From positions 1-44,832 of IMG/VR virus record IMGVR_UViG_3300030110_005324: 44,832 nt of DNA, one strand, 5' to 3'. Made by a program: the position numbers and the translations under genes. This document shows positions 1-44,832 of this stretch, piece after piece (positions within the stretch are counted from its first letter, which is position 1; each line of letters opens with the position of its first letter). The notes below the pieces were generated by a model. The model ran no database searches. It had not been told where the DNA came from and saw nothing but the letters and a program-made list of their open reading frames with translations. Source of the DNA: a virus.

Positions 1-1647
1 TGTTCCACCCGGAAGAGATCCTGATATTGAAAAGTGACGATTAGAACTGCTCATAAAAGAAGCTGAAGCATTAAGCGCACTGCCTGTAAACAAAATCTTT
101 TTATCTAAAGGCAAAAACGAGTTTTCTTGGAGCGAGATGCCCTTAGAAGCCGTCAGTGTGCCAGATACAAATAAAACATCGTTGCTTAGTGTATCACCAA
201 AAGACACTGTTCCACTAACTGTTAAAGATCCAGTAAAGGTGGTATTACCATTGACATCAAGGGTCGCATTAGCAGTAACACCAGCACCATTTATCTCCAC
301 TGCTTGTTGATTACCAAATATTCTAATTGTGTTTTGGTTTTGAGTTCTAAGAATAATATCTTTTGTGCTTTCGTTTTCTATAAAAACATGTTCATCGCTA
401 TCAATGCCAAATGACGATTGGATGGTTCCAGCTTTTTTAAATGCGATTTCTCTTAGCGCATCAGTGTCCTGGGTATGTAATATTATTAATGAATCCGCTG
501 CGCCAGTTACTTCAAACGTACCAGAAATACTTGCATAGTCAGTGGCGGCTTTCGAGTTTTTGAAATCAGTGCTGCCTGAAACATGCAGTCCAAGCCCATC
601 CACACCAAGACTTCCAGTAGCTCTAAGCCCACCAACTGCAAATGTTTCACCAGATGAGGATATAAAAGATTTATTGTTAAGTGTACCAGAGAATGCAAAA
701 TTGCTATCACCTGTTCCACTATTTCTTAAACCACCAACAGAAAAAACTTCTCCAGAGCTTGAAACAAATGATGAGTTTTTAATTGTCCCAGAGGCATCGA
801 CATCATCGCTTGTTCTTAGCGCTGTGCCATAAATCTCACCAGAGGATGAAACAAACGTGGGCGGAACTGTTGGAGTGATTGCAGCTTTGATAGAGCCCGA
901 AACTCCGAGATCTCCACTGGTTTCAATACCAGCGCCGAACAGCCTTGCGGAACTTGATAAATCAACTGTTCGAACCAAGCCAGAAGTCATAGTGCCGGTA
1001 ATATCGGTATCGCCGCTTGTTCGCAAGCTATATCCAAATACTTCAGCAGAAGAAGATACCGAACCAGTGGCTCGAATTACTCCGCTCGTAGATATACCTC
1101 CAGTTACAAAAACATCTAAAGAAGATCCTGATACTGAACCGGAAAAGCCAAAATCCCCACTTGATCTTAAGCTTGTTCCGTACACCTCACCAGAACTTGA
1201 GATAAAAGACTTGTTTTTAATAGTGCCAGTTATTTCTACATCGCCACTTATTCTAAAAGCTGCTTTCTCGTCGGGTGTTCCTACACCCACGCCTGCTGCA
1301 AACATATCGCTTGAGGCAGATAAGGCACCGCCAATGTTTACAGAGCCAGTAAACTGATGTATGTCGTCGGTGGTGTTGCCAAAAACAGTATCACCGCTTG
1401 CTGAAAAGTTTGTTGTGACTACTGACTGAGACAACACATTAAGTTGATTAGCTGACGCAGTGCCAACCACTTCCACTGTGCCGCTTATGGCGAGAACGCC
1501 TGAAGCAGTGTGGAACATAAAATTATCGGATCCAGTTATATTACTGAATCCTCCTGTATCGCCCGATCTAAATTGAACAGAACCAGTGGGTCCACTAGCA
1601 GATAGTGACGAGTGTTTGTCTATGTATGCCCAAGGAAAATCGCTCAT
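1..1647 (-). CDS. Repetitive fibre-like virion protein, C-terminus cut by window edge
   Basis: An open frame of 549 codons runs from the ATG at 1647 to base 1 with no stop, so the N-terminus is complete and the C-terminus lies outside the window. The start follows an AAAGGAG ribosome binding site 15 bases after the preceding stop. The product is rich in Ser, Gly, Thr and Val. Residues about 109-357 contain degenerate repeats with the pattern SSSGE(V/I/T)(Y/F), a short spacer, LR(T/S)SGD, then (F/V)SGS or TGT. Residues about 440-460 contain NATLDVNGNTTFTGSL, the kind of short beta-strand repeat seen in phage fibres and trimeric beta-helices. A tail, neck or head fibre is therefore inferred. 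No receptor-binding or chaperone domain is visible because the end is missing. Confidence is high that it is a gene and moderate that it is a fibre. Confidence 0.85.
   Translation of the reverse strand, partial: MSDFPWAYIDKHSSLSASGPTGSVQFRSGDTGGFSNITGSDNFMFHTASGVLAISGTVEVVGTASANQLNVLSQSVVTTNFSASGDTVFGNTTDDIHQFTGSVNIGGALSASSDMFAAGVGVGTPDEKAAFRISGDVEITGTIKNKSFISSSGEVYGTSLRSSGDFGFSGSVSGSSLDVFVTGGISTSGVIRATGSVSSSAEVFGYSLRTSGDTDITGTMTSGLVRTVDLSSSARLFGAGIETSGDLGVSGSIKAAITPTVPPTFVSSSGEIYGTALRTSDDVDASGTIKNSSFVSSSGEVFSVGGLRNSGTGDSNFAFSGTLNNKSFISSSGETFAVGGLRATGSLGVDGLGLHVSGSTDFKNSKAATDYASISGTFEVTGAADSLIILHTQDTDALREIAFKKAGTIQSSFGIDSDEHVFIENESTKDIILRTQNQNTIRIFGNQQAVEINGAGVTANATLDVNGNTTFTGSLTVSGTVSFGDTLSNDVLFVSGTLTASKGISLQENSFLPLDKKILFTGSALNASASFMSSSNRHFSISGSLPGGT
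577..1323 (-). repeat. Degenerate tandem protein repeats within fibre-like gene
   Basis: Residues about 109-357 of the fibre-like gene carry at least six degenerate units. The units start with SSSGEVYGTSLR (residue 150), SSSAEVFGYSLR (198), SSSARLFGAGIE (231), SSSGEIYGTALR (267), SSSGEVFSVGGLR (296) and SSSGETFAVGGLR (330). Spacing varies between about 29 and 48 residues. The conservation is in the protein more than in the DNA, so this is an intragenic structural repeat and not a mobile or CRISPR repeat. Confidence 0.8.
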
Positions 1648-1662
1648 TTCCGCGAATCTCCT

Positions 1663-2112
1663 TTAAATACTGTTGACACCTAGATAGACGTGAACATTGC
1701 CAGTAGCACTATTGTTATAATCCGTACACCGAACAGCAATTCTTTCAATACCTTCGATATTAAAAATATTATAAAGGTCCGTGTTATTGGGTGCAGTTAT
1801 CGCTATAGCACTGCCAGATCCATCTGTAACGTCTAATACAGTTAAGATACCCCATTCATCAAAAGCGGCGTGATATCCCCACAATTGAATAGTAACATTG
1901 CCACCTGTTGCGTTGTTTTTCACTAAGCAGTGTAATGTTTTTTGCAATCCAAGATTTTTAAACCCATCGGCATCACTTGTGGGTGCTGATGTAGCCTCGG
2001 TAATCGTGTATGCTATCTGTTCTGGTTGGGGAACACCTTGGGCATCTGTCGCAATGTTTTGAACTGTGCGGCTTCTTCCTCCAGCCCTATATGCGGTAAA
2101 TGTTTCTGGCAT
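1663..2112 (-). CDS. Small beta-rich protein, possible head or neck component
   Basis: A 149-aa protein starts at an ATG preceded by TTAGGAG about 10 bases upstream. I do not recognise a named family. The sequence is rich in beta-branched and small residues, has no membrane segment or signal peptide, and ends with alternating polar/hydrophobic stretches such as RIAVRCTDY and VHVYLGVNS, which suggests a compact beta-sandwich. It sits between the bS21 gene and the fibre-like gene in the head operon, 15 bases before the fibre start. A head decoration, head fibre-base or neck protein is a positional inference only. Confidence 0.7.
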   Translation of the reverse strand: MPETFTAYRAGGRSRTVQNIATDAQGVPQPEQIAYTITEATSAPTSDADGFKNLGLQKTLHCLVKNNATGGNVTIQLWGYHAAFDEWGILTVLDVTDGSGSAIAITAPNNTDLYNIFNIEGIERIAVRCTDYNNSATGNVHVYLGVNSI

Positions 2113-2141
2113 GTTATAAAACTCCTAATATTTCTTTATAA

Positions 2142-2384
2142 TTAGTTCTTTTTGTTTCTTAAGTTCTTGTTTTTTGCTTTTTCTCTTTTAATACGATTGT
2201 TTCTTTCATTGCGAACTTCAGAGGGTTTGCGATAATAACGACGGCGGCGAACCTCATTTAAGATGCCTGCCTTTTTTACCTTGCGCGTAAAACGACGAAT
2301 CATACGTTCTGGGGTGTCGTTTACCTTTCTACCTCGTCTATTGTTCTTAAGAGGCTTTACTATTAAATTTGATGCTCTGCTCAT
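2142..2384 (-). CDS. rpsU: Phage-encoded small ribosomal subunit protein bS21
   Basis: An 80-aa, very basic protein. Residues about 25-75 match the bS21 core: ERMIRRFTRKVKKAGILNEV, then RRRRYYRKPSEVRNER, equivalent to the E. coli block [31 protein letters not shown]. Compared with the 71-aa E. coli protein there is a basic insertion (about NNRRGRKV) between the first strand and the first helix. The ATG at 2384 overlaps the upstream stop as ATGA and has AGGA about 9 bases before it; a TTG at 2402 would add six residues but has no comparable site. bS21 binds the 30S platform next to the anti-Shine-Dalgarno end of 16S rRNA and is known in other large phages. A role in favouring phage mRNA late in infection is inferred from its place among head genes. 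Confidence 0.9.
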   Translation of the reverse strand: MSRASNLIVKPLKNNRRGRKVNDTPERMIRRFTRKVKKAGILNEVRRRRYYRKPSEVRNERNNRIKREKAKNKNLRNKKN

Positions 2385-2794
2385 TTTACCATTCCTGACC
2401 AATTCTTATTTACACCGCCGAATAATTGGCTAATATCGACGCCGGAGTCTCTTGGATCCACACCAGAAAGAGGGTCACCTTGCTTTGTTTCTGCGGGGGC
2501 TGCGCTTGGAGTCGTGCCTGCAAAAACATCTACACCATTATAAGCGTCCTTACCAACAGCATCTAACATCCGTTTTCTTGTTTCTTGTAGCTTTTGGTTA
2601 GCAATACGGTTTTCTTTTTCATAATTTCGCTGTGGTGTGGGTGGCTGTTGTGTTGTTTCAACAATTGGCTGTCCGCCAAGACCCTGGGCAACTTCAGATA
2701 CAATGTTAGATAAGATACCTTCTTCAAAAATTACTTCTTTGATACACTCTTTGATAAGAGGTTTGAGAACTTGTCTTAGCTCTGATTTTTTCAT
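2381..2794 (-). CDS. Head-operon protein of unknown function
   Basis: A 137-aa protein that begins MKKSELRQVLKPLIKECIKEVIFEEG, an amphipathic charged helix, followed by a Pro/Gln-rich stretch around residues 45-60, another charged helix (about 58-80), and a low-complexity Ala/Pro/Gly tail ending in DISQLFGGVNKNWSG. The start codon overlaps the protease stop as ATGA and its stop overlaps the bS21 start as ATGA, so the three genes are probably translationally coupled. In T4 the gene after the prohead protease is the scaffold gp22. This protein is much shorter, and I see no sequence reason to call it gp22. A small scaffold or prohead-core role is possible from position and helical character. Confidence 0.7.
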   Translation of the reverse strand: MKKSELRQVLKPLIKECIKEVIFEEGILSNIVSEVAQGLGGQPIVETTQQPPTPQRNYEKENRIANQKLQETRKRMLDAVGKDAYNGVDVFAGTTPSAAPAETKQGDPLSGVDPRDSGVDISQLFGGVNKNWSGMVK

Positions 2795-3393
2795 TTTTCC
2801 CTCAGTACATCATTTAGTGCTCTATTAATACGATCAGCCTTGGTAATAATATTTGGTTGTTTGCTTTCTTGCATCATAAACGCACCAGTGGTTGAGGGCT
2901 CGGATACAAAGTCAAAACAAATTAATTGAAAGTCCTCTTCAACAACTGTTTTACCATTTGACTCGTGAACAGAACCCATTCCTCGGGAAGAAATGCCAAG
3001 CTTGACGCCCGACTCCACGAGAGAACGTAGAATCTGTCCAGCCGGTGTGTTTAGAATTTGAACCTTGCCCATAACAGCATCGCCGTCCCACCAAACTTCT
3101 GTTACAAGATGTGCAGCGTTTGCAAGGTTAATAACTGCGGAGTCAGGATGATCCAACTCTCCGAGTGCTCGTCTTTCTTTCACAAGCTTCTTGTAGTTTT
3201 CCATTTCTCGCTCTAAAATAGGGCGACTATAAACACGACCATTTCCATTTAAATGATTTGCACGTTGCATAACGCCAGTAAGAAACATGGCATTGTCCTC
3301 ACGGACCATACGCTTTTCTTCTTCGGTTAATAAATCATCGCATATGCCATTGGGGCATAGTTCATAATATTCTGTCAATAAATATTTGTTCAT
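2791..3393 (-). CDS. 21: Prohead protease, T4 gp21-like
   Basis: A 200-aa protein that matches the T4 gp21-type prohead maturation protease. These enzymes cleave scaffold and the N-termini of head proteins inside the prohead and then digest themselves. The early block VMQRANHLNGNGRVYSR is typical of the family. The probable catalytic His is in LGELDHPDSA (His82, counting from the ATG), and the probable catalytic Ser is in KLGISSRGMGSV (Ser135 or Ser136). The ATG at 3393 is preferred because a TTG at 3405 has no ribosome binding site, although the site before the ATG (GGATAAAAAG) is itself weak. The gene follows portal, two head proteins and a membrane protein, and overlaps the next gene by ATGA. 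Its substrate, the major capsid protein, is not in this window. Confidence 0.9.
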   Translation of the reverse strand: MNKYLLTEYYELCPNGICDDLLTEEEKRMVREDNAMFLTGVMQRANHLNGNGRVYSRPILEREMENYKKLVKERRALGELDHPDSAVINLANAAHLVTEVWWDGDAVMGKVQILNTPAGQILRSLVESGVKLGISSRGMGSVHESNGKTVVEEDFQLICFDFVSEPSTTGAFMMQESKQPNIITKADRINRALNDVLREK

Positions 3394-3407
3394 CTTTTTA
3401 TCCAATT

Positions 3408-3422
3408 GCAGGCGCTACCTGC
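3408..3422 (-). promoter_or_regulatory. GC-rich hairpin just upstream of prohead protease start
   Basis: On the coding strand GCAGG-TAGCG-CCTGC forms a perfect 5-bp stem with a 5-base loop. It ends 15 bases before the protease ATG. An alternative fold pairs GCGC with GCGC. It lies in the most GC-rich and longest non-coding stretch of an otherwise AT-rich window. There is no U-run after it, so a terminator is unlikely. Translational control or RNA processing is conjecture. Confidence 0.35.
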
Positions 3423-3427
3423 GCGAG

Positions 3428-3490
3428 TTAGGATCCCTTGCAGCAACGTCTGACGGGTTGCAACATCCATTTGCTTGTCCAGTTATCCAT
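3428..3490 (-). CDS. Possible 20-codon leader ORF with strong ribosome binding site
   Basis: The DNA shows ATG at 3490, 20 codons and TAA at 3430-3428, encoding the peptide MDNWTSKWMLQPVRRCCKGS. AGGAG lies six bases before this ATG, a better ribosome binding site than the one before the protease. The ORF starts inside the last codons of the DUF1360-like gene, in a different frame, and ends 34 bases before the protease ATG. It could be a translated leader peptide that carries ribosomes past the hairpin at 3408-3422, a small functional peptide, or chance. The frame is not continuous with the protease. Confidence 0.35.
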   Translation of the reverse strand: MDNWTSKWMLQPVRRCCKGS

Positions 3491-3785
3491 TATTTACTCC
3501 TATCTGTATTCCCTTGTCGCCGAATACCATATTAAAGATATATGATGTCCCTGACGACAGCCAACCTAAAATTAATAAGTTGACGAGATTATACTCATAT
3601 GTAAATAGTTCTGTCCAACCATTTATTCCAAACAAAAGAACGCCAACCCAAAAGCCAACGCACATAGGGCAAGAAAAAAGATCGCCGAACCAGCCGGTGG
3701 TCGGGCGAACCTTATCAAAGATACTTCCATAAACAAGTATCTGTGTCAGCCCGTAGGCGGCTAACACAAAATATATTAAGTCCAT
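3483..3785 (-). CDS. Small membrane protein, DUF1360-like
   Basis: A 100-aa integral membrane protein with about three hydrophobic segments: residues 2-20, 43-58 and 67-85. Between the first two is GDLFSCPMCVGFWVG, the Cys-Pro-x-Cys plus GFWVG motif typical of DUF1360-type proteins found in phages and bacteria. Its biochemical function is not known. The ATG is at 3785, one base after the previous stop, with AGAGG seven bases upstream. A membrane protein in the middle of the portal-protease head cluster is unusual. It could tether prohead assembly to the membrane or act in the envelope late in infection, and the sequence does not decide between these. Confidence 0.75.
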   Translation of the reverse strand: MDLIYFVLAAYGLTQILVYGSIFDKVRPTTGWFGDLFSCPMCVGFWVGVLLFGINGWTELFTYEYNLVNLLILGWLSSGTSYIFNMVFGDKGIQIGVNNG

Positions 3786-3786
3786 T

Positions 3787-4326
3787 TTAGCCTCTATACA
3801 TTATACTCATACCATATGGACCACGAATCCAGCCTGGTCTAATTGAACCCTTTGTTGGTTCTTGTGGAACCTCACCAAGAGCAGTGCTATCTCCATCAAC
3901 GGGCTGAGTAAGATAATCATCAACTGCTCTTTCAAATTCTTCTATATGTTCAAAATAGGGTCTTTCTTCAAGAATAAACTTGTTAATACCCAAAAGGGCA
4001 ACCTGAACCATATCGTGATTCTCATTAATAAACATCTGACCTTCCATAGAACCATAAACATAGCCAGAGCGAACCGATTGCGGCTCAATGATCCCCTCAT
4101 TTCTTAGCAGCAAAAATAGACGGTCTTGTGTATCATAAACCTCTTCATTGGTGCGATGTTTTGCGAGAGCCAAGATTTTGTTACTATCTGGATAAATGAC
4201 AATATCCACATCTGGATGGTCTTCAACAACAAGTTGATTACCCATGGTTTTACGAACTTTTAACTTGATATCTTCTTTGATACCAAGTTTTTCTGGTTGC
4301 TGCGGAATTTTGACGGTAATGCTCAT
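3787..4326 (-). CDS. Conserved head-region protein of unknown function
   Basis: A 179-aa soluble protein with mixed alpha/beta character. It has no signal peptide, no membrane segment and no motif I recognise. Residues about 40-150 carry an ordered-looking domain (DVDIVIYPDSNKILALAKH, then VAL LGINKFILEERPYFEHIEEF), and the C-terminus is Pro/Gly-rich, ending GPYGMSIMYRG. The start overlaps the upstream stop as TAATG, so translation is probably coupled to the portal-proximal gene. It lies between the portal and the prohead protease, where T4 has the small prohead core proteins gp67 and gp68. A prohead core or virion role is inferred from position only. Confidence 0.75.
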   Translation of the reverse strand: MSITVKIPQQPEKLGIKEDIKLKVRKTMGNQLVVEDHPDVDIVIYPDSNKILALAKHRTNEEVYDTQDRLFLLLRNEGIIEPQSVRSGYVYGSMEGQMFINENHDMVQVALLGINKFILEERPYFEHIEEFERAVDDYLTQPVDGDSTALGEVPQEPTKGSIRPGWIRGPYGMSIMYRG

Positions 4327-5159
4327 TATGCTGAGATCTCATGAACTAAGTTCTGAATTTTAAGAACCTTTTCGACAAGACTCTTATCAACTGGTTGTGT
4401 CTTAAACTCATCAATCATTTTAATAACAGAGTTGGTAGATTCAGTCATATTCTGATCTGATTTAACTTCCTCTATGTTTAGGGCAGTTTGAAGAGCAGTA
4501 TGAAGTCTACCAAGTTCTTCATTAAGGTAGATTTTAATATCAGTGTCCGAACTGAATGAAAGGATATATCGATTTAATAATTCTTTTTGTTCTGAAAGTA
4601 AATCGTCTCCGTATACTTCATTGAACTTGCTTGTAAAAGTTTTAAACACAATATTATCAATTGGCTTCATTTCAGTTTTTGATTCTTCAGTTGTGCTTGA
4701 AGTGATAGTTTCTAAAATTTGCTGCTCTAAAATAACACCTCGTTTAATTCCAACTGCGGTTGAATCAGCACCAAAAAGCTGTGATACAGTGGCAATACTT
4801 TTGTAGTTAGGAACAAAGTTGTTATAAACTTCTGATCCAACCTCTTTATTAATTCTGTCGATAACGGCACTCTGGGCGTTGTAAATCTCTTGTTCATCAA
4901 GTTCAGAATATGCCTCACGAATTTTGTAAAGCAATTTCTCTGCGGTCACACTTTCCAAATCTGTGGACTCAAGAATTGTTTGATAAAGTTTTAATTCTTT
5001 TCCAAGAATTCTTTTGGATGAGAACGACTCTTTTAAAATATCAACGATATTATTTTTGCGCTCTTTGTCCTGTGAAACAACTGCCTTAGTCATCTCTCGA
5101 ACAAGTGCTTCATATAAAAAAGCAGTATTTCTTTTCTTATTGTGTTTTGTTTTTGCCAT
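4326..5159 (-). CDS. Helical head-region protein, candidate prohead core or scaffold
   Basis: A 277-aa protein, almost wholly charged and helical, with a basic N-terminus (KTKHNKKRNTAFLYEALVREM) and a helical C-terminal tail after a Ser/Thr/Glu-rich linker near residues 155-165. The ATG at 5159 has AGGTGA five bases before it and lies inside the end of the portal gene; a GTG at 5168 would add three residues and is less likely. Its position right after the portal and before the protease is that of prohead core genes in T4-like phages, and its composition fits a scaffold. I do not recognise a family signature, so the scaffold role is inference. Confidence 0.75.
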   Translation of the reverse strand: MAKTKHNKKRNTAFLYEALVREMTKAVVSQDKERKNNIVDILKESFSSKRILGKELKLYQTILESTDLESVTAEKLLYKIREAYSELDEQEIYNAQSAVIDRINKEVGSEVYNNFVPNYKSIATVSQLFGADSTAVGIKRGVILEQQILETITSSTTEESKTEMKPIDNIVFKTFTSKFNEVYGDDLLSEQKELLNRYILSFSSDTDIKIYLNEELGRLHTALQTALNIEEVKSDQNMTESTNSVIKMIDEFKTQPVDKSLVEKVLKIQNLVHEISA

Positions 5160-7062
5160 GTGATTCACCTAACTTGCTGTTATCTAACTCCGTAATTAGT
5201 TTCTTCATCTCTTGTTTTACCTCAAATAATTGTCTTTCCTCTAAATTATCGGCTGGACTTTCGTCTTCTTCATATAATCCGCCTTTTCTAAATTCTCCAG
5301 AAAGATTACTGAGATGATTTAAAGATTCATATCCTTTACCGCCAGGATAAGTTGTGCGAGCCGTTGCAATTTCTACGCCGCGAGCTTTCGAACGAGTGCG
5401 TCGTTTATTTGGTCCGCTTTTACCCATACGTCTTTGATCATCGCGCTTACCTGGCGCTGCGAGCAGTGTATCATCTTCTGGCTCTGCTGCGGGCTCATCT
5501 GCTGGTGCTATATCATCACCACCCTCATCTCCACCGAGAAGGTCATCTATATCACCACCGGCATCCCCAAGGTCTTCGGTTCCGCCAGCAAGATCACCTC
5601 CGCCAGCTTCTCCTTGGACGGCTTCAGCAACGCCTTCAAGTTCTGCGTCTAAACGACGATCAAAAAACATCTCTCGTTGATTGCGAATAAACTCTTCTTC
5701 AGAGAGGTTAAAGATGTTGTCGGCAACCCAGCGACGGGAGAAAAAGCCATCGGTTGCTGAAGCAGCAACATCGAACTTAGTCTTCCAGTGCTCAAGCTCT
5801 TGAAGTTCTGCGAGCTTGGATGGGTTATTGAGAGATAACTTAAAGCTGATAAGATCTGCTCCTTTATACCCAAGTGTATAAAGGTGGATAATTCCAATCT
5901 TTTCCAACTCGGTAATGATGGAGCGCTGAAGTCTTTGAATTGTTCTTGCGAAACGAATATCTTTTTGTGCGAGTGTTGTTTTATCCTCGTCTGCTCCCTC
6001 CATATTAGTGAGGTACGAAGCGGGCACTTTGAGTGCGGAGAACAACTTGTCGCGGAGATATTTAACATCGTCAATGTCACCTGTGTATGTTCCACCTGGA
6101 AGTGATTCGATACGGGACGAAACACCGCCGCGAACAGGAATAAAATAATCCTCTTCAGTGCTCATTGGGTTGTATCGTAAATCCACACGACCAGTGTTGG
6201 AATCAACAACTTGGTTACGCTTCATTTGAGTCATAACTTTTTGCATATAAGTTTCAATATCATTTGGAGCAACATTTCCAACATCAATGTAAAAAACACG
6301 ACGTTCTGGCGCTCTAACAATACGATAAGACATCATTGCGTCTTCTAACAAAATTAATTGACGAAAAATACGTCGGGCTGACTCCAACACGGAGGTTCCG
6401 TAGGGAGCATATTTATCGTTACCAAGAATACGGAAGTGGGCGATCTGCCAGTTTTCAAAGGTAAGACCACCGGAGTTCCACTGGAACTGCACATATTTTG
6501 GATTTGTTTTATCTTCGCCTTCAAGGCGCTCAAGTTCAAAGGTGGGTAAGCCAATAGCAGAGGTAACACCAAGCCGCTCATCAATGTCAAGATACAAAAA
6601 GAAGTCTCCATATTTGCACATTGATCGGCTCCAACCAAAAAGATTGAAGTCGATATTAAGAACAGTGTGGTAAAGTTCACTCAAGACCGCCTTGATCTCC
6701 TCATTGTGACACCTAATTGTAAGTAACGGCTGAAGATCTGAGCAAGTTGTCATTTCGTCGGCATAGATATCGAGAGCGGAGGCAATCTCCGGTGTGTATT
6801 CCATTTGCTCAAAATCTTGGTATCGCTCGGCACGCAACTGATTAGCCATAATGGCTGTAGAAAGCTGCTCAAAAGGATTATACGAGGACTTCTTAAAATT
6901 TAGACCAGAGGCAGACTGGAACTTGAATTTGTCTAACTGTACGCGAGATAGCTTACGACTCGTCTGTGTTCTATAATTTACAAGCGGACCAGAAAGCAAA
7001 CGAGTAAGTTGCCTGAAAAGTCCCGATTGATTGTTTTTTGGATTTCTTTTATTTTCTGCCAT
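5137..7062 (-). CDS. 20: Portal protein, T4 gp20-like
   Basis: A 641-aa portal protein, the dodecameric ring through which DNA enters and leaves the head. The middle of the protein has family features: EIASALDIYADEMTT near residue 90, the wing/stem region with GTSVLESARRIFRQLILLEDAMMSYRIVRAPERRVFYIDVGN around 225-270, and IPVRGGVSSRIESLPGG near 310. Residues about 478-562 form a low-complexity linker: a Gly/Asp/Glu-rich acidic run, then a basic run (GKRDDQRRMGKSGPNKRRTRSK). Such an extended acidic-basic segment before the C-terminal helix is longer than I would expect for T4 gp20 (524 aa). The ATG at 7062 has AAGGGA seven bases upstream, overlapping the TerL stop region, so TerL and portal are coupled. 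Confidence 0.92.
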   Translation of the reverse strand: MAENKRNPKNNQSGLFRQLTRLLSGPLVNYRTQTSRKLSRVQLDKFKFQSASGLNFKKSSYNPFEQLSTAIMANQLRAERYQDFEQMEYTPEIASALDIYADEMTTCSDLQPLLTIRCHNEEIKAVLSELYHTVLNIDFNLFGWSRSMCKYGDFFLYLDIDERLGVTSAIGLPTFELERLEGEDKTNPKYVQFQWNSGGLTFENWQIAHFRILGNDKYAPYGTSVLESARRIFRQLILLEDAMMSYRIVRAPERRVFYIDVGNVAPNDIETYMQKVMTQMKRNQVVDSNTGRVDLRYNPMSTEEDYFIPVRGGVSSRIESLPGGTYTGDIDDVKYLRDKLFSALKVPASYLTNMEGADEDKTTLAQKDIRFARTIQRLQRSIITELEKIGIIHLYTLGYKGADLISFKLSLNNPSKLAELQELEHWKTKFDVAASATDGFFSRRWVADNIFNLSEEEFIRNQREMFFDRRLDAELEGVAEAVQGEAGGGDLAGGTEDLGDAGGDIDDLLGGDEGGDDIAPADEPAAEPEDDTLLAAPGKRDDQRRMGKSGPNKRRTRSKARGVEIATARTTYPGGKGYESLNHLSNLSGEFRKGGLYEEDESPADNLEERQLFEVKQEMKKLITELDNSKLGESHGKNKTQ

Positions 7063-7064
7063 GT

Positions 7065-8654
7065 TTATCCCTTAAAGAGCCAGCCAAACTGTTGCATATT
7101 TTGCATTGCTTTTTGACGCTGATCTAACGTCTTATCGTCTGCTCTGTATCCTTCCTGTCCTTTGATTTGTGTATTTAGTCTTGTTGAAGCGACAAACATT
7201 GAATCAACGAATGCTTCTCTGTATTGTTGCTCTAATTTGCCTGCCTCAAACGCCGTATCCCTTACCCAACAACCAATCGCAAGAGCCATAGTCAAGTCAT
7301 CATTGTAACTTCTCATTGCTTCAGGGCGACCATTGTTCCAAATAAACGTCTTAAACTCGTTAAGAGTTCGCGAAGAATATATGGTAATTAGTTTATTTCT
7401 AATGAATTCCTCCATTTTTGCTATGATAAGCGGGCGCGTCTTCGAAGTAGTGGAAAAACCGGCAATAGCATTGGACATATGTTCGCCGCGAACCTGCTCC
7501 ACATACTCGTGTGTAGACTTAACAGAGAAGTATATATTATTATAACCCAGTTCTTGTAGTTTTGATAATACTGCAAAGCCAACTGAGTTGTTTTCCACAA
7601 CGACCATTCCGTTGTTGTATTCTTTGCCAATGCTGTTTAGCATATCTGCATAAACATCTGGTGTCGGCTTACCCTGATACTCAGCAACAATTTCCATTGT
7701 CTCAAGCTTTATGACATGAAGTGTCGAATTATCTTTTCCATCACCTCGGGCGACATCTGCGGATAAAAGATAATTACATCCATCAACTGCCTTTTCCCAG
7801 ATCCAAAAGTTGCGGTCAAAACCTGTACGATATTGAGGCTCTTTGACTGTGCTTTCCATCCACGTTAGGTCGTCTGGATGAATGACTGTTTCACCCGACA
7901 TATTAAAATTACATTCTAGCTCTTGTGCGATTTGGCGGCGAGACATATTCCGCGTTTCTTTGTCAAACCATTCTGTATCGCGCTCAGGATGTACATCCCA
8001 AGGCAACATTGTTGGAAAAAAATCATTCTGTTGCTGCTCGGCATCAACATACGCTTGGTGAAACCAGTTGCCCACACCATTAGGAGTGGACAGGGCTATG
8101 CAACGTCCACCTGTTGATAGCGTGGGGTACAAGCCTGTCCACAGTTCGTCGAGCCCCTCAACGTGAGCAGCCTCATCGATAACCAACAATGATAGTGCTT
8201 CCGAACGACCGGCATCGCCTGATGTAGAGGAGGCTTTGATTTCTGAACCATTTGACAACACAAACGATGCTCGGTTGTCAATATCAATATTTGCAATCTG
8301 CAACCAAGGAGGCAAGTTTTTAATAATGTGTTTGACCTTCTTTACAAGGTTTCCTGCCGTCTGGAACTTAGTTGCGATAACCAAAATGTTTTTGTTGCGG
8401 TGAAAAAGCATCATCCACGCAACATAAGCAGCCGTTGTGGTTGAAATACCCAACTGGCGTGCTTTGAGGATCACATTAAAACGATGATCATTAAAGTCAT
8501 GTAATAGTGTTTCTTGAAACGGATATAGTTTAAACGGAATCAATCCGTCCAAAGGATGGGCGATTCTAGCGTAATTATTAATAAAGTAAACTGGGTCTTT
8601 ACCGCTCTTAAGTATCTCTTTTACTATTTCATTCTTTGTAAGTTCAAAGGACAT
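7065..8654 (-). CDS. terL: Terminase large subunit (packaging ATPase-nuclease), gp17-like
   Basis: A 529-aa TerL. The N-terminal ATPase shows a Walker A-type motif ARQLGIST (about residues 65-72), Walker B LLVIDEAAH (156-164, with Asp160 and Glu161), and the coupling motif ALSTPNG (187-193). The C-terminal RuvC-fold nuclease shows Asp300 in LLSADVARGDGKDNS, Glu354 in VVVENNS, and Asp452/453 in NDDLTMALA, the expected three metal-binding acids. It packages DNA into the prohead by docking on the portal, whose gene follows two bases downstream. The ATG at 8654 has only a weak ribosome binding site, 11 bases after the previous stop. No small terminase is recognisable in the window; one of the two genes upstream could fill that role, which is untested. 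Confidence 0.95.
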   Translation of the reverse strand: MSFELTKNEIVKEILKSGKDPVYFINNYARIAHPLDGLIPFKLYPFQETLLHDFNDHRFNVILKARQLGISTTTAAYVAWMMLFHRNKNILVIATKFQTAGNLVKKVKHIIKNLPPWLQIANIDIDNRASFVLSNGSEIKASSTSGDAGRSEALSLLVIDEAAHVEGLDELWTGLYPTLSTGGRCIALSTPNGVGNWFHQAYVDAEQQQNDFFPTMLPWDVHPERDTEWFDKETRNMSRRQIAQELECNFNMSGETVIHPDDLTWMESTVKEPQYRTGFDRNFWIWEKAVDGCNYLLSADVARGDGKDNSTLHVIKLETMEIVAEYQGKPTPDVYADMLNSIGKEYNNGMVVVENNSVGFAVLSKLQELGYNNIYFSVKSTHEYVEQVRGEHMSNAIAGFSTTSKTRPLIIAKMEEFIRNKLITIYSSRTLNEFKTFIWNNGRPEAMRSYNDDLTMALAIGCWVRDTAFEAGKLEQQYREAFVDSMFVASTRLNTQIKGQEGYRADDKTLDQRQKAMQNMQQFGWLFKG

Positions 8655-8665
8655 TTAATCATCGA

Positions 8666-9175
8666 CTACTGCTTGCCAAGAGAAATGAAGTCTCGGATAG
8701 ACTGATCAAGACGATCCTCAGATGGCAACCCAACTTCTACAACGCCATCAAGGTTTCCAACCTTATAATTGCGCTTGCCTGTAACAAAGACACGAACCTT
8801 AGAAGTGTTTTGTACAAGCACATCAACATCACCCTCTGCGGTGAGAGTAAGTGCATCGCCTGTAATTTTCTTGAATTCTTTCTTAAGAAAGTTCGCAACA
8901 TTCTGAATCATTTCCTCAACATCAGCCTCAATATCACCAGCGTATACATCTTTAAGTTTGATATCGCTTTGATATGAGATAGTGAGAATTGGTCCGCTCA
9001 TACGAACATTGAAACCATCAACAACACGAGAATCAATGATGGGATCTCCCTCTTCTCTTTTAAGTCCGATCTTTCTTGCCTCTCCATCAAGAGAGTATTT
9101 CTCATCCTGTGAACCATCATAAGCATTTGCGGCTGCCTGTGAAATTCCTCTAACGATGTCTAAAACTGAAGCCAT
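8666..9175 (-). CDS. Conserved phage protein upstream of TerL, function unknown
   Basis: A 169-aa soluble alpha/beta protein beginning MASVLDIVRGISQAAANAYDG, with a central stretch GDPIIDSRVVDGFNVRMSGPILTISYQS and a helix EMIQNVANFLKKEFKKITG before a beta segment and an acidic C-terminal helix ending FISLGKQ. From memory, proteins of this type recur beside terminase and portal genes in T4-like aquatic phages, but I know no function. The start overlaps the upstream stop as TAATG. Its position beside TerL would fit a packaging, neck or head-completion factor. No DNA-binding motif is evident, which argues mildly against a small terminase. Confidence 0.8.
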   Translation of the reverse strand: MASVLDIVRGISQAAANAYDGSQDEKYSLDGEARKIGLKREEGDPIIDSRVVDGFNVRMSGPILTISYQSDIKLKDVYAGDIEADVEEMIQNVANFLKKEFKKITGDALTLTAEGDVDVLVQNTSKVRVFVTGKRNYKVGNLDGVVEVGLPSEDRLDQSIRDFISLGKQ

Positions 9176-9573
9176 TATTTATTTTCTCCTTTGTTGGGAC
9201 GCCATCCGGTAGCCCAACGTTCTTCTCTTCCTTCAACATGTGTGATATAGCATTTACGACAACAAGTATATTTTGTCATATATACATTATCCCTCGTATC
9301 AAAGGAATAAGTTTGACATACAGGACAAGACCTATTGCTATCTTTATTAAGTAGTTTTTTTGGCAGTAAAACTCCCTCTACTTCTACTTTTTCAAGTTTT
9401 TCTGATATCTTATCTAATTTTTGATTTAATAACTTAAGTTGTTCAAGGTAATCTTCCTCTTTTTGTGGAGTCCAGTCTCTTTGTGGGTGCTGCACTGTTT
9501 CACTGCCATACTTCTGTGAGATAGCGTGTTCCACTTTAAGTGCGTAATCTGGATCGTGTTTTGTTTTGCTCAT
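9175..9573 (-). CDS. Small zinc-ribbon protein
   Basis: A 132-aa protein. Residues about 40-65 form a short coiled coil (LEQLKLLNQKLDKISEKLEKVEVE). The C-terminal part has CPVC (Cys83, Cys86) and CCRKC (Cys104/105, Cys108), spaced as a four-Cys zinc ribbon, followed by a tail with EERWATGWRPN. The ATG at 9573 overlaps the previous stop as ATGA; a longer reading to 9651 uses the frame of the upstream gene's coding region and has no ribosome binding site. The coiled coil plus zinc ribbon suggests a small oligomeric nucleic-acid or protein adaptor. Being two genes ahead of TerL, a small-terminase or packaging-adaptor role can be imagined but is not supported by a family match. Confidence 0.75.
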   Translation of the reverse strand: MSKTKHDPDYALKVEHAISQKYGSETVQHPQRDWTPQKEEDYLEQLKLLNQKLDKISEKLEKVEVEGVLLPKKLLNKDSNRSCPVCQTYSFDTRDNVYMTKYTCCRKCYITHVEGREERWATGWRPNKGENK

Positions 9574-10025
9574 TGTGTTATGTTTGTTGTTGCGTAAAAA
9601 GTTCCTAAAGACAGCCCAATACCAACAACTACTCCCCCTACTAACCACCATTGATTGTTTTTATTTGGTTGGTCAAGAGCCATCTCTCTGTAAGTATTTA
9701 TCTCGCTATTCTTGATATCCATTAAAAGTTGGTGTTTTTCTTCTAACGCATCGTAACTTATCTGGAGAGAATCAATTTTTAGTTGCATTTCAGTCCTTGC
9801 CCTTGACACCTGATATTCGACCTCTAAGTCACACTCTTCATCAGAAAACGTTTTTTCTGATAACAATTCGGCTAGCGCAGATGGATTAAACAATATACCT
9901 GCAAATGGGGCTGTTTCTCCAGCATCAAGGTGTGTATACTTAGCCTCTTCTAAAGTCTCTGCGAATATAGGAGCGGGAAATACTAACCCAAAGGTCAGCA
10001 TGCTTGCAATAATCTTATTCTTCAT
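9570..10025 (-). CDS. Secreted coiled-coil protein with C-terminal membrane anchor, spanin-like
   Basis: A 151-aa protein with a clear signal peptide (MKNKIIASMLTFGLVFPAPIFA, likely cut after Ala22), the block AGETAPFAGILFNPSA (about 35-50), a coiled coil (about 65-115), and a C-terminal hydrophobic segment (about 126-145). There is no lipobox Cys. The ATG at 10025 is chosen because it gives a canonical signal peptide; a TTG at 10037 would add four residues. It overlaps the preceding TM/coiled-coil gene by 11 bases. A signal sequence, periplasmic coil and C-terminal anchor resemble a unimolecular spanin in topology, but the absence of a lipid-attachment Cys is a real objection. A lysis role is inference. 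Confidence 0.7.
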   Translation of the reverse strand: MKNKIIASMLTFGLVFPAPIFAETLEEAKYTHLDAGETAPFAGILFNPSALAELLSEKTFSDEECDLEVEYQVSRARTEMQLKIDSLQISYDALEEKHQLLMDIKNSEINTYREMALDQPNKNNQWWLVGGVVVGIGLSLGTFYATTNITQ

Positions 10026-10422
10026 ATTTAAATCCAAATTCTTCTTGTAAAATTTTATTGATGTTCTCTGGATCAGTGTCGTACATTTTCACAAGTTCAA
10101 GATATCGGGAGCGCTTTTTAACATTAAGCTGGTGTTTGTCACCAGCATATTTTTCCTCAAGCCTTTTAATATCTTCGTTGTGTTTTTTAATCGCCTGATC
10201 TCTTTTTTCTATCTCTTCTTTGTGAGAATTTTCTAAAACTTCAACTTCTTTCTTGTAATTTTCAATGGTGGAATCAAGAACTTTTTTATATGCCTTTACA
10301 TTCCCCCTGGCGACTATAAACACAACAAGAGTCCAAAGTGCAATTGCAAGAATTTTCCAATGATGCTTGCACCAAGTCCAAATCTTTTTTGAATATAATA
10401 CAATTGTTAACCAAGTCATCAT
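10015..10422 (-). CDS. N-terminally anchored coiled-coil protein, i-spanin-like
   Basis: A 135-aa protein with one membrane segment (about residues 22-39, ILAIALWTLVVFIVA) after a short basic N-terminus. A long charged coiled coil follows (about 42-100: Lys/Glu heptads such as ENYKKEVEVLENSHKEEIEKRD), then a C-terminal acidic helix. This N-in, C-out single-pass layout with a periplasmic coil is that of Rz-type inner-membrane spanins, which join an outer-membrane partner to fuse the two membranes in the last step of lysis. The start (ATGATGA) overlaps the holin-like gene stop, and its end overlaps the secreted coiled-coil gene, matching a lysis cassette. There is no sequence match beyond topology. 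Confidence 0.7.
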   Translation of the reverse strand: MMTWLTIVLYSKKIWTWCKHHWKILAIALWTLVVFIVARGNVKAYKKVLDSTIENYKKEVEVLENSHKEEIEKRDQAIKKHNEDIKRLEEKYAGDKHQLNVKKRSRYLELVKMYDTDPENINKILQEEFGFKYEE

Positions 10423-10607
10423 CCGTGCCTGTATTCCTTCATTGCGTCAATAGCACCTTGTGTGCCAATATAAACCATAGCGATCATACCCCATGTGTCT
10501 GAAGATAAATCTGACCAAAGCATCAATCCTGTCGCTGTAAGAAATGTAAATAATTTTCGTGAAATGGCTTTTGCCATAATCTTATCTAATACTGCCTGTT
10601 TACTCAT
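10419..10607 (-). CDS. Small holin-like membrane protein
   Basis: A 62-aa protein with a basic amphipathic N-terminus (MSKQAVLDKIMAKAISRK) and two short hydrophobic stretches, LFTFLTATGLML (about 19-31) and WGMIAMVYIGTQGAIDAM (about 39-56), ending in a charged tail. The TW-x4-VYIGTQGAIDA pattern is like small two-segment phage holins, which open the inner membrane to time lysis. AAGGA lies eight bases before the ATG. It is followed at once by two spanin-like genes, which supports the reading. No endolysin is adjacent, so lysozyme would have to be encoded elsewhere. The alternative is a small membrane protein of unrelated role. Confidence 0.65.
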   Translation of the reverse strand: MSKQAVLDKIMAKAISRKLFTFLTATGLMLWSDLSSDTWGMIAMVYIGTQGAIDAMKEYRHG

Positions 10608-10618
10608 AATATTTTCCT

Positions 10619-11317
10619 TTATACGTTAATACGAAAAAGCTGAAATATAAACTTTCTAATTAATAGTTCTTTCTCTTCTTCTGTCTCAGCTTCCGCAAAC
10701 CCGTAACTATAAGTATTTTTCTTTTGGGAAATAAGCCCTTGTATTTTTTCAGTTTCTCTTTTCATCCAGCGAGTTTGCTGATTATAGTTGCGTGGTGTAG
10801 AGACACGGTACTTGTCAGCGATGTCTAATAAGAAAAAGTATCTTCGATTGTCGAAAGCTTCGTTTGCTTCTTTAAATTCTTTTGCTCGTATTTCTTTTTC
10901 ATCCTCGGGTAGAAATTTATTGATACGATCTGGATGAAGTTTAAGTGCAAGTTTCTTAAACAATTTTGAAAAAGCTTCGTGAATAGCGATGTCATCGGCA
11001 GTCATTTGATATTCCTCGCTTTCTTGTTGAGTGTTTTGATAAACCGTTAAAGAGCGGTCACCAGGATCGCTAATTACATTCTCTACTTCGTTTTTATCAG
11101 GTATCTGTTCTTGGACAAAATAGTTTTCTACCCTTTCTTTATTTTCTCTTTCAAGTGCTGGAATGTCAACATTGTTTAAAGCGCAAAACTTTCTGTAGTC
11201 TTTTTCAAATTCTAATGCCGCCTGGGCTGAAACTTCCTTGATATACTCTAATTCTTCGTATGAAAATCTTAGTTTAGATAGACCGCGTTTCCATTTTAAA
11301 TTTTTAACTGCCGACAT
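10619..11317 (-). CDS. J-domain (DnaJ-like) co-chaperone
   Basis: A 232-aa protein with a J-domain-like helical hairpin at about residues 108-165: FSKLFKKLALKLHPDRINKF, with the diagnostic HPD triad at 128-130, then a charged helix EFKEANEAFDNRRYFFLLDIADKY. The N-terminal 100 residues are helical with an acidic tail, and the C-terminal 60 residues are helical without a zinc-finger or peptide-binding domain. J-proteins stimulate Hsp70 (DnaK) ATPase and deliver clients to it. In a phage this would recruit host DnaK, either to remodel replication complexes (its neighbours are recombination and primase genes) or to help fold the very large virion proteins. Which of these applies is unknown. Confidence 0.8.
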   Translation of the reverse strand: MSAVKNLKWKRGLSKLRFSYEELEYIKEVSAQAALEFEKDYRKFCALNNVDIPALERENKERVENYFVQEQIPDKNEVENVISDPGDRSLTVYQNTQQESEEYQMTADDIAIHEAFSKLFKKLALKLHPDRINKFLPEDEKEIRAKEFKEANEAFDNRRYFFLLDIADKYRVSTPRNYNQQTRWMKRETEKIQGLISQKKNTYSYGFAEAETEEEKELLIRKFIFQLFRINV

Positions 11318-11330
11318 ATCTTATATAGAA

Positions 11331-14300
11331 TCACACATTAACTTTAGCGTAGCCATTCTCCTTTTCAACATTGATAACATAATCAACACAATCCTTTAGT
11401 GTATCAAGGTGCGATATAAGAATAACAATCTTGTAATAGTTCTTGACCATATCAAGAATGCGGACAAAACCATCCATATTTTCAGCGTCCAGAGCGGTTC
11501 CAGGCTCATCCATAATAAATACATTTGGAGTAGGCAGATTACTCACTTGTAACAGTGCGAGTCGGATTGCCATAGATGCGATTGTCTTTTCGGCACCAGA
11601 TCCCATTTCAATTGGTCGAGGTTCATGACTGGGGTGTTTGATATAAACATTTAGTCGATTGCCTTCGTTTTCAAAGAAAACCTCAAAGTTTACAATATTA
11701 GCAAGAATTTTAGCGATTTCTTCATTAATGGCTGGTAGTTTTTTCTTGATAATATCGTATGAGATACCGCTAGTGTGCATACATCTCATGAACAAGTCAT
11801 AAGCAGAATATTCTTCGCGTAAATCGGCAAGGTCTTGCTTTTGATCTGCGAGGTTTTGTAGCTTTTGCTCATAAGAACCGTGGAGTTTATAAAGCTCATT
11901 TAACTCCTCTTTACAGGTAGTGCAAGCTTTTTGAGCACGAGAGATCAATACAGCATACTCGTTGCGCTTAGACACGAGTGTCTCAAGGTTTTCAATAGCC
12001 TCTTGATTTTGTTCATAGGTCTTGATTTGGTTTCCAATATTAACAAGCTCGTGTTTATAAACTTCAATCTTTGAGTTATTGCCTTCGATGCCTGCCGTAG
12101 CGACGGAGATTTCTTGATTTACATCTTTTTTTCTATCAACGAGTTTACTATATTTCTCAATATAATCATTTATCTTGCCTACATCAAGCTCATCAATCTG
12201 CTCCAACAGTGCGACACTTTGTTGTCGTAAATCAGTTACTTCGACAATCATATTTGGCAATGCTTCTTTTGCTTCGTGTGCTTTCTTAACAAATTTATTT
12301 TCACAACAAAACCTACAATCAGGATCATACTCGTGTGTTTCTAATAGTTTAACTTTTTTTCTGTGATTGTCAATATCTTTATTTTTAATTTTTAGAACAG
12401 AAAGTAGTTTCTCATATTCGTTTGTCTTTGTATCAACCTCCTGTTTTTTAGCGTGTAGATTATCAACATTATATTGTTCCAAAAAACTTGTCAGTCTTAC
12501 TAAGAGTTGTTGGTTGTCATTGTTAGACTTAGCAAGCTCCTGACTCTTCTTTGTCAAAGTATAAATCTGATTCTTCTTATTTTTTAGCTCTGATCGTGCG
12601 GCATTAATATCGATGATATCAACTGGAATAGATGTGATTTTATTTTCTATTTCCTCCAGTAGCTTCTGCGTGTCGCTGATAGTCTGGTCGTATTCATTAC
12701 AGCGTGTTTTATGCTCTTCAATGGAATCCAAACTTTCCCGCATTTCTTGATTAGCTGTCTCAATGTCCTCGTCAAACTCGCGACCTTCAAGACGCTTGAG
12801 CGCTCCACGAGTGTCGGCAGCGTCATCCTTAGCCATTTTAAACTTCTTATCAAAGATCTCAAGATCGAGAAACTTTGCAAGAATCTCTTTGCGTTTTGTT
12901 GAACCCTCCTTAATAAAGGTTAGTGAATCTAACTGAGAAGCCATGGAGGTTAAGAGAAAATCGTCAAGTGTTCCAAACATCTTGCGAATATTCTTGTCGG
13001 TGTCATTACGAGAAAGTCCATTGCGGCTAATGGTCTCATCCATCACGGGATCAAACTCTTCAAAGTTTACATCGGTCTTTGCTTCAACAGTTTCTTCCCC
13101 TTTCAGCTTTTTAATATACTTTTCGCTTTCTCGTTCAATGGTGAACTGGCGATCACCAATACTAATATTGACTCTGCCAAAGCCTCTGTCTCGGTTTTGG
13201 TTAATTACGTTAAGGTTTTTGCGTTCATTTTTCGAAGTGCTGTTAAACAGCGTGTAGAGGGCAGCGTCGATGATGCTCGACTTGCCTGAATAGTTCTTAC
13301 CGAAGATTCCAACGATACCTGCAAGATTTTCAAAATTAATCTTGTTGTTCTCACCATAATTGAACAGGTTGTCAAACTCAAACGAGTTTAGTTCCCAGTT
13401 AATATTGCGGGCGACTTCTTCGTTTTCCTCAACGGTTGTATTATACTTTTCGTTTAGTGACAAAACACGATCAAGGATCTCACCCTCAACTTCGTAGTCT
13501 TTAAGATACTCGGTGATCAGACGCTCCTGAACCGAAATGTCACGGAGATTTTCCTTGATAAAGTCGTCTTTGGAAAAGCCAAGTTCTGCTCGTCGCCCTG
13601 TTGCTCGATTAAGAAAGGTAATGCTCTCGGGTTTGAATCGATGTTTTGCAATATCAACTGCCCGCTTCATTCGGTCGAGGGGCAGGTTGTTGTTTGAAAC
13701 AAGACGAATGCGAGCACCCTCTGTGATATCGACACCTTTGGGCATCTTGCCTTTGGGTGTAAGCTCGATAGTGATAAAGGGCTTGGGATTGATAAGCTCG
13801 ATGTGACGATAAGTAAAGTTGGTTTTGTCCTGTATCTCCCAGATACCAAAGCCCTTGTCGTTTGTTTCGCCGTGGTTTTGCTGAACTGTAGAGCCACAAT
13901 AACGTATACGACCCTCAAAATCAAGCGTTTGTGCCTTGTGAATATCGCCAAGCATGGCGTAATCAAACTTCTTAAAAATAGATAGCTCGTGCTCGCCGTG
14001 TTCCATCACCCAGCCGATATCGGTCTTACAATTGGAGATAGAGCCGTGATACATCGCAATATTAATTTTGTTTGTATCGGTAGGGTCAATCCAGTTGTCT
14101 TCATCGAACACTGAAAGAACATTGAAGCAAAGCTCAGAAGTGGCGTGAAACTCACCTGAGTTCTTAAAGAAATAGATATTCGGATGCTCCAGTGCCTGAA
14201 TGATCGGTGTGATCGCGTCTTGACGGCTGCTGTTCTTTAGATTACCATCGTGATTACCTGGAATAATAACAAGTGGCGCGATGTCCGCCACGTTCTTCAT

Positions 14301-14492
14301 AAACTCTGTTGCGAGTTCAAAATATTCAGGTGATAGCTGTGTCTTTGTGTGTGCGAGATCGCCACAATGAACGATAAAGTCAGGCTCTTCTTCTGCCAGC
14401 TTCTCGTAAAGTTCCTTGAAGATAATACGATACTCGTAATGATACTTCAGATTTTTAATATGCGTGTCCGCAATGTGTGCAATTTTATACAT
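11331..14492 (-). CDS. Fused Mre11/SbcD nuclease and Rad50/SbcC ATPase (T4 gp47-gp46 in one chain)
   Basis: A single 1053-aa frame. The N-terminus (1-340) is a calcineurin-like Mre11/SbcD nuclease: Asp9-x-His11, Gly44-Asp45, Gly79-Asn80-His81-Asp82, Tyr148-His149-Gly150 and Gly182-Asp183-Ile184-His185. After a linker (about 340-365) an SMC-type ATPase starts: Walker A GKNYSGKS (398-405), two coiled-coil arms flanking a zinc hook Cys726-Arg-Phe-Cys729, the signature MGSGAEKT (about 963), Walker B VFIMDEPGTALD (about 991-1002) and the H-loop His1028. In T4 gp47 and gp46 are separate proteins that resect DNA ends for recombination-dependent replication and host DNA breakdown. Every catalytic motif is present and no stop or frameshift occurs between the halves, so this looks like a working fusion. 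Confidence 0.95.
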   Translation of the reverse strand: MYKIAHIADTHIKNLKYHYEYRIIFKELYEKLAEEEPDFIVHCGDLAHTKTQLSPEYFELATEFMKNVADIAPLVIIPGNHDGNLKNSSRQDAITPIIQALEHPNIYFFKNSGEFHATSELCFNVLSVFDEDNWIDPTDTNKINIAMYHGSISNCKTDIGWVMEHGEHELSIFKKFDYAMLGDIHKAQTLDFEGRIRYCGSTVQQNHGETNDKGFGIWEIQDKTNFTYRHIELINPKPFITIELTPKGKMPKGVDITEGARIRLVSNNNLPLDRMKRAVDIAKHRFKPESITFLNRATGRRAELGFSKDDFIKENLRDISVQERLITEYLKDYEVEGEILDRVLSLNEKYNTTVEENEEVARNINWELNSFEFDNLFNYGENNKINFENLAGIVGIFGKNYSGKSSIIDAALYTLFNSTSKNERKNLNVINQNRDRGFGRVNISIGDRQFTIERESEKYIKKLKGEETVEAKTDVNFEEFDPVMDETISRNGLSRNDTDKNIRKMFGTLDDFLLTSMASQLDSLTFIKEGSTKRKEILAKFLDLEIFDKKFKMAKDDAADTRGALKRLEGREFDEDIETANQEMRESLDSIEEHKTRCNEYDQTISDTQKLLEEIENKITSIPVDIIDINAARSELKNKKNQIYTLTKKSQELAKSNNDNQQLLVRLTSFLEQYNVDNLHAKKQEVDTKTNEYEKLLSVLKIKNKDIDNHRKKVKLLETHEYDPDCRFCCENKFVKKAHEAKEALPNMIVEVTDLRQQSVALLEQIDELDVGKINDYIEKYSKLVDRKKDVNQEISVATAGIEGNNSKIEVYKHELVNIGNQIKTYEQNQEAIENLETLVSKRNEYAVLISRAQKACTTCKEELNELYKLHGSYEQKLQNLADQKQDLADLREEYSAYDLFMRCMHTSGISYDIIKKKLPAINEEIAKILANIVNFEVFFENEGNRLNVYIKHPSHEPRPIEMGSGAEKTIASMAIRLALLQVSNLPTPNVFIMDEPGTALDAENMDGFVRILDMVKNYYKIVILISHLDTLKDCVDYVINVEKENGYAKVNV

Positions 14493-14501
14493 ACAACCCC
14501 A

Positions 14502-15437
14502 TTAAATATTTGCGATAGCTTGCTCTAACAAGTAATCGCTTTCAACTACAGCAGTAGCTTTTTCTTTTCTTTTCAGAAACTCTTCTCGTCCCATTTCAGC
14601 TATATCATCATAGCCTCTAGTATCTATTGTATACAATTCTACGCCATAATTCAAGAACATTTTTATAATTCTTTGCTCTTTCTTAACAGCGTCTGGGTCA
14701 AGTGCCAGAAAAACTGGTGTGTCGTTTTGAACAATCTTTATAAATAACTTAGAGTTAGAGCGCAATGTAGAGCCAAGAATAGGTACTGCATTTGGACCTG
14801 CTACAATGGCGTCAAACACGCCCTCAGTAATTATAAGGTCTGTGTCCCACTCTAAATATAGCTCGTTAAATATGACATCCTTTGAGCAAGGAGGGTTGAG
14901 GTATTTACGAGGATCAGAGGAAAATGCTCTTGCTATAAAATAATTTAGATCTCCGTTAATATCAAATGACGGTACGATCACTCTTTTAGCGTATCGACCC
15001 TCCATGCAATATCCCATTTTCCAATACAATATGTCATCTTCTGATACACCTCGTCTTTTTAAATAATTTAGAGCGGGTGTGGCAGATAGCGAAGGCTCGT
15101 TGTTTAGTGACGCAAATCCAGTTGGCATATCTAAATTTTCTGGTAGGATCTCTGATTTGTCATACTCTGCAAAAATATCATCAAAGTCTGTAATATTGAC
15201 ACGGTTTGTGAGTGTGTCCCATTCTTGTAGTTGATTAAAATCTCCAAAGCGGCGGACGATGCGACGAATATCTTTACCCGTCGTTTCGCAAATCCAGCAC
15301 TTGTAGACATTCTTCTCGATATTGACTGACAGCTTTTTTTTATGGTGCTTGCAATACGGGCACGCAAAAAGGTGCTCGTCATTTGACCGATAGCTGTCGC
15401 CAAGGATAGCGGATATAATCTTAAACTTCTTCTGCAT
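14502..15437 (-). CDS. DNA primase with zinc finger and TOPRIM domain
   Basis: A 311-aa primase. The N-terminal zinc-binding domain has CPYC (Cys26, Cys29) and CWIC (Cys47, Cys50), the CHC2-like finger used for template recognition, with the third ligand also a Cys. The TOPRIM catalytic part has LIITEGVFDAIVAG (Glu205) and FLALDPDA (Asp247, Asp249). It should make RNA primers for lagging-strand synthesis. The protein is compact and lacks a helicase domain, so a separate helicase is expected elsewhere. The ATG at 15437 has only a weak TAAG site, and the predicted start of a sigma70-type promoter falls on or beside it, so a leaderless message is possible. The Mre11-Rad50 fusion follows after 9 bases. 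Confidence 0.9.
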   Translation of the reverse strand: MQKKFKIISAILGDSYRSNDEHLFACPYCKHHKKKLSVNIEKNVYKCWICETTGKDIRRIVRRFGDFNQLQEWDTLTNRVNITDFDDIFAEYDKSEILPENLDMPTGFASLNNEPSLSATPALNYLKRRGVSEDDILYWKMGYCMEGRYAKRVIVPSFDINGDLNYFIARAFSSDPRKYLNPPCSKDVIFNELYLEWDTDLIITEGVFDAIVAGPNAVPILGSTLRSNSKLFIKIVQNDTPVFLALDPDAVKKEQRIIKMFLNYGVELYTIDTRGYDDIAEMGREEFLKRKEKATAVVESDYLLEQAIANI

Positions 15438-15443
15438 AGACTT

Positions 15444-15472
15444 ACTATAACATAAAGTTTAAGTATCGTCAA
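15444..15472 (-). promoter_or_regulatory. Sigma70-type promoter before primase
   Basis: On the coding strand TTGACG (15472-15467), a 17-base spacer, then TATAGT (15449-15444): five of six matches in each box and ideal spacing. The -35 box lies within the last codons of the RuvC-like gene. The expected transcription start, about seven bases after the -10 box, falls at about 15437, the A of the primase ATG. Recognition by host RNA polymerase is inferred. Confidence 0.6.
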
Positions 15473-15989
15473 GTAAAATTGGTCCAGCCAGAGCTACAAC
15501 AAGTGCATCAGCACGATCATCGGTGCCGGGTTGAGGGTTTCCGTGTCGTGTCATACTGTAAGAGAAGTCCTCTCCAAACTTTTCAGACATTCGCTCGATA
15601 ATAAAGTTTTTCTTTTCTTTTGCTGGAATTCCTCTCGGCACTTTAATACCAATCTTGGAGCGGGCAGAGGTCGGATTGATTAATTCTGCCTCCATCTCAA
15701 AGACAATATTCACAACATAGCAGCACATTCCGTTGAAACGCTGGAGTGTCGCCATTGTAAACGCAGTTGTCTTGCCGCCTTTAAACATCATAGCAGGTTG
15801 CTCCACGAAAACATCGTAAACAACGTGCTGCTCGTTTATTTCACGCATTCGCTGTTCAAATATTTCAGCGCGTTCCTCCAATGACATGTTTGATTTAAAC
15901 TTTAACACTTCGCTTATGATTATATTTTCTCTATCGAGAAGTGCAATGCCTATTTTGGAGGAACTTATGTCAAGTCCCAGTATTTTCAT
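15459..15989 (-). CDS. RuvC-like Holliday junction resolvase
   Basis: A 176-aa RuvC-fold nuclease. It begins MKILGLDISSSKIGIAL with the first catalytic acid Asp7, continues with Glu63 in VFVEQPAMMF, and ends with the last acids in GTDDRADALVVALA (Asp157/158, Asp161). The length is that of bacterial RuvC (about 173 aa). It should cut four-way junctions to debranch replicating and recombining DNA before packaging, the role endonuclease VII (gp49) plays in T4. It starts one base after the preceding stop and leads into primase and the Mre11-Rad50 fusion, forming a recombination cassette. The C-terminal codons overlap a promoter. Confidence 0.9.
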   Translation of the reverse strand: MKILGLDISSSKIGIALLDRENIIISEVLKFKSNMSLEERAEIFEQRMREINEQHVVYDVFVEQPAMMFKGGKTTAFTMATLQRFNGMCCYVVNIVFEMEAELINPTSARSKIGIKVPRGIPAKEKKNFIIERMSEKFGEDFSYSMTRHGNPQPGTDDRADALVVALAGPILLDDT

Positions 15990-15990
15990 A

Positions 15991-17175
15991 TTAGATATCT
16001 AATTTCATCTTTATAGTATACTCTAAATCTTCAGTCTTTTTAACTGGCGTTGCAAGTTTTGCAATACCAATTAAGTTTTTGTTCTCGTCGTAGATTGCGA
16101 CTGATGAGATATATGTTGTCTTCTTGAAATCCGCGTAGGGATCCGAGTATGAGGAAGAGACAATATTTTTAATTGTTAAGTCGTTTGGCTCAACATATGC
16201 ATTAGAGGCAGTCATTGGTGTATTGCCTTGACCATATGTTTTGTATGTTGGGTTGTTTGAATGATTAAACTCCCCTTTTTGAGCGTGAGCTAACATTGTA
16301 ATTGTTTGAGTTTCTGTTTTGCCTTTAAACTTAAGTCCAAAACTGGAGGAAACAACACTAGCCATTGCTAAACCATCATTGGCTCCTGCTCCAAAATAAA
16401 TCCACTTTGGTTTCAGAACTGGTGAACCAGTGTATTTTTCTCCAGCGAATCCAGCATAAGGTCCAGTTGCCAAGTCCCAACTTCCAGTTAGTAATACAAA
16501 ACCCTCTTTGTATAAAACCACGCCAGCAACAGATCCTGAGCCCGTGGAGCCCTCTGGTCCAGTTTGAATTAATTCGCCGTTTCTTCTTTCGTCTTGTAAT
16601 TGACCTATTAGGTTTCCACTAACAAAGAATTTTAAGTCCAGAGTACCCTTTTCAATCTTCGAGCCAAAAATAATGGAGGGTATACTTATAAGATTTACAT
16701 CCTGTGTGCCCTTGTCTCCGAGAGAGCCACTAAACACATAGTGTTTGCTTAGTGTTTGATAATAGTTTAAAGTATTGTATAGTGAATTAAGATGATTGTT
16801 TGATCCAGTTCTGTCAGTTGCAGTGGAGGCAAAGAACTCTCGCACAATACTTGAGGACATTGGATATGATCCTGAAAGTTCATCGCCATAAACAAACTCT
16901 CTAAACTCTGTATTTGTAATTGTTTTAAAAGACGATAAAGATCCGCCTTTTGTAATAAATGGATAAATCTTCTCGCCGCTTGAGCGATCAACGTTTAATT
17001 CATATAAGCTAACATGTCCAGTTGGAACATCACCAGCGTTTGAAACAAAAGCTCCGCTAATGGCTCCGCGTCCGTTAAGATAAATTCTGCTGTCGTGGAT
17101 TACAAAATCATACTCTGGATTCAACTCCAGGGTGTTGTGAAATATATCATTGCTTTTGAATTTTTTGTATGCCAT
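15991..17175 (-). CDS. Virion-type protein, tandem paralogue of the 357-aa upstream neighbour
   Basis: A 394-aa, Ser/Gly/Thr-rich beta protein with no signal peptide or membrane segment. Its C-terminal half aligns with the protein encoded just upstream at 17191-18264: GEFNHSNNPTY against NEFNYSSNPTY, YISSVAIYDENKNLIGIAKLATPVKK against YITTVGLYSSDNELLAVAKLSEPLKK, and ending LEYTIKMKLDI against TELTIRVRLDY. The mid-section also aligns (KIEKGTLDLKFFVSGN against EIKKGSFSITFLTGG). I do not know a function. The composition, the place at the end of the virion gene block and the pairing suggest a surface-exposed structural protein, perhaps of tail or fibre. The start ATG at 17175 has only a weak ribosome binding site. 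Confidence 0.8.
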   Translation of the reverse strand: MAYKKFKSNDIFHNTLELNPEYDFVIHDSRIYLNGRGAISGAFVSNAGDVPTGHVSLYELNVDRSSGEKIYPFITKGGSLSSFKTITNTEFREFVYGDELSGSYPMSSSIVREFFASTATDRTGSNNHLNSLYNTLNYYQTLSKHYVFSGSLGDKGTQDVNLISIPSIIFGSKIEKGTLDLKFFVSGNLIGQLQDERRNGELIQTGPEGSTGSGSVAGVVLYKEGFVLLTGSWDLATGPYAGFAGEKYTGSPVLKPKWIYFGAGANDGLAMASVVSSSFGLKFKGKTETQTITMLAHAQKGEFNHSNNPTYKTYGQGNTPMTASNAYVEPNDLTIKNIVSSSYSDPYADFKKTTYISSVAIYDENKNLIGIAKLATPVKKTEDLEYTIKMKLDI

Positions 17176-17190
17176 TCCATTGCAGATGCT

Positions 17191-18264
17191 TTAGTAATCT
17201 AAACGAACTCGAATTGTAAGTTCTGTGTTTGGATCTTTCTTCAGCGGTTCTGAAAGCTTGGCAACAGCAAGTAATTCATTGTCAGATGAATAAAGTCCAA
17301 CGGTCGTAATATAAGAAACAGGGTTGTCCGAAGTTGTGTTCTTGACACGAATTTGACTTGAATCTAAGTAAGTTGGGTTAGAACTATAGTTGAATTCGTT
17401 GTTGTTTGCTCGGCAGAAGTAGATTGTTGAATTTAATTCTACTGTGTTGTTAAATGAGACATCTTTAATTCGGTTTCGAATTGAAGCCGCCATAACATCT
17501 ATCGTAGAGCCAGTCAAAAGATTTCCAAAGGAAGCGGAGGGAAATCCTGGTCCCAGATTCGTACAATCAAGAACAGCACCTGCGCCGCATGAACCAGATT
17601 CAAAAACAGATCCACTAAAAACAGCGATACCTGCTTGGTAATAGAGAAGCCCTCGTCCAGAATTGGTATTTGGTGTGGCAGAAGAGGTATAAAGAATTGC
17701 ATACTCACCGGCTGGTGAGTTTACAAAATAACTACTTGCCGCACCGTGGTCACCAAGGGTTAATGGACTAATATTTGCGTTTGGCGACACCGAGGAGGGT
17801 GTACCACCTGTTAAAAACGTAATCGAAAAACTACCTTTTTTGATTTCGTCTTTGCTCAGTAGTCTGGAGAAATTAATAAAAAACACTTCGTCCAGCTTTG
17901 TTCCACCACCGGCAATATCGCCATCTTGGTCAAATCGTTGAATATTACCTGTAGAATCGTGACCCACAAGGACAGCAGCCATTTGATTATAGATATTAAT
18001 CTTTTTGGCGTTTTGAGTGGCAGTAGAAGAGGAGTGGGCTGAAGTAGAAGAATATCCAGCAGTAACATCAATAATATGGTTTGCAGAAGAACTCAGAAAA
18101 GGATAGTCAAATGTAGATTCAAACATTCCGTGAGAAAATGTTTTAATATTTTCATCACCATAAGTTCCAGAAACAATTGTACCTGTTAGTGGAATCGCCT
18201 CGTGAAGCAAAGTCCTTGTGTTAGTAATATCATTTGCTGTTAACGTTTTAAATGTGGTAGCCAT
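17191..18264 (-). CDS. Virion-type protein, first of two tandem paralogues
   Basis: A 357-aa beta-rich protein with high Ser, Thr, Asn and Gly content. It shares a conserved C-terminal module (about residues 270-357) and a mid-section with the 394-aa protein that follows it 15 bases downstream, while the N-terminal 100 residues of the two differ. AGGAC lies seven bases before the ATG at 18264. I do not recognise the family. Two related copies in tandem suggest either two members of a hetero-oligomeric structure or one copy diversified for another attachment site. The divergent N-termini could be the part that distinguishes them. Confidence 0.8.
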   Translation of the reverse strand: MATTFKTLTANDITNTRTLLHEAIPLTGTIVSGTYGDENIKTFSHGMFESTFDYPFLSSSANHIIDVTAGYSSTSAHSSSTATQNAKKINIYNQMAAVLVGHDSTGNIQRFDQDGDIAGGGTKLDEVFFINFSRLLSKDEIKKGSFSITFLTGGTPSSVSPNANISPLTLGDHGAASSYFVNSPAGEYAILYTSSATPNTNSGRGLLYYQAGIAVFSGSVFESGSCGAGAVLDCTNLGPGFPSASFGNLLTGSTIDVMAASIRNRIKDVSFNNTVELNSTIYFCRANNNEFNYSSNPTYLDSSQIRVKNTTSDNPVSYITTVGLYSSDNELLAVAKLSEPLKKDPNTELTIRVRLDY

Positions 18265-18278
18265 GTTTAAGTCCTATA

Positions 18279-19202
18279 TTATTGTTGTTTTAAAAATCTG
18301 ATTGGAATGTCTACTCTAAATCCAGTTGTCGCACCTGTGATTCTAATTGTTGTGTCAATATGATACAGGTCAACATCGCCAGAGCCTGGGTTGATTGCAC
18401 TTGTACTTCCAAGTTGTGTAAACAAGTAGGTGCTAGAATTCAAGTTTGTTGAACCTCCGACCAATAACGACAAACGATACCCAGCAGGTCCGCTAAGAAC
18501 AGCGCTTTCTTGTAGTGGCGCAATGCTGAAATAGTTGTTGTTTGTTGTCAAACTTAAATAGTAGCTGGCAATGTTATCATCATCAATAAAAGAGGGAGTA
18601 GCCTGTGCTCCGCTGGTGGGATCTGCTAAAAAGCCAAGGCGATTATCGATCTCGACGATATATTGTGTTTCCACAAGATCCGCGTCTAAAGAAACCTTAC
18701 CAGTTGCTCCAAGGGCATTACTAACAATTCCTTGATCAAAAAGCAATCTTCTTTTGTCGGTGGTGTTTCTGTTAAGCTCTGCGCTATCAATAATTCCTGC
18801 TATAAGATTGCTGCTGCTATCTTTCAAGGCATCAACAGTTCTTTGATCAACTGCAACAGAGACGATATTATTTGTTGAATTCACAGCAATACCATCGGTA
18901 GCGTTATTTCTAATTTCTGGGAGATATAACAAGTTAGTCCTTGAAACAGACAGTAGTTTAGATTTTAACACTGAGGTGTTGTTTGTAAATGCTTCTAAAA
19001 CTGGTGATTGTAGAATTTCCACATCAAAGTAAGCGGAGCCACTTGGATGATTTTTGTCGTAGAGCGCGTAGTTAATCTCGTCGTCTCCGAGAGCAAATTT
19101 TGTAATATTAAAAGAGCCGTCGCCTTTTGCTAAACGAAGTCTCCCTGTGTCTGTCAAAACGGCGTCAAGAATAATATCGCCTGAGTTGTCAAGAAATGCC
19201 AT
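18279..19202 (-). CDS. Virion-type protein of unknown function
   Basis: A 307-aa protein beginning MAFLDNSGDIILDAVLTDTGRLRLAKGDGSFNITKFALGDDEINY. From memory, this opening (an N-terminal domain with DxVLTDxGRxRLAxGxG and FALGDDEI) recurs in structural proteins of aquatic T4-like phages. The rest is beta-rich with a Ser/Asn-rich middle and a C-terminal domain ending VDIPIRFLKQQ. AGAGG lies ten bases before the ATG. It follows a 63-base gap, one of the few spaces in the block. A baseplate- or tail-associated role is likely from position; the precise role is unknown. Confidence 0.8.
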   Translation of the reverse strand: MAFLDNSGDIILDAVLTDTGRLRLAKGDGSFNITKFALGDDEINYALYDKNHPSGSAYFDVEILQSPVLEAFTNNTSVLKSKLLSVSRTNLLYLPEIRNNATDGIAVNSTNNIVSVAVDQRTVDALKDSSSNLIAGIIDSAELNRNTTDKRRLLFDQGIVSNALGATGKVSLDADLVETQYIVEIDNRLGFLADPTSGAQATPSFIDDDNIASYYLSLTTNNNYFSIAPLQESAVLSGPAGYRLSLLVGGSTNLNSSTYLFTQLGSTSAINPGSGDVDLYHIDTTIRITGATTGFRVDIPIRFLKQQ

Positions 19203-19265
19203 AGTTAATTATACCTCTTTCGTATGTAAATAGTTTCCAATAATATTAAAATACCAATTTTGTTT

Positions 19266-22223
19266 TTATAGTCCATAGGGATTGAGTTGTTTTTGTATCT
19301 GCTCTAAATTGTTACTATCAATGCCCCCATCTTGAGCAGCACTTGCCACTGGACCTGCCTCTTCTTGTTGTACACCTGATTGGGTTATATCCGAACTAAC
19401 TCTGGTGCGAATATCTCCAACTTCTTTATCCTGTGAAACAAGACCATCTCTCGTGAGATCAGCACCAGCACCAATTTGTTCAAGAATTGAAGTTGTTTCG
19501 GATTCTGTTTCAACTCCTCCCATCGTCATCTGGTCAAATCCAGTTTTAGCGATTGCGGCTGTGTTGGGCAGTTCAGTAAGTGGTGCTTCATCTGTATTTT
19601 TAATAAATTCGGTTTTGCAAGTAAAATTAATATCAAACTTTTTGCCAGAGTTTTTTGATGTAATCCTCATTTTAAATCTTTTGTCCCATACAGATGTATC
19701 TGCTCTGCCAACTACAACGCTGTTTGCAAGGAAGGCAGAACTTCCATTGCCGTCTGGAAAAGTTTCCTCATAATTAATCATGCTCTGAATAAAGTTTGGA
19801 TTAATTTGAAAGTATCTCTTAAATGATTTTGTAGTTTTCACATTATTATATTCGATGTCTCCAAATTGATATATTGATTGGTTAAAGAAGATCATACCAT
19901 CATACTCTACAAGTTCAATTACATAAACATCGGTTGGGTTAGAGCGGTTATCGTGGACATCTATAGACCTAAAAGTATAATAATATTTTGTATTTGGAGA
20001 AATATTATCGATTAAAGATACAGATGTGGCATAGGCAGAAGACACAGTTGTTAATAACTTGTTACTGAAGCTACTATATGATAACGGTGGGTCCATAGAC
20101 CTGTAAACTTCAAACTTACTAACAGGGTCATCTGACTCATATAATATTGGATCTTTACCAGTTAAGCCCCTTGCTTCACGATATTGCTTTGCAAAGCTAT
20201 CGTCGGCGCTTGTAATGATAATTGGATCCAATTCATAACTGCCTATATTGGCGCTTAAGTTAATTAACACACGATTGTTTACACCCTTAAATGGCACAAT
20301 ATTAGCATTAGGAAAAACGGGTGCGTTGTCTAAAATTCTAACTGTTTGATTAAAAATAGGAAGTCTTGCAATTTGAAGTGAAGGTTCAAATGTCACACCA
20401 CAAAGTGTTTTATAACTGTCGCCTTGTTGGAAAGAACTATCCATAGGTTCGTAATTAAAATTATAATATTTATATTTGGTTCCAACAATAAGTTGATGTG
20501 CGTAAATTTGATATGTGTATTCAGTATTATATTTTACTTGTGTGTCAACATATTTCATAATGTCTAATTCTTCAGCATTTGCAACAAAGATTCTTTGAGG
20601 AGAAGTACCGCCAGTTCTAACAATTTCATACATTATAGCTTCATTATATGCCTCTTCACCAGCAAGCATTTCTTCAAAAGTTCGAAATCTCTCGTTGACA
20701 ATTTGTGAAATTTTGCCAGATAAAAGTAGACTTTTTAATGTCTTTAAAAATGCACTACAATCGTCGGATGTTTCAGCCGTGTTGGGGTCAACACCCAGCA
20801 ATACTGCTATAGAACTAAAATTTGGATCAATATCAATACTATTGGATGAAAAATAAGCATCCAACCAGCATGATATATCTACAAGAGCAACATTTTGAGC
20901 ACCAACTTCAGTATTTATAAGTGTGTTATCGTTGTTATAGGTAACAATTTCTGTTGACAGTGTAAAGTTTAAACTATTTGATGCCGCTGTAGATACAATA
21001 TTGCCTGGATATGCAATGTTTTGATCCATAACGTGCTTAAACAAGTCGTCTGTCATTCCTGTTTCTGTGGCTGATATCATAAAAGGACCAGTTGCTTCTG
21101 TGGAAAACTCAATGTCATTTAATAGCGAATATAAATCATCTGTATCTGTGACCTGTTTTACAGCGGGTACAGACGATTTTGGGATTCCAATGTTTTGAAA
21201 TTTTTCTGTTATGTCATATCCCTGCTGATCTTTAAGCGCGACTACGTTAGTTACATATCTGTAGTCCATACCTAAATCATGTAGTTGTTGTTGAAGTTGA
21301 GAGCCGTCTCTTGTAATGTTTGAAAATTGGTTTTGTAATTGATATTCACTAATATTCTCAGAGGCAATATAGTCTTCATAACTTTTTACAAAAAAGTTGT
21401 ATATTGGCTTTACTTTTCCATAAGCTGGATTGTTAATTGCATTTGCAAATCTTTCCATTTCTTCATCGTTAAATAAAGAATTTATTTTAACATAATGATC
21501 AGTATATGTTTGTGTTGTGTCAACAATCGCAGATGATCTGTTAAGACCCGTATAACTGTCTGTTCCTCCGAGCATTAGAACTTCCCACGCAGTTCCGAGT
21601 TTTATTGTGTCACTGGGCTCAGAGTTGTCTATAAAATTAACACTCTCAATAGCAAATGCTTGTTGATATTTATTAAAGAAAGAGCAGTCTTTCTTTGCAA
21701 GGCTAATATCACCGCTCGACTGATATGTTGTTATTTCTATTGGGGGTCCAGTGGGCGTAATTTTAATTGGTGCGGGACCATAATTTTCTATATTTTCGTT
21801 ATTAAAAAATGCCAGTTGCTCATTTGAATCTAAGCTGTAAAAACTTCTGTATTCGGCACGAAGAGTGTCGGAAATATTTGCTGGTCTTGTAGAGCTTACA
21901 GTTCCATTTCCAAAAGTCGCATTAAACAACAATGGTTCTGATATCGTAGCATATAAAGATGATTCAACGGCAGTAATTGTTTTTCCAAGATACGCATTTT
22001 GTTTCTTTTTATATTTATCTTGTAATTGTTGTAGTTCTTCGTCTTGAAGTGCTTCGCGGACAGTTTCAGGGGTTGCCTGTGCTAATGCCTCCATAGCCTT
22101 ATCGGCTAAGTTTTGAGATTCAGTATTTGTGTTTGTTTCTGATGGAGTCTCTGATAAAGTTTTAGACGACTCTTCTGTTGTCCCTTCTTGTTCTACGATG
22201 TCATCACATTTTTTAATCGCCAT
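19266..22223 (-). CDS. Large virion-type protein with a fibronectin III-like segment
   Basis: A 985-aa protein. The N-terminal 75 residues are low-complexity Glu/Thr/Ser followed by a charged helix. Residues about 150-560 form an ordered region with no motif I recognise. A segment near 695-775 reads like a fibronectin type III or Ig-like domain: KFEVYRSMDPP, then SLIDNISPNTKYYYTFRSIDVHDNRSNPT, with the Tyr/Pro/Asn pattern of the F-G strands. Residues about 860-985 are a disordered Gln/Glu/Gly tail. Such domains are common in virion proteins that face the exterior. The ATG at 22223 has a weak AGG-type site 11 bases after the preceding stop. Its function is unknown. Confidence 0.82.
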   Translation of the reverse strand: MAIKKCDDIVEQEGTTEESSKTLSETPSETNTNTESQNLADKAMEALAQATPETVREALQDEELQQLQDKYKKKQNAYLGKTITAVESSLYATISEPLLFNATFGNGTVSSTRPANISDTLRAEYRSFYSLDSNEQLAFFNNENIENYGPAPIKITPTGPPIEITTYQSSGDISLAKKDCSFFNKYQQAFAIESVNFIDNSEPSDTIKLGTAWEVLMLGGTDSYTGLNRSSAIVDTTQTYTDHYVKINSLFNDEEMERFANAINNPAYGKVKPIYNFFVKSYEDYIASENISEYQLQNQFSNITRDGSQLQQQLHDLGMDYRYVTNVVALKDQQGYDITEKFQNIGIPKSSVPAVKQVTDTDDLYSLLNDIEFSTEATGPFMISATETGMTDDLFKHVMDQNIAYPGNIVSTAASNSLNFTLSTEIVTYNNDNTLINTEVGAQNVALVDISCWLDAYFSSNSIDIDPNFSSIAVLLGVDPNTAETSDDCSAFLKTLKSLLLSGKISQIVNERFRTFEEMLAGEEAYNEAIMYEIVRTGGTSPQRIFVANAEELDIMKYVDTQVKYNTEYTYQIYAHQLIVGTKYKYYNFNYEPMDSSFQQGDSYKTLCGVTFEPSLQIARLPIFNQTVRILDNAPVFPNANIVPFKGVNNRVLINLSANIGSYELDPIIITSADDSFAKQYREARGLTGKDPILYESDDPVSKFEVYRSMDPPLSYSSFSNKLLTTVSSAYATSVSLIDNISPNTKYYYTFRSIDVHDNRSNPTDVYVIELVEYDGMIFFNQSIYQFGDIEYNNVKTTKSFKRYFQINPNFIQSMINYEETFPDGNGSSAFLANSVVVGRADTSVWDKRFKMRITSKNSGKKFDINFTCKTEFIKNTDEAPLTELPNTAAIAKTGFDQMTMGGVETESETTSILEQIGAGADLTRDGLVSQDKEVGDIRTRVSSDITQSGVQQEEAGPVASAAQDGGIDSNNLEQIQKQLNPYGL

Positions 22224-22234
22224 TGTTTTTTAAC

Positions 22235-25069
22235 CTATAATAGTTCATCTGCTCCGCCGCCTGGGGAGCCGGTTGTGCCTTGAAGAGCAACATCTGGTCC
22301 AAGTTCGCCGGTTGAAATCAGCGCGTTGTGTTCACCAAAAGCAGTAGAGACACCGCCGTAGCTTTTGCCGCCTCTACCTCCGCTGTTTGACTTTGGTTCA
22401 AACAAAGCTTGCAGATCAACACCACTTCTGTCAAGGTCTCCAATATTGTTAACTTGGGCACTAACAGAGGCTGGGGCTCCCAAGCTCGGTCTTCCCTCTA
22501 ATGTTAATTCCGCCTCTTCAAGCTGGAGTCCAGTGAGTGGGCGCATGAAAAAATAAACATCAATCACTTCTTTTTTACCCTGTTGTCTCTGTCTACACAA
22601 ATAATAAGTATTTTCTCGATCAAAAGCCATTGTCAAGTCTCCAAGCTTTTTAACTTCAAACTGTTCATTTCTCATAACATATGAATTATCAGTAACGTTC
22701 GAACCCTGTCTTGAGAAAGTTGTTAGCACTTCAACTTGTGTTTTAAGTTCTTCGGCGTTTAAAGTATCGACATCTTCGGCAACGACACCTTCTTTAACTA
22801 ATGCAGATGGCATGCCAAACTGTCCATAAGTTGCAAGCGGGGCGTTCAAGTTTTCTGCAATACCAGTCTTTTTTAAATCTTTAGGGCTTAAGTTTTTAGA
22901 GTTTAAATTTTCACTATTGTTTTTAGAATTTTTACCAGTATAAGCTGACGATTCCGTTTTCTTAGTTCTACGGTTCGATCCAAATCTGCTATTTTCAATA
23001 GATGGCAATATATTAACAACTATGCCTTGAGCTTCAGCAGCTTGGGGAGTCCCGGTAAAAATAGAATTTATTGGATTAATTTCTGTCACCGAGGCGTCTG
23101 CAAGATCACTTGCACTATAAATTCGAAGACCTGGAGCACCTGGGTTTCTTCGTATTGGGCTAATATTATCTACATAAGTATCGTTGATAAATCTTGCGCC
23201 AATCGTATGGTCAAATGTTTCTTTTATCTTCATTGTTGTTTCTTTTAAATAAACACGGGCTGGAGGTGGAACTTCTCTTGTTGCTTCGACTCCCACACTA
23301 TTAGAACCAACACTTAAAATATCGCTAATTTGTGCAATTAAATCAGATAGCATTTTTTGAAACATTATAATTCCATCAACCGACCCATTTGTAGGATTAA
23401 TATTTCTATTAATATTATTTACAATTGATTCCCTGATCGTGATTCCGCCGCCATAGGCAACTTGTGTATCAAGTTCAACAAAATAATCTAAAGCGGTTGT
23501 GTAAGAATCAATAACGGTTGCTAATCTTGAGGAGAGTCCAGCACCAGAGGGATCATCCCAAGCACTAAGTGTCTGTTGTCCGAATGTTGTGTATTTCCTT
23601 GTCTTCCAATCGTAAACACCAGGAATTTGTGTAAGGTTTACATATTCGTTATAGCTTGACAGTGATAAATCAATGTATCTTATTATCTGATTTAAAATTG
23701 TAGTAAAAGCTGAGACTGCTTCAATTTCAACACTGTATTGAAAATCGCCATCGGTGTTACCTTTCAGTCCGAGATCAACTCCCGTAAAGTGTCTTACTAA
23801 AGAAGTGTCACTGGATTGCCGATTTGTTAAGACTACATCAATTTCCTTAATGTTGTTATCACTCAATGAGGTAACCACGGGAACTTCAATTGTTTCGCTA
23901 GATTGAACTTTATTTTTTACAGGTGAGCCAAGATGGTTTCGTGCTGGTCTTTCTTTTACCTGTCTTCTTTTTACGACAAACTTAACTAAGTCTGCATTTT
24001 GGATTAATTCAGCTTTTGCTGTAAGGGTCAAGGTTGAGATTATGTTTGCGAACTTGTCCTCTTGTAAAATAAACTTGCCATAATCAAAAGCAAAATAAAA
24101 ACGTCCATTTCTAGATTCATCTTTTGTTATAAGAATTTCTGAAAAATATGAATTCTTGGAAAATGATTTGTTTAAAATATCACGTTGTTCTGGAAATTCA
24201 TATTGAACACTTTTGGAAACACCTAAATCGGCAATAAGAACACTAATCTCATCGCGTATTCTAAAGTCTTGCACGTTGTTAACTGCTATACTATCCTTTG
24301 TTAAAACCCCATGGGGTATATCAGGCGTGTGAACTCTGCCTTCCATATAGATGGTGCCGCTACCAGGGTCGTGAACATGAATAGAATCATCCCAATAATC
24401 GCCATCTTCTGTTATAAAAGCTGTTAATTGTGACACAACAAGTGAATTATCAAGAACAACCTCGTCTTGATACCTACCAACAATCGTTTTAAATCCAGTA
24501 GGAAAGTTAATACTAACATCTGCCTCTAAAGCTTCAACATCAAGTTGGGCGAAAGAAAAAACTCGCAAGTAATCAAAAACACTGTCTTGATTAAAATCTC
24601 CAAACACATAATTGCAAAGCACTTCTGTAATATTTTGAGCGTTTAAGTATGTGGTGTCGAAGTCGGTGAGAGAATTCTTTATGGTGTAATATGGCTCTTG
24701 AGATTCTGGTTGTGGTAAAGAAAAATAATAATTCGTATCAGTGTAGTTCATACTTTCAAATTGGCTTATGTATTCTTCTGCCAGATCTTTATTTGTGAAA
24801 ACAACACAATATACATTTATATATTCTTTAAAATCTAAAATACTATTGGCAGTTTGTATTTGAAGGGCGTCTCCTAAAATACTAAAATTGCCACCAGATG
24901 ATTCAGAGTCTAAAACTTTTAGCTGAATAGAGACTTTTGGTGTTTGTAAAAAACTAGTAAAATTTCCATCTTTGTCTTGTTGAGTCCCTACATTTGACTC
25001 TTCAAGTGTCACTCTATCAATATAAATATTGGGAATTAAATCACCAAATAAGCCGCATGCGTTAGCCAT
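22235..25069 (-). CDS. Large virion-type protein of unknown function
   Basis: A 944-aa soluble protein starting MANACGLFGDLIPNIYIDRVTLEESNVGTQQ. It is rich in beta-strand-forming stretches to about residue 620 and carries a Lys/Asn/Ser-rich low-complexity stretch near 700-740 (TGKNSKNNSENLNSKNLSPKD). The C-terminus (about 900-944) is Gly-rich and disordered (SNSGGRGGKSYGG, TTGSPGGGADELL). No catalytic motif, signal peptide or membrane segment is seen. The start overlaps the upstream stop as TAATG with GGTGA before it. It lies among large structural genes downstream of gp25 and gp6, so a baseplate or tail-periphery role is inferred. Confidence 0.8.
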   Translation of the reverse strand: MANACGLFGDLIPNIYIDRVTLEESNVGTQQDKDGNFTSFLQTPKVSIQLKVLDSESSGGNFSILGDALQIQTANSILDFKEYINVYCVVFTNKDLAEEYISQFESMNYTDTNYYFSLPQPESQEPYYTIKNSLTDFDTTYLNAQNITEVLCNYVFGDFNQDSVFDYLRVFSFAQLDVEALEADVSINFPTGFKTIVGRYQDEVVLDNSLVVSQLTAFITEDGDYWDDSIHVHDPGSGTIYMEGRVHTPDIPHGVLTKDSIAVNNVQDFRIRDEISVLIADLGVSKSVQYEFPEQRDILNKSFSKNSYFSEILITKDESRNGRFYFAFDYGKFILQEDKFANIISTLTLTAKAELIQNADLVKFVVKRRQVKERPARNHLGSPVKNKVQSSETIEVPVVTSLSDNNIKEIDVVLTNRQSSDTSLVRHFTGVDLGLKGNTDGDFQYSVEIEAVSAFTTILNQIIRYIDLSLSSYNEYVNLTQIPGVYDWKTRKYTTFGQQTLSAWDDPSGAGLSSRLATVIDSYTTALDYFVELDTQVAYGGGITIRESIVNNINRNINPTNGSVDGIIMFQKMLSDLIAQISDILSVGSNSVGVEATREVPPPARVYLKETTMKIKETFDHTIGARFINDTYVDNISPIRRNPGAPGLRIYSASDLADASVTEINPINSIFTGTPQAAEAQGIVVNILPSIENSRFGSNRRTKKTESSAYTGKNSKNNSENLNSKNLSPKDLKKTGIAENLNAPLATYGQFGMPSALVKEGVVAEDVDTLNAEELKTQVEVLTTFSRQGSNVTDNSYVMRNEQFEVKKLGDLTMAFDRENTYYLCRQRQQGKKEVIDVYFFMRPLTGLQLEEAELTLEGRPSLGAPASVSAQVNNIGDLDRSGVDLQALFEPKSNSGGRGGKSYGGVSTAFGEHNALISTGELGPDVALQGTTGSPGGGADELL

Positions 25070-26178
25070 TATGTATCACCACAATTGTCTGAGTCTTTTT
25101 GAGAATAAGGATTGACGACTTGATATTGCTGTTGGTTGTCAGGACAAATAAAATCTTTTCTTGCAAATTTGTATACATCCTCATCTGCCGAGGCTAAAAT
25201 ATTGCACACAAGAGCCGAATTTAATTCACCATCAGTTGATATCTCAAAGAAATAATCAGCAAAGCTACTATCAATATCAGAAGACGACAGCGATCTACCT
25301 TCTGTCTCATCAACTAAAATATCATTAATAATTAGTTCCGGTTCAACAAGTAGTTTTAATTGTTTTAATTCAGTTACTTTTGTAGTATTCTGAATTGATC
25401 CGTTTCCATCTACGTCTTCAATTTCAAATATTTCAATCTCAAAATTATCATTACCTTGTGGAACGTTTTCTTCTACAATTTGAAATATTAGTTTTCCATT
25501 TGTTGAGTCTTTAGTGACCGTAAAAAAAGAACCATCTTGAAAAGGACGCGGGGCACCTGTATCAATAATTGCATCGGGTTCTAATACTTGTTCCAAAATA
25601 GATTGAGGTATTGCCTCAATGCGACCTTCTTGAATATCTTGTACCTCTTGAGACGTGAGGGGTGTGCCAGCTTCAACGTGTACACGATAAATCATCTCAA
25701 CTTCAATTTGTGGGATGTTTAAAACAGTAGCAGAGCTACTAAGAGTTAAAGTTGGACTTGTTGATCCAGTTAATATTTTACCTGACAATAAAGCTAAGTC
25801 CCAGGATGGAATTTTATCAATTCCCAAATCTGAATTACCTATTGGGTTAACTAAAACTTGTGATTTTTCTGCTGTTTGCTGGAGCATTAATTGAGCTAAT
25901 TCTGAATCGCCGGAATTTTGAACCTCGACGGCGCGTGCCATATCATCTTCAATGCTATGGAAATTATGAATTATTTTTGTGTTTGGTGTATTTTCTTGAA
26001 TTCTTGGATGAGTTTCGTTTTGTGTCTCACTAAACCCAGCATAATTGGAATCATAAATAATATTTTCATCATGAAAAGCATAGTAAACAGGCTTAAGTTT
26101 TCCCATTGAAAGTAAGAACTTTCCGTACTGTGTAAGTTGTAAGTCTATAACTTCTTCTTTTTTGTTAAAAAATTCCAT
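25069..26178 (-). CDS. Virion-type protein of unknown function
   Basis: A 369-aa protein beginning MEFFNKKEEVIDLQLTQYGKFLLSMGKLKPVYYAFHDENIIYD, then an acidic, Asn/Gln-rich body. Residues about 285-345 (ETEGRSLSSSDIDSSFADYFFEISTDGELN) look like an ordered beta domain, and the tail ends in CGDT. No known domain was recognised. The start ATG at 26178 has a poor ribosome binding site and follows a 30-base AT-rich gap after the giant gene. The stop overlaps the next start as TAATG, so it is coupled to the 944-aa protein and the two probably belong to the same substructure. Confidence 0.78.
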   Translation of the reverse strand: MEFFNKKEEVIDLQLTQYGKFLLSMGKLKPVYYAFHDENIIYDSNYAGFSETQNETHPRIQENTPNTKIIHNFHSIEDDMARAVEVQNSGDSELAQLMLQQTAEKSQVLVNPIGNSDLGIDKIPSWDLALLSGKILTGSTSPTLTLSSSATVLNIPQIEVEMIYRVHVEAGTPLTSQEVQDIQEGRIEAIPQSILEQVLEPDAIIDTGAPRPFQDGSFFTVTKDSTNGKLIFQIVEENVPQGNDNFEIEIFEIEDVDGNGSIQNTTKVTELKQLKLLVEPELIINDILVDETEGRSLSSSDIDSSFADYFFEISTDGELNSALVCNILASADEDVYKFARKDFICPDNQQQYQVVNPYSQKDSDNCGDT

Positions 26179-26208
26179 GTCTTTATTAAATATTCGTTGT
26201 TATTGTTT

Positions 26209-29200
26209 TTAGAGAAAATCGCTCTTCTTTATTTGTCCAATGTTTTTAATTTCCTGTACAGAGTCACTAGGTTCCATTTCTGTAACTGCTTCTTCTTGTA
26301 TTATAGTTGTTGTACTGTTGTTGTTTACCGATGTGGAAACTTTTTTAGTCGTTGGAATTGGAGACGCTAGCGCCTCGACAGCTTCAGCTTGAGCTTGAGC
26401 TTCAGGGGTCGATCCCATTAACGCCTCAACCATTGAATTATTTGAATCTACTTTTGTTACCACACCTGTTCTAACAAGCTGATTAGGATTGCTTGGATCA
26501 ACTTGTGAAGCAATTGTTTTTGTTGTTTCGGTTGCAACTGTACCAAGAGTGTTTTGAACTCCTTCAGTTGTAAATCCGCTAGTAGCCTGGTCAGCGATTT
26601 GTTCGACCACTGTTTTAGATACTTTCTTGGTTGACAAGAATCCACCCTCGGGCTTTGTTAGTTTGGAAATATCAATATCCTTATCAACAGTTACGGCAAC
26701 TGGTGTTCCAAACACAACATCCTCATCAATCTTAGCAAGCTCTACAAGCGAGAAGAAATCATATGGCCAGTTATAGCCGACAGTTTCTTCTCCATCTAAA
26801 GTCGTGGCACCTTTTGCTGCGCCGCCTGCAAGGAAATCTGTTTCCTGTACGCCTTGTTTACTTAGTGCTGCACCCAGACCCGCGCCTTGAAGGTCTTTAG
26901 GTATATCAGTTGTCGTATTTGAGCTAATCACTTTTTTATAATAATTTTTTTGCGCCTTTTGCTTAACTTTGAATACCATCCATTGAAGTTTATCTTCAAC
27001 ATCAGTCAATAATTCGTCGTTGCCAATCGAATGTGTAATTTCTTTTGTCTGCATAATTTCGCCTGTTTCAAGACCATTATTGGCATCAAAAGCTCTAGCA
27101 ATACGAGGAGGTAAGTTTTGCCAGATATCAGTAAGATCTTCTTGATTAAGTGTGTGCTCAAATTCAAAAATATACATTGTAATTGGATCTACATCATCAG
27201 GGTAAGTTATAAAATCAAATGATGGCGGCATCACATATTTCTGCATTGATTCTACCATTTGTCTAATAGAATCTCCCGCCGTTATTGGATCTTCAGATAA
27301 GTCTGCTTGCGGACCTGAACTAAATTCGTTTATTGCGGTATCAATTTTTCTTCTATCGATCTCAAAGAAACTTCTCTTGTTATTTTCTTCAACAAATGGT
27401 ACGACAACAACTGCTTCACGAATTGTTTTTGTAGGTGCAACTCTTCCTAATTTTTTAGATACGGGCTTGAAGCCTAAAAGATCTACAAGGCTTAAGTCAG
27501 TGTTTGGTGCAACTCCAACAGGATTTGTGAAAGACGGACCAGTTGCATCCCCTGGGGGTGATTCTACAATTACAGGTCTAAACTTTGGCTTATCAATTTC
27601 TAAGAAAATACCCTCTTCACCCTCGGGGAGCCTTCCATATTGATGCCACATACCAATTGGACGAGTATTCATTCCGCCAGAAACTGGGACGTAGAGGTCG
27701 TGGTCCGTAGTGTTTTCAATTACTGTTAGTCCAGCAGAAGATGATGCATCAATAAAGTTTAAAATTGGTGTTTCAAACTTTGCTTGAATAGCCCAGCGAT
27801 CACCGCCTGTTAGATCAACATTTTGAAATTTGAATAGATCTTTTGCACTTACGCGACCAAGCAGATTTACTGATGCTGAAATTTGCATAGAATTTGTCTC
27901 TGCCCTGTTTTCAACTTGGAAACTAGAAGTTTGGAATGTACCGGGACCGCCCATAGGACCAGTTCCCGCTAGGGCACCCGTGGCGTTCCAATTTGGGAAT
28001 CTATGGTAAGACACTACTACTTGTGATTGAATTTCATCAAGAGTATATTTTTTGGTTTCTGTTGGAGTAAATTCAAAGATAGCATATGCACCGCCGTGAT
28101 AATAAGGTGGTGTAAATGGTCCATTAATACCAAAATTACTTCCACCGAACGAAGAACCACTTACTTGAAAAGCCGATTTTCCTGTTGAGGTCGGCGCGAC
28201 TGAATTGCCGTCAGCGTAAGTCGTGCCGGAAAGCGCTCCCATAACTGGCGGTCCAAAAGCAGAGGGGCGACTATACATAACCATATTATGTTCCCCGCGA
28301 CCGGCGTCATATGGGTATTTTTGAATATCTGGATCATATTGATCTGAGCCGACTATAAAAGAGCGCCTTAAACCAACTTTCATTGTATACTTGCGATTTG
28401 CCTTTGCCTTTTGAAAATTTTCTTCTGGACTGGAAACAAAAGATGTAAAGTTTTGATCTTCCAAAAAGAATTCTGGTATTTCTGCTAAAAAGTTGTTCAT
28501 AGCAAGTTTAAATCTTTCATCGCCATTACCATTCCAAGAAGCGGTGAGGGGAAGTGACGCGCTAAAATGAGGTTCCATATCAAAAAAATTTATTTTTGCA
28601 ATGTGGTCTTCTGGTGAGGCTAAAGCTTCAAATGGAACTCGGTAATCAAAATACTCGTTATCAATATAATAATCTTCACCACTTTTTTCGAACCCAATCT
28701 TAAGACCGCCACCCGCTTCCAGTCCTTGTCGAACTGAAGAGGTAAGCAACACGCTTGATGTTAACACAGGATAATCAACGGCGATACCAGATTTTATTGT
28801 ATTAAATAAAACACCAGGAGCAATCATAGGTGCAAAGAAGGGACGACAGGCTGCTTGGCGCTCGTCATCTTCAACGGCGACCTGGCTGAACGTTCCGCCG
28901 CCGCCTCGGGTGCTCAAGAAGCCGCGTGTTAATGTAAGGTTCGAACCATAAGACCCAGAAAACAATCTTGAAAGCTGAACGGTTCTTAAAGCAGGATAAA
29001 AGCCATCGTAAGGTAGTAATTTTAATAATGCTTTACAACGAACAGTAATCAGACCTGGGTTTTCTGGCAAATTTGTTTTTGTTGCTACATCGTTCTTGAC
29101 AACGCCAAAATATTTTGTAAAGTCAGAATGGCTATAAATTTTATAAAAATCATCTTCACCACTTGAAGTAACGTTTGCAAGTGCTCCCGTAAGATTGAAT

Positions 29201-32200
29201 AATCTTGTATCATTAAACTTATCAACGGCGTTAAGAAGGTAGTCTTCCATTCGCTCGCTCATTCGATATTCTGGCAAGATTGAGTAATCTTTTCCAATAA
29301 CCCTCATCTGCTCTGCATAAGCAGCGTATGAATCATAGAATGGGGATTTTCCAGATTGCCTTCCAGCATCCCAAGGAGCATCTCCAGAAAACTGAGTTGC
29401 GCCGGTATGTATGAGGGCGTTGGTTGGTGGCACTAATGGACTATTTTTTAACCTAACGGATGAACCTGTGGTTAGACCATGAGGTCTACTATAAAGGCAA
29501 GAAGCTGTAATCAACATGAGTCTTCCGCTGTACCATCCACTTTGATCGGGACCGGGTGAGGCGGCGTTATTTTGGTCGCGACCAGCCCAAAAAATACAAC
29601 TTACATTTTGTAATAATCCGGTCCCACTTCCACTAGCTGCGTCAGCGGTGGGTTGTATACCTCCTGCGCCCGTGTTGCCATCGGTTCCACCCCAAACATC
29701 ATGTGCCGCTGTTTTAACACCGGGAGACCTTGTGTTAACAAAGTCAAGACGGGCATCAAGTGGCCATAATGAACTAGTATATGTTCCTTCAGCGAGACTG
29801 TGTTCTCTAAACCCAAAGCCCGAACCTGTTAGGGCTACTTTTCTGTCAATCCTTTTATCTCTCCAGAAGTCGTTCTTAAAGGTTGTTCTTTGATTATTTC
29901 GTCCGCGATAAGTGTTGTTTTTTGCTGGGTAAACTTGTTCAGAATAAACCAAATTAACAAGTTGATTGCCATCTTCAGCGAACATTGAATATACATTGTC
30001 TGCGGCTGATGTGTCATTTTCTGTAAGTCCAAGTTTTTCATTTAATTTAGAATTAAAAAAGTTTACTTTTTGACTTGCAAAAGGTGCTTTGATCTCGGCT
30101 GGAATTCCAGAAACCTTACCATTAAACTCTAATGGTTTGTATCCGGTGGCTACAACTGGTTCTGAAAATTCTAATATTGTTCGATCTTGTGTTAATCGGA
30201 AAGTTGGAACACCGATTTTACCTTGAGGTTTTAGCGGCGTAAATCCAAATATTTGAACGTTATTTTTATTGCCATCCCATTCATATCCACGATACTTACC
30301 TTTTGCTCTTAAAAGTGCGCTTCTTTCGGTATCAGGGTCAATAATCGAAATTGAATTGTTTGCACGCATTTGGCGAACAATTGGGTGATATCTGTTGCTT
30401 ACCTGTCTCCACGATGAATACCCATAAGGACCATTTCGATTTAGCATTAATGCATTAAAAATATTACCCTTGTTTCGTAATCTTTTGTGCCCCGTGCCAG
30501 TAAGAGTAAAAGTACCACCTGGGGCACTGGTAGCAGTGTCAAATGGTTTTACAGTATAGGCAAACAAGTTGTCAGCAGCATTGGGGTCAGATGCTGTTAG
30601 GATATTAAACGAAGAAGTTGTTTCAAACATTGTTGCATTTGTGCCAACAAAGTCAATAAAACTGGGTGAGCCAGCGCCGGTGCTTGTAAGAACTTCTGAT
30701 GCGGATAAAAAGGTTATCGCGGGCTGGAATGCATTTGTTCCAGAAATAAAGCCTGATCTTGGAACATGTCCAAAGAAAGAACCTGTATTTGAAATCGACG
30801 CAGTAATCCAAGAATATTGTTTGGCATTTCTTGGGATTGGGTGCTGGATATAAAAGTTGTCGCGAACAGAAGCAGTGCCATATAGAAATTGAGCGTCAGA
30901 AGTTGCATCAATATCTCCCTCAATTTTAAACCCTGTGTTTCTGTGAACTTTATAAAACGATGGGGATGTATTGTATGTGTTTGCAACAATTGATCCGTAA
31001 GTTGCATCCGAGCCAAAGCGACCTGTATGAAGTGATGCAAGGGTGCGAAGACCACGACGATGACCAAGGTGATCTGTTACTCTTATAGAGCCGCCGCCAA
31101 CGAGGTCAGATCGTTCACCAGAACCAGAGCCTCGCACCGAAAGGTTTCGGAAAGGCAATGTATTATACACCGATTTTTCGGCTGCCGCAACATCAAGGAA
31201 GCCAAGAGTGTTAATCTCTGGACCGCCTGGGGCAGAGAACCGCTCGACAATGACGGCATCTTGCTTAGTTCTTTCTGGCAAAGTGAACACAGTTGGTTTT
31301 GTAACACTTCCAGCCGGGATTGTTCCATCTTTTGGCTCATAAAGATTTGAATTTCTATTAAGACCCTTAATGTATGGGCTCGCACCAATAGTTGTTGTGC
31401 CCGGAATAAATGTATTACCACGGCTTCTAACACTATTATTTGGTCTTATTCCAATTAAAGTATGAACATTTGTTGTTTTAGGATTATTTGTCTTAAATCT
31501 ATCTGGCAACAAATCAGTTTGCCCGTCGTTAAACCAGAAGTTATTTGTGCTACGACCAGAAGTTTGTACAACTTGATAAGTTTTTTCATAGTTTCCAATC
31601 GCTCCAAATTGAAGTGTGCCCGAAAGCACAGTGTCAGCCGAAGCGGTTGTCTGTAAAATATTGCGAATGTTAACAGGACGTTTTGCTGTTTCTTCACGCC
31701 ACCACCAAGCACGTTGTCGTGTTGGATCTGGGTAAGGACCGCCATAGTCGGGTCCAGTTAAACCAATAGCGCCAAGACCACCTGGACCGCCACCAAGGAG
31801 AAGTCTCCAAGCTTCTGGGCGTGTAAATTGTCCATCGAGATTGTTTGGTCCAGCAGCGCCGTCTCCTCCGATGCGGTTGGCGTCAAAGTTATTAATTCTA
31901 ACATGTCTGTGCTGGTGCCCTCCGACGTATTTCTCTGTAAACGGACCCTGCATTGGAGTCTCGTTTCTATCGCCATATGCATCAGAGTGAAGGTTGACAA
32001 GTTGTGAGTTTGCCAAGAAGTTGGCTTGCACACCTGCGTTATATCCACCAATGTTAGATGATGCGGACAAAATATTAAATGGCATCGCAATCTCGCCCTT
32101 GACACCATCGAGTGAACCTGAATCATATGCTCTTCCATTTCTTGTGCCAAAAGAGTATTTTTTCTTTTGCAGTTCTGGTGGTGCAAATTCGTCATTACAG

Positions 32201-35200
32201 TCTTTTAGTAATGTAACATTTACATTGTAAGCATTAAGCTCGTTAAGTGGAAGACCAAGTGATGACACAGGTCCGTGAGGGTAATTAATTCCTCTATAAA
32301 AATTGGTTTTCTTGTTTTCGGAATAGTTGATGCCACCGTGGAGTTGTGGTCTTTTACTAACACCAAATCGATAAGGTGTATTAAATTTGCGATTTAATAC
32401 TTGTAGTGAAGCGCTTAAAATACTGTTTCTATTATTATCAACGTTGGCATCACCACTGCTAATTGGATCGTCATCTCTTTCGGCACGCTCATTCCAATAA
32501 AAACAATTATCTGATTGTAAACCAGAAATTGGTCTATGCCCGTGTTCCCAATCATAAAGGTGTCTGTTGACCGTAACAACACCTGCTTCCGGGTCTGAGC
32601 CGGAGAATTCAAGTGTAGGGAACTTAGACCAATATTTGTTTCTTTCTAAAATATGGCTTTCTACAATATTGTCAATACCATCGCTAAATTGTGCTGCTGC
32701 TGGAACAAGTTGCATTAGCATCGTTTCGAGAGTCGAATCAATCCATTTGTAGAACTCAACAAACTTATCTAAATCTGGAGTGTTACCAACTCTTTCAAAG
32801 AAGAATTGACGTAGATATTCCATGCTCTTATAGCTCTGTCGATATCTGTGAACAGGTTCGCCAATTAAATTGTTAAACTCTGCAATGGAACCAAAATAAT
32901 TAATAATTTCATCAGAAATGACCTGATACATACTTTTCTCAAACGCATAGTATGTTTTAGTGGGTCTAGTTTCCTTTGTAAAGACCTCAGTCTCCTCCTG
33001 ATTTAATACGCGAATGTTGTCATCACCATTTACAACCTCGGGAAGCTGCTGCTTTCCAGAGTATATAAATACGTTTTCTGCTGAACCAGTTGAATTAATT
33101 CGGAAGCCGTCGCCACGACCAGTATGCTGATACTTAAGAACCTTGCCAAGCCAGTTATATCTGCCGATTAAATCAAGAGAGCCAGAAGTAACATCTTCAA
33201 CAACAAACTTGCCATCAAAAGTTGTTGGAGATCCACTTCCATTATCAGAGCCGGTTACTGTTTGAAAGTCCCAGTAAAGAGCAAGTGATTCAATTTCTGG
33301 CACTTGAACATTTGGTAAATCAGCTTCTTCAATATAGGCGTCTCTACCAGGGCGCAATAGTCCAAAGTTATCTGGATCGATTGCGTGGGTTCTCATAGTT
33401 TCGTCATCAATATAATCAAACCAATATCGACAAGACGTAACTTTAACATCACTATAATGAAGTGTCGAGCCAGTAAAGTTTGTATTGTGTGACCCAACAA
33501 AAACACGTTTTGGTGAAATTAATAAATTTTCTGCTGCCTGTTTGCCAATCGAGCCTGTAATTGTAAACTCATTAATTTTTCTATCGGCAATGTAATTTAC
33601 ACCATAAAATTCAAGCACATAGTTGTTGTCTACAGCCCCGCTAGCAAATGATTGGGGGTAGCCCAGGGGCTTAATTCTTACGGCAAAATTCCACTTTTGA
33701 TTTTCATAAACGTTGTAATATTGAGAACTTGTAAGCTCTGGAATTGGAAACGGAACTGACGACGAAAGCATAAACTTAACGTCTGAACCAAGTTTTTCAT
33801 CGCGAATTGCAAAAACTTGGAAGTTGGCATTATCTGTTGCTGCCCAAGTTAAATCAGTTTCAGTTGGAGAATTTGCTCGTGCCTGATGCATACCAAACAA
33901 AGAAGCAGTTAAGTATGGGAATTCTTGTGACGCAGCGTTTTCAAGTTGTCTCGGTATCTTTCTGGGGAATATTACTTCGGCTTCGAGAGTTAAAGGAAAG
34001 CCGTCTTCAAGTGTTAAGCCCGCTCTACCAGATCCAGAAATGTGAGATACACTATTTGGATTTGAAGAATCAGCATATTGATATACTGTGCCTTCAAAAT
34101 TATCTTGATGATTAAAATTAATTGCTTTTGAGCGAACACTATCTGCTCTGCGATTTGTTTTAAATTTATATACCTCATTGTCAGCATAAGCATTAATACG
34201 AATAACATCATCGCCAATTCCAAAACATCTAATGAGGTTTCTGAAAGATTTTTCAGTTCCCTTTGCTTTATAAATGTCAGTGAGGTTGTTGTAGATGTTG
34301 TTATAGATAATATTTTTTACCGTATACAACTCCTCTTCAAATTGTTTTGTATCATTACGATTTCTGTAATATTCTAAAAAATGACCATTTTGAAATAATT
34401 CTGGTGCGTTCAAGCCAAAAGAATCAACTGCTCTTTTTCCGTATGGATAAAGTTTATGTAATTTATTGGGCTGCCCATCAAGACTTACGCTGCTGCTTGG
34501 ATAAGAAGCCATATTAAACTTGGGCAGTTCTCCAATCAACAAATCAAGATCATCAAGATAGCTTGACATTATCTGTGTCAATTTTTTAATGTTTCCAGTT
34601 GTTCCATTGCCCTCATCTTCTTCAATGATCCAAGCTGGAAGCGAGAAAAATAAAGAAGAGTTGTTTGAATAATCCCAATAAGATCCTGAAGCTTGCAATT
34701 CTGCCCGCAAATTATAAACATCTGGATGATTGCGGCGGACAATTACATCAAGATCCTCTGTTCCCACTGAGGCAGAGTTAATAGCTGATCCTGTGTTTCG
34801 GGCATTCGAACTTGGATATCCTGTCCATGTTCCGTTTGAGATACGACCAGAATAGTCAAGTACAACACTATCAGTCGTAGTATCGGTGGTGACCCCCTCA
34901 TTAAATTTAAAATAAACACCTAAGTCGAGGTTGGCTGTGTCAGTATTTGTACCACCGCCGAGATTACTCGTAAAATAATTTCTCTTAATTTGTTTTTCGG
35001 TTCTTCTCGCTTTCCAAAAGCGGAACTCGTCAAGAGAACCAGAAAGCTTACCAGAGCCTAAATTTGCAAAGGATTCGCCTGAAGGATTAAACGTACCTGT
35101 GACCAATGCACCAATGTTTGCTTCCAAGTCTTCACGGATTTCACCAATATTCGAACCAGTTGTTTTCGTCTCGATCAGTGATCCGTTGACATATAATTTT

Positions 35201-36078
35201 GTTTCAATGTCGGTGCCACTGTTGACAAAACTAAACGCATAATGTTGCCAATCAGAGAATGAGTTCAGATTTAGCGTAGAGCCAATCTCAACAGAGGATG
35301 TGCTTAAACCAACCGTACCTGATAAAACCGTGACCATAAAAGGAGAGGATGCACGAGTACCATCAAGTTCAATTCTTAAGCGTCCGTAGTCAGCGCTGGA
35401 TGATACTTGCCCGTTCCACATGTCAAATACAACTTGCTTCTCCGTTAAAGCAGTATCCAAAGATCCAGTTTTTAACCAAAATTCAACTGTAACACCACGA
35501 TCTAAATTAGTTTGCAGATTTGTAGATCTTTGAGCAGAAACTGGTCCGCTTGAACCTGTAACTGTTTCATCAAAAATGTTTGATTTTGTATCAAATACAT
35601 CAGCTAATGAAGCGGTGCCGAGAGATGAGCCAAAGGTTGAATTTGGTCCACCTTTAATATTAATATATTCGTAATTACTGCTCGCAGGCTGTCCGTATCC
35701 ATTTACAATACTACCTGCTAATGTTCCCCAACCGTCGCTGGCAAATACAGCATAGCCTGTTGACTTTGGGTACTTGTTGTCTAAGATATAAAGATCAAGA
35801 AGTGTAGCATCTTTTTTCCACTCCAATCTTTCTTTGAGTGATCCATCGTAAGGATACTCATCATAAATGTATTCAAGAGATCTTAAATAATATTCCTCTG
35901 CCGAACCGTATTTAGAGAAATTTGCTGGATCACTAAAATCAATGTGTGGCTCAACGCGAACAACATCTTCATTGTATTCTGCGATGTATTCTGGAGACTC
36001 AACATCCTCTGATATTTTTTCAATACTTGAGGATGCAATGACTTGTGAACTTCTATTAAAAAGATCCTTTATGGACAT
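26209..36078 (-). CDS. Giant (3289 aa) virion protein with LamG-like domains
   Basis: A single uninterrupted 9.87-kb frame, the largest in the window. A LamG/concanavalin-like domain lies at about residues 190-368 (VTVEFWLKTGS, WQHYAFSFVNSGTDIETKLYVNGSLIET, SGSLDEFRFWKARRTEKQIKRNY), and a second at about 690-905 (FPLTLEAEVIFPRK, VTSCRYWFDYIDDETMRTHAIDPDNFG). Residues about 495-640 (helical, with DIYKAKGTEKSFRNLIRCFGIGDDVIRINAY) resemble the KGT-type motif of tail proteins that join the baseplate to fibres. Residues about 1080-1180 are helical, including NIVESHILERNKYWSKFP. The last 200 residues are Ala/Thr/Gln-rich and disordered. The start follows gene 36080-37546 by one base. By position after gp6 it occupies the place of T4 gp7-gp8, but a homology claim is not justified. 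A baseplate-periphery protein that binds carbohydrate or fibres is inferred. Confidence 0.85.
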   Translation of the reverse strand: MSIKDLFNRSSQVIASSSIEKISEDVESPEYIAEYNEDVVRVEPHIDFSDPANFSKYGSAEEYYLRSLEYIYDEYPYDGSLKERLEWKKDATLLDLYILDNKYPKSTGYAVFASDGWGTLAGSIVNGYGQPASSNYEYINIKGGPNSTFGSSLGTASLADVFDTKSNIFDETVTGSSGPVSAQRSTNLQTNLDRGVTVEFWLKTGSLDTALTEKQVVFDMWNGQVSSSADYGRLRIELDGTRASSPFMVTVLSGTVGLSTSSVEIGSTLNLNSFSDWQHYAFSFVNSGTDIETKLYVNGSLIETKTTGSNIGEIREDLEANIGALVTGTFNPSGESFANLGSGKLSGSLDEFRFWKARRTEKQIKRNYFTSNLGGGTNTDTANLDLGVYFKFNEGVTTDTTTDSVVLDYSGRISNGTWTGYPSSNARNTGSAINSASVGTEDLDVIVRRNHPDVYNLRAELQASGSYWDYSNNSSLFFSLPAWIIEEDEGNGTTGNIKKLTQIMSSYLDDLDLLIGELPKFNMASYPSSSVSLDGQPNKLHKLYPYGKRAVDSFGLNAPELFQNGHFLEYYRNRNDTKQFEEELYTVKNIIYNNIYNNLTDIYKAKGTEKSFRNLIRCFGIGDDVIRINAYADNEVYKFKTNRRADSVRSKAINFNHQDNFEGTVYQYADSSNPNSVSHISGSGRAGLTLEDGFPLTLEAEVIFPRKIPRQLENAASQEFPYLTASLFGMHQARANSPTETDLTWAATDNANFQVFAIRDEKLGSDVKFMLSSSVPFPIPELTSSQYYNVYENQKWNFAVRIKPLGYPQSFASGAVDNNYVLEFYGVNYIADRKINEFTITGSIGKQAAENLLISPKRVFVGSHNTNFTGSTLHYSDVKVTSCRYWFDYIDDETMRTHAIDPDNFGLLRPGRDAYIEEADLPNVQVPEIESLALYWDFQTVTGSDNGSGSPTTFDGKFVVEDVTSGSLDLIGRYNWLGKVLKYQHTGRGDGFRINSTGSAENVFIYSGKQQLPEVVNGDDNIRVLNQEETEVFTKETRPTKTYYAFEKSMYQVISDEIINYFGSIAEFNNLIGEPVHRYRQSYKSMEYLRQFFFERVGNTPDLDKFVEFYKWIDSTLETMLMQLVPAAAQFSDGIDNIVESHILERNKYWSKFPTLEFSGSDPEAGVVTVNRHLYDWEHGHRPISGLQSDNCFYWNERAERDDDPISSGDANVDNNRNSILSASLQVLNRKFNTPYRFGVSKRPQLHGGINYSENKKTNFYRGINYPHGPVSSLGLPLNELNAYNVNVTLLKDCNDEFAPPELQKKKYSFGTRNGRAYDSGSLDGVKGEIAMPFNILSASSNIGGYNAGVQANFLANSQLVNLHSDAYGDRNETPMQGPFTEKYVGGHQHRHVRINNFDANRIGGDGAAGPNNLDGQFTRPEAWRLLLGGGPGGLGAIGLTGPDYGGPYPDPTRQRAWWWREETAKRPVNIRNILQTTASADTVLSGTLQFGAIGNYEKTYQVVQTSGRSTNNFWFNDGQTDLLPDRFKTNNPKTTNVHTLIGIRPNNSVRSRGNTFIPGTTTIGASPYIKGLNRNSNLYEPKDGTIPAGSVTKPTVFTLPERTKQDAVIVERFSAPGGPEINTLGFLDVAAAEKSVYNTLPFRNLSVRGSGSGERSDLVGGGSIRVTDHLGHRRGLRTLASLHTGRFGSDATYGSIVANTYNTSPSFYKVHRNTGFKIEGDIDATSDAQFLYGTASVRDNFYIQHPIPRNAKQYSWITASISNTGSFFGHVPRSGFISGTNAFQPAITFLSASEVLTSTGAGSPSFIDFVGTNATMFETTSSFNILTASDPNAADNLFAYTVKPFDTATSAPGGTFTLTGTGHKRLRNKGNIFNALMLNRNGPYGYSSWRQVSNRYHPIVRQMRANNSISIIDPDTERSALLRAKGKYRGYEWDGNKNNVQIFGFTPLKPQGKIGVPTFRLTQDRTILEFSEPVVATGYKPLEFNGKVSGIPAEIKAPFASQKVNFFNSKLNEKLGLTENDTSAADNVYSMFAEDGNQLVNLVYSEQVYPAKNNTYRGRNNQRTTFKNDFWRDKRIDRKVALTGSGFGFREHSLAEGTYTSSLWPLDARLDFVNTRSPGVKTAAHDVWGGTDGNTGAGGIQPTADAASGSGTGLLQNVSCIFWAGRDQNNAASPGPDQSGWYSGRLMLITASCLYSRPHGLTTGSSVRLKNSPLVPPTNALIHTGATQFSGDAPWDAGRQSGKSPFYDSYAAYAEQMRVIGKDYSILPEYRMSERMEDYLLNAVDKFNDTRLFNLTGALANVTSSGEDDFYKIYSHSDFTKYFGVVKNDVATKTNLPENPGLITVRCKALLKLLPYDGFYPALRTVQLSRLFSGSYGSNLTLTRGFLSTRGGGGTFSQVAVEDDERQAACRPFFAPMIAPGVLFNTIKSGIAVDYPVLTSSVLLTSSVRQGLEAGGGLKIGFEKSGEDYYIDNEYFDYRVPFEALASPEDHIAKINFFDMEPHFSASLPLTASWNGNGDERFKLAMNNFLAEIPEFFLEDQNFTSFVSSPEENFQKAKANRKYTMKVGLRRSFIVGSDQYDPDIQKYPYDAGRGEHNMVMYSRPSAFGPPVMGALSGTTYADGNSVAPTSTGKSAFQVSGSSFGGSNFGINGPFTPPYYHGGAYAIFEFTPTETKKYTLDEIQSQVVVSYHRFPNWNATGALAGTGPMGGPGTFQTSSFQVENRAETNSMQISASVNLLGRVSAKDLFKFQNVDLTGGDRWAIQAKFETPILNFIDASSSAGLTVIENTTDHDLYVPVSGGMNTRPIGMWHQYGRLPEGEEGIFLEIDKPKFRPVIVESPPGDATGPSFTNPVGVAPNTDLSLVDLLGFKPVSKKLGRVAPTKTIREAVVVVPFVEENNKRSFFEIDRRKIDTAINEFSSGPQADLSEDPITAGDSIRQMVESMQKYVMPPSFDFITYPDDVDPITMYIFEFEHTLNQEDLTDIWQNLPPRIARAFDANNGLETGEIMQTKEITHSIGNDELLTDVEDKLQWMVFKVKQKAQKNYYKKVISSNTTTDIPKDLQGAGLGAALSKQGVQETDFLAGGAAKGATTLDGEETVGYNWPYDFFSLVELAKIDEDVVFGTPVAVTVDKDIDISKLTKPEGGFLSTKKVSKTVVEQIADQATSGFTTEGVQNTLGTVATETTKTIASQVDPSNPNQLVRTGVVTKVDSNNSMVEALMGSTPEAQAQAEAVEALASPIPTTKKVSTSVNNNSTTTIIQEEAVTEMEPSDSVQEIKNIGQIKKSDFL

Positions 36079-36079
36079 A

Positions 36080-37546
36080 TTATTCCTCTACTCTAAATTT
36101 GAATATATCAGGGTATTCATTCCAGCTTTGTGCAGCATCATCATAAAAAGCAAATTTAATTCCGTAAGCATAACCTGCCTGTAACATATCTATGTCAAGA
36201 TCAAAATAGCTTCCGCTAACATCAAAAGATAATTCTGTATGCTTATCACTTCCGGTGCCAAACGGGATAACATCTAAATTATCTACAAGCCTTACAACTT
36301 TAAACGACCCACTTTCAACGATAAGATTTTCCGGTACTTCACTTGCCTTTACATAAATAGTTGGCTGCCAATCTTTGTTTCGAGAGTAAAGCCTAAACTG
36401 TGCTGTCTCGTTACGATAATAGCGGTCTCTTAGATTGGTAATGTTAATAACATACTTTGAGTAAGGATTATAAGCAAGTGACTCAAGTTTTTTTGGATTA
36501 AATGACGATGTGACAAATTGTGTTGTTCCGCTGTGCCATACATCAAATGCTGTTGTAAGTGGAGTGGCGGCGGCGGTTAAAGCAAAAGACGCTGAATAGA
36601 TTCCTGTACTAACGTGTCCACCCGTCACAACATAAGGATTGTCTGTGATGACGTGAGTTCCATCTACAACTTTAACAATTCGACTTCCGGTTGGCTCAGA
36701 GTTATCTGCGGAGCCAGAATAAATACTAACATGAATCGAACCAGTGCCGACTGCTGGGATATCTCTTAACCTCCCTCGAACCACATTGTACAGATAAATT
36801 GTATTTAAGTTGTCTTCGGACGTTGCAAGAGAACTGCTAAAAAAGAAACTTCCTCTGTCATCGCGAGTTGATGAATTCCAGCGAGCTTCGATTACAGGTC
36901 TACTAAAAAAGAATTCAGATTCACGAGCAAAAAACTTCTTTGTATAAGATGATGAAAACGCTGTTTCATTTTCCATACGGACACCAAAACCATAATTGGT
37001 TCTGCTACCAGCGATCCACCTTTCCACAGCGTCACTAACATCAAGTTCAATGTCTTCTGTGCCATCTACAAAGGATGCGGTAAAACGAGGCTCTGCTTCG
37101 TAATCACCACCGGCTGTGCTCCAAGATGTGACACCGGCAGAATTACTCGAAGCGGCGGTCCAGTTAGAACTGCCACTGTCAGAGTATCCTTCCATATCTA
37201 AACCAGTGCCTTCATTCCAAGCTCGGGACACCGTGCTTACAATCATATCATAGCTTCTTGGTAAAGTAAATGGATGTTTTGCGTTAAACAAGCGGAGATA
37301 AAAGCTAACACTACCGCTGCCTGGAAGAACACCATTAGTTCTGTCAGTGGTAATTTCTGAAATTGGAAATTGCACAAGTATACGAGATAATTCAGAAGAT
37401 CCTGAATCTTGTTGTCCGTAAATTCTGAACACTTCCATAGAATCAGATAAACCCATATTGGAGCCTGTGGCACGAGTTTTCAAATTTGACTTATACGCAT
37501 TTGTAATTGTGTTGTCTGCGTCTGCTGTATATCTTTTAATACCCAT
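36080..37546 (-). CDS. DNRLRE-like beta-sandwich virion protein
   Basis: A 488-aa protein. The N-terminal 230 residues read like a DNRLRE-type (carbohydrate-binding-like) beta-sandwich: MGIKRYTADADNTITNAYKSNL, RILVQFPISEI, SFYLRLFNAKHPFTLPRSYDMIVSTVSRAWNEGTG, ELDVSDAVERWIAG and NYGFGVRMENE. The C-terminal half contains further beta-domains with YSKYVINITNLRDRYYRNETAQFRLYSR and ends in FKFRVEE. DNRLRE domains occur in secreted and surface proteins that bind polymers, so a tail surface or adhesion role is inferred. It starts as TAATG overlapping gp6 and is followed one base later by the giant LamG protein, so the three are probably made together. Confidence 0.82.
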   Translation of the reverse strand: MGIKRYTADADNTITNAYKSNLKTRATGSNMGLSDSMEVFRIYGQQDSGSSELSRILVQFPISEITTDRTNGVLPGSGSVSFYLRLFNAKHPFTLPRSYDMIVSTVSRAWNEGTGLDMEGYSDSGSSNWTAASSNSAGVTSWSTAGGDYEAEPRFTASFVDGTEDIELDVSDAVERWIAGSRTNYGFGVRMENETAFSSSYTKKFFARESEFFFSRPVIEARWNSSTRDDRGSFFFSSSLATSEDNLNTIYLYNVVRGRLRDIPAVGTGSIHVSIYSGSADNSEPTGSRIVKVVDGTHVITDNPYVVTGGHVSTGIYSASFALTAAATPLTTAFDVWHSGTTQFVTSSFNPKKLESLAYNPYSKYVINITNLRDRYYRNETAQFRLYSRNKDWQPTIYVKASEVPENLIVESGSFKVVRLVDNLDVIPFGTGSDKHTELSFDVSGSYFDLDIDMLQAGYAYGIKFAFYDDAAQSWNEYPDIFKFRVEE

Positions 37547-39348
37547 TATGTAAGTGTTCCCTTAATATCTCTCTGAGGAAACTTGACCTCGAAAACGACA
37601 TTTTTTGGTGCAATAACCAGTCTACCGTCTGGGGTTGTACTATTCTTAACATTAAATTTAGTTGTTGCATAACCTGGACCAGTTTGTTGTAGCACTTGTA
37701 CAAATGTGGCGTCAACTACACCCCGTGTGCGATTAATTAAAGAATAAAGATCAGTTATACTAAAAGACTCCCCGATGTCAAGTTTTTCATTAAAATAATC
37801 GTTCATTCTTCCCTGAATTCTGCTAAATATAACACTTTTATTTTCATCATTGTTGACAATCGCAGCAAATCTAATTCCCAAATTAACCACTTTAGCATCC
37901 AAAATATCAATTGAGTCATTTATCATTCTTTTAGTGTTGAGCCAAGTTTTTATATTTTCCTTTAGAATAGTGTTTGTTGTTTCAAAAGTGCCTGCATTAT
38001 TTTGATTTATAACATAAATGTTAATGTTTCTTAAATTAGAATCAACATCTTGAATCACGGCACAGCGCTTAATACCACCAAACTTAGCTGGCATAGACAA
38101 CACAAGCGTCTTGAAGTCTTCGGCAGTAACAGCACGATTTTGTGCGCTGTGTGCGCCAGAAATTAATTCTCTCAACTCTCTGGATGTTGGAGCGGACACA
38201 TCTCCTTGAATTGGCGATGGGTTGGAAACTTCTAAAGATCCACGAACTGTTGCTGCTGTGGTAGAAATGAGTGTATCTGGGCTGGCAAATTGGAACTCTG
38301 CACTTGAAATCGAGTTAACACTGCCTGCTGTGGCATTAGAGTTTTGCTTTGTATTGGCTCGGTATGTAACTGTCAGAGTTGTGTTTGAGGGTCCAACTCC
38401 AAATTTATCACCCTTGATAAGAATGGTTGGGTCCATTGCTTTATCAGTAACATACGTTTTTGAATGTAGGTCCAACACTAAGTCTCTTGCCTCTGCTAAA
38501 CTTGGTGTATTAAGCTGTGAATCCGATCCATAACCAAATGTGATCTCAGTTGTACCGCCAAGACGCCTTCTAACAAATCTTCTTGGTACGATAAAAGGCT
38601 TTATAATTGTGGGCGCTTGCACGTTTGTAGTTGCGTCAGAGTTGTTAATTGGGATGTAAATTGTGTTTTGTGACAAGTGATCGACTTCGTAATATTGTCT
38701 GCCCTCGGAATCAAAAACGGAAATAATTTCTGTAACATTTCCATCAAAAATTGTTAGTGTAGTGAATCTTGAAAAATTACCAATTTCAAAAGTTTTTTGT
38801 CTTAATTCGCCAGAGACAACTTGTCCTATTGTTTTAATTGCAAACTGAACAGGTATACCTGTTGATGCATTTGTGGTAGCAACCACAACCTCGTTTGTTG
38901 CATCAGCAAAATCAACATCTTCCAACAGAGTAAACAGAGAACCATTTGTAGATGAAAATGTTGTTCCCGCCCTGACTTTTGGCGCATACGATAAATCTGG
39001 TCCAGTATTGTTTGAGTTGGCAGGTATTTTTATGTATAAATCAACTTGACCATAAGTGGCACGAATATTATCATATTTAAACCCAACAGCATCACCGTGT
39101 TTTATAATATTGTCATATTCAATAGCTGTCGATAAAAAACTTTCATTAGCTTGGTAATCAACATAAAATGATAAAAGATCACCAACATATGAAACGGCGT
39201 CAATCATTAGGGCACCGAAACCTGCATCAGAAAAGTCTTTAAAAGTCTCTGGATAGTATCTTCTAGCATGTTCAAGAAGTTGACTCTTAATCGAGGTAAA
39301 ATCTCTGCTAAGATAGTTTATTTTGACATTTTGTCTTTTATCTGCCAC
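37546..39348 (-). CDS. 6: Baseplate wedge protein, T4 gp6-like
   Basis: A 600-aa baseplate wedge subunit. The N-terminus has the signature NYLSRDFTSIKSQLLEHARRYYPETFKDFSDAGFGALMIDAVSYVGDLLSFYVDYQANESFLSTA (about 10-75), which is the start of gp6/baseplate J-type proteins. A middle part (about 395-460) reads RELRELISGAHSAQNRAVTAEDFKTLVLSMP, the conserved helix-turn segment after which J-type proteins bind neighbouring wedges. The length is close to that of T4 gp6 (660 aa). In T4, gp6 dimers form the ring that triggers sheath contraction. It starts at a GTG (39348) with AGGAG ten bases upstream and follows gp25 by 36 bases. Confidence 0.92.
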   Translation of the reverse strand: MADKRQNVKINYLSRDFTSIKSQLLEHARRYYPETFKDFSDAGFGALMIDAVSYVGDLLSFYVDYQANESFLSTAIEYDNIIKHGDAVGFKYDNIRATYGQVDLYIKIPANSNNTGPDLSYAPKVRAGTTFSSTNGSLFTLLEDVDFADATNEVVVATTNASTGIPVQFAIKTIGQVVSGELRQKTFEIGNFSRFTTLTIFDGNVTEIISVFDSEGRQYYEVDHLSQNTIYIPINNSDATTNVQAPTIIKPFIVPRRFVRRRLGGTTEITFGYGSDSQLNTPSLAEARDLVLDLHSKTYVTDKAMDPTILIKGDKFGVGPSNTTLTVTYRANTKQNSNATAGSVNSISSAEFQFASPDTLISTTAATVRGSLEVSNPSPIQGDVSAPTSRELRELISGAHSAQNRAVTAEDFKTLVLSMPAKFGGIKRCAVIQDVDSNLRNINIYVINQNNAGTFETTNTILKENIKTWLNTKRMINDSIDILDAKVVNLGIRFAAIVNNDENKSVIFSRIQGRMNDYFNEKLDIGESFSITDLYSLINRTRGVVDATFVQVLQQTGPGYATTKFNVKNSTTPDGRLVIAPKNVVFEVKFPQRDIKGTLT

Positions 39349-39384
39349 TTATAGATGTCTCCTGTGATATAATTATCTAAATAA

Positions 39385-39786
39385 CTAAATTTCCAATATT
39401 AAAGTATCGGAAATAAAAGCTTTTGGAATCGAGAAGTCAATTATCACGCCCACAAAGTTTGATTCGTTGGATGGATCAATCTCAATAAAGCCAAAATCGT
39501 TTCGGTCTTGAGCAAAATTAATTGAGTTAATTGAAATGTATGGTGCATAAATTGTTACTTGCTCTTTAATTTTTCTTCTAATCGTCTCAAACGTTGATTG
39601 AGTCGCATTTTCAAAAAGATAATTTCTAATACCAACTCCAAAACCAGGAATCATCACCCGCTCGCCAGGAGCAGTTAACACAATCATTTTTAAATTTTGT
39701 CTTGCTACTTCTTTAAAATTTTTAGTAGTAGCGTATCCATCAACTTCATCTATGGATAGTGGTAGTTTTGGTGATAGTCCAGGCAC
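39385..39786 (-). CDS. 25: Baseplate wedge protein, T4 gp25-like (GPW/gp25 family)
   Basis: A 133-aa protein that matches GPW/gp25 in length (132 aa in T4) and motifs: DGYATTKNFKEVARQNLKMIVLTAPGERVMIPGFGVGIRNYLFENATQ, with the conserved ERVM-P-FG-GI-YLFE core at about residues 42-60. gp25 sits in the wedge next to gp6 and initiates sheath polymerisation. The start is a GTG at 39786 with AAAGGAG ten bases upstream. It is followed by gp6, the same neighbour order seen in other contractile-tail phages. Confidence 0.95.
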   Translation of the reverse strand: MPGLSPKLPLSIDEVDGYATTKNFKEVARQNLKMIVLTAPGERVMIPGFGVGIRNYLFENATQSTFETIRRKIKEQVTIYAPYISINSINFAQDRNDFGFIEIDPSNESNFVGVIIDFSIPKAFISDTLILEI

Positions 39787-39813
39787 TCAATATTACTCCT
39801 TTTATAAATAGTA

Positions 39814-42800
39814 TCAAGGTTGAGCTTTTTGTATAAACGGGTCTTGATATTCTATTTTTCCTCCACCATAAATAGCAGAAGCAAGTAATTGTAATATTGT
39901 AAGTTTTGTTTTTGCCATAAAATCAAGAAAATCTTTACCGATATAGTCAACAAAACCATCAGGGGCAAAGGTCGCAGGGTCTGATAATGCGGAGTGTTGA
40001 TAAAGTGCAAGGCAGGCTATAAATGTTTTAATGGGGGAGATATCATTAAATACTTTATTATAAATCTCAGTCTCAAACATGAGTTCTGCCAAACTCCTAT
40101 AAACCTCATCTTCGTCATCGGCACGCTCTTTTCGCTCGCACTGAACAGATAAAAGTGTAGTTGGAACTAAATTTGTACCGCTAACATTATAGTCAACACC
40201 CCTGTCTGTAACAGCGCCTTCCGATTCTTCAGTGGTAACGTAAAGTAAATCGTAACTATAAATATAGTTTCCGTTTTCGTCTTGTTCTACTTTTTTATAA
40301 AATGCATAACTGATATCCTCATATTGCATAATTGTGTCAGTTCCGAAATCACCAAGAGACTCATACTCGCCAAAAATTACTTTTGTCAAAAACTCATTCC
40401 AACTATTAGAATTTTGGTTTAAGTTTAAACCAAGTGTAATCGGCTCTTTTAAAATTTTTGCTTCATCTAAAATTAATTGCCTTACAGCATCTTTTCCTGT
40501 AGATGGAATTTCAGTGCTTTCCCCAGATAGATTCAGAATTTCATAATATTTTAATGTAGAATCTCTAATTTCTTGCATCAAAGAGGTCTCAAGTGTGTCA
40601 AAGGATTCTTGATATTTTGATATTTCTTTTTTCAAAAGACTATAAACAGAGTTAACAAAAATCTCATCCTCCATAAATGCAAGGTCGAATCCATTAAATA
40701 CTTGAATACTAACAACAGCTTGTTCAATAATAAAAGCTCTTGCCAAAAGACGAAGGCTGCTGTTTAATCCATTCCTTCTTATTTCACTTAAAGAATCACA
40801 ATATTCACCAGTTAGTGAACCATTGAGTATAAATGTTAATGATTTACTTGCCCCATCTTTAAGACCTTCAATATCAAAAATGTCATTATTTGGATATGAT
40901 AAGTCCAGTAAATTAAAGCTAGAAGCGTATTCATCTGAATTTGCATCGTATGTTGCTGTTGAATATTTGTCTCCACCGATATATTTAACAAAGCGATTAA
41001 TTATACTTTCATTTATAACATTTCCGTCAATGAGATCTAAAGTATTTTGTAACTCTGCTTGCGCGGCAGGTGATACTATCTGAGCGTTGAAATCAACTTC
41101 GCTTAAAGCAACAACACCAAGACCAGACTTAAAAGATCGTGTTTTGAGTTCGCCTGTAGTGCTTTTGTTTCCCAAATTTGATGTTGAAATTGTGTAAACA
41201 TCAGATTTATATGTTACTTGTTTGCCCCCAGTCGATGGACTCAAAGAAAGTCTTATAATGTCATCCGAAAATCCCGCTGGGCGTGCATCTATCTGTTGCG
41301 CTGGTTCTAATGCGTACAAGTTAACAATTGCCATGCCGTTACTCTCGTCAACAATAACTTCATAAACTTTATTACTATCAAATGGATCTGGAATTTCTTT
41401 AGTTGCCGCACTCAGCGTGGGGCTTCCAGTATCGTAGTCTTCAACATGAGGCACAACATTGCTATAATACCAGTCTTCCCAGTCATCGTTGAGATTAAAA
41501 GCCTCGCTCATCTTTGAGAAAAGAAGAGATGCGTCTGGTTGATCAAGACCACTATTATCTTGATTAAAATTTTTGCCAAAATCATATTCGGTAGTGCCAG
41601 CCAATGTTTTTGTGGGTATAGTTGTGGTGTTTGTAAAGCTCGGAGTGTAGCCAAATAAATAATTATTTTCGCTAGCGTCTAAAGAAAAGTTTGTATAAAG
41701 TGTATTAGGGTAATTAACAAGATAGGAAGAAGCAACAGTTCTGTTCCAAAATTCTACATATGAACCCGTGCCGATAGGGGGAGCAAAGTCTGCTGAAAAT
41801 CTTTGAGCAACTGGATTGATAATTGTAACAGCAGTTGTCTCTGAAACTTGTTTGACAACAGGAGGTATATTTTTTATGAGACCAGCTATGCCAAATAGGT
41901 CTGGAAACTCTGGCATTAAATTGCCGTTATTATATTTGTCTAATAAATCGGTTACTTTTAAAATTTTCTCCTGGGCTTGTTGGCGGGCGTCATTAATAAT
42001 TTTTTCTATTTCGGCATCAGGTATTAGTGGGTCTTGTTGTTTTAATATTTGTTCACGGGCAAAATTTCCAGCCTCACCAACAGTCAGGCGAGTGACATTT
42101 GATGGTGAAGTTGTAATAAGAATTGGCTGCATTAAAGTTTTTGGACTTAGCATTCTTCCGAGTGCTTCCATTATATCGGCAACATCCTCCCTGTTTTTAA
42201 ATACAATATTTTGACTAGCGTTTCTTGTTAATATTTTTGTGGCTAAATTAAGAATCTTATTTAGATCTGGACCTGCTCCGGCTAATAAAACAGTGAACTC
42301 GCTTGGTTTTAAAATGCCAGATAGTTCGTCTACACCTTTTAAAATCTCATTTGTTACGACAATTAAATCAGTTTGTTTCAAATATTTTTGTTGAACTACG
42401 CCTGAGTTAGTCACATAAATCGGTAAACTTCCAAATTCTGGAGTTGACAATAATTCAAATTCCGCTGCCTCTAATCGGGAGGGAGAATTTGTTTTTGATA
42501 ATATATTACTTAAAATACCAGAAAATCCTTTTCCGCCATTTACAGCCATTAATGCAGCGAAAGTTTCAGGATTATCGAGATCGGGCACATTAATTCCAAC
42601 TGATTCTGACAACCATTGTCTAAATTGAGGATCTGGACCTGTTATAATTTGACACTCATTAGAATATATGTTCTCAAGATAGTTTCTAAAGGTATCAATG
42701 ATTTCTCTAACTGTTGTTTGTATTAATAGGTTTGCCAAGTTATTTCTTAACTCAGCCATTGCTGTTTCCATATAATCTTTAGTATTTGGAAAAAGTGGAG

Positions 42801-44304
42801 GAAACTTAAAATCTTGTGGAACTAAGCCACCTGCCCTGATATCATAGGAACCAAATCCCTTTTTAATGTTTAATTTATCAATCCTACAGTCTTCTATTTC
42901 GAGTAGACTTTGTAACTCAGGTTTTTCAAATGCCTCTAAACCAAACTCGTTTATAAAACATCGTAACATTGGTCCCAGTGTTTGATGTGACATAAGCCCA
43001 ATATCAAACTTGTTCAGAGTGTCAAAACTTAAATTTAGTTTACTAAACAAAGACTTGCCTTTTTCTTTGTTGTCTAAACTTTGTTGAGCGCTGGGTGCAT
43101 CATTGTTTTCTGGCTCTGGAATTGTTGGACCTACAGTTTCATAGACCATTGGTGTTAATTGGTCTAGTGAGGCTTGCAGTGCAGAAGGTGATGTTTCTTC
43201 TGCGCCGACGTAATCAGTCTCCGCTTTTGCTGCCTGGGCACGATCAATTTTTATAATTGGTTGATTTAGCCTTAATGTCTCTATTGATAGTTCTTCATCG
43301 GTTTTACCTACTTGATTTCGCTGGCTTGTGGGCTCTCCAGCGGCGGGGGAGGAAGTTTGGGTATCTTCTTCCTCCTCGCTAATAGCGGGAGTTGGCGGTA
43401 CTGGGTCTGTGCTATAATTTCCGTTTTTATCATAAAGCTTAACTCCGTCTACAAACCTTTCTTTACTTTCAACGACTGGAATTGGTAAAGTATGTTTTTT
43501 TAAAAAAGCAATCCAATTAAATTCATCACACATTCTGTATGTTAAATCATTTATCATTTCATCTAAACGAGTTAAATAATATGATGTGGTTACATGAGAA
43601 AATACTGATTGTTCTAAAAGACAATTATAGCCAATTGTATATTGATTATTATCGACCAAAACATATCGGAGTTTATAGTCCAAATCAAAACCCAGTGTTA
43701 AAGTTTTTGATTCTTGTTCCGGTATAGAACAATCAGGATTAGGAATAACAAGTCCTTGTATGTCATTGATACTAAAATAATTTTCTAACAATGTTTTTGC
43801 TTGAAGTAATCTTGAAATTTCATTTTGAATATAAATGTTTGATATAAAAACATCAGAACGCACAAGATCAGCTAATAATGTTGTCATTCCTGACGCGACA
43901 AGATTTATTTTTGTTGCAATTTGATCTAAAGGATAACTAACCACCAATTTTTCATCTGGTATATCAAGATTACAAGTTGAAGGATCATCATCAACCAAGT
44001 CAAAATCTTCTTTTGGAACCGAGATTAAGACTTTCATAGGAACAAGATTGTCCTCTGATAAGGTTACAAATTTGTTTTCAAAACTTGAAACCTTAAACAA
44101 TCCATCGACAACATCTAACTCGGAAAGATTTTTGCCATAAAAATCTAATAGCTTTACTACACCATCTAATTGGGCTTCTGCATATGTTGCCTCTGGGTTT
44201 TCCCCAGGAGTTGTATATTTACTATCAACAACAATATAGTATTTTTCACCCTCTAAAAAAGGTGAACAAGCATCGAGGTATTTCCATTTTTCAATATCTG
44301 GCAT
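39814..44304 (-). CDS. Very large virion-type protein of unknown function
   Basis: A 1496-aa soluble protein. I recognise no domain. A Pro/Glu/Ser-rich disordered linker lies at about residues 290-345 (TDPVPPTPAISEEEEDTQ, then SSPAAGEPTS), separating a 290-residue N-terminal domain from a long C-terminal region. Helical blocks with LRNNLANLLIQTTVREIIDTFRNYLENIY are seen around 535-570, and Asn/Ser-rich beta stretches later. The start overlaps the preceding stop as TAATG with AAGG before it. It lies directly upstream of gp25 and gp6, so a baseplate hub or tail-associated role is the likeliest, by position. There is no internal stop or frameshift. Confidence 0.82.
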   Translation of the reverse strand: MPDIEKWKYLDACSPFLEGEKYYIVVDSKYTTPGENPEATYAEAQLDGVVKLLDFYGKNLSELDVVDGLFKVSSFENKFVTLSEDNLVPMKVLISVPKEDFDLVDDDPSTCNLDIPDEKLVVSYPLDQIATKINLVASGMTTLLADLVRSDVFISNIYIQNEISRLLQAKTLLENYFSINDIQGLVIPNPDCSIPEQESKTLTLGFDLDYKLRYVLVDNNQYTIGYNCLLEQSVFSHVTTSYYLTRLDEMINDLTYRMCDEFNWIAFLKKHTLPIPVVESKERFVDGVKLYDKNGNYSTDPVPPTPAISEEEEDTQTSSPAAGEPTSQRNQVGKTDEELSIETLRLNQPIIKIDRAQAAKAETDYVGAEETSPSALQASLDQLTPMVYETVGPTIPEPENNDAPSAQQSLDNKEKGKSLFSKLNLSFDTLNKFDIGLMSHQTLGPMLRCFINEFGLEAFEKPELQSLLEIEDCRIDKLNIKKGFGSYDIRAGGLVPQDFKFPPLFPNTKDYMETAMAELRNNLANLLIQTTVREIIDTFRNYLENIYSNECQIITGPDPQFRQWLSESVGINVPDLDNPETFAALMAVNGGKGFSGILSNILSKTNSPSRLEAAEFELLSTPEFGSLPIYVTNSGVVQQKYLKQTDLIVVTNEILKGVDELSGILKPSEFTVLLAGAGPDLNKILNLATKILTRNASQNIVFKNREDVADIMEALGRMLSPKTLMQPILITTSPSNVTRLTVGEAGNFAREQILKQQDPLIPDAEIEKIINDARQQAQEKILKVTDLLDKYNNGNLMPEFPDLFGIAGLIKNIPPVVKQVSETTAVTIINPVAQRFSADFAPPIGTGSYVEFWNRTVASSYLVNYPNTLYTNFSLDASENNYLFGYTPSFTNTTTIPTKTLAGTTEYDFGKNFNQDNSGLDQPDASLLFSKMSEAFNLNDDWEDWYYSNVVPHVEDYDTGSPTLSAATKEIPDPFDSNKVYEVIVDESNGMAIVNLYALEPAQQIDARPAGFSDDIIRLSLSPSTGGKQVTYKSDVYTISTSNLGNKSTTGELKTRSFKSGLGVVALSEVDFNAQIVSPAAQAELQNTLDLIDGNVINESIINRFVKYIGGDKYSTATYDANSDEYASSFNLLDLSYPNNDIFDIEGLKDGASKSLTFILNGSLTGEYCDSLSEIRRNGLNSSLRLLARAFIIEQAVVSIQVFNGFDLAFMEDEIFVNSVYSLLKKEISKYQESFDTLETSLMQEIRDSTLKYYEILNLSGESTEIPSTGKDAVRQLILDEAKILKEPITLGLNLNQNSNSWNEFLTKVIFGEYESLGDFGTDTIMQYEDISYAFYKKVEQDENGNYIYSYDLLYVTTEESEGAVTDRGVDYNVSGTNLVPTTLLSVQCERKERADDEDEVYRSLAELMFETEIYNKVFNDISPIKTFIACLALYQHSALSDPATFAPDGFVDYIGKDFLDFMAKTKLTILQLLASAIYGGGKIEYQDPFIQKAQP

Positions 44305-44801
44305 TAATTGACCTTATTATATGAACTGTTGATACCAGCGGAGCCAACACCAGAAAAATATTTAAACTCTTGAAGCTCCATATTCGTTCTGTATTTTAAA
44401 TTTTCTACAATTGCCTCCATTGTGTTTAAAGCACTCTGGATGCCTTCGGGTATTAATGAAAGTGAAGCAAAGGTACTGACAGGACCAACTGGACAGGTTC
44501 CCTCATGTGTATGCTGCATTACTTCTAAGTTAAATGAATTTTGATCTTTGATGTGATTAAGTAATTGTGTGCTGACTTCTTTTATTCTTTCATCTATTTC
44601 TCGTAGCGCTGCAACTAAGTTATTACCTTTAACCATTGGTTGTAATGAAGCTGGGTTGTTATTCGCGACTAATTGAATGCCTCCATATCCAGTAGTGCCT
44701 CCTCTTGAGTTTGAAGATTCGGTTCTGGTAACAAGCATAATACTATCTCGCCCAATTACTCTAACAGCATCAGCTTTAACTGCAATTGCAGATTTTGCCA
44801 T
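44304..44801 (-). CDS. Small virion-type protein at the window edge, possibly 5'-truncated
   Basis: A 165-aa reading from the ATG at 44801. It opens AIAVKADAVRVIGRDSIMLVTR, which reads like the end of a beta-helical or OB-fold hub-type domain, then a helical block (NLVAALREIDERIKEVSTQLLNHIKDQNSF), HTHEGTCPVGP and another helix. Upstream codons stay open in the same frame up to the window edge (residues DRNFNTPGNS precede the Met), and the ribosome binding site before the ATG is weak, so the true start may lie outside the window and the protein may be longer. The stop overlaps the 1496-aa gene start as TAATG. A baseplate-associated role is inferred from position. Confidence 0.65.
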   Translation of the reverse strand: MAKSAIAVKADAVRVIGRDSIMLVTRTESSNSRGGTTGYGGIQLVANNNPASLQPMVKGNNLVAALREIDERIKEVSTQLLNHIKDQNSFNLEVMQHTHEGTCPVGPVSTFASLSLIPEGIQSALNTMEAIVENLKYRTNMELQEFKYFSGVGSAGINSSYNKVN

Positions 44802-44832
44802 AGAATTGCCTGGTGTGTTAAAGTTTCTATCA

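Follow-up and report, generated by a model that had tools for sequence, protein, structure and literature searches.

Known One-Chain Mre11-Rad50 Proteins

The Mre11 nuclease and the Rad50 ATPase are encoded by two separate genes in E. coli (SbcD/SbcC) and in phage T4 (gp47/gp46), and a sequence-only reading of the locus described here took this separation to be the rule in T4-type phages as in cells. The statement holds for those two systems but not as a generalization, as one-frame fusions were described in Mimivirus, Bacillus phage 0305phi8-36, plasmids, bacteria and eukaryotes by Yoshida, Claverie and Ogata in 2011, in a class where both domains share one frame with Mre11 N-terminal and Rad50 C-terminal (PMC3175470). 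The same study raised the possibility that the abundant reads of marine viral fractions resembling the Mimivirus protein R555 are derived from phages, with few long reads confirming the fusion (PMC3175470). One-gene fusions are also found in Microcystis phage Mel-JY01, Tenacibaculum phage pT24, Xanthomonas phages XacN1 and phiXF1, and an uncultured 735 kb phage.

The gene analyzed here lies in a 44,832-nucleotide stretch of viral DNA (positions 1 to 44,832 of IMG/VR record IMGVR_UViG_3300030110_005324, hereafter the window) and has the domain order of the 2011 class, both halves occupying one frame. The fusion is thus of a kind already described in 2011; what the present analysis adds is how large and how uniform the marine phage clade carrying it is, together with the constancy of its linker, its gene order and the variability of its hook. 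Like the window protein, R555 places Mre11 before Rad50 and, as described, carries a GDxxH motif with Asp at the position of Pyrococcus His206 (PMC3175470), but at 1351 amino acids against 1053 it has a longer coiled coil, as giant-virus proteins do, and the window is tailed-phage DNA. The Bacillus phage 0305phi8-36 protein differs by description in lacking the capping and helix-loop-helix part (PMC3175470). Mel-JY01, pT24, XacN1 and phiXF1 share with the window a single gene in which nuclease is followed by ATPase, and Mel-JY01 also has a primase-like gene immediately upstream, but none of the four proteins exceeds 30% identity to the window protein, a value reached over the full length by that of Mel-JY01. 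T4 gp47/gp46 and E. coli SbcD/SbcC have the catalytic and ATPase machinery in common with the window, and probably carry out the same reaction, albeit from two genes and with His where the window has Asp in the GHxH motif.

A Complete Nuclease and a Complete ATPase in One Frame

The fused gene is an uninterrupted, ATG-started frame of 1053 codons whose SbcD/Mre11 and SbcC/Rad50 halves are both complete (Table 1). The existence, coordinates and domain order of such a fusion had been correctly read from the sequence, with the strand left unstated. Pfam places Metallophos on residues 3-186 (E 3e-14) and AAA_23 on 375-615, with SMC_N reaching 1046, and PHROG assigns SbcD to residues 1-365 (E 7e-32) and SbcC to 311-1051 (E 1e-54), so that the nuclease is N-terminal and the ATPase C-terminal. 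By sequence, the N-terminal part comes nearest to solved SbcD/Mre11 chains and the C-terminal part to solved archaeal Rad50, and the best solved fold matches of the predicted structure include Mre11 and Rad50 chains from several MR complexes.

Table 1. Features of the fused gene and its upstream neighbors in the window.
Feature	Coordinates	Strand	Basis
Fused Mre11/Rad50 (SbcD/SbcC) gene, 1053 aa	11331..14492	-	ATG-started frame, Pfam, PHROG
Mre11/SbcD phosphoesterase core, residues 1-235 (D9, H11, D45, N80, H149, D183, H185), boundary approximate	13788..14492	-	Pfam Metallophos, alignment of 64, predicted structure
Mre11 capping-like domain, residues 236-296, boundary approximate	13605..13787	-	predicted structure; inferred from Mre11 fold matches
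Helix-loop-helix, residues 319-356, likely Rad50-binding segment of Mre11	13425..13538	-	predicted helices
Linker, 8 residues, 357-364	13401..13424	-	predicted structure, length census (n=118)
Rad50/SbcC ATPase N-lobe, residues 365-544, Walker A and Q-loop	12861..13400	-	Pfam, alignment, T4 gp46 comparison
Ascending coiled coil, residues 545-719	12336..12860	-	predicted structure
Zinc-hook CxxC (CRFC), residues 726-729	12306..12317	-	sequence
Descending coiled coil, residues 733-905	11778..12296	-	predicted structure
Rad50/SbcC ATPase C-lobe, residues 910-1053: signature SGAEK, Walker B, H-loop	11334..11765	-	Pfam, solved-chain match, alignment
DnaG-type primase, directly upstream, same direction	14502..15437	-	phrog_47
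RuvC-like Holliday junction resolvase	15459..15989	-	phrog_159; order kept in relatives

All of the motifs expected of the two enzymes were found in the one frame, as had been claimed. The nuclease half has D9xH11, G44D45xxH48, G79NHD82, H149G150 and G182DIH185, which corresponds to the DxH, GDxx(D/H), GNHD/E, H and G(H/D)xH set of the Mre11/SbcD family, except that the final motif has Asp in place of its first His. The ATPase half has the Rad50/SbcC set arranged around a coiled coil: Walker A at G398-S405, the Q-loop residue Q520, the signature SGAEK at 965-969 (which differs from the textbook LSGGE), the Walker B pair D995E996 and the H-loop residue H1028. Key motif residues are invariant or nearly so across 64 aligned fused proteins, and the motifs are present across 118 distinct fused sequences, with Walker A absent in one. 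The last phosphoesterase motif is GDIH here, in contrast to the GHxH of E. coli SbcD, T4 gp47 and several others, and because the Asp replaces a ligand equivalent to His206 of Pyrococcus Mre11, activity could differ; the same Asp and His in a GDxxH motif have been reported for R555 (PMC3175470).

The Fusion in Related Phages

A scan of IMG/VR with the whole protein returned 77 loci, and a separate scan with the nuclease half alone returned at least 586 confirmed relatives, from which the best 80 were taken. Both halves lie in one frame in 75 of the 76 newly fetched loci of the nuclease-half scan, and the remaining one ends at a contig edge; in the whole-protein scan, no stop or frameshift between the halves was present in any junction-spanning IMG/VR contig. 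After removal of duplicates, the whole-protein scan and the best 80 of the at least 586 relatives yielded 118 distinct full-length fused sequences, drawn from numerous metagenomes and mostly about 47-100% identical to the window protein. Mel-JY01 and others add fused proteins at about 30% identity, and one contig (L001) is identical over the entire protein. The sequence-only reading had proposed that full-length two-domain relatives be sought and that a stop or frameshift between the halves in related genomes would undo the claim; the search recovered the former, and the frame is continuous in every junction-spanning IMG/VR contig. The fusion is therefore family-wide across the phage group to which the window belongs.

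A plasmid search gave partial matches alone, none spanning 80% of the fused protein, and the matches of a genome-contig search were confined to phage-like contigs within MAGs. Some further loci have unusual layouts. In CP070664, a WOR-3 MAG chromosome, two pieces that are 78-91% identical to the window protein (L168/L171) lie far apart, which suggests phage sequence wrongly built into the MAG chromosome. In a 484 kb uncultured phage (L079, LR756508), the fused MR gene is split near the GDIH catalytic motif, in the region of about 8560-9640, by an insertion of ~0.9 kb. The insertion is probably an intervening sequence that encodes a homing endonuclease, since its Cys-rich product looks like a nuclease toward the C terminus, and an Rfam search found no group I intron in the interrupted locus. 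Stenotrophomonas phage RAS14 (L175, 944-4307) and phage CM1 carry an XacN1-like fusion in two overlapping frames (240 and 942 amino acids), which could mean that the nuclease half is truly divided, that the frame has shifted, or that the sequence contains an error.

The relationships among these proteins were examined in a 32-row tree that has several long branches, such that deep placements are unsure. The window clade groups with Mel-JY01, pT24 and the 735 kb phage (100/99), while XacN1 pairs with RaK2 (100/99), in which gp47 and gp46 are separate, and for that reason the XacN1 fusion looks like a separate event; the starred branches require at least two changes between the fused and separate states. 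For pT24, profiles recognize the nuclease half alone and the fold match is full-length. The closest viral fold matches of the window protein are giant-virus proteins that share its architecture and match over the full length, including those of Tupanvirus (E 4e-63, 23% identity), Harvfovirus and Catovirus.

The Join between the Two Halves

The structure of the monomer was predicted from a 37-row alignment (pLDDT 81.7, pTM 0.52), and the predicted order runs from the phosphoesterase core and the capping-like part through two helices (319-333 and 337-356) and an irregular stretch (357-364) to the first Rad50 strand (365-374). The pair of helices, predicted with pLDDT 77-92, is likely the Rad50-binding helix-loop-helix of Mre11. 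A profile comparison with T4 gp47 left this block unaligned, the alignment being confined to the nuclease core. By eye, no Rad50-binding segment had been told apart from a linker placed at 340-365; the prediction revises both points, in that most of the supposed linker is helix and a likely binding segment precedes the eight irregular residues.

The linker is eight residues long in 116 of the 118 fused sequences and seven in the other two, and its mean majority share across these sequences is 0.69, as compared to 0.72-0.80 for the domains and 0.43-0.46 for the coiled coil. Since the first Rad50 strand aligns to the very start of T4 gp46, so that the Rad50 part begins where the separate protein begins, the join is nearly scarless. 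In the Thermotoga Mre11-Rad50 complex, about 28 angstroms separate the end of Mre11 from the start of Rad50, a distance for which 9-12 residues are needed (PMC3175470). By analogy, the eight-residue linker would come close to what this gap calls for.

The covalent link had been suggested to alter how the complex assembles, an idea that finds no support in a protein that keeps its nuclease, helix-loop-helix and ATPase parts and has a nearly scarless join. For the same reasons, the simplest reading is an ordinary M2R2 complex formed by two fused chains; this part of the earlier proposal gains support as a reading, the assembly itself being predicted from sequence.

The Coiled-Coil Apex

The least ordinary point of the protein is its apex. 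In the window, a CxxC (CRFC) is followed by a third Cys, whereas most relatives have Cys-x6-Cys: across the 118 sequences, CxxC occurs in 24, Cys-x6-Cys or close (CGxx[FY]xxCKFI) in 91, and other Cys spacings in three. On a quick tree built without the apex columns, the hook type changes at least 14 times, a rough figure given that the tree came from FastTree and the types were assigned by pattern. One weak search of sequenced phages for the Cx6C apex, using a 27-aa query, gave no relevant match. It is possible, if somewhat doubtful, that the marine clade has repeatedly swapped the CxxC hook for the Cys-x6-Cys hook and back inside a constant fused frame, the latter geometry being unmatched in that one weak search.

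Genomic Setting

Each of the 120 family loci whose flank is long enough, some of them duplicate cuts of one contig, has a same-strand primase gene ahead of the fusion, and RuvC, primase, fusion, terminase and portal form a recurring order in family loci. The window also encodes a large terminase, a portal, a head maturation protease and baseplate wedge proteins, and the baseplate families suggest that it comes from a tailed phage whose baseplate is of the contractile type. In each of nine relatives (156-204 kb), a single SbcD-like and a single strong SbcC-like match were found, both in the fused gene; Mel-JY01 has two extra SbcC matches, both weak and partial. A RecA-family gene was found in all six near-complete relatives tested.

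Two other genes of the window deserve mention. Between the baseplate and replication genes, a 3289-aa protein is encoded at 26209-36078 on the minus strand; its sole recognized domain is Laminin_G_3 (186-365), and it is perhaps a tail fiber or adsorption protein. Just downstream of the fusion, a 232-aa gene (10619-11317, minus) has a weak DnaJ-like match (E 0.0014, below the cut-off), and in some relatives the homologous gene instead precedes that for RuvC.

Function and Alternatives

The gene very probably encodes a one-chain phage Mre11-Rad50 (SbcCD/gp47-gp46) DNA-end-processing nuclease that acts as an ordinary M2R2 complex and feeds RecA/UvsX-dependent recombination and replication, the activity being judged from sequence. 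Two chains would pair via their ATPase heads, nuclease domains and hook, with each helix-loop-helix gripping the coiled-coil root of its own chain, which would leave the linker little distance to bridge. Cutting driven by ATP would then open blocked or broken ends to give 3′ single strands, and these would be passed to RecA/UvsX for strand invasion and recombination-dependent replication, a role already proposed for gp46/gp47 in T4. The benefit of the fusion would lie in fixed 1:1 expression and inheritance as a single unit, with no new reaction.

Whether the gene yields one chain at all can be questioned at two levels. Separate neighboring genes are frequent in phages, and the RaK2 gp47 and gp46 genes are spaced by just 9 bp, so an assembly or sequencing artefact might join two adjacent genes into one; but with so many distinct fused sequences, the fused proteins of the Mel-JY01 type and the near-constant linker length, there is virtually no chance that this happened here, and the recovery of fused relatives excludes both chance and assembly error. 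A genuine frame might still give rise to separate Mre11 and Rad50 proteins, either through a protease or through an internal start. Internal starts are used by phages, and 13 of the 54 distinct junction stretches have an ATG precisely where the Rad50 part begins (MRNVNW; L034, L035, L041, L043, L045, L048, L049, L051, L062 and others), possibly an old start codon. The window, however, has no ATG near the junction, where a TTG that lacks a Shine-Dalgarno-like site is the sole start-like codon, and the ATG-bearing relatives lack enrichment for a ribosome site upstream, with GAG accounting for 0.28 of Glu codons there versus 0.38 gene-wide. The linker, moreover, is about as conserved as the domains. 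Neither the junction ATG/TTG test nor the GAG-share test supports an internal start at the Rad50 part, and a split during or after translation is highly improbable.

A different question is whether a single-chain SbcCD serves mainly to attack host DNA, be it the host chromosome or competing replicons in phage-host conflict, rather than replication and repair. T4 gp46/gp47 are annotated for host-DNA degradation as well as recombination, and related SMC-nuclease machines such as JetABC and Lamassu, which are among the fold matches, act in defense. Yet a role in replication and recombination agrees with the fixed order with the primase and RuvC-like resolvase and with the presence of a RecA-family gene at another site of the genome. 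The host-directed role is thus rather unlikely as the main one, and the two roles are compatible.

Implications

What had been an inference from marine viromes in 2011 becomes a clear result, namely a large clade of marine tailed phages in which Mre11 and Rad50 are fused throughout. A single-chain phage MR protein with a fixed, short linker could suit structural study of the M2R2 cycle. If the repeated exchange of hooks is true, the apex would be an evolvable module, perhaps with other zinc binding or another way of joining the arms. The variable hook in itself offers a natural series for probing what hook geometry does.
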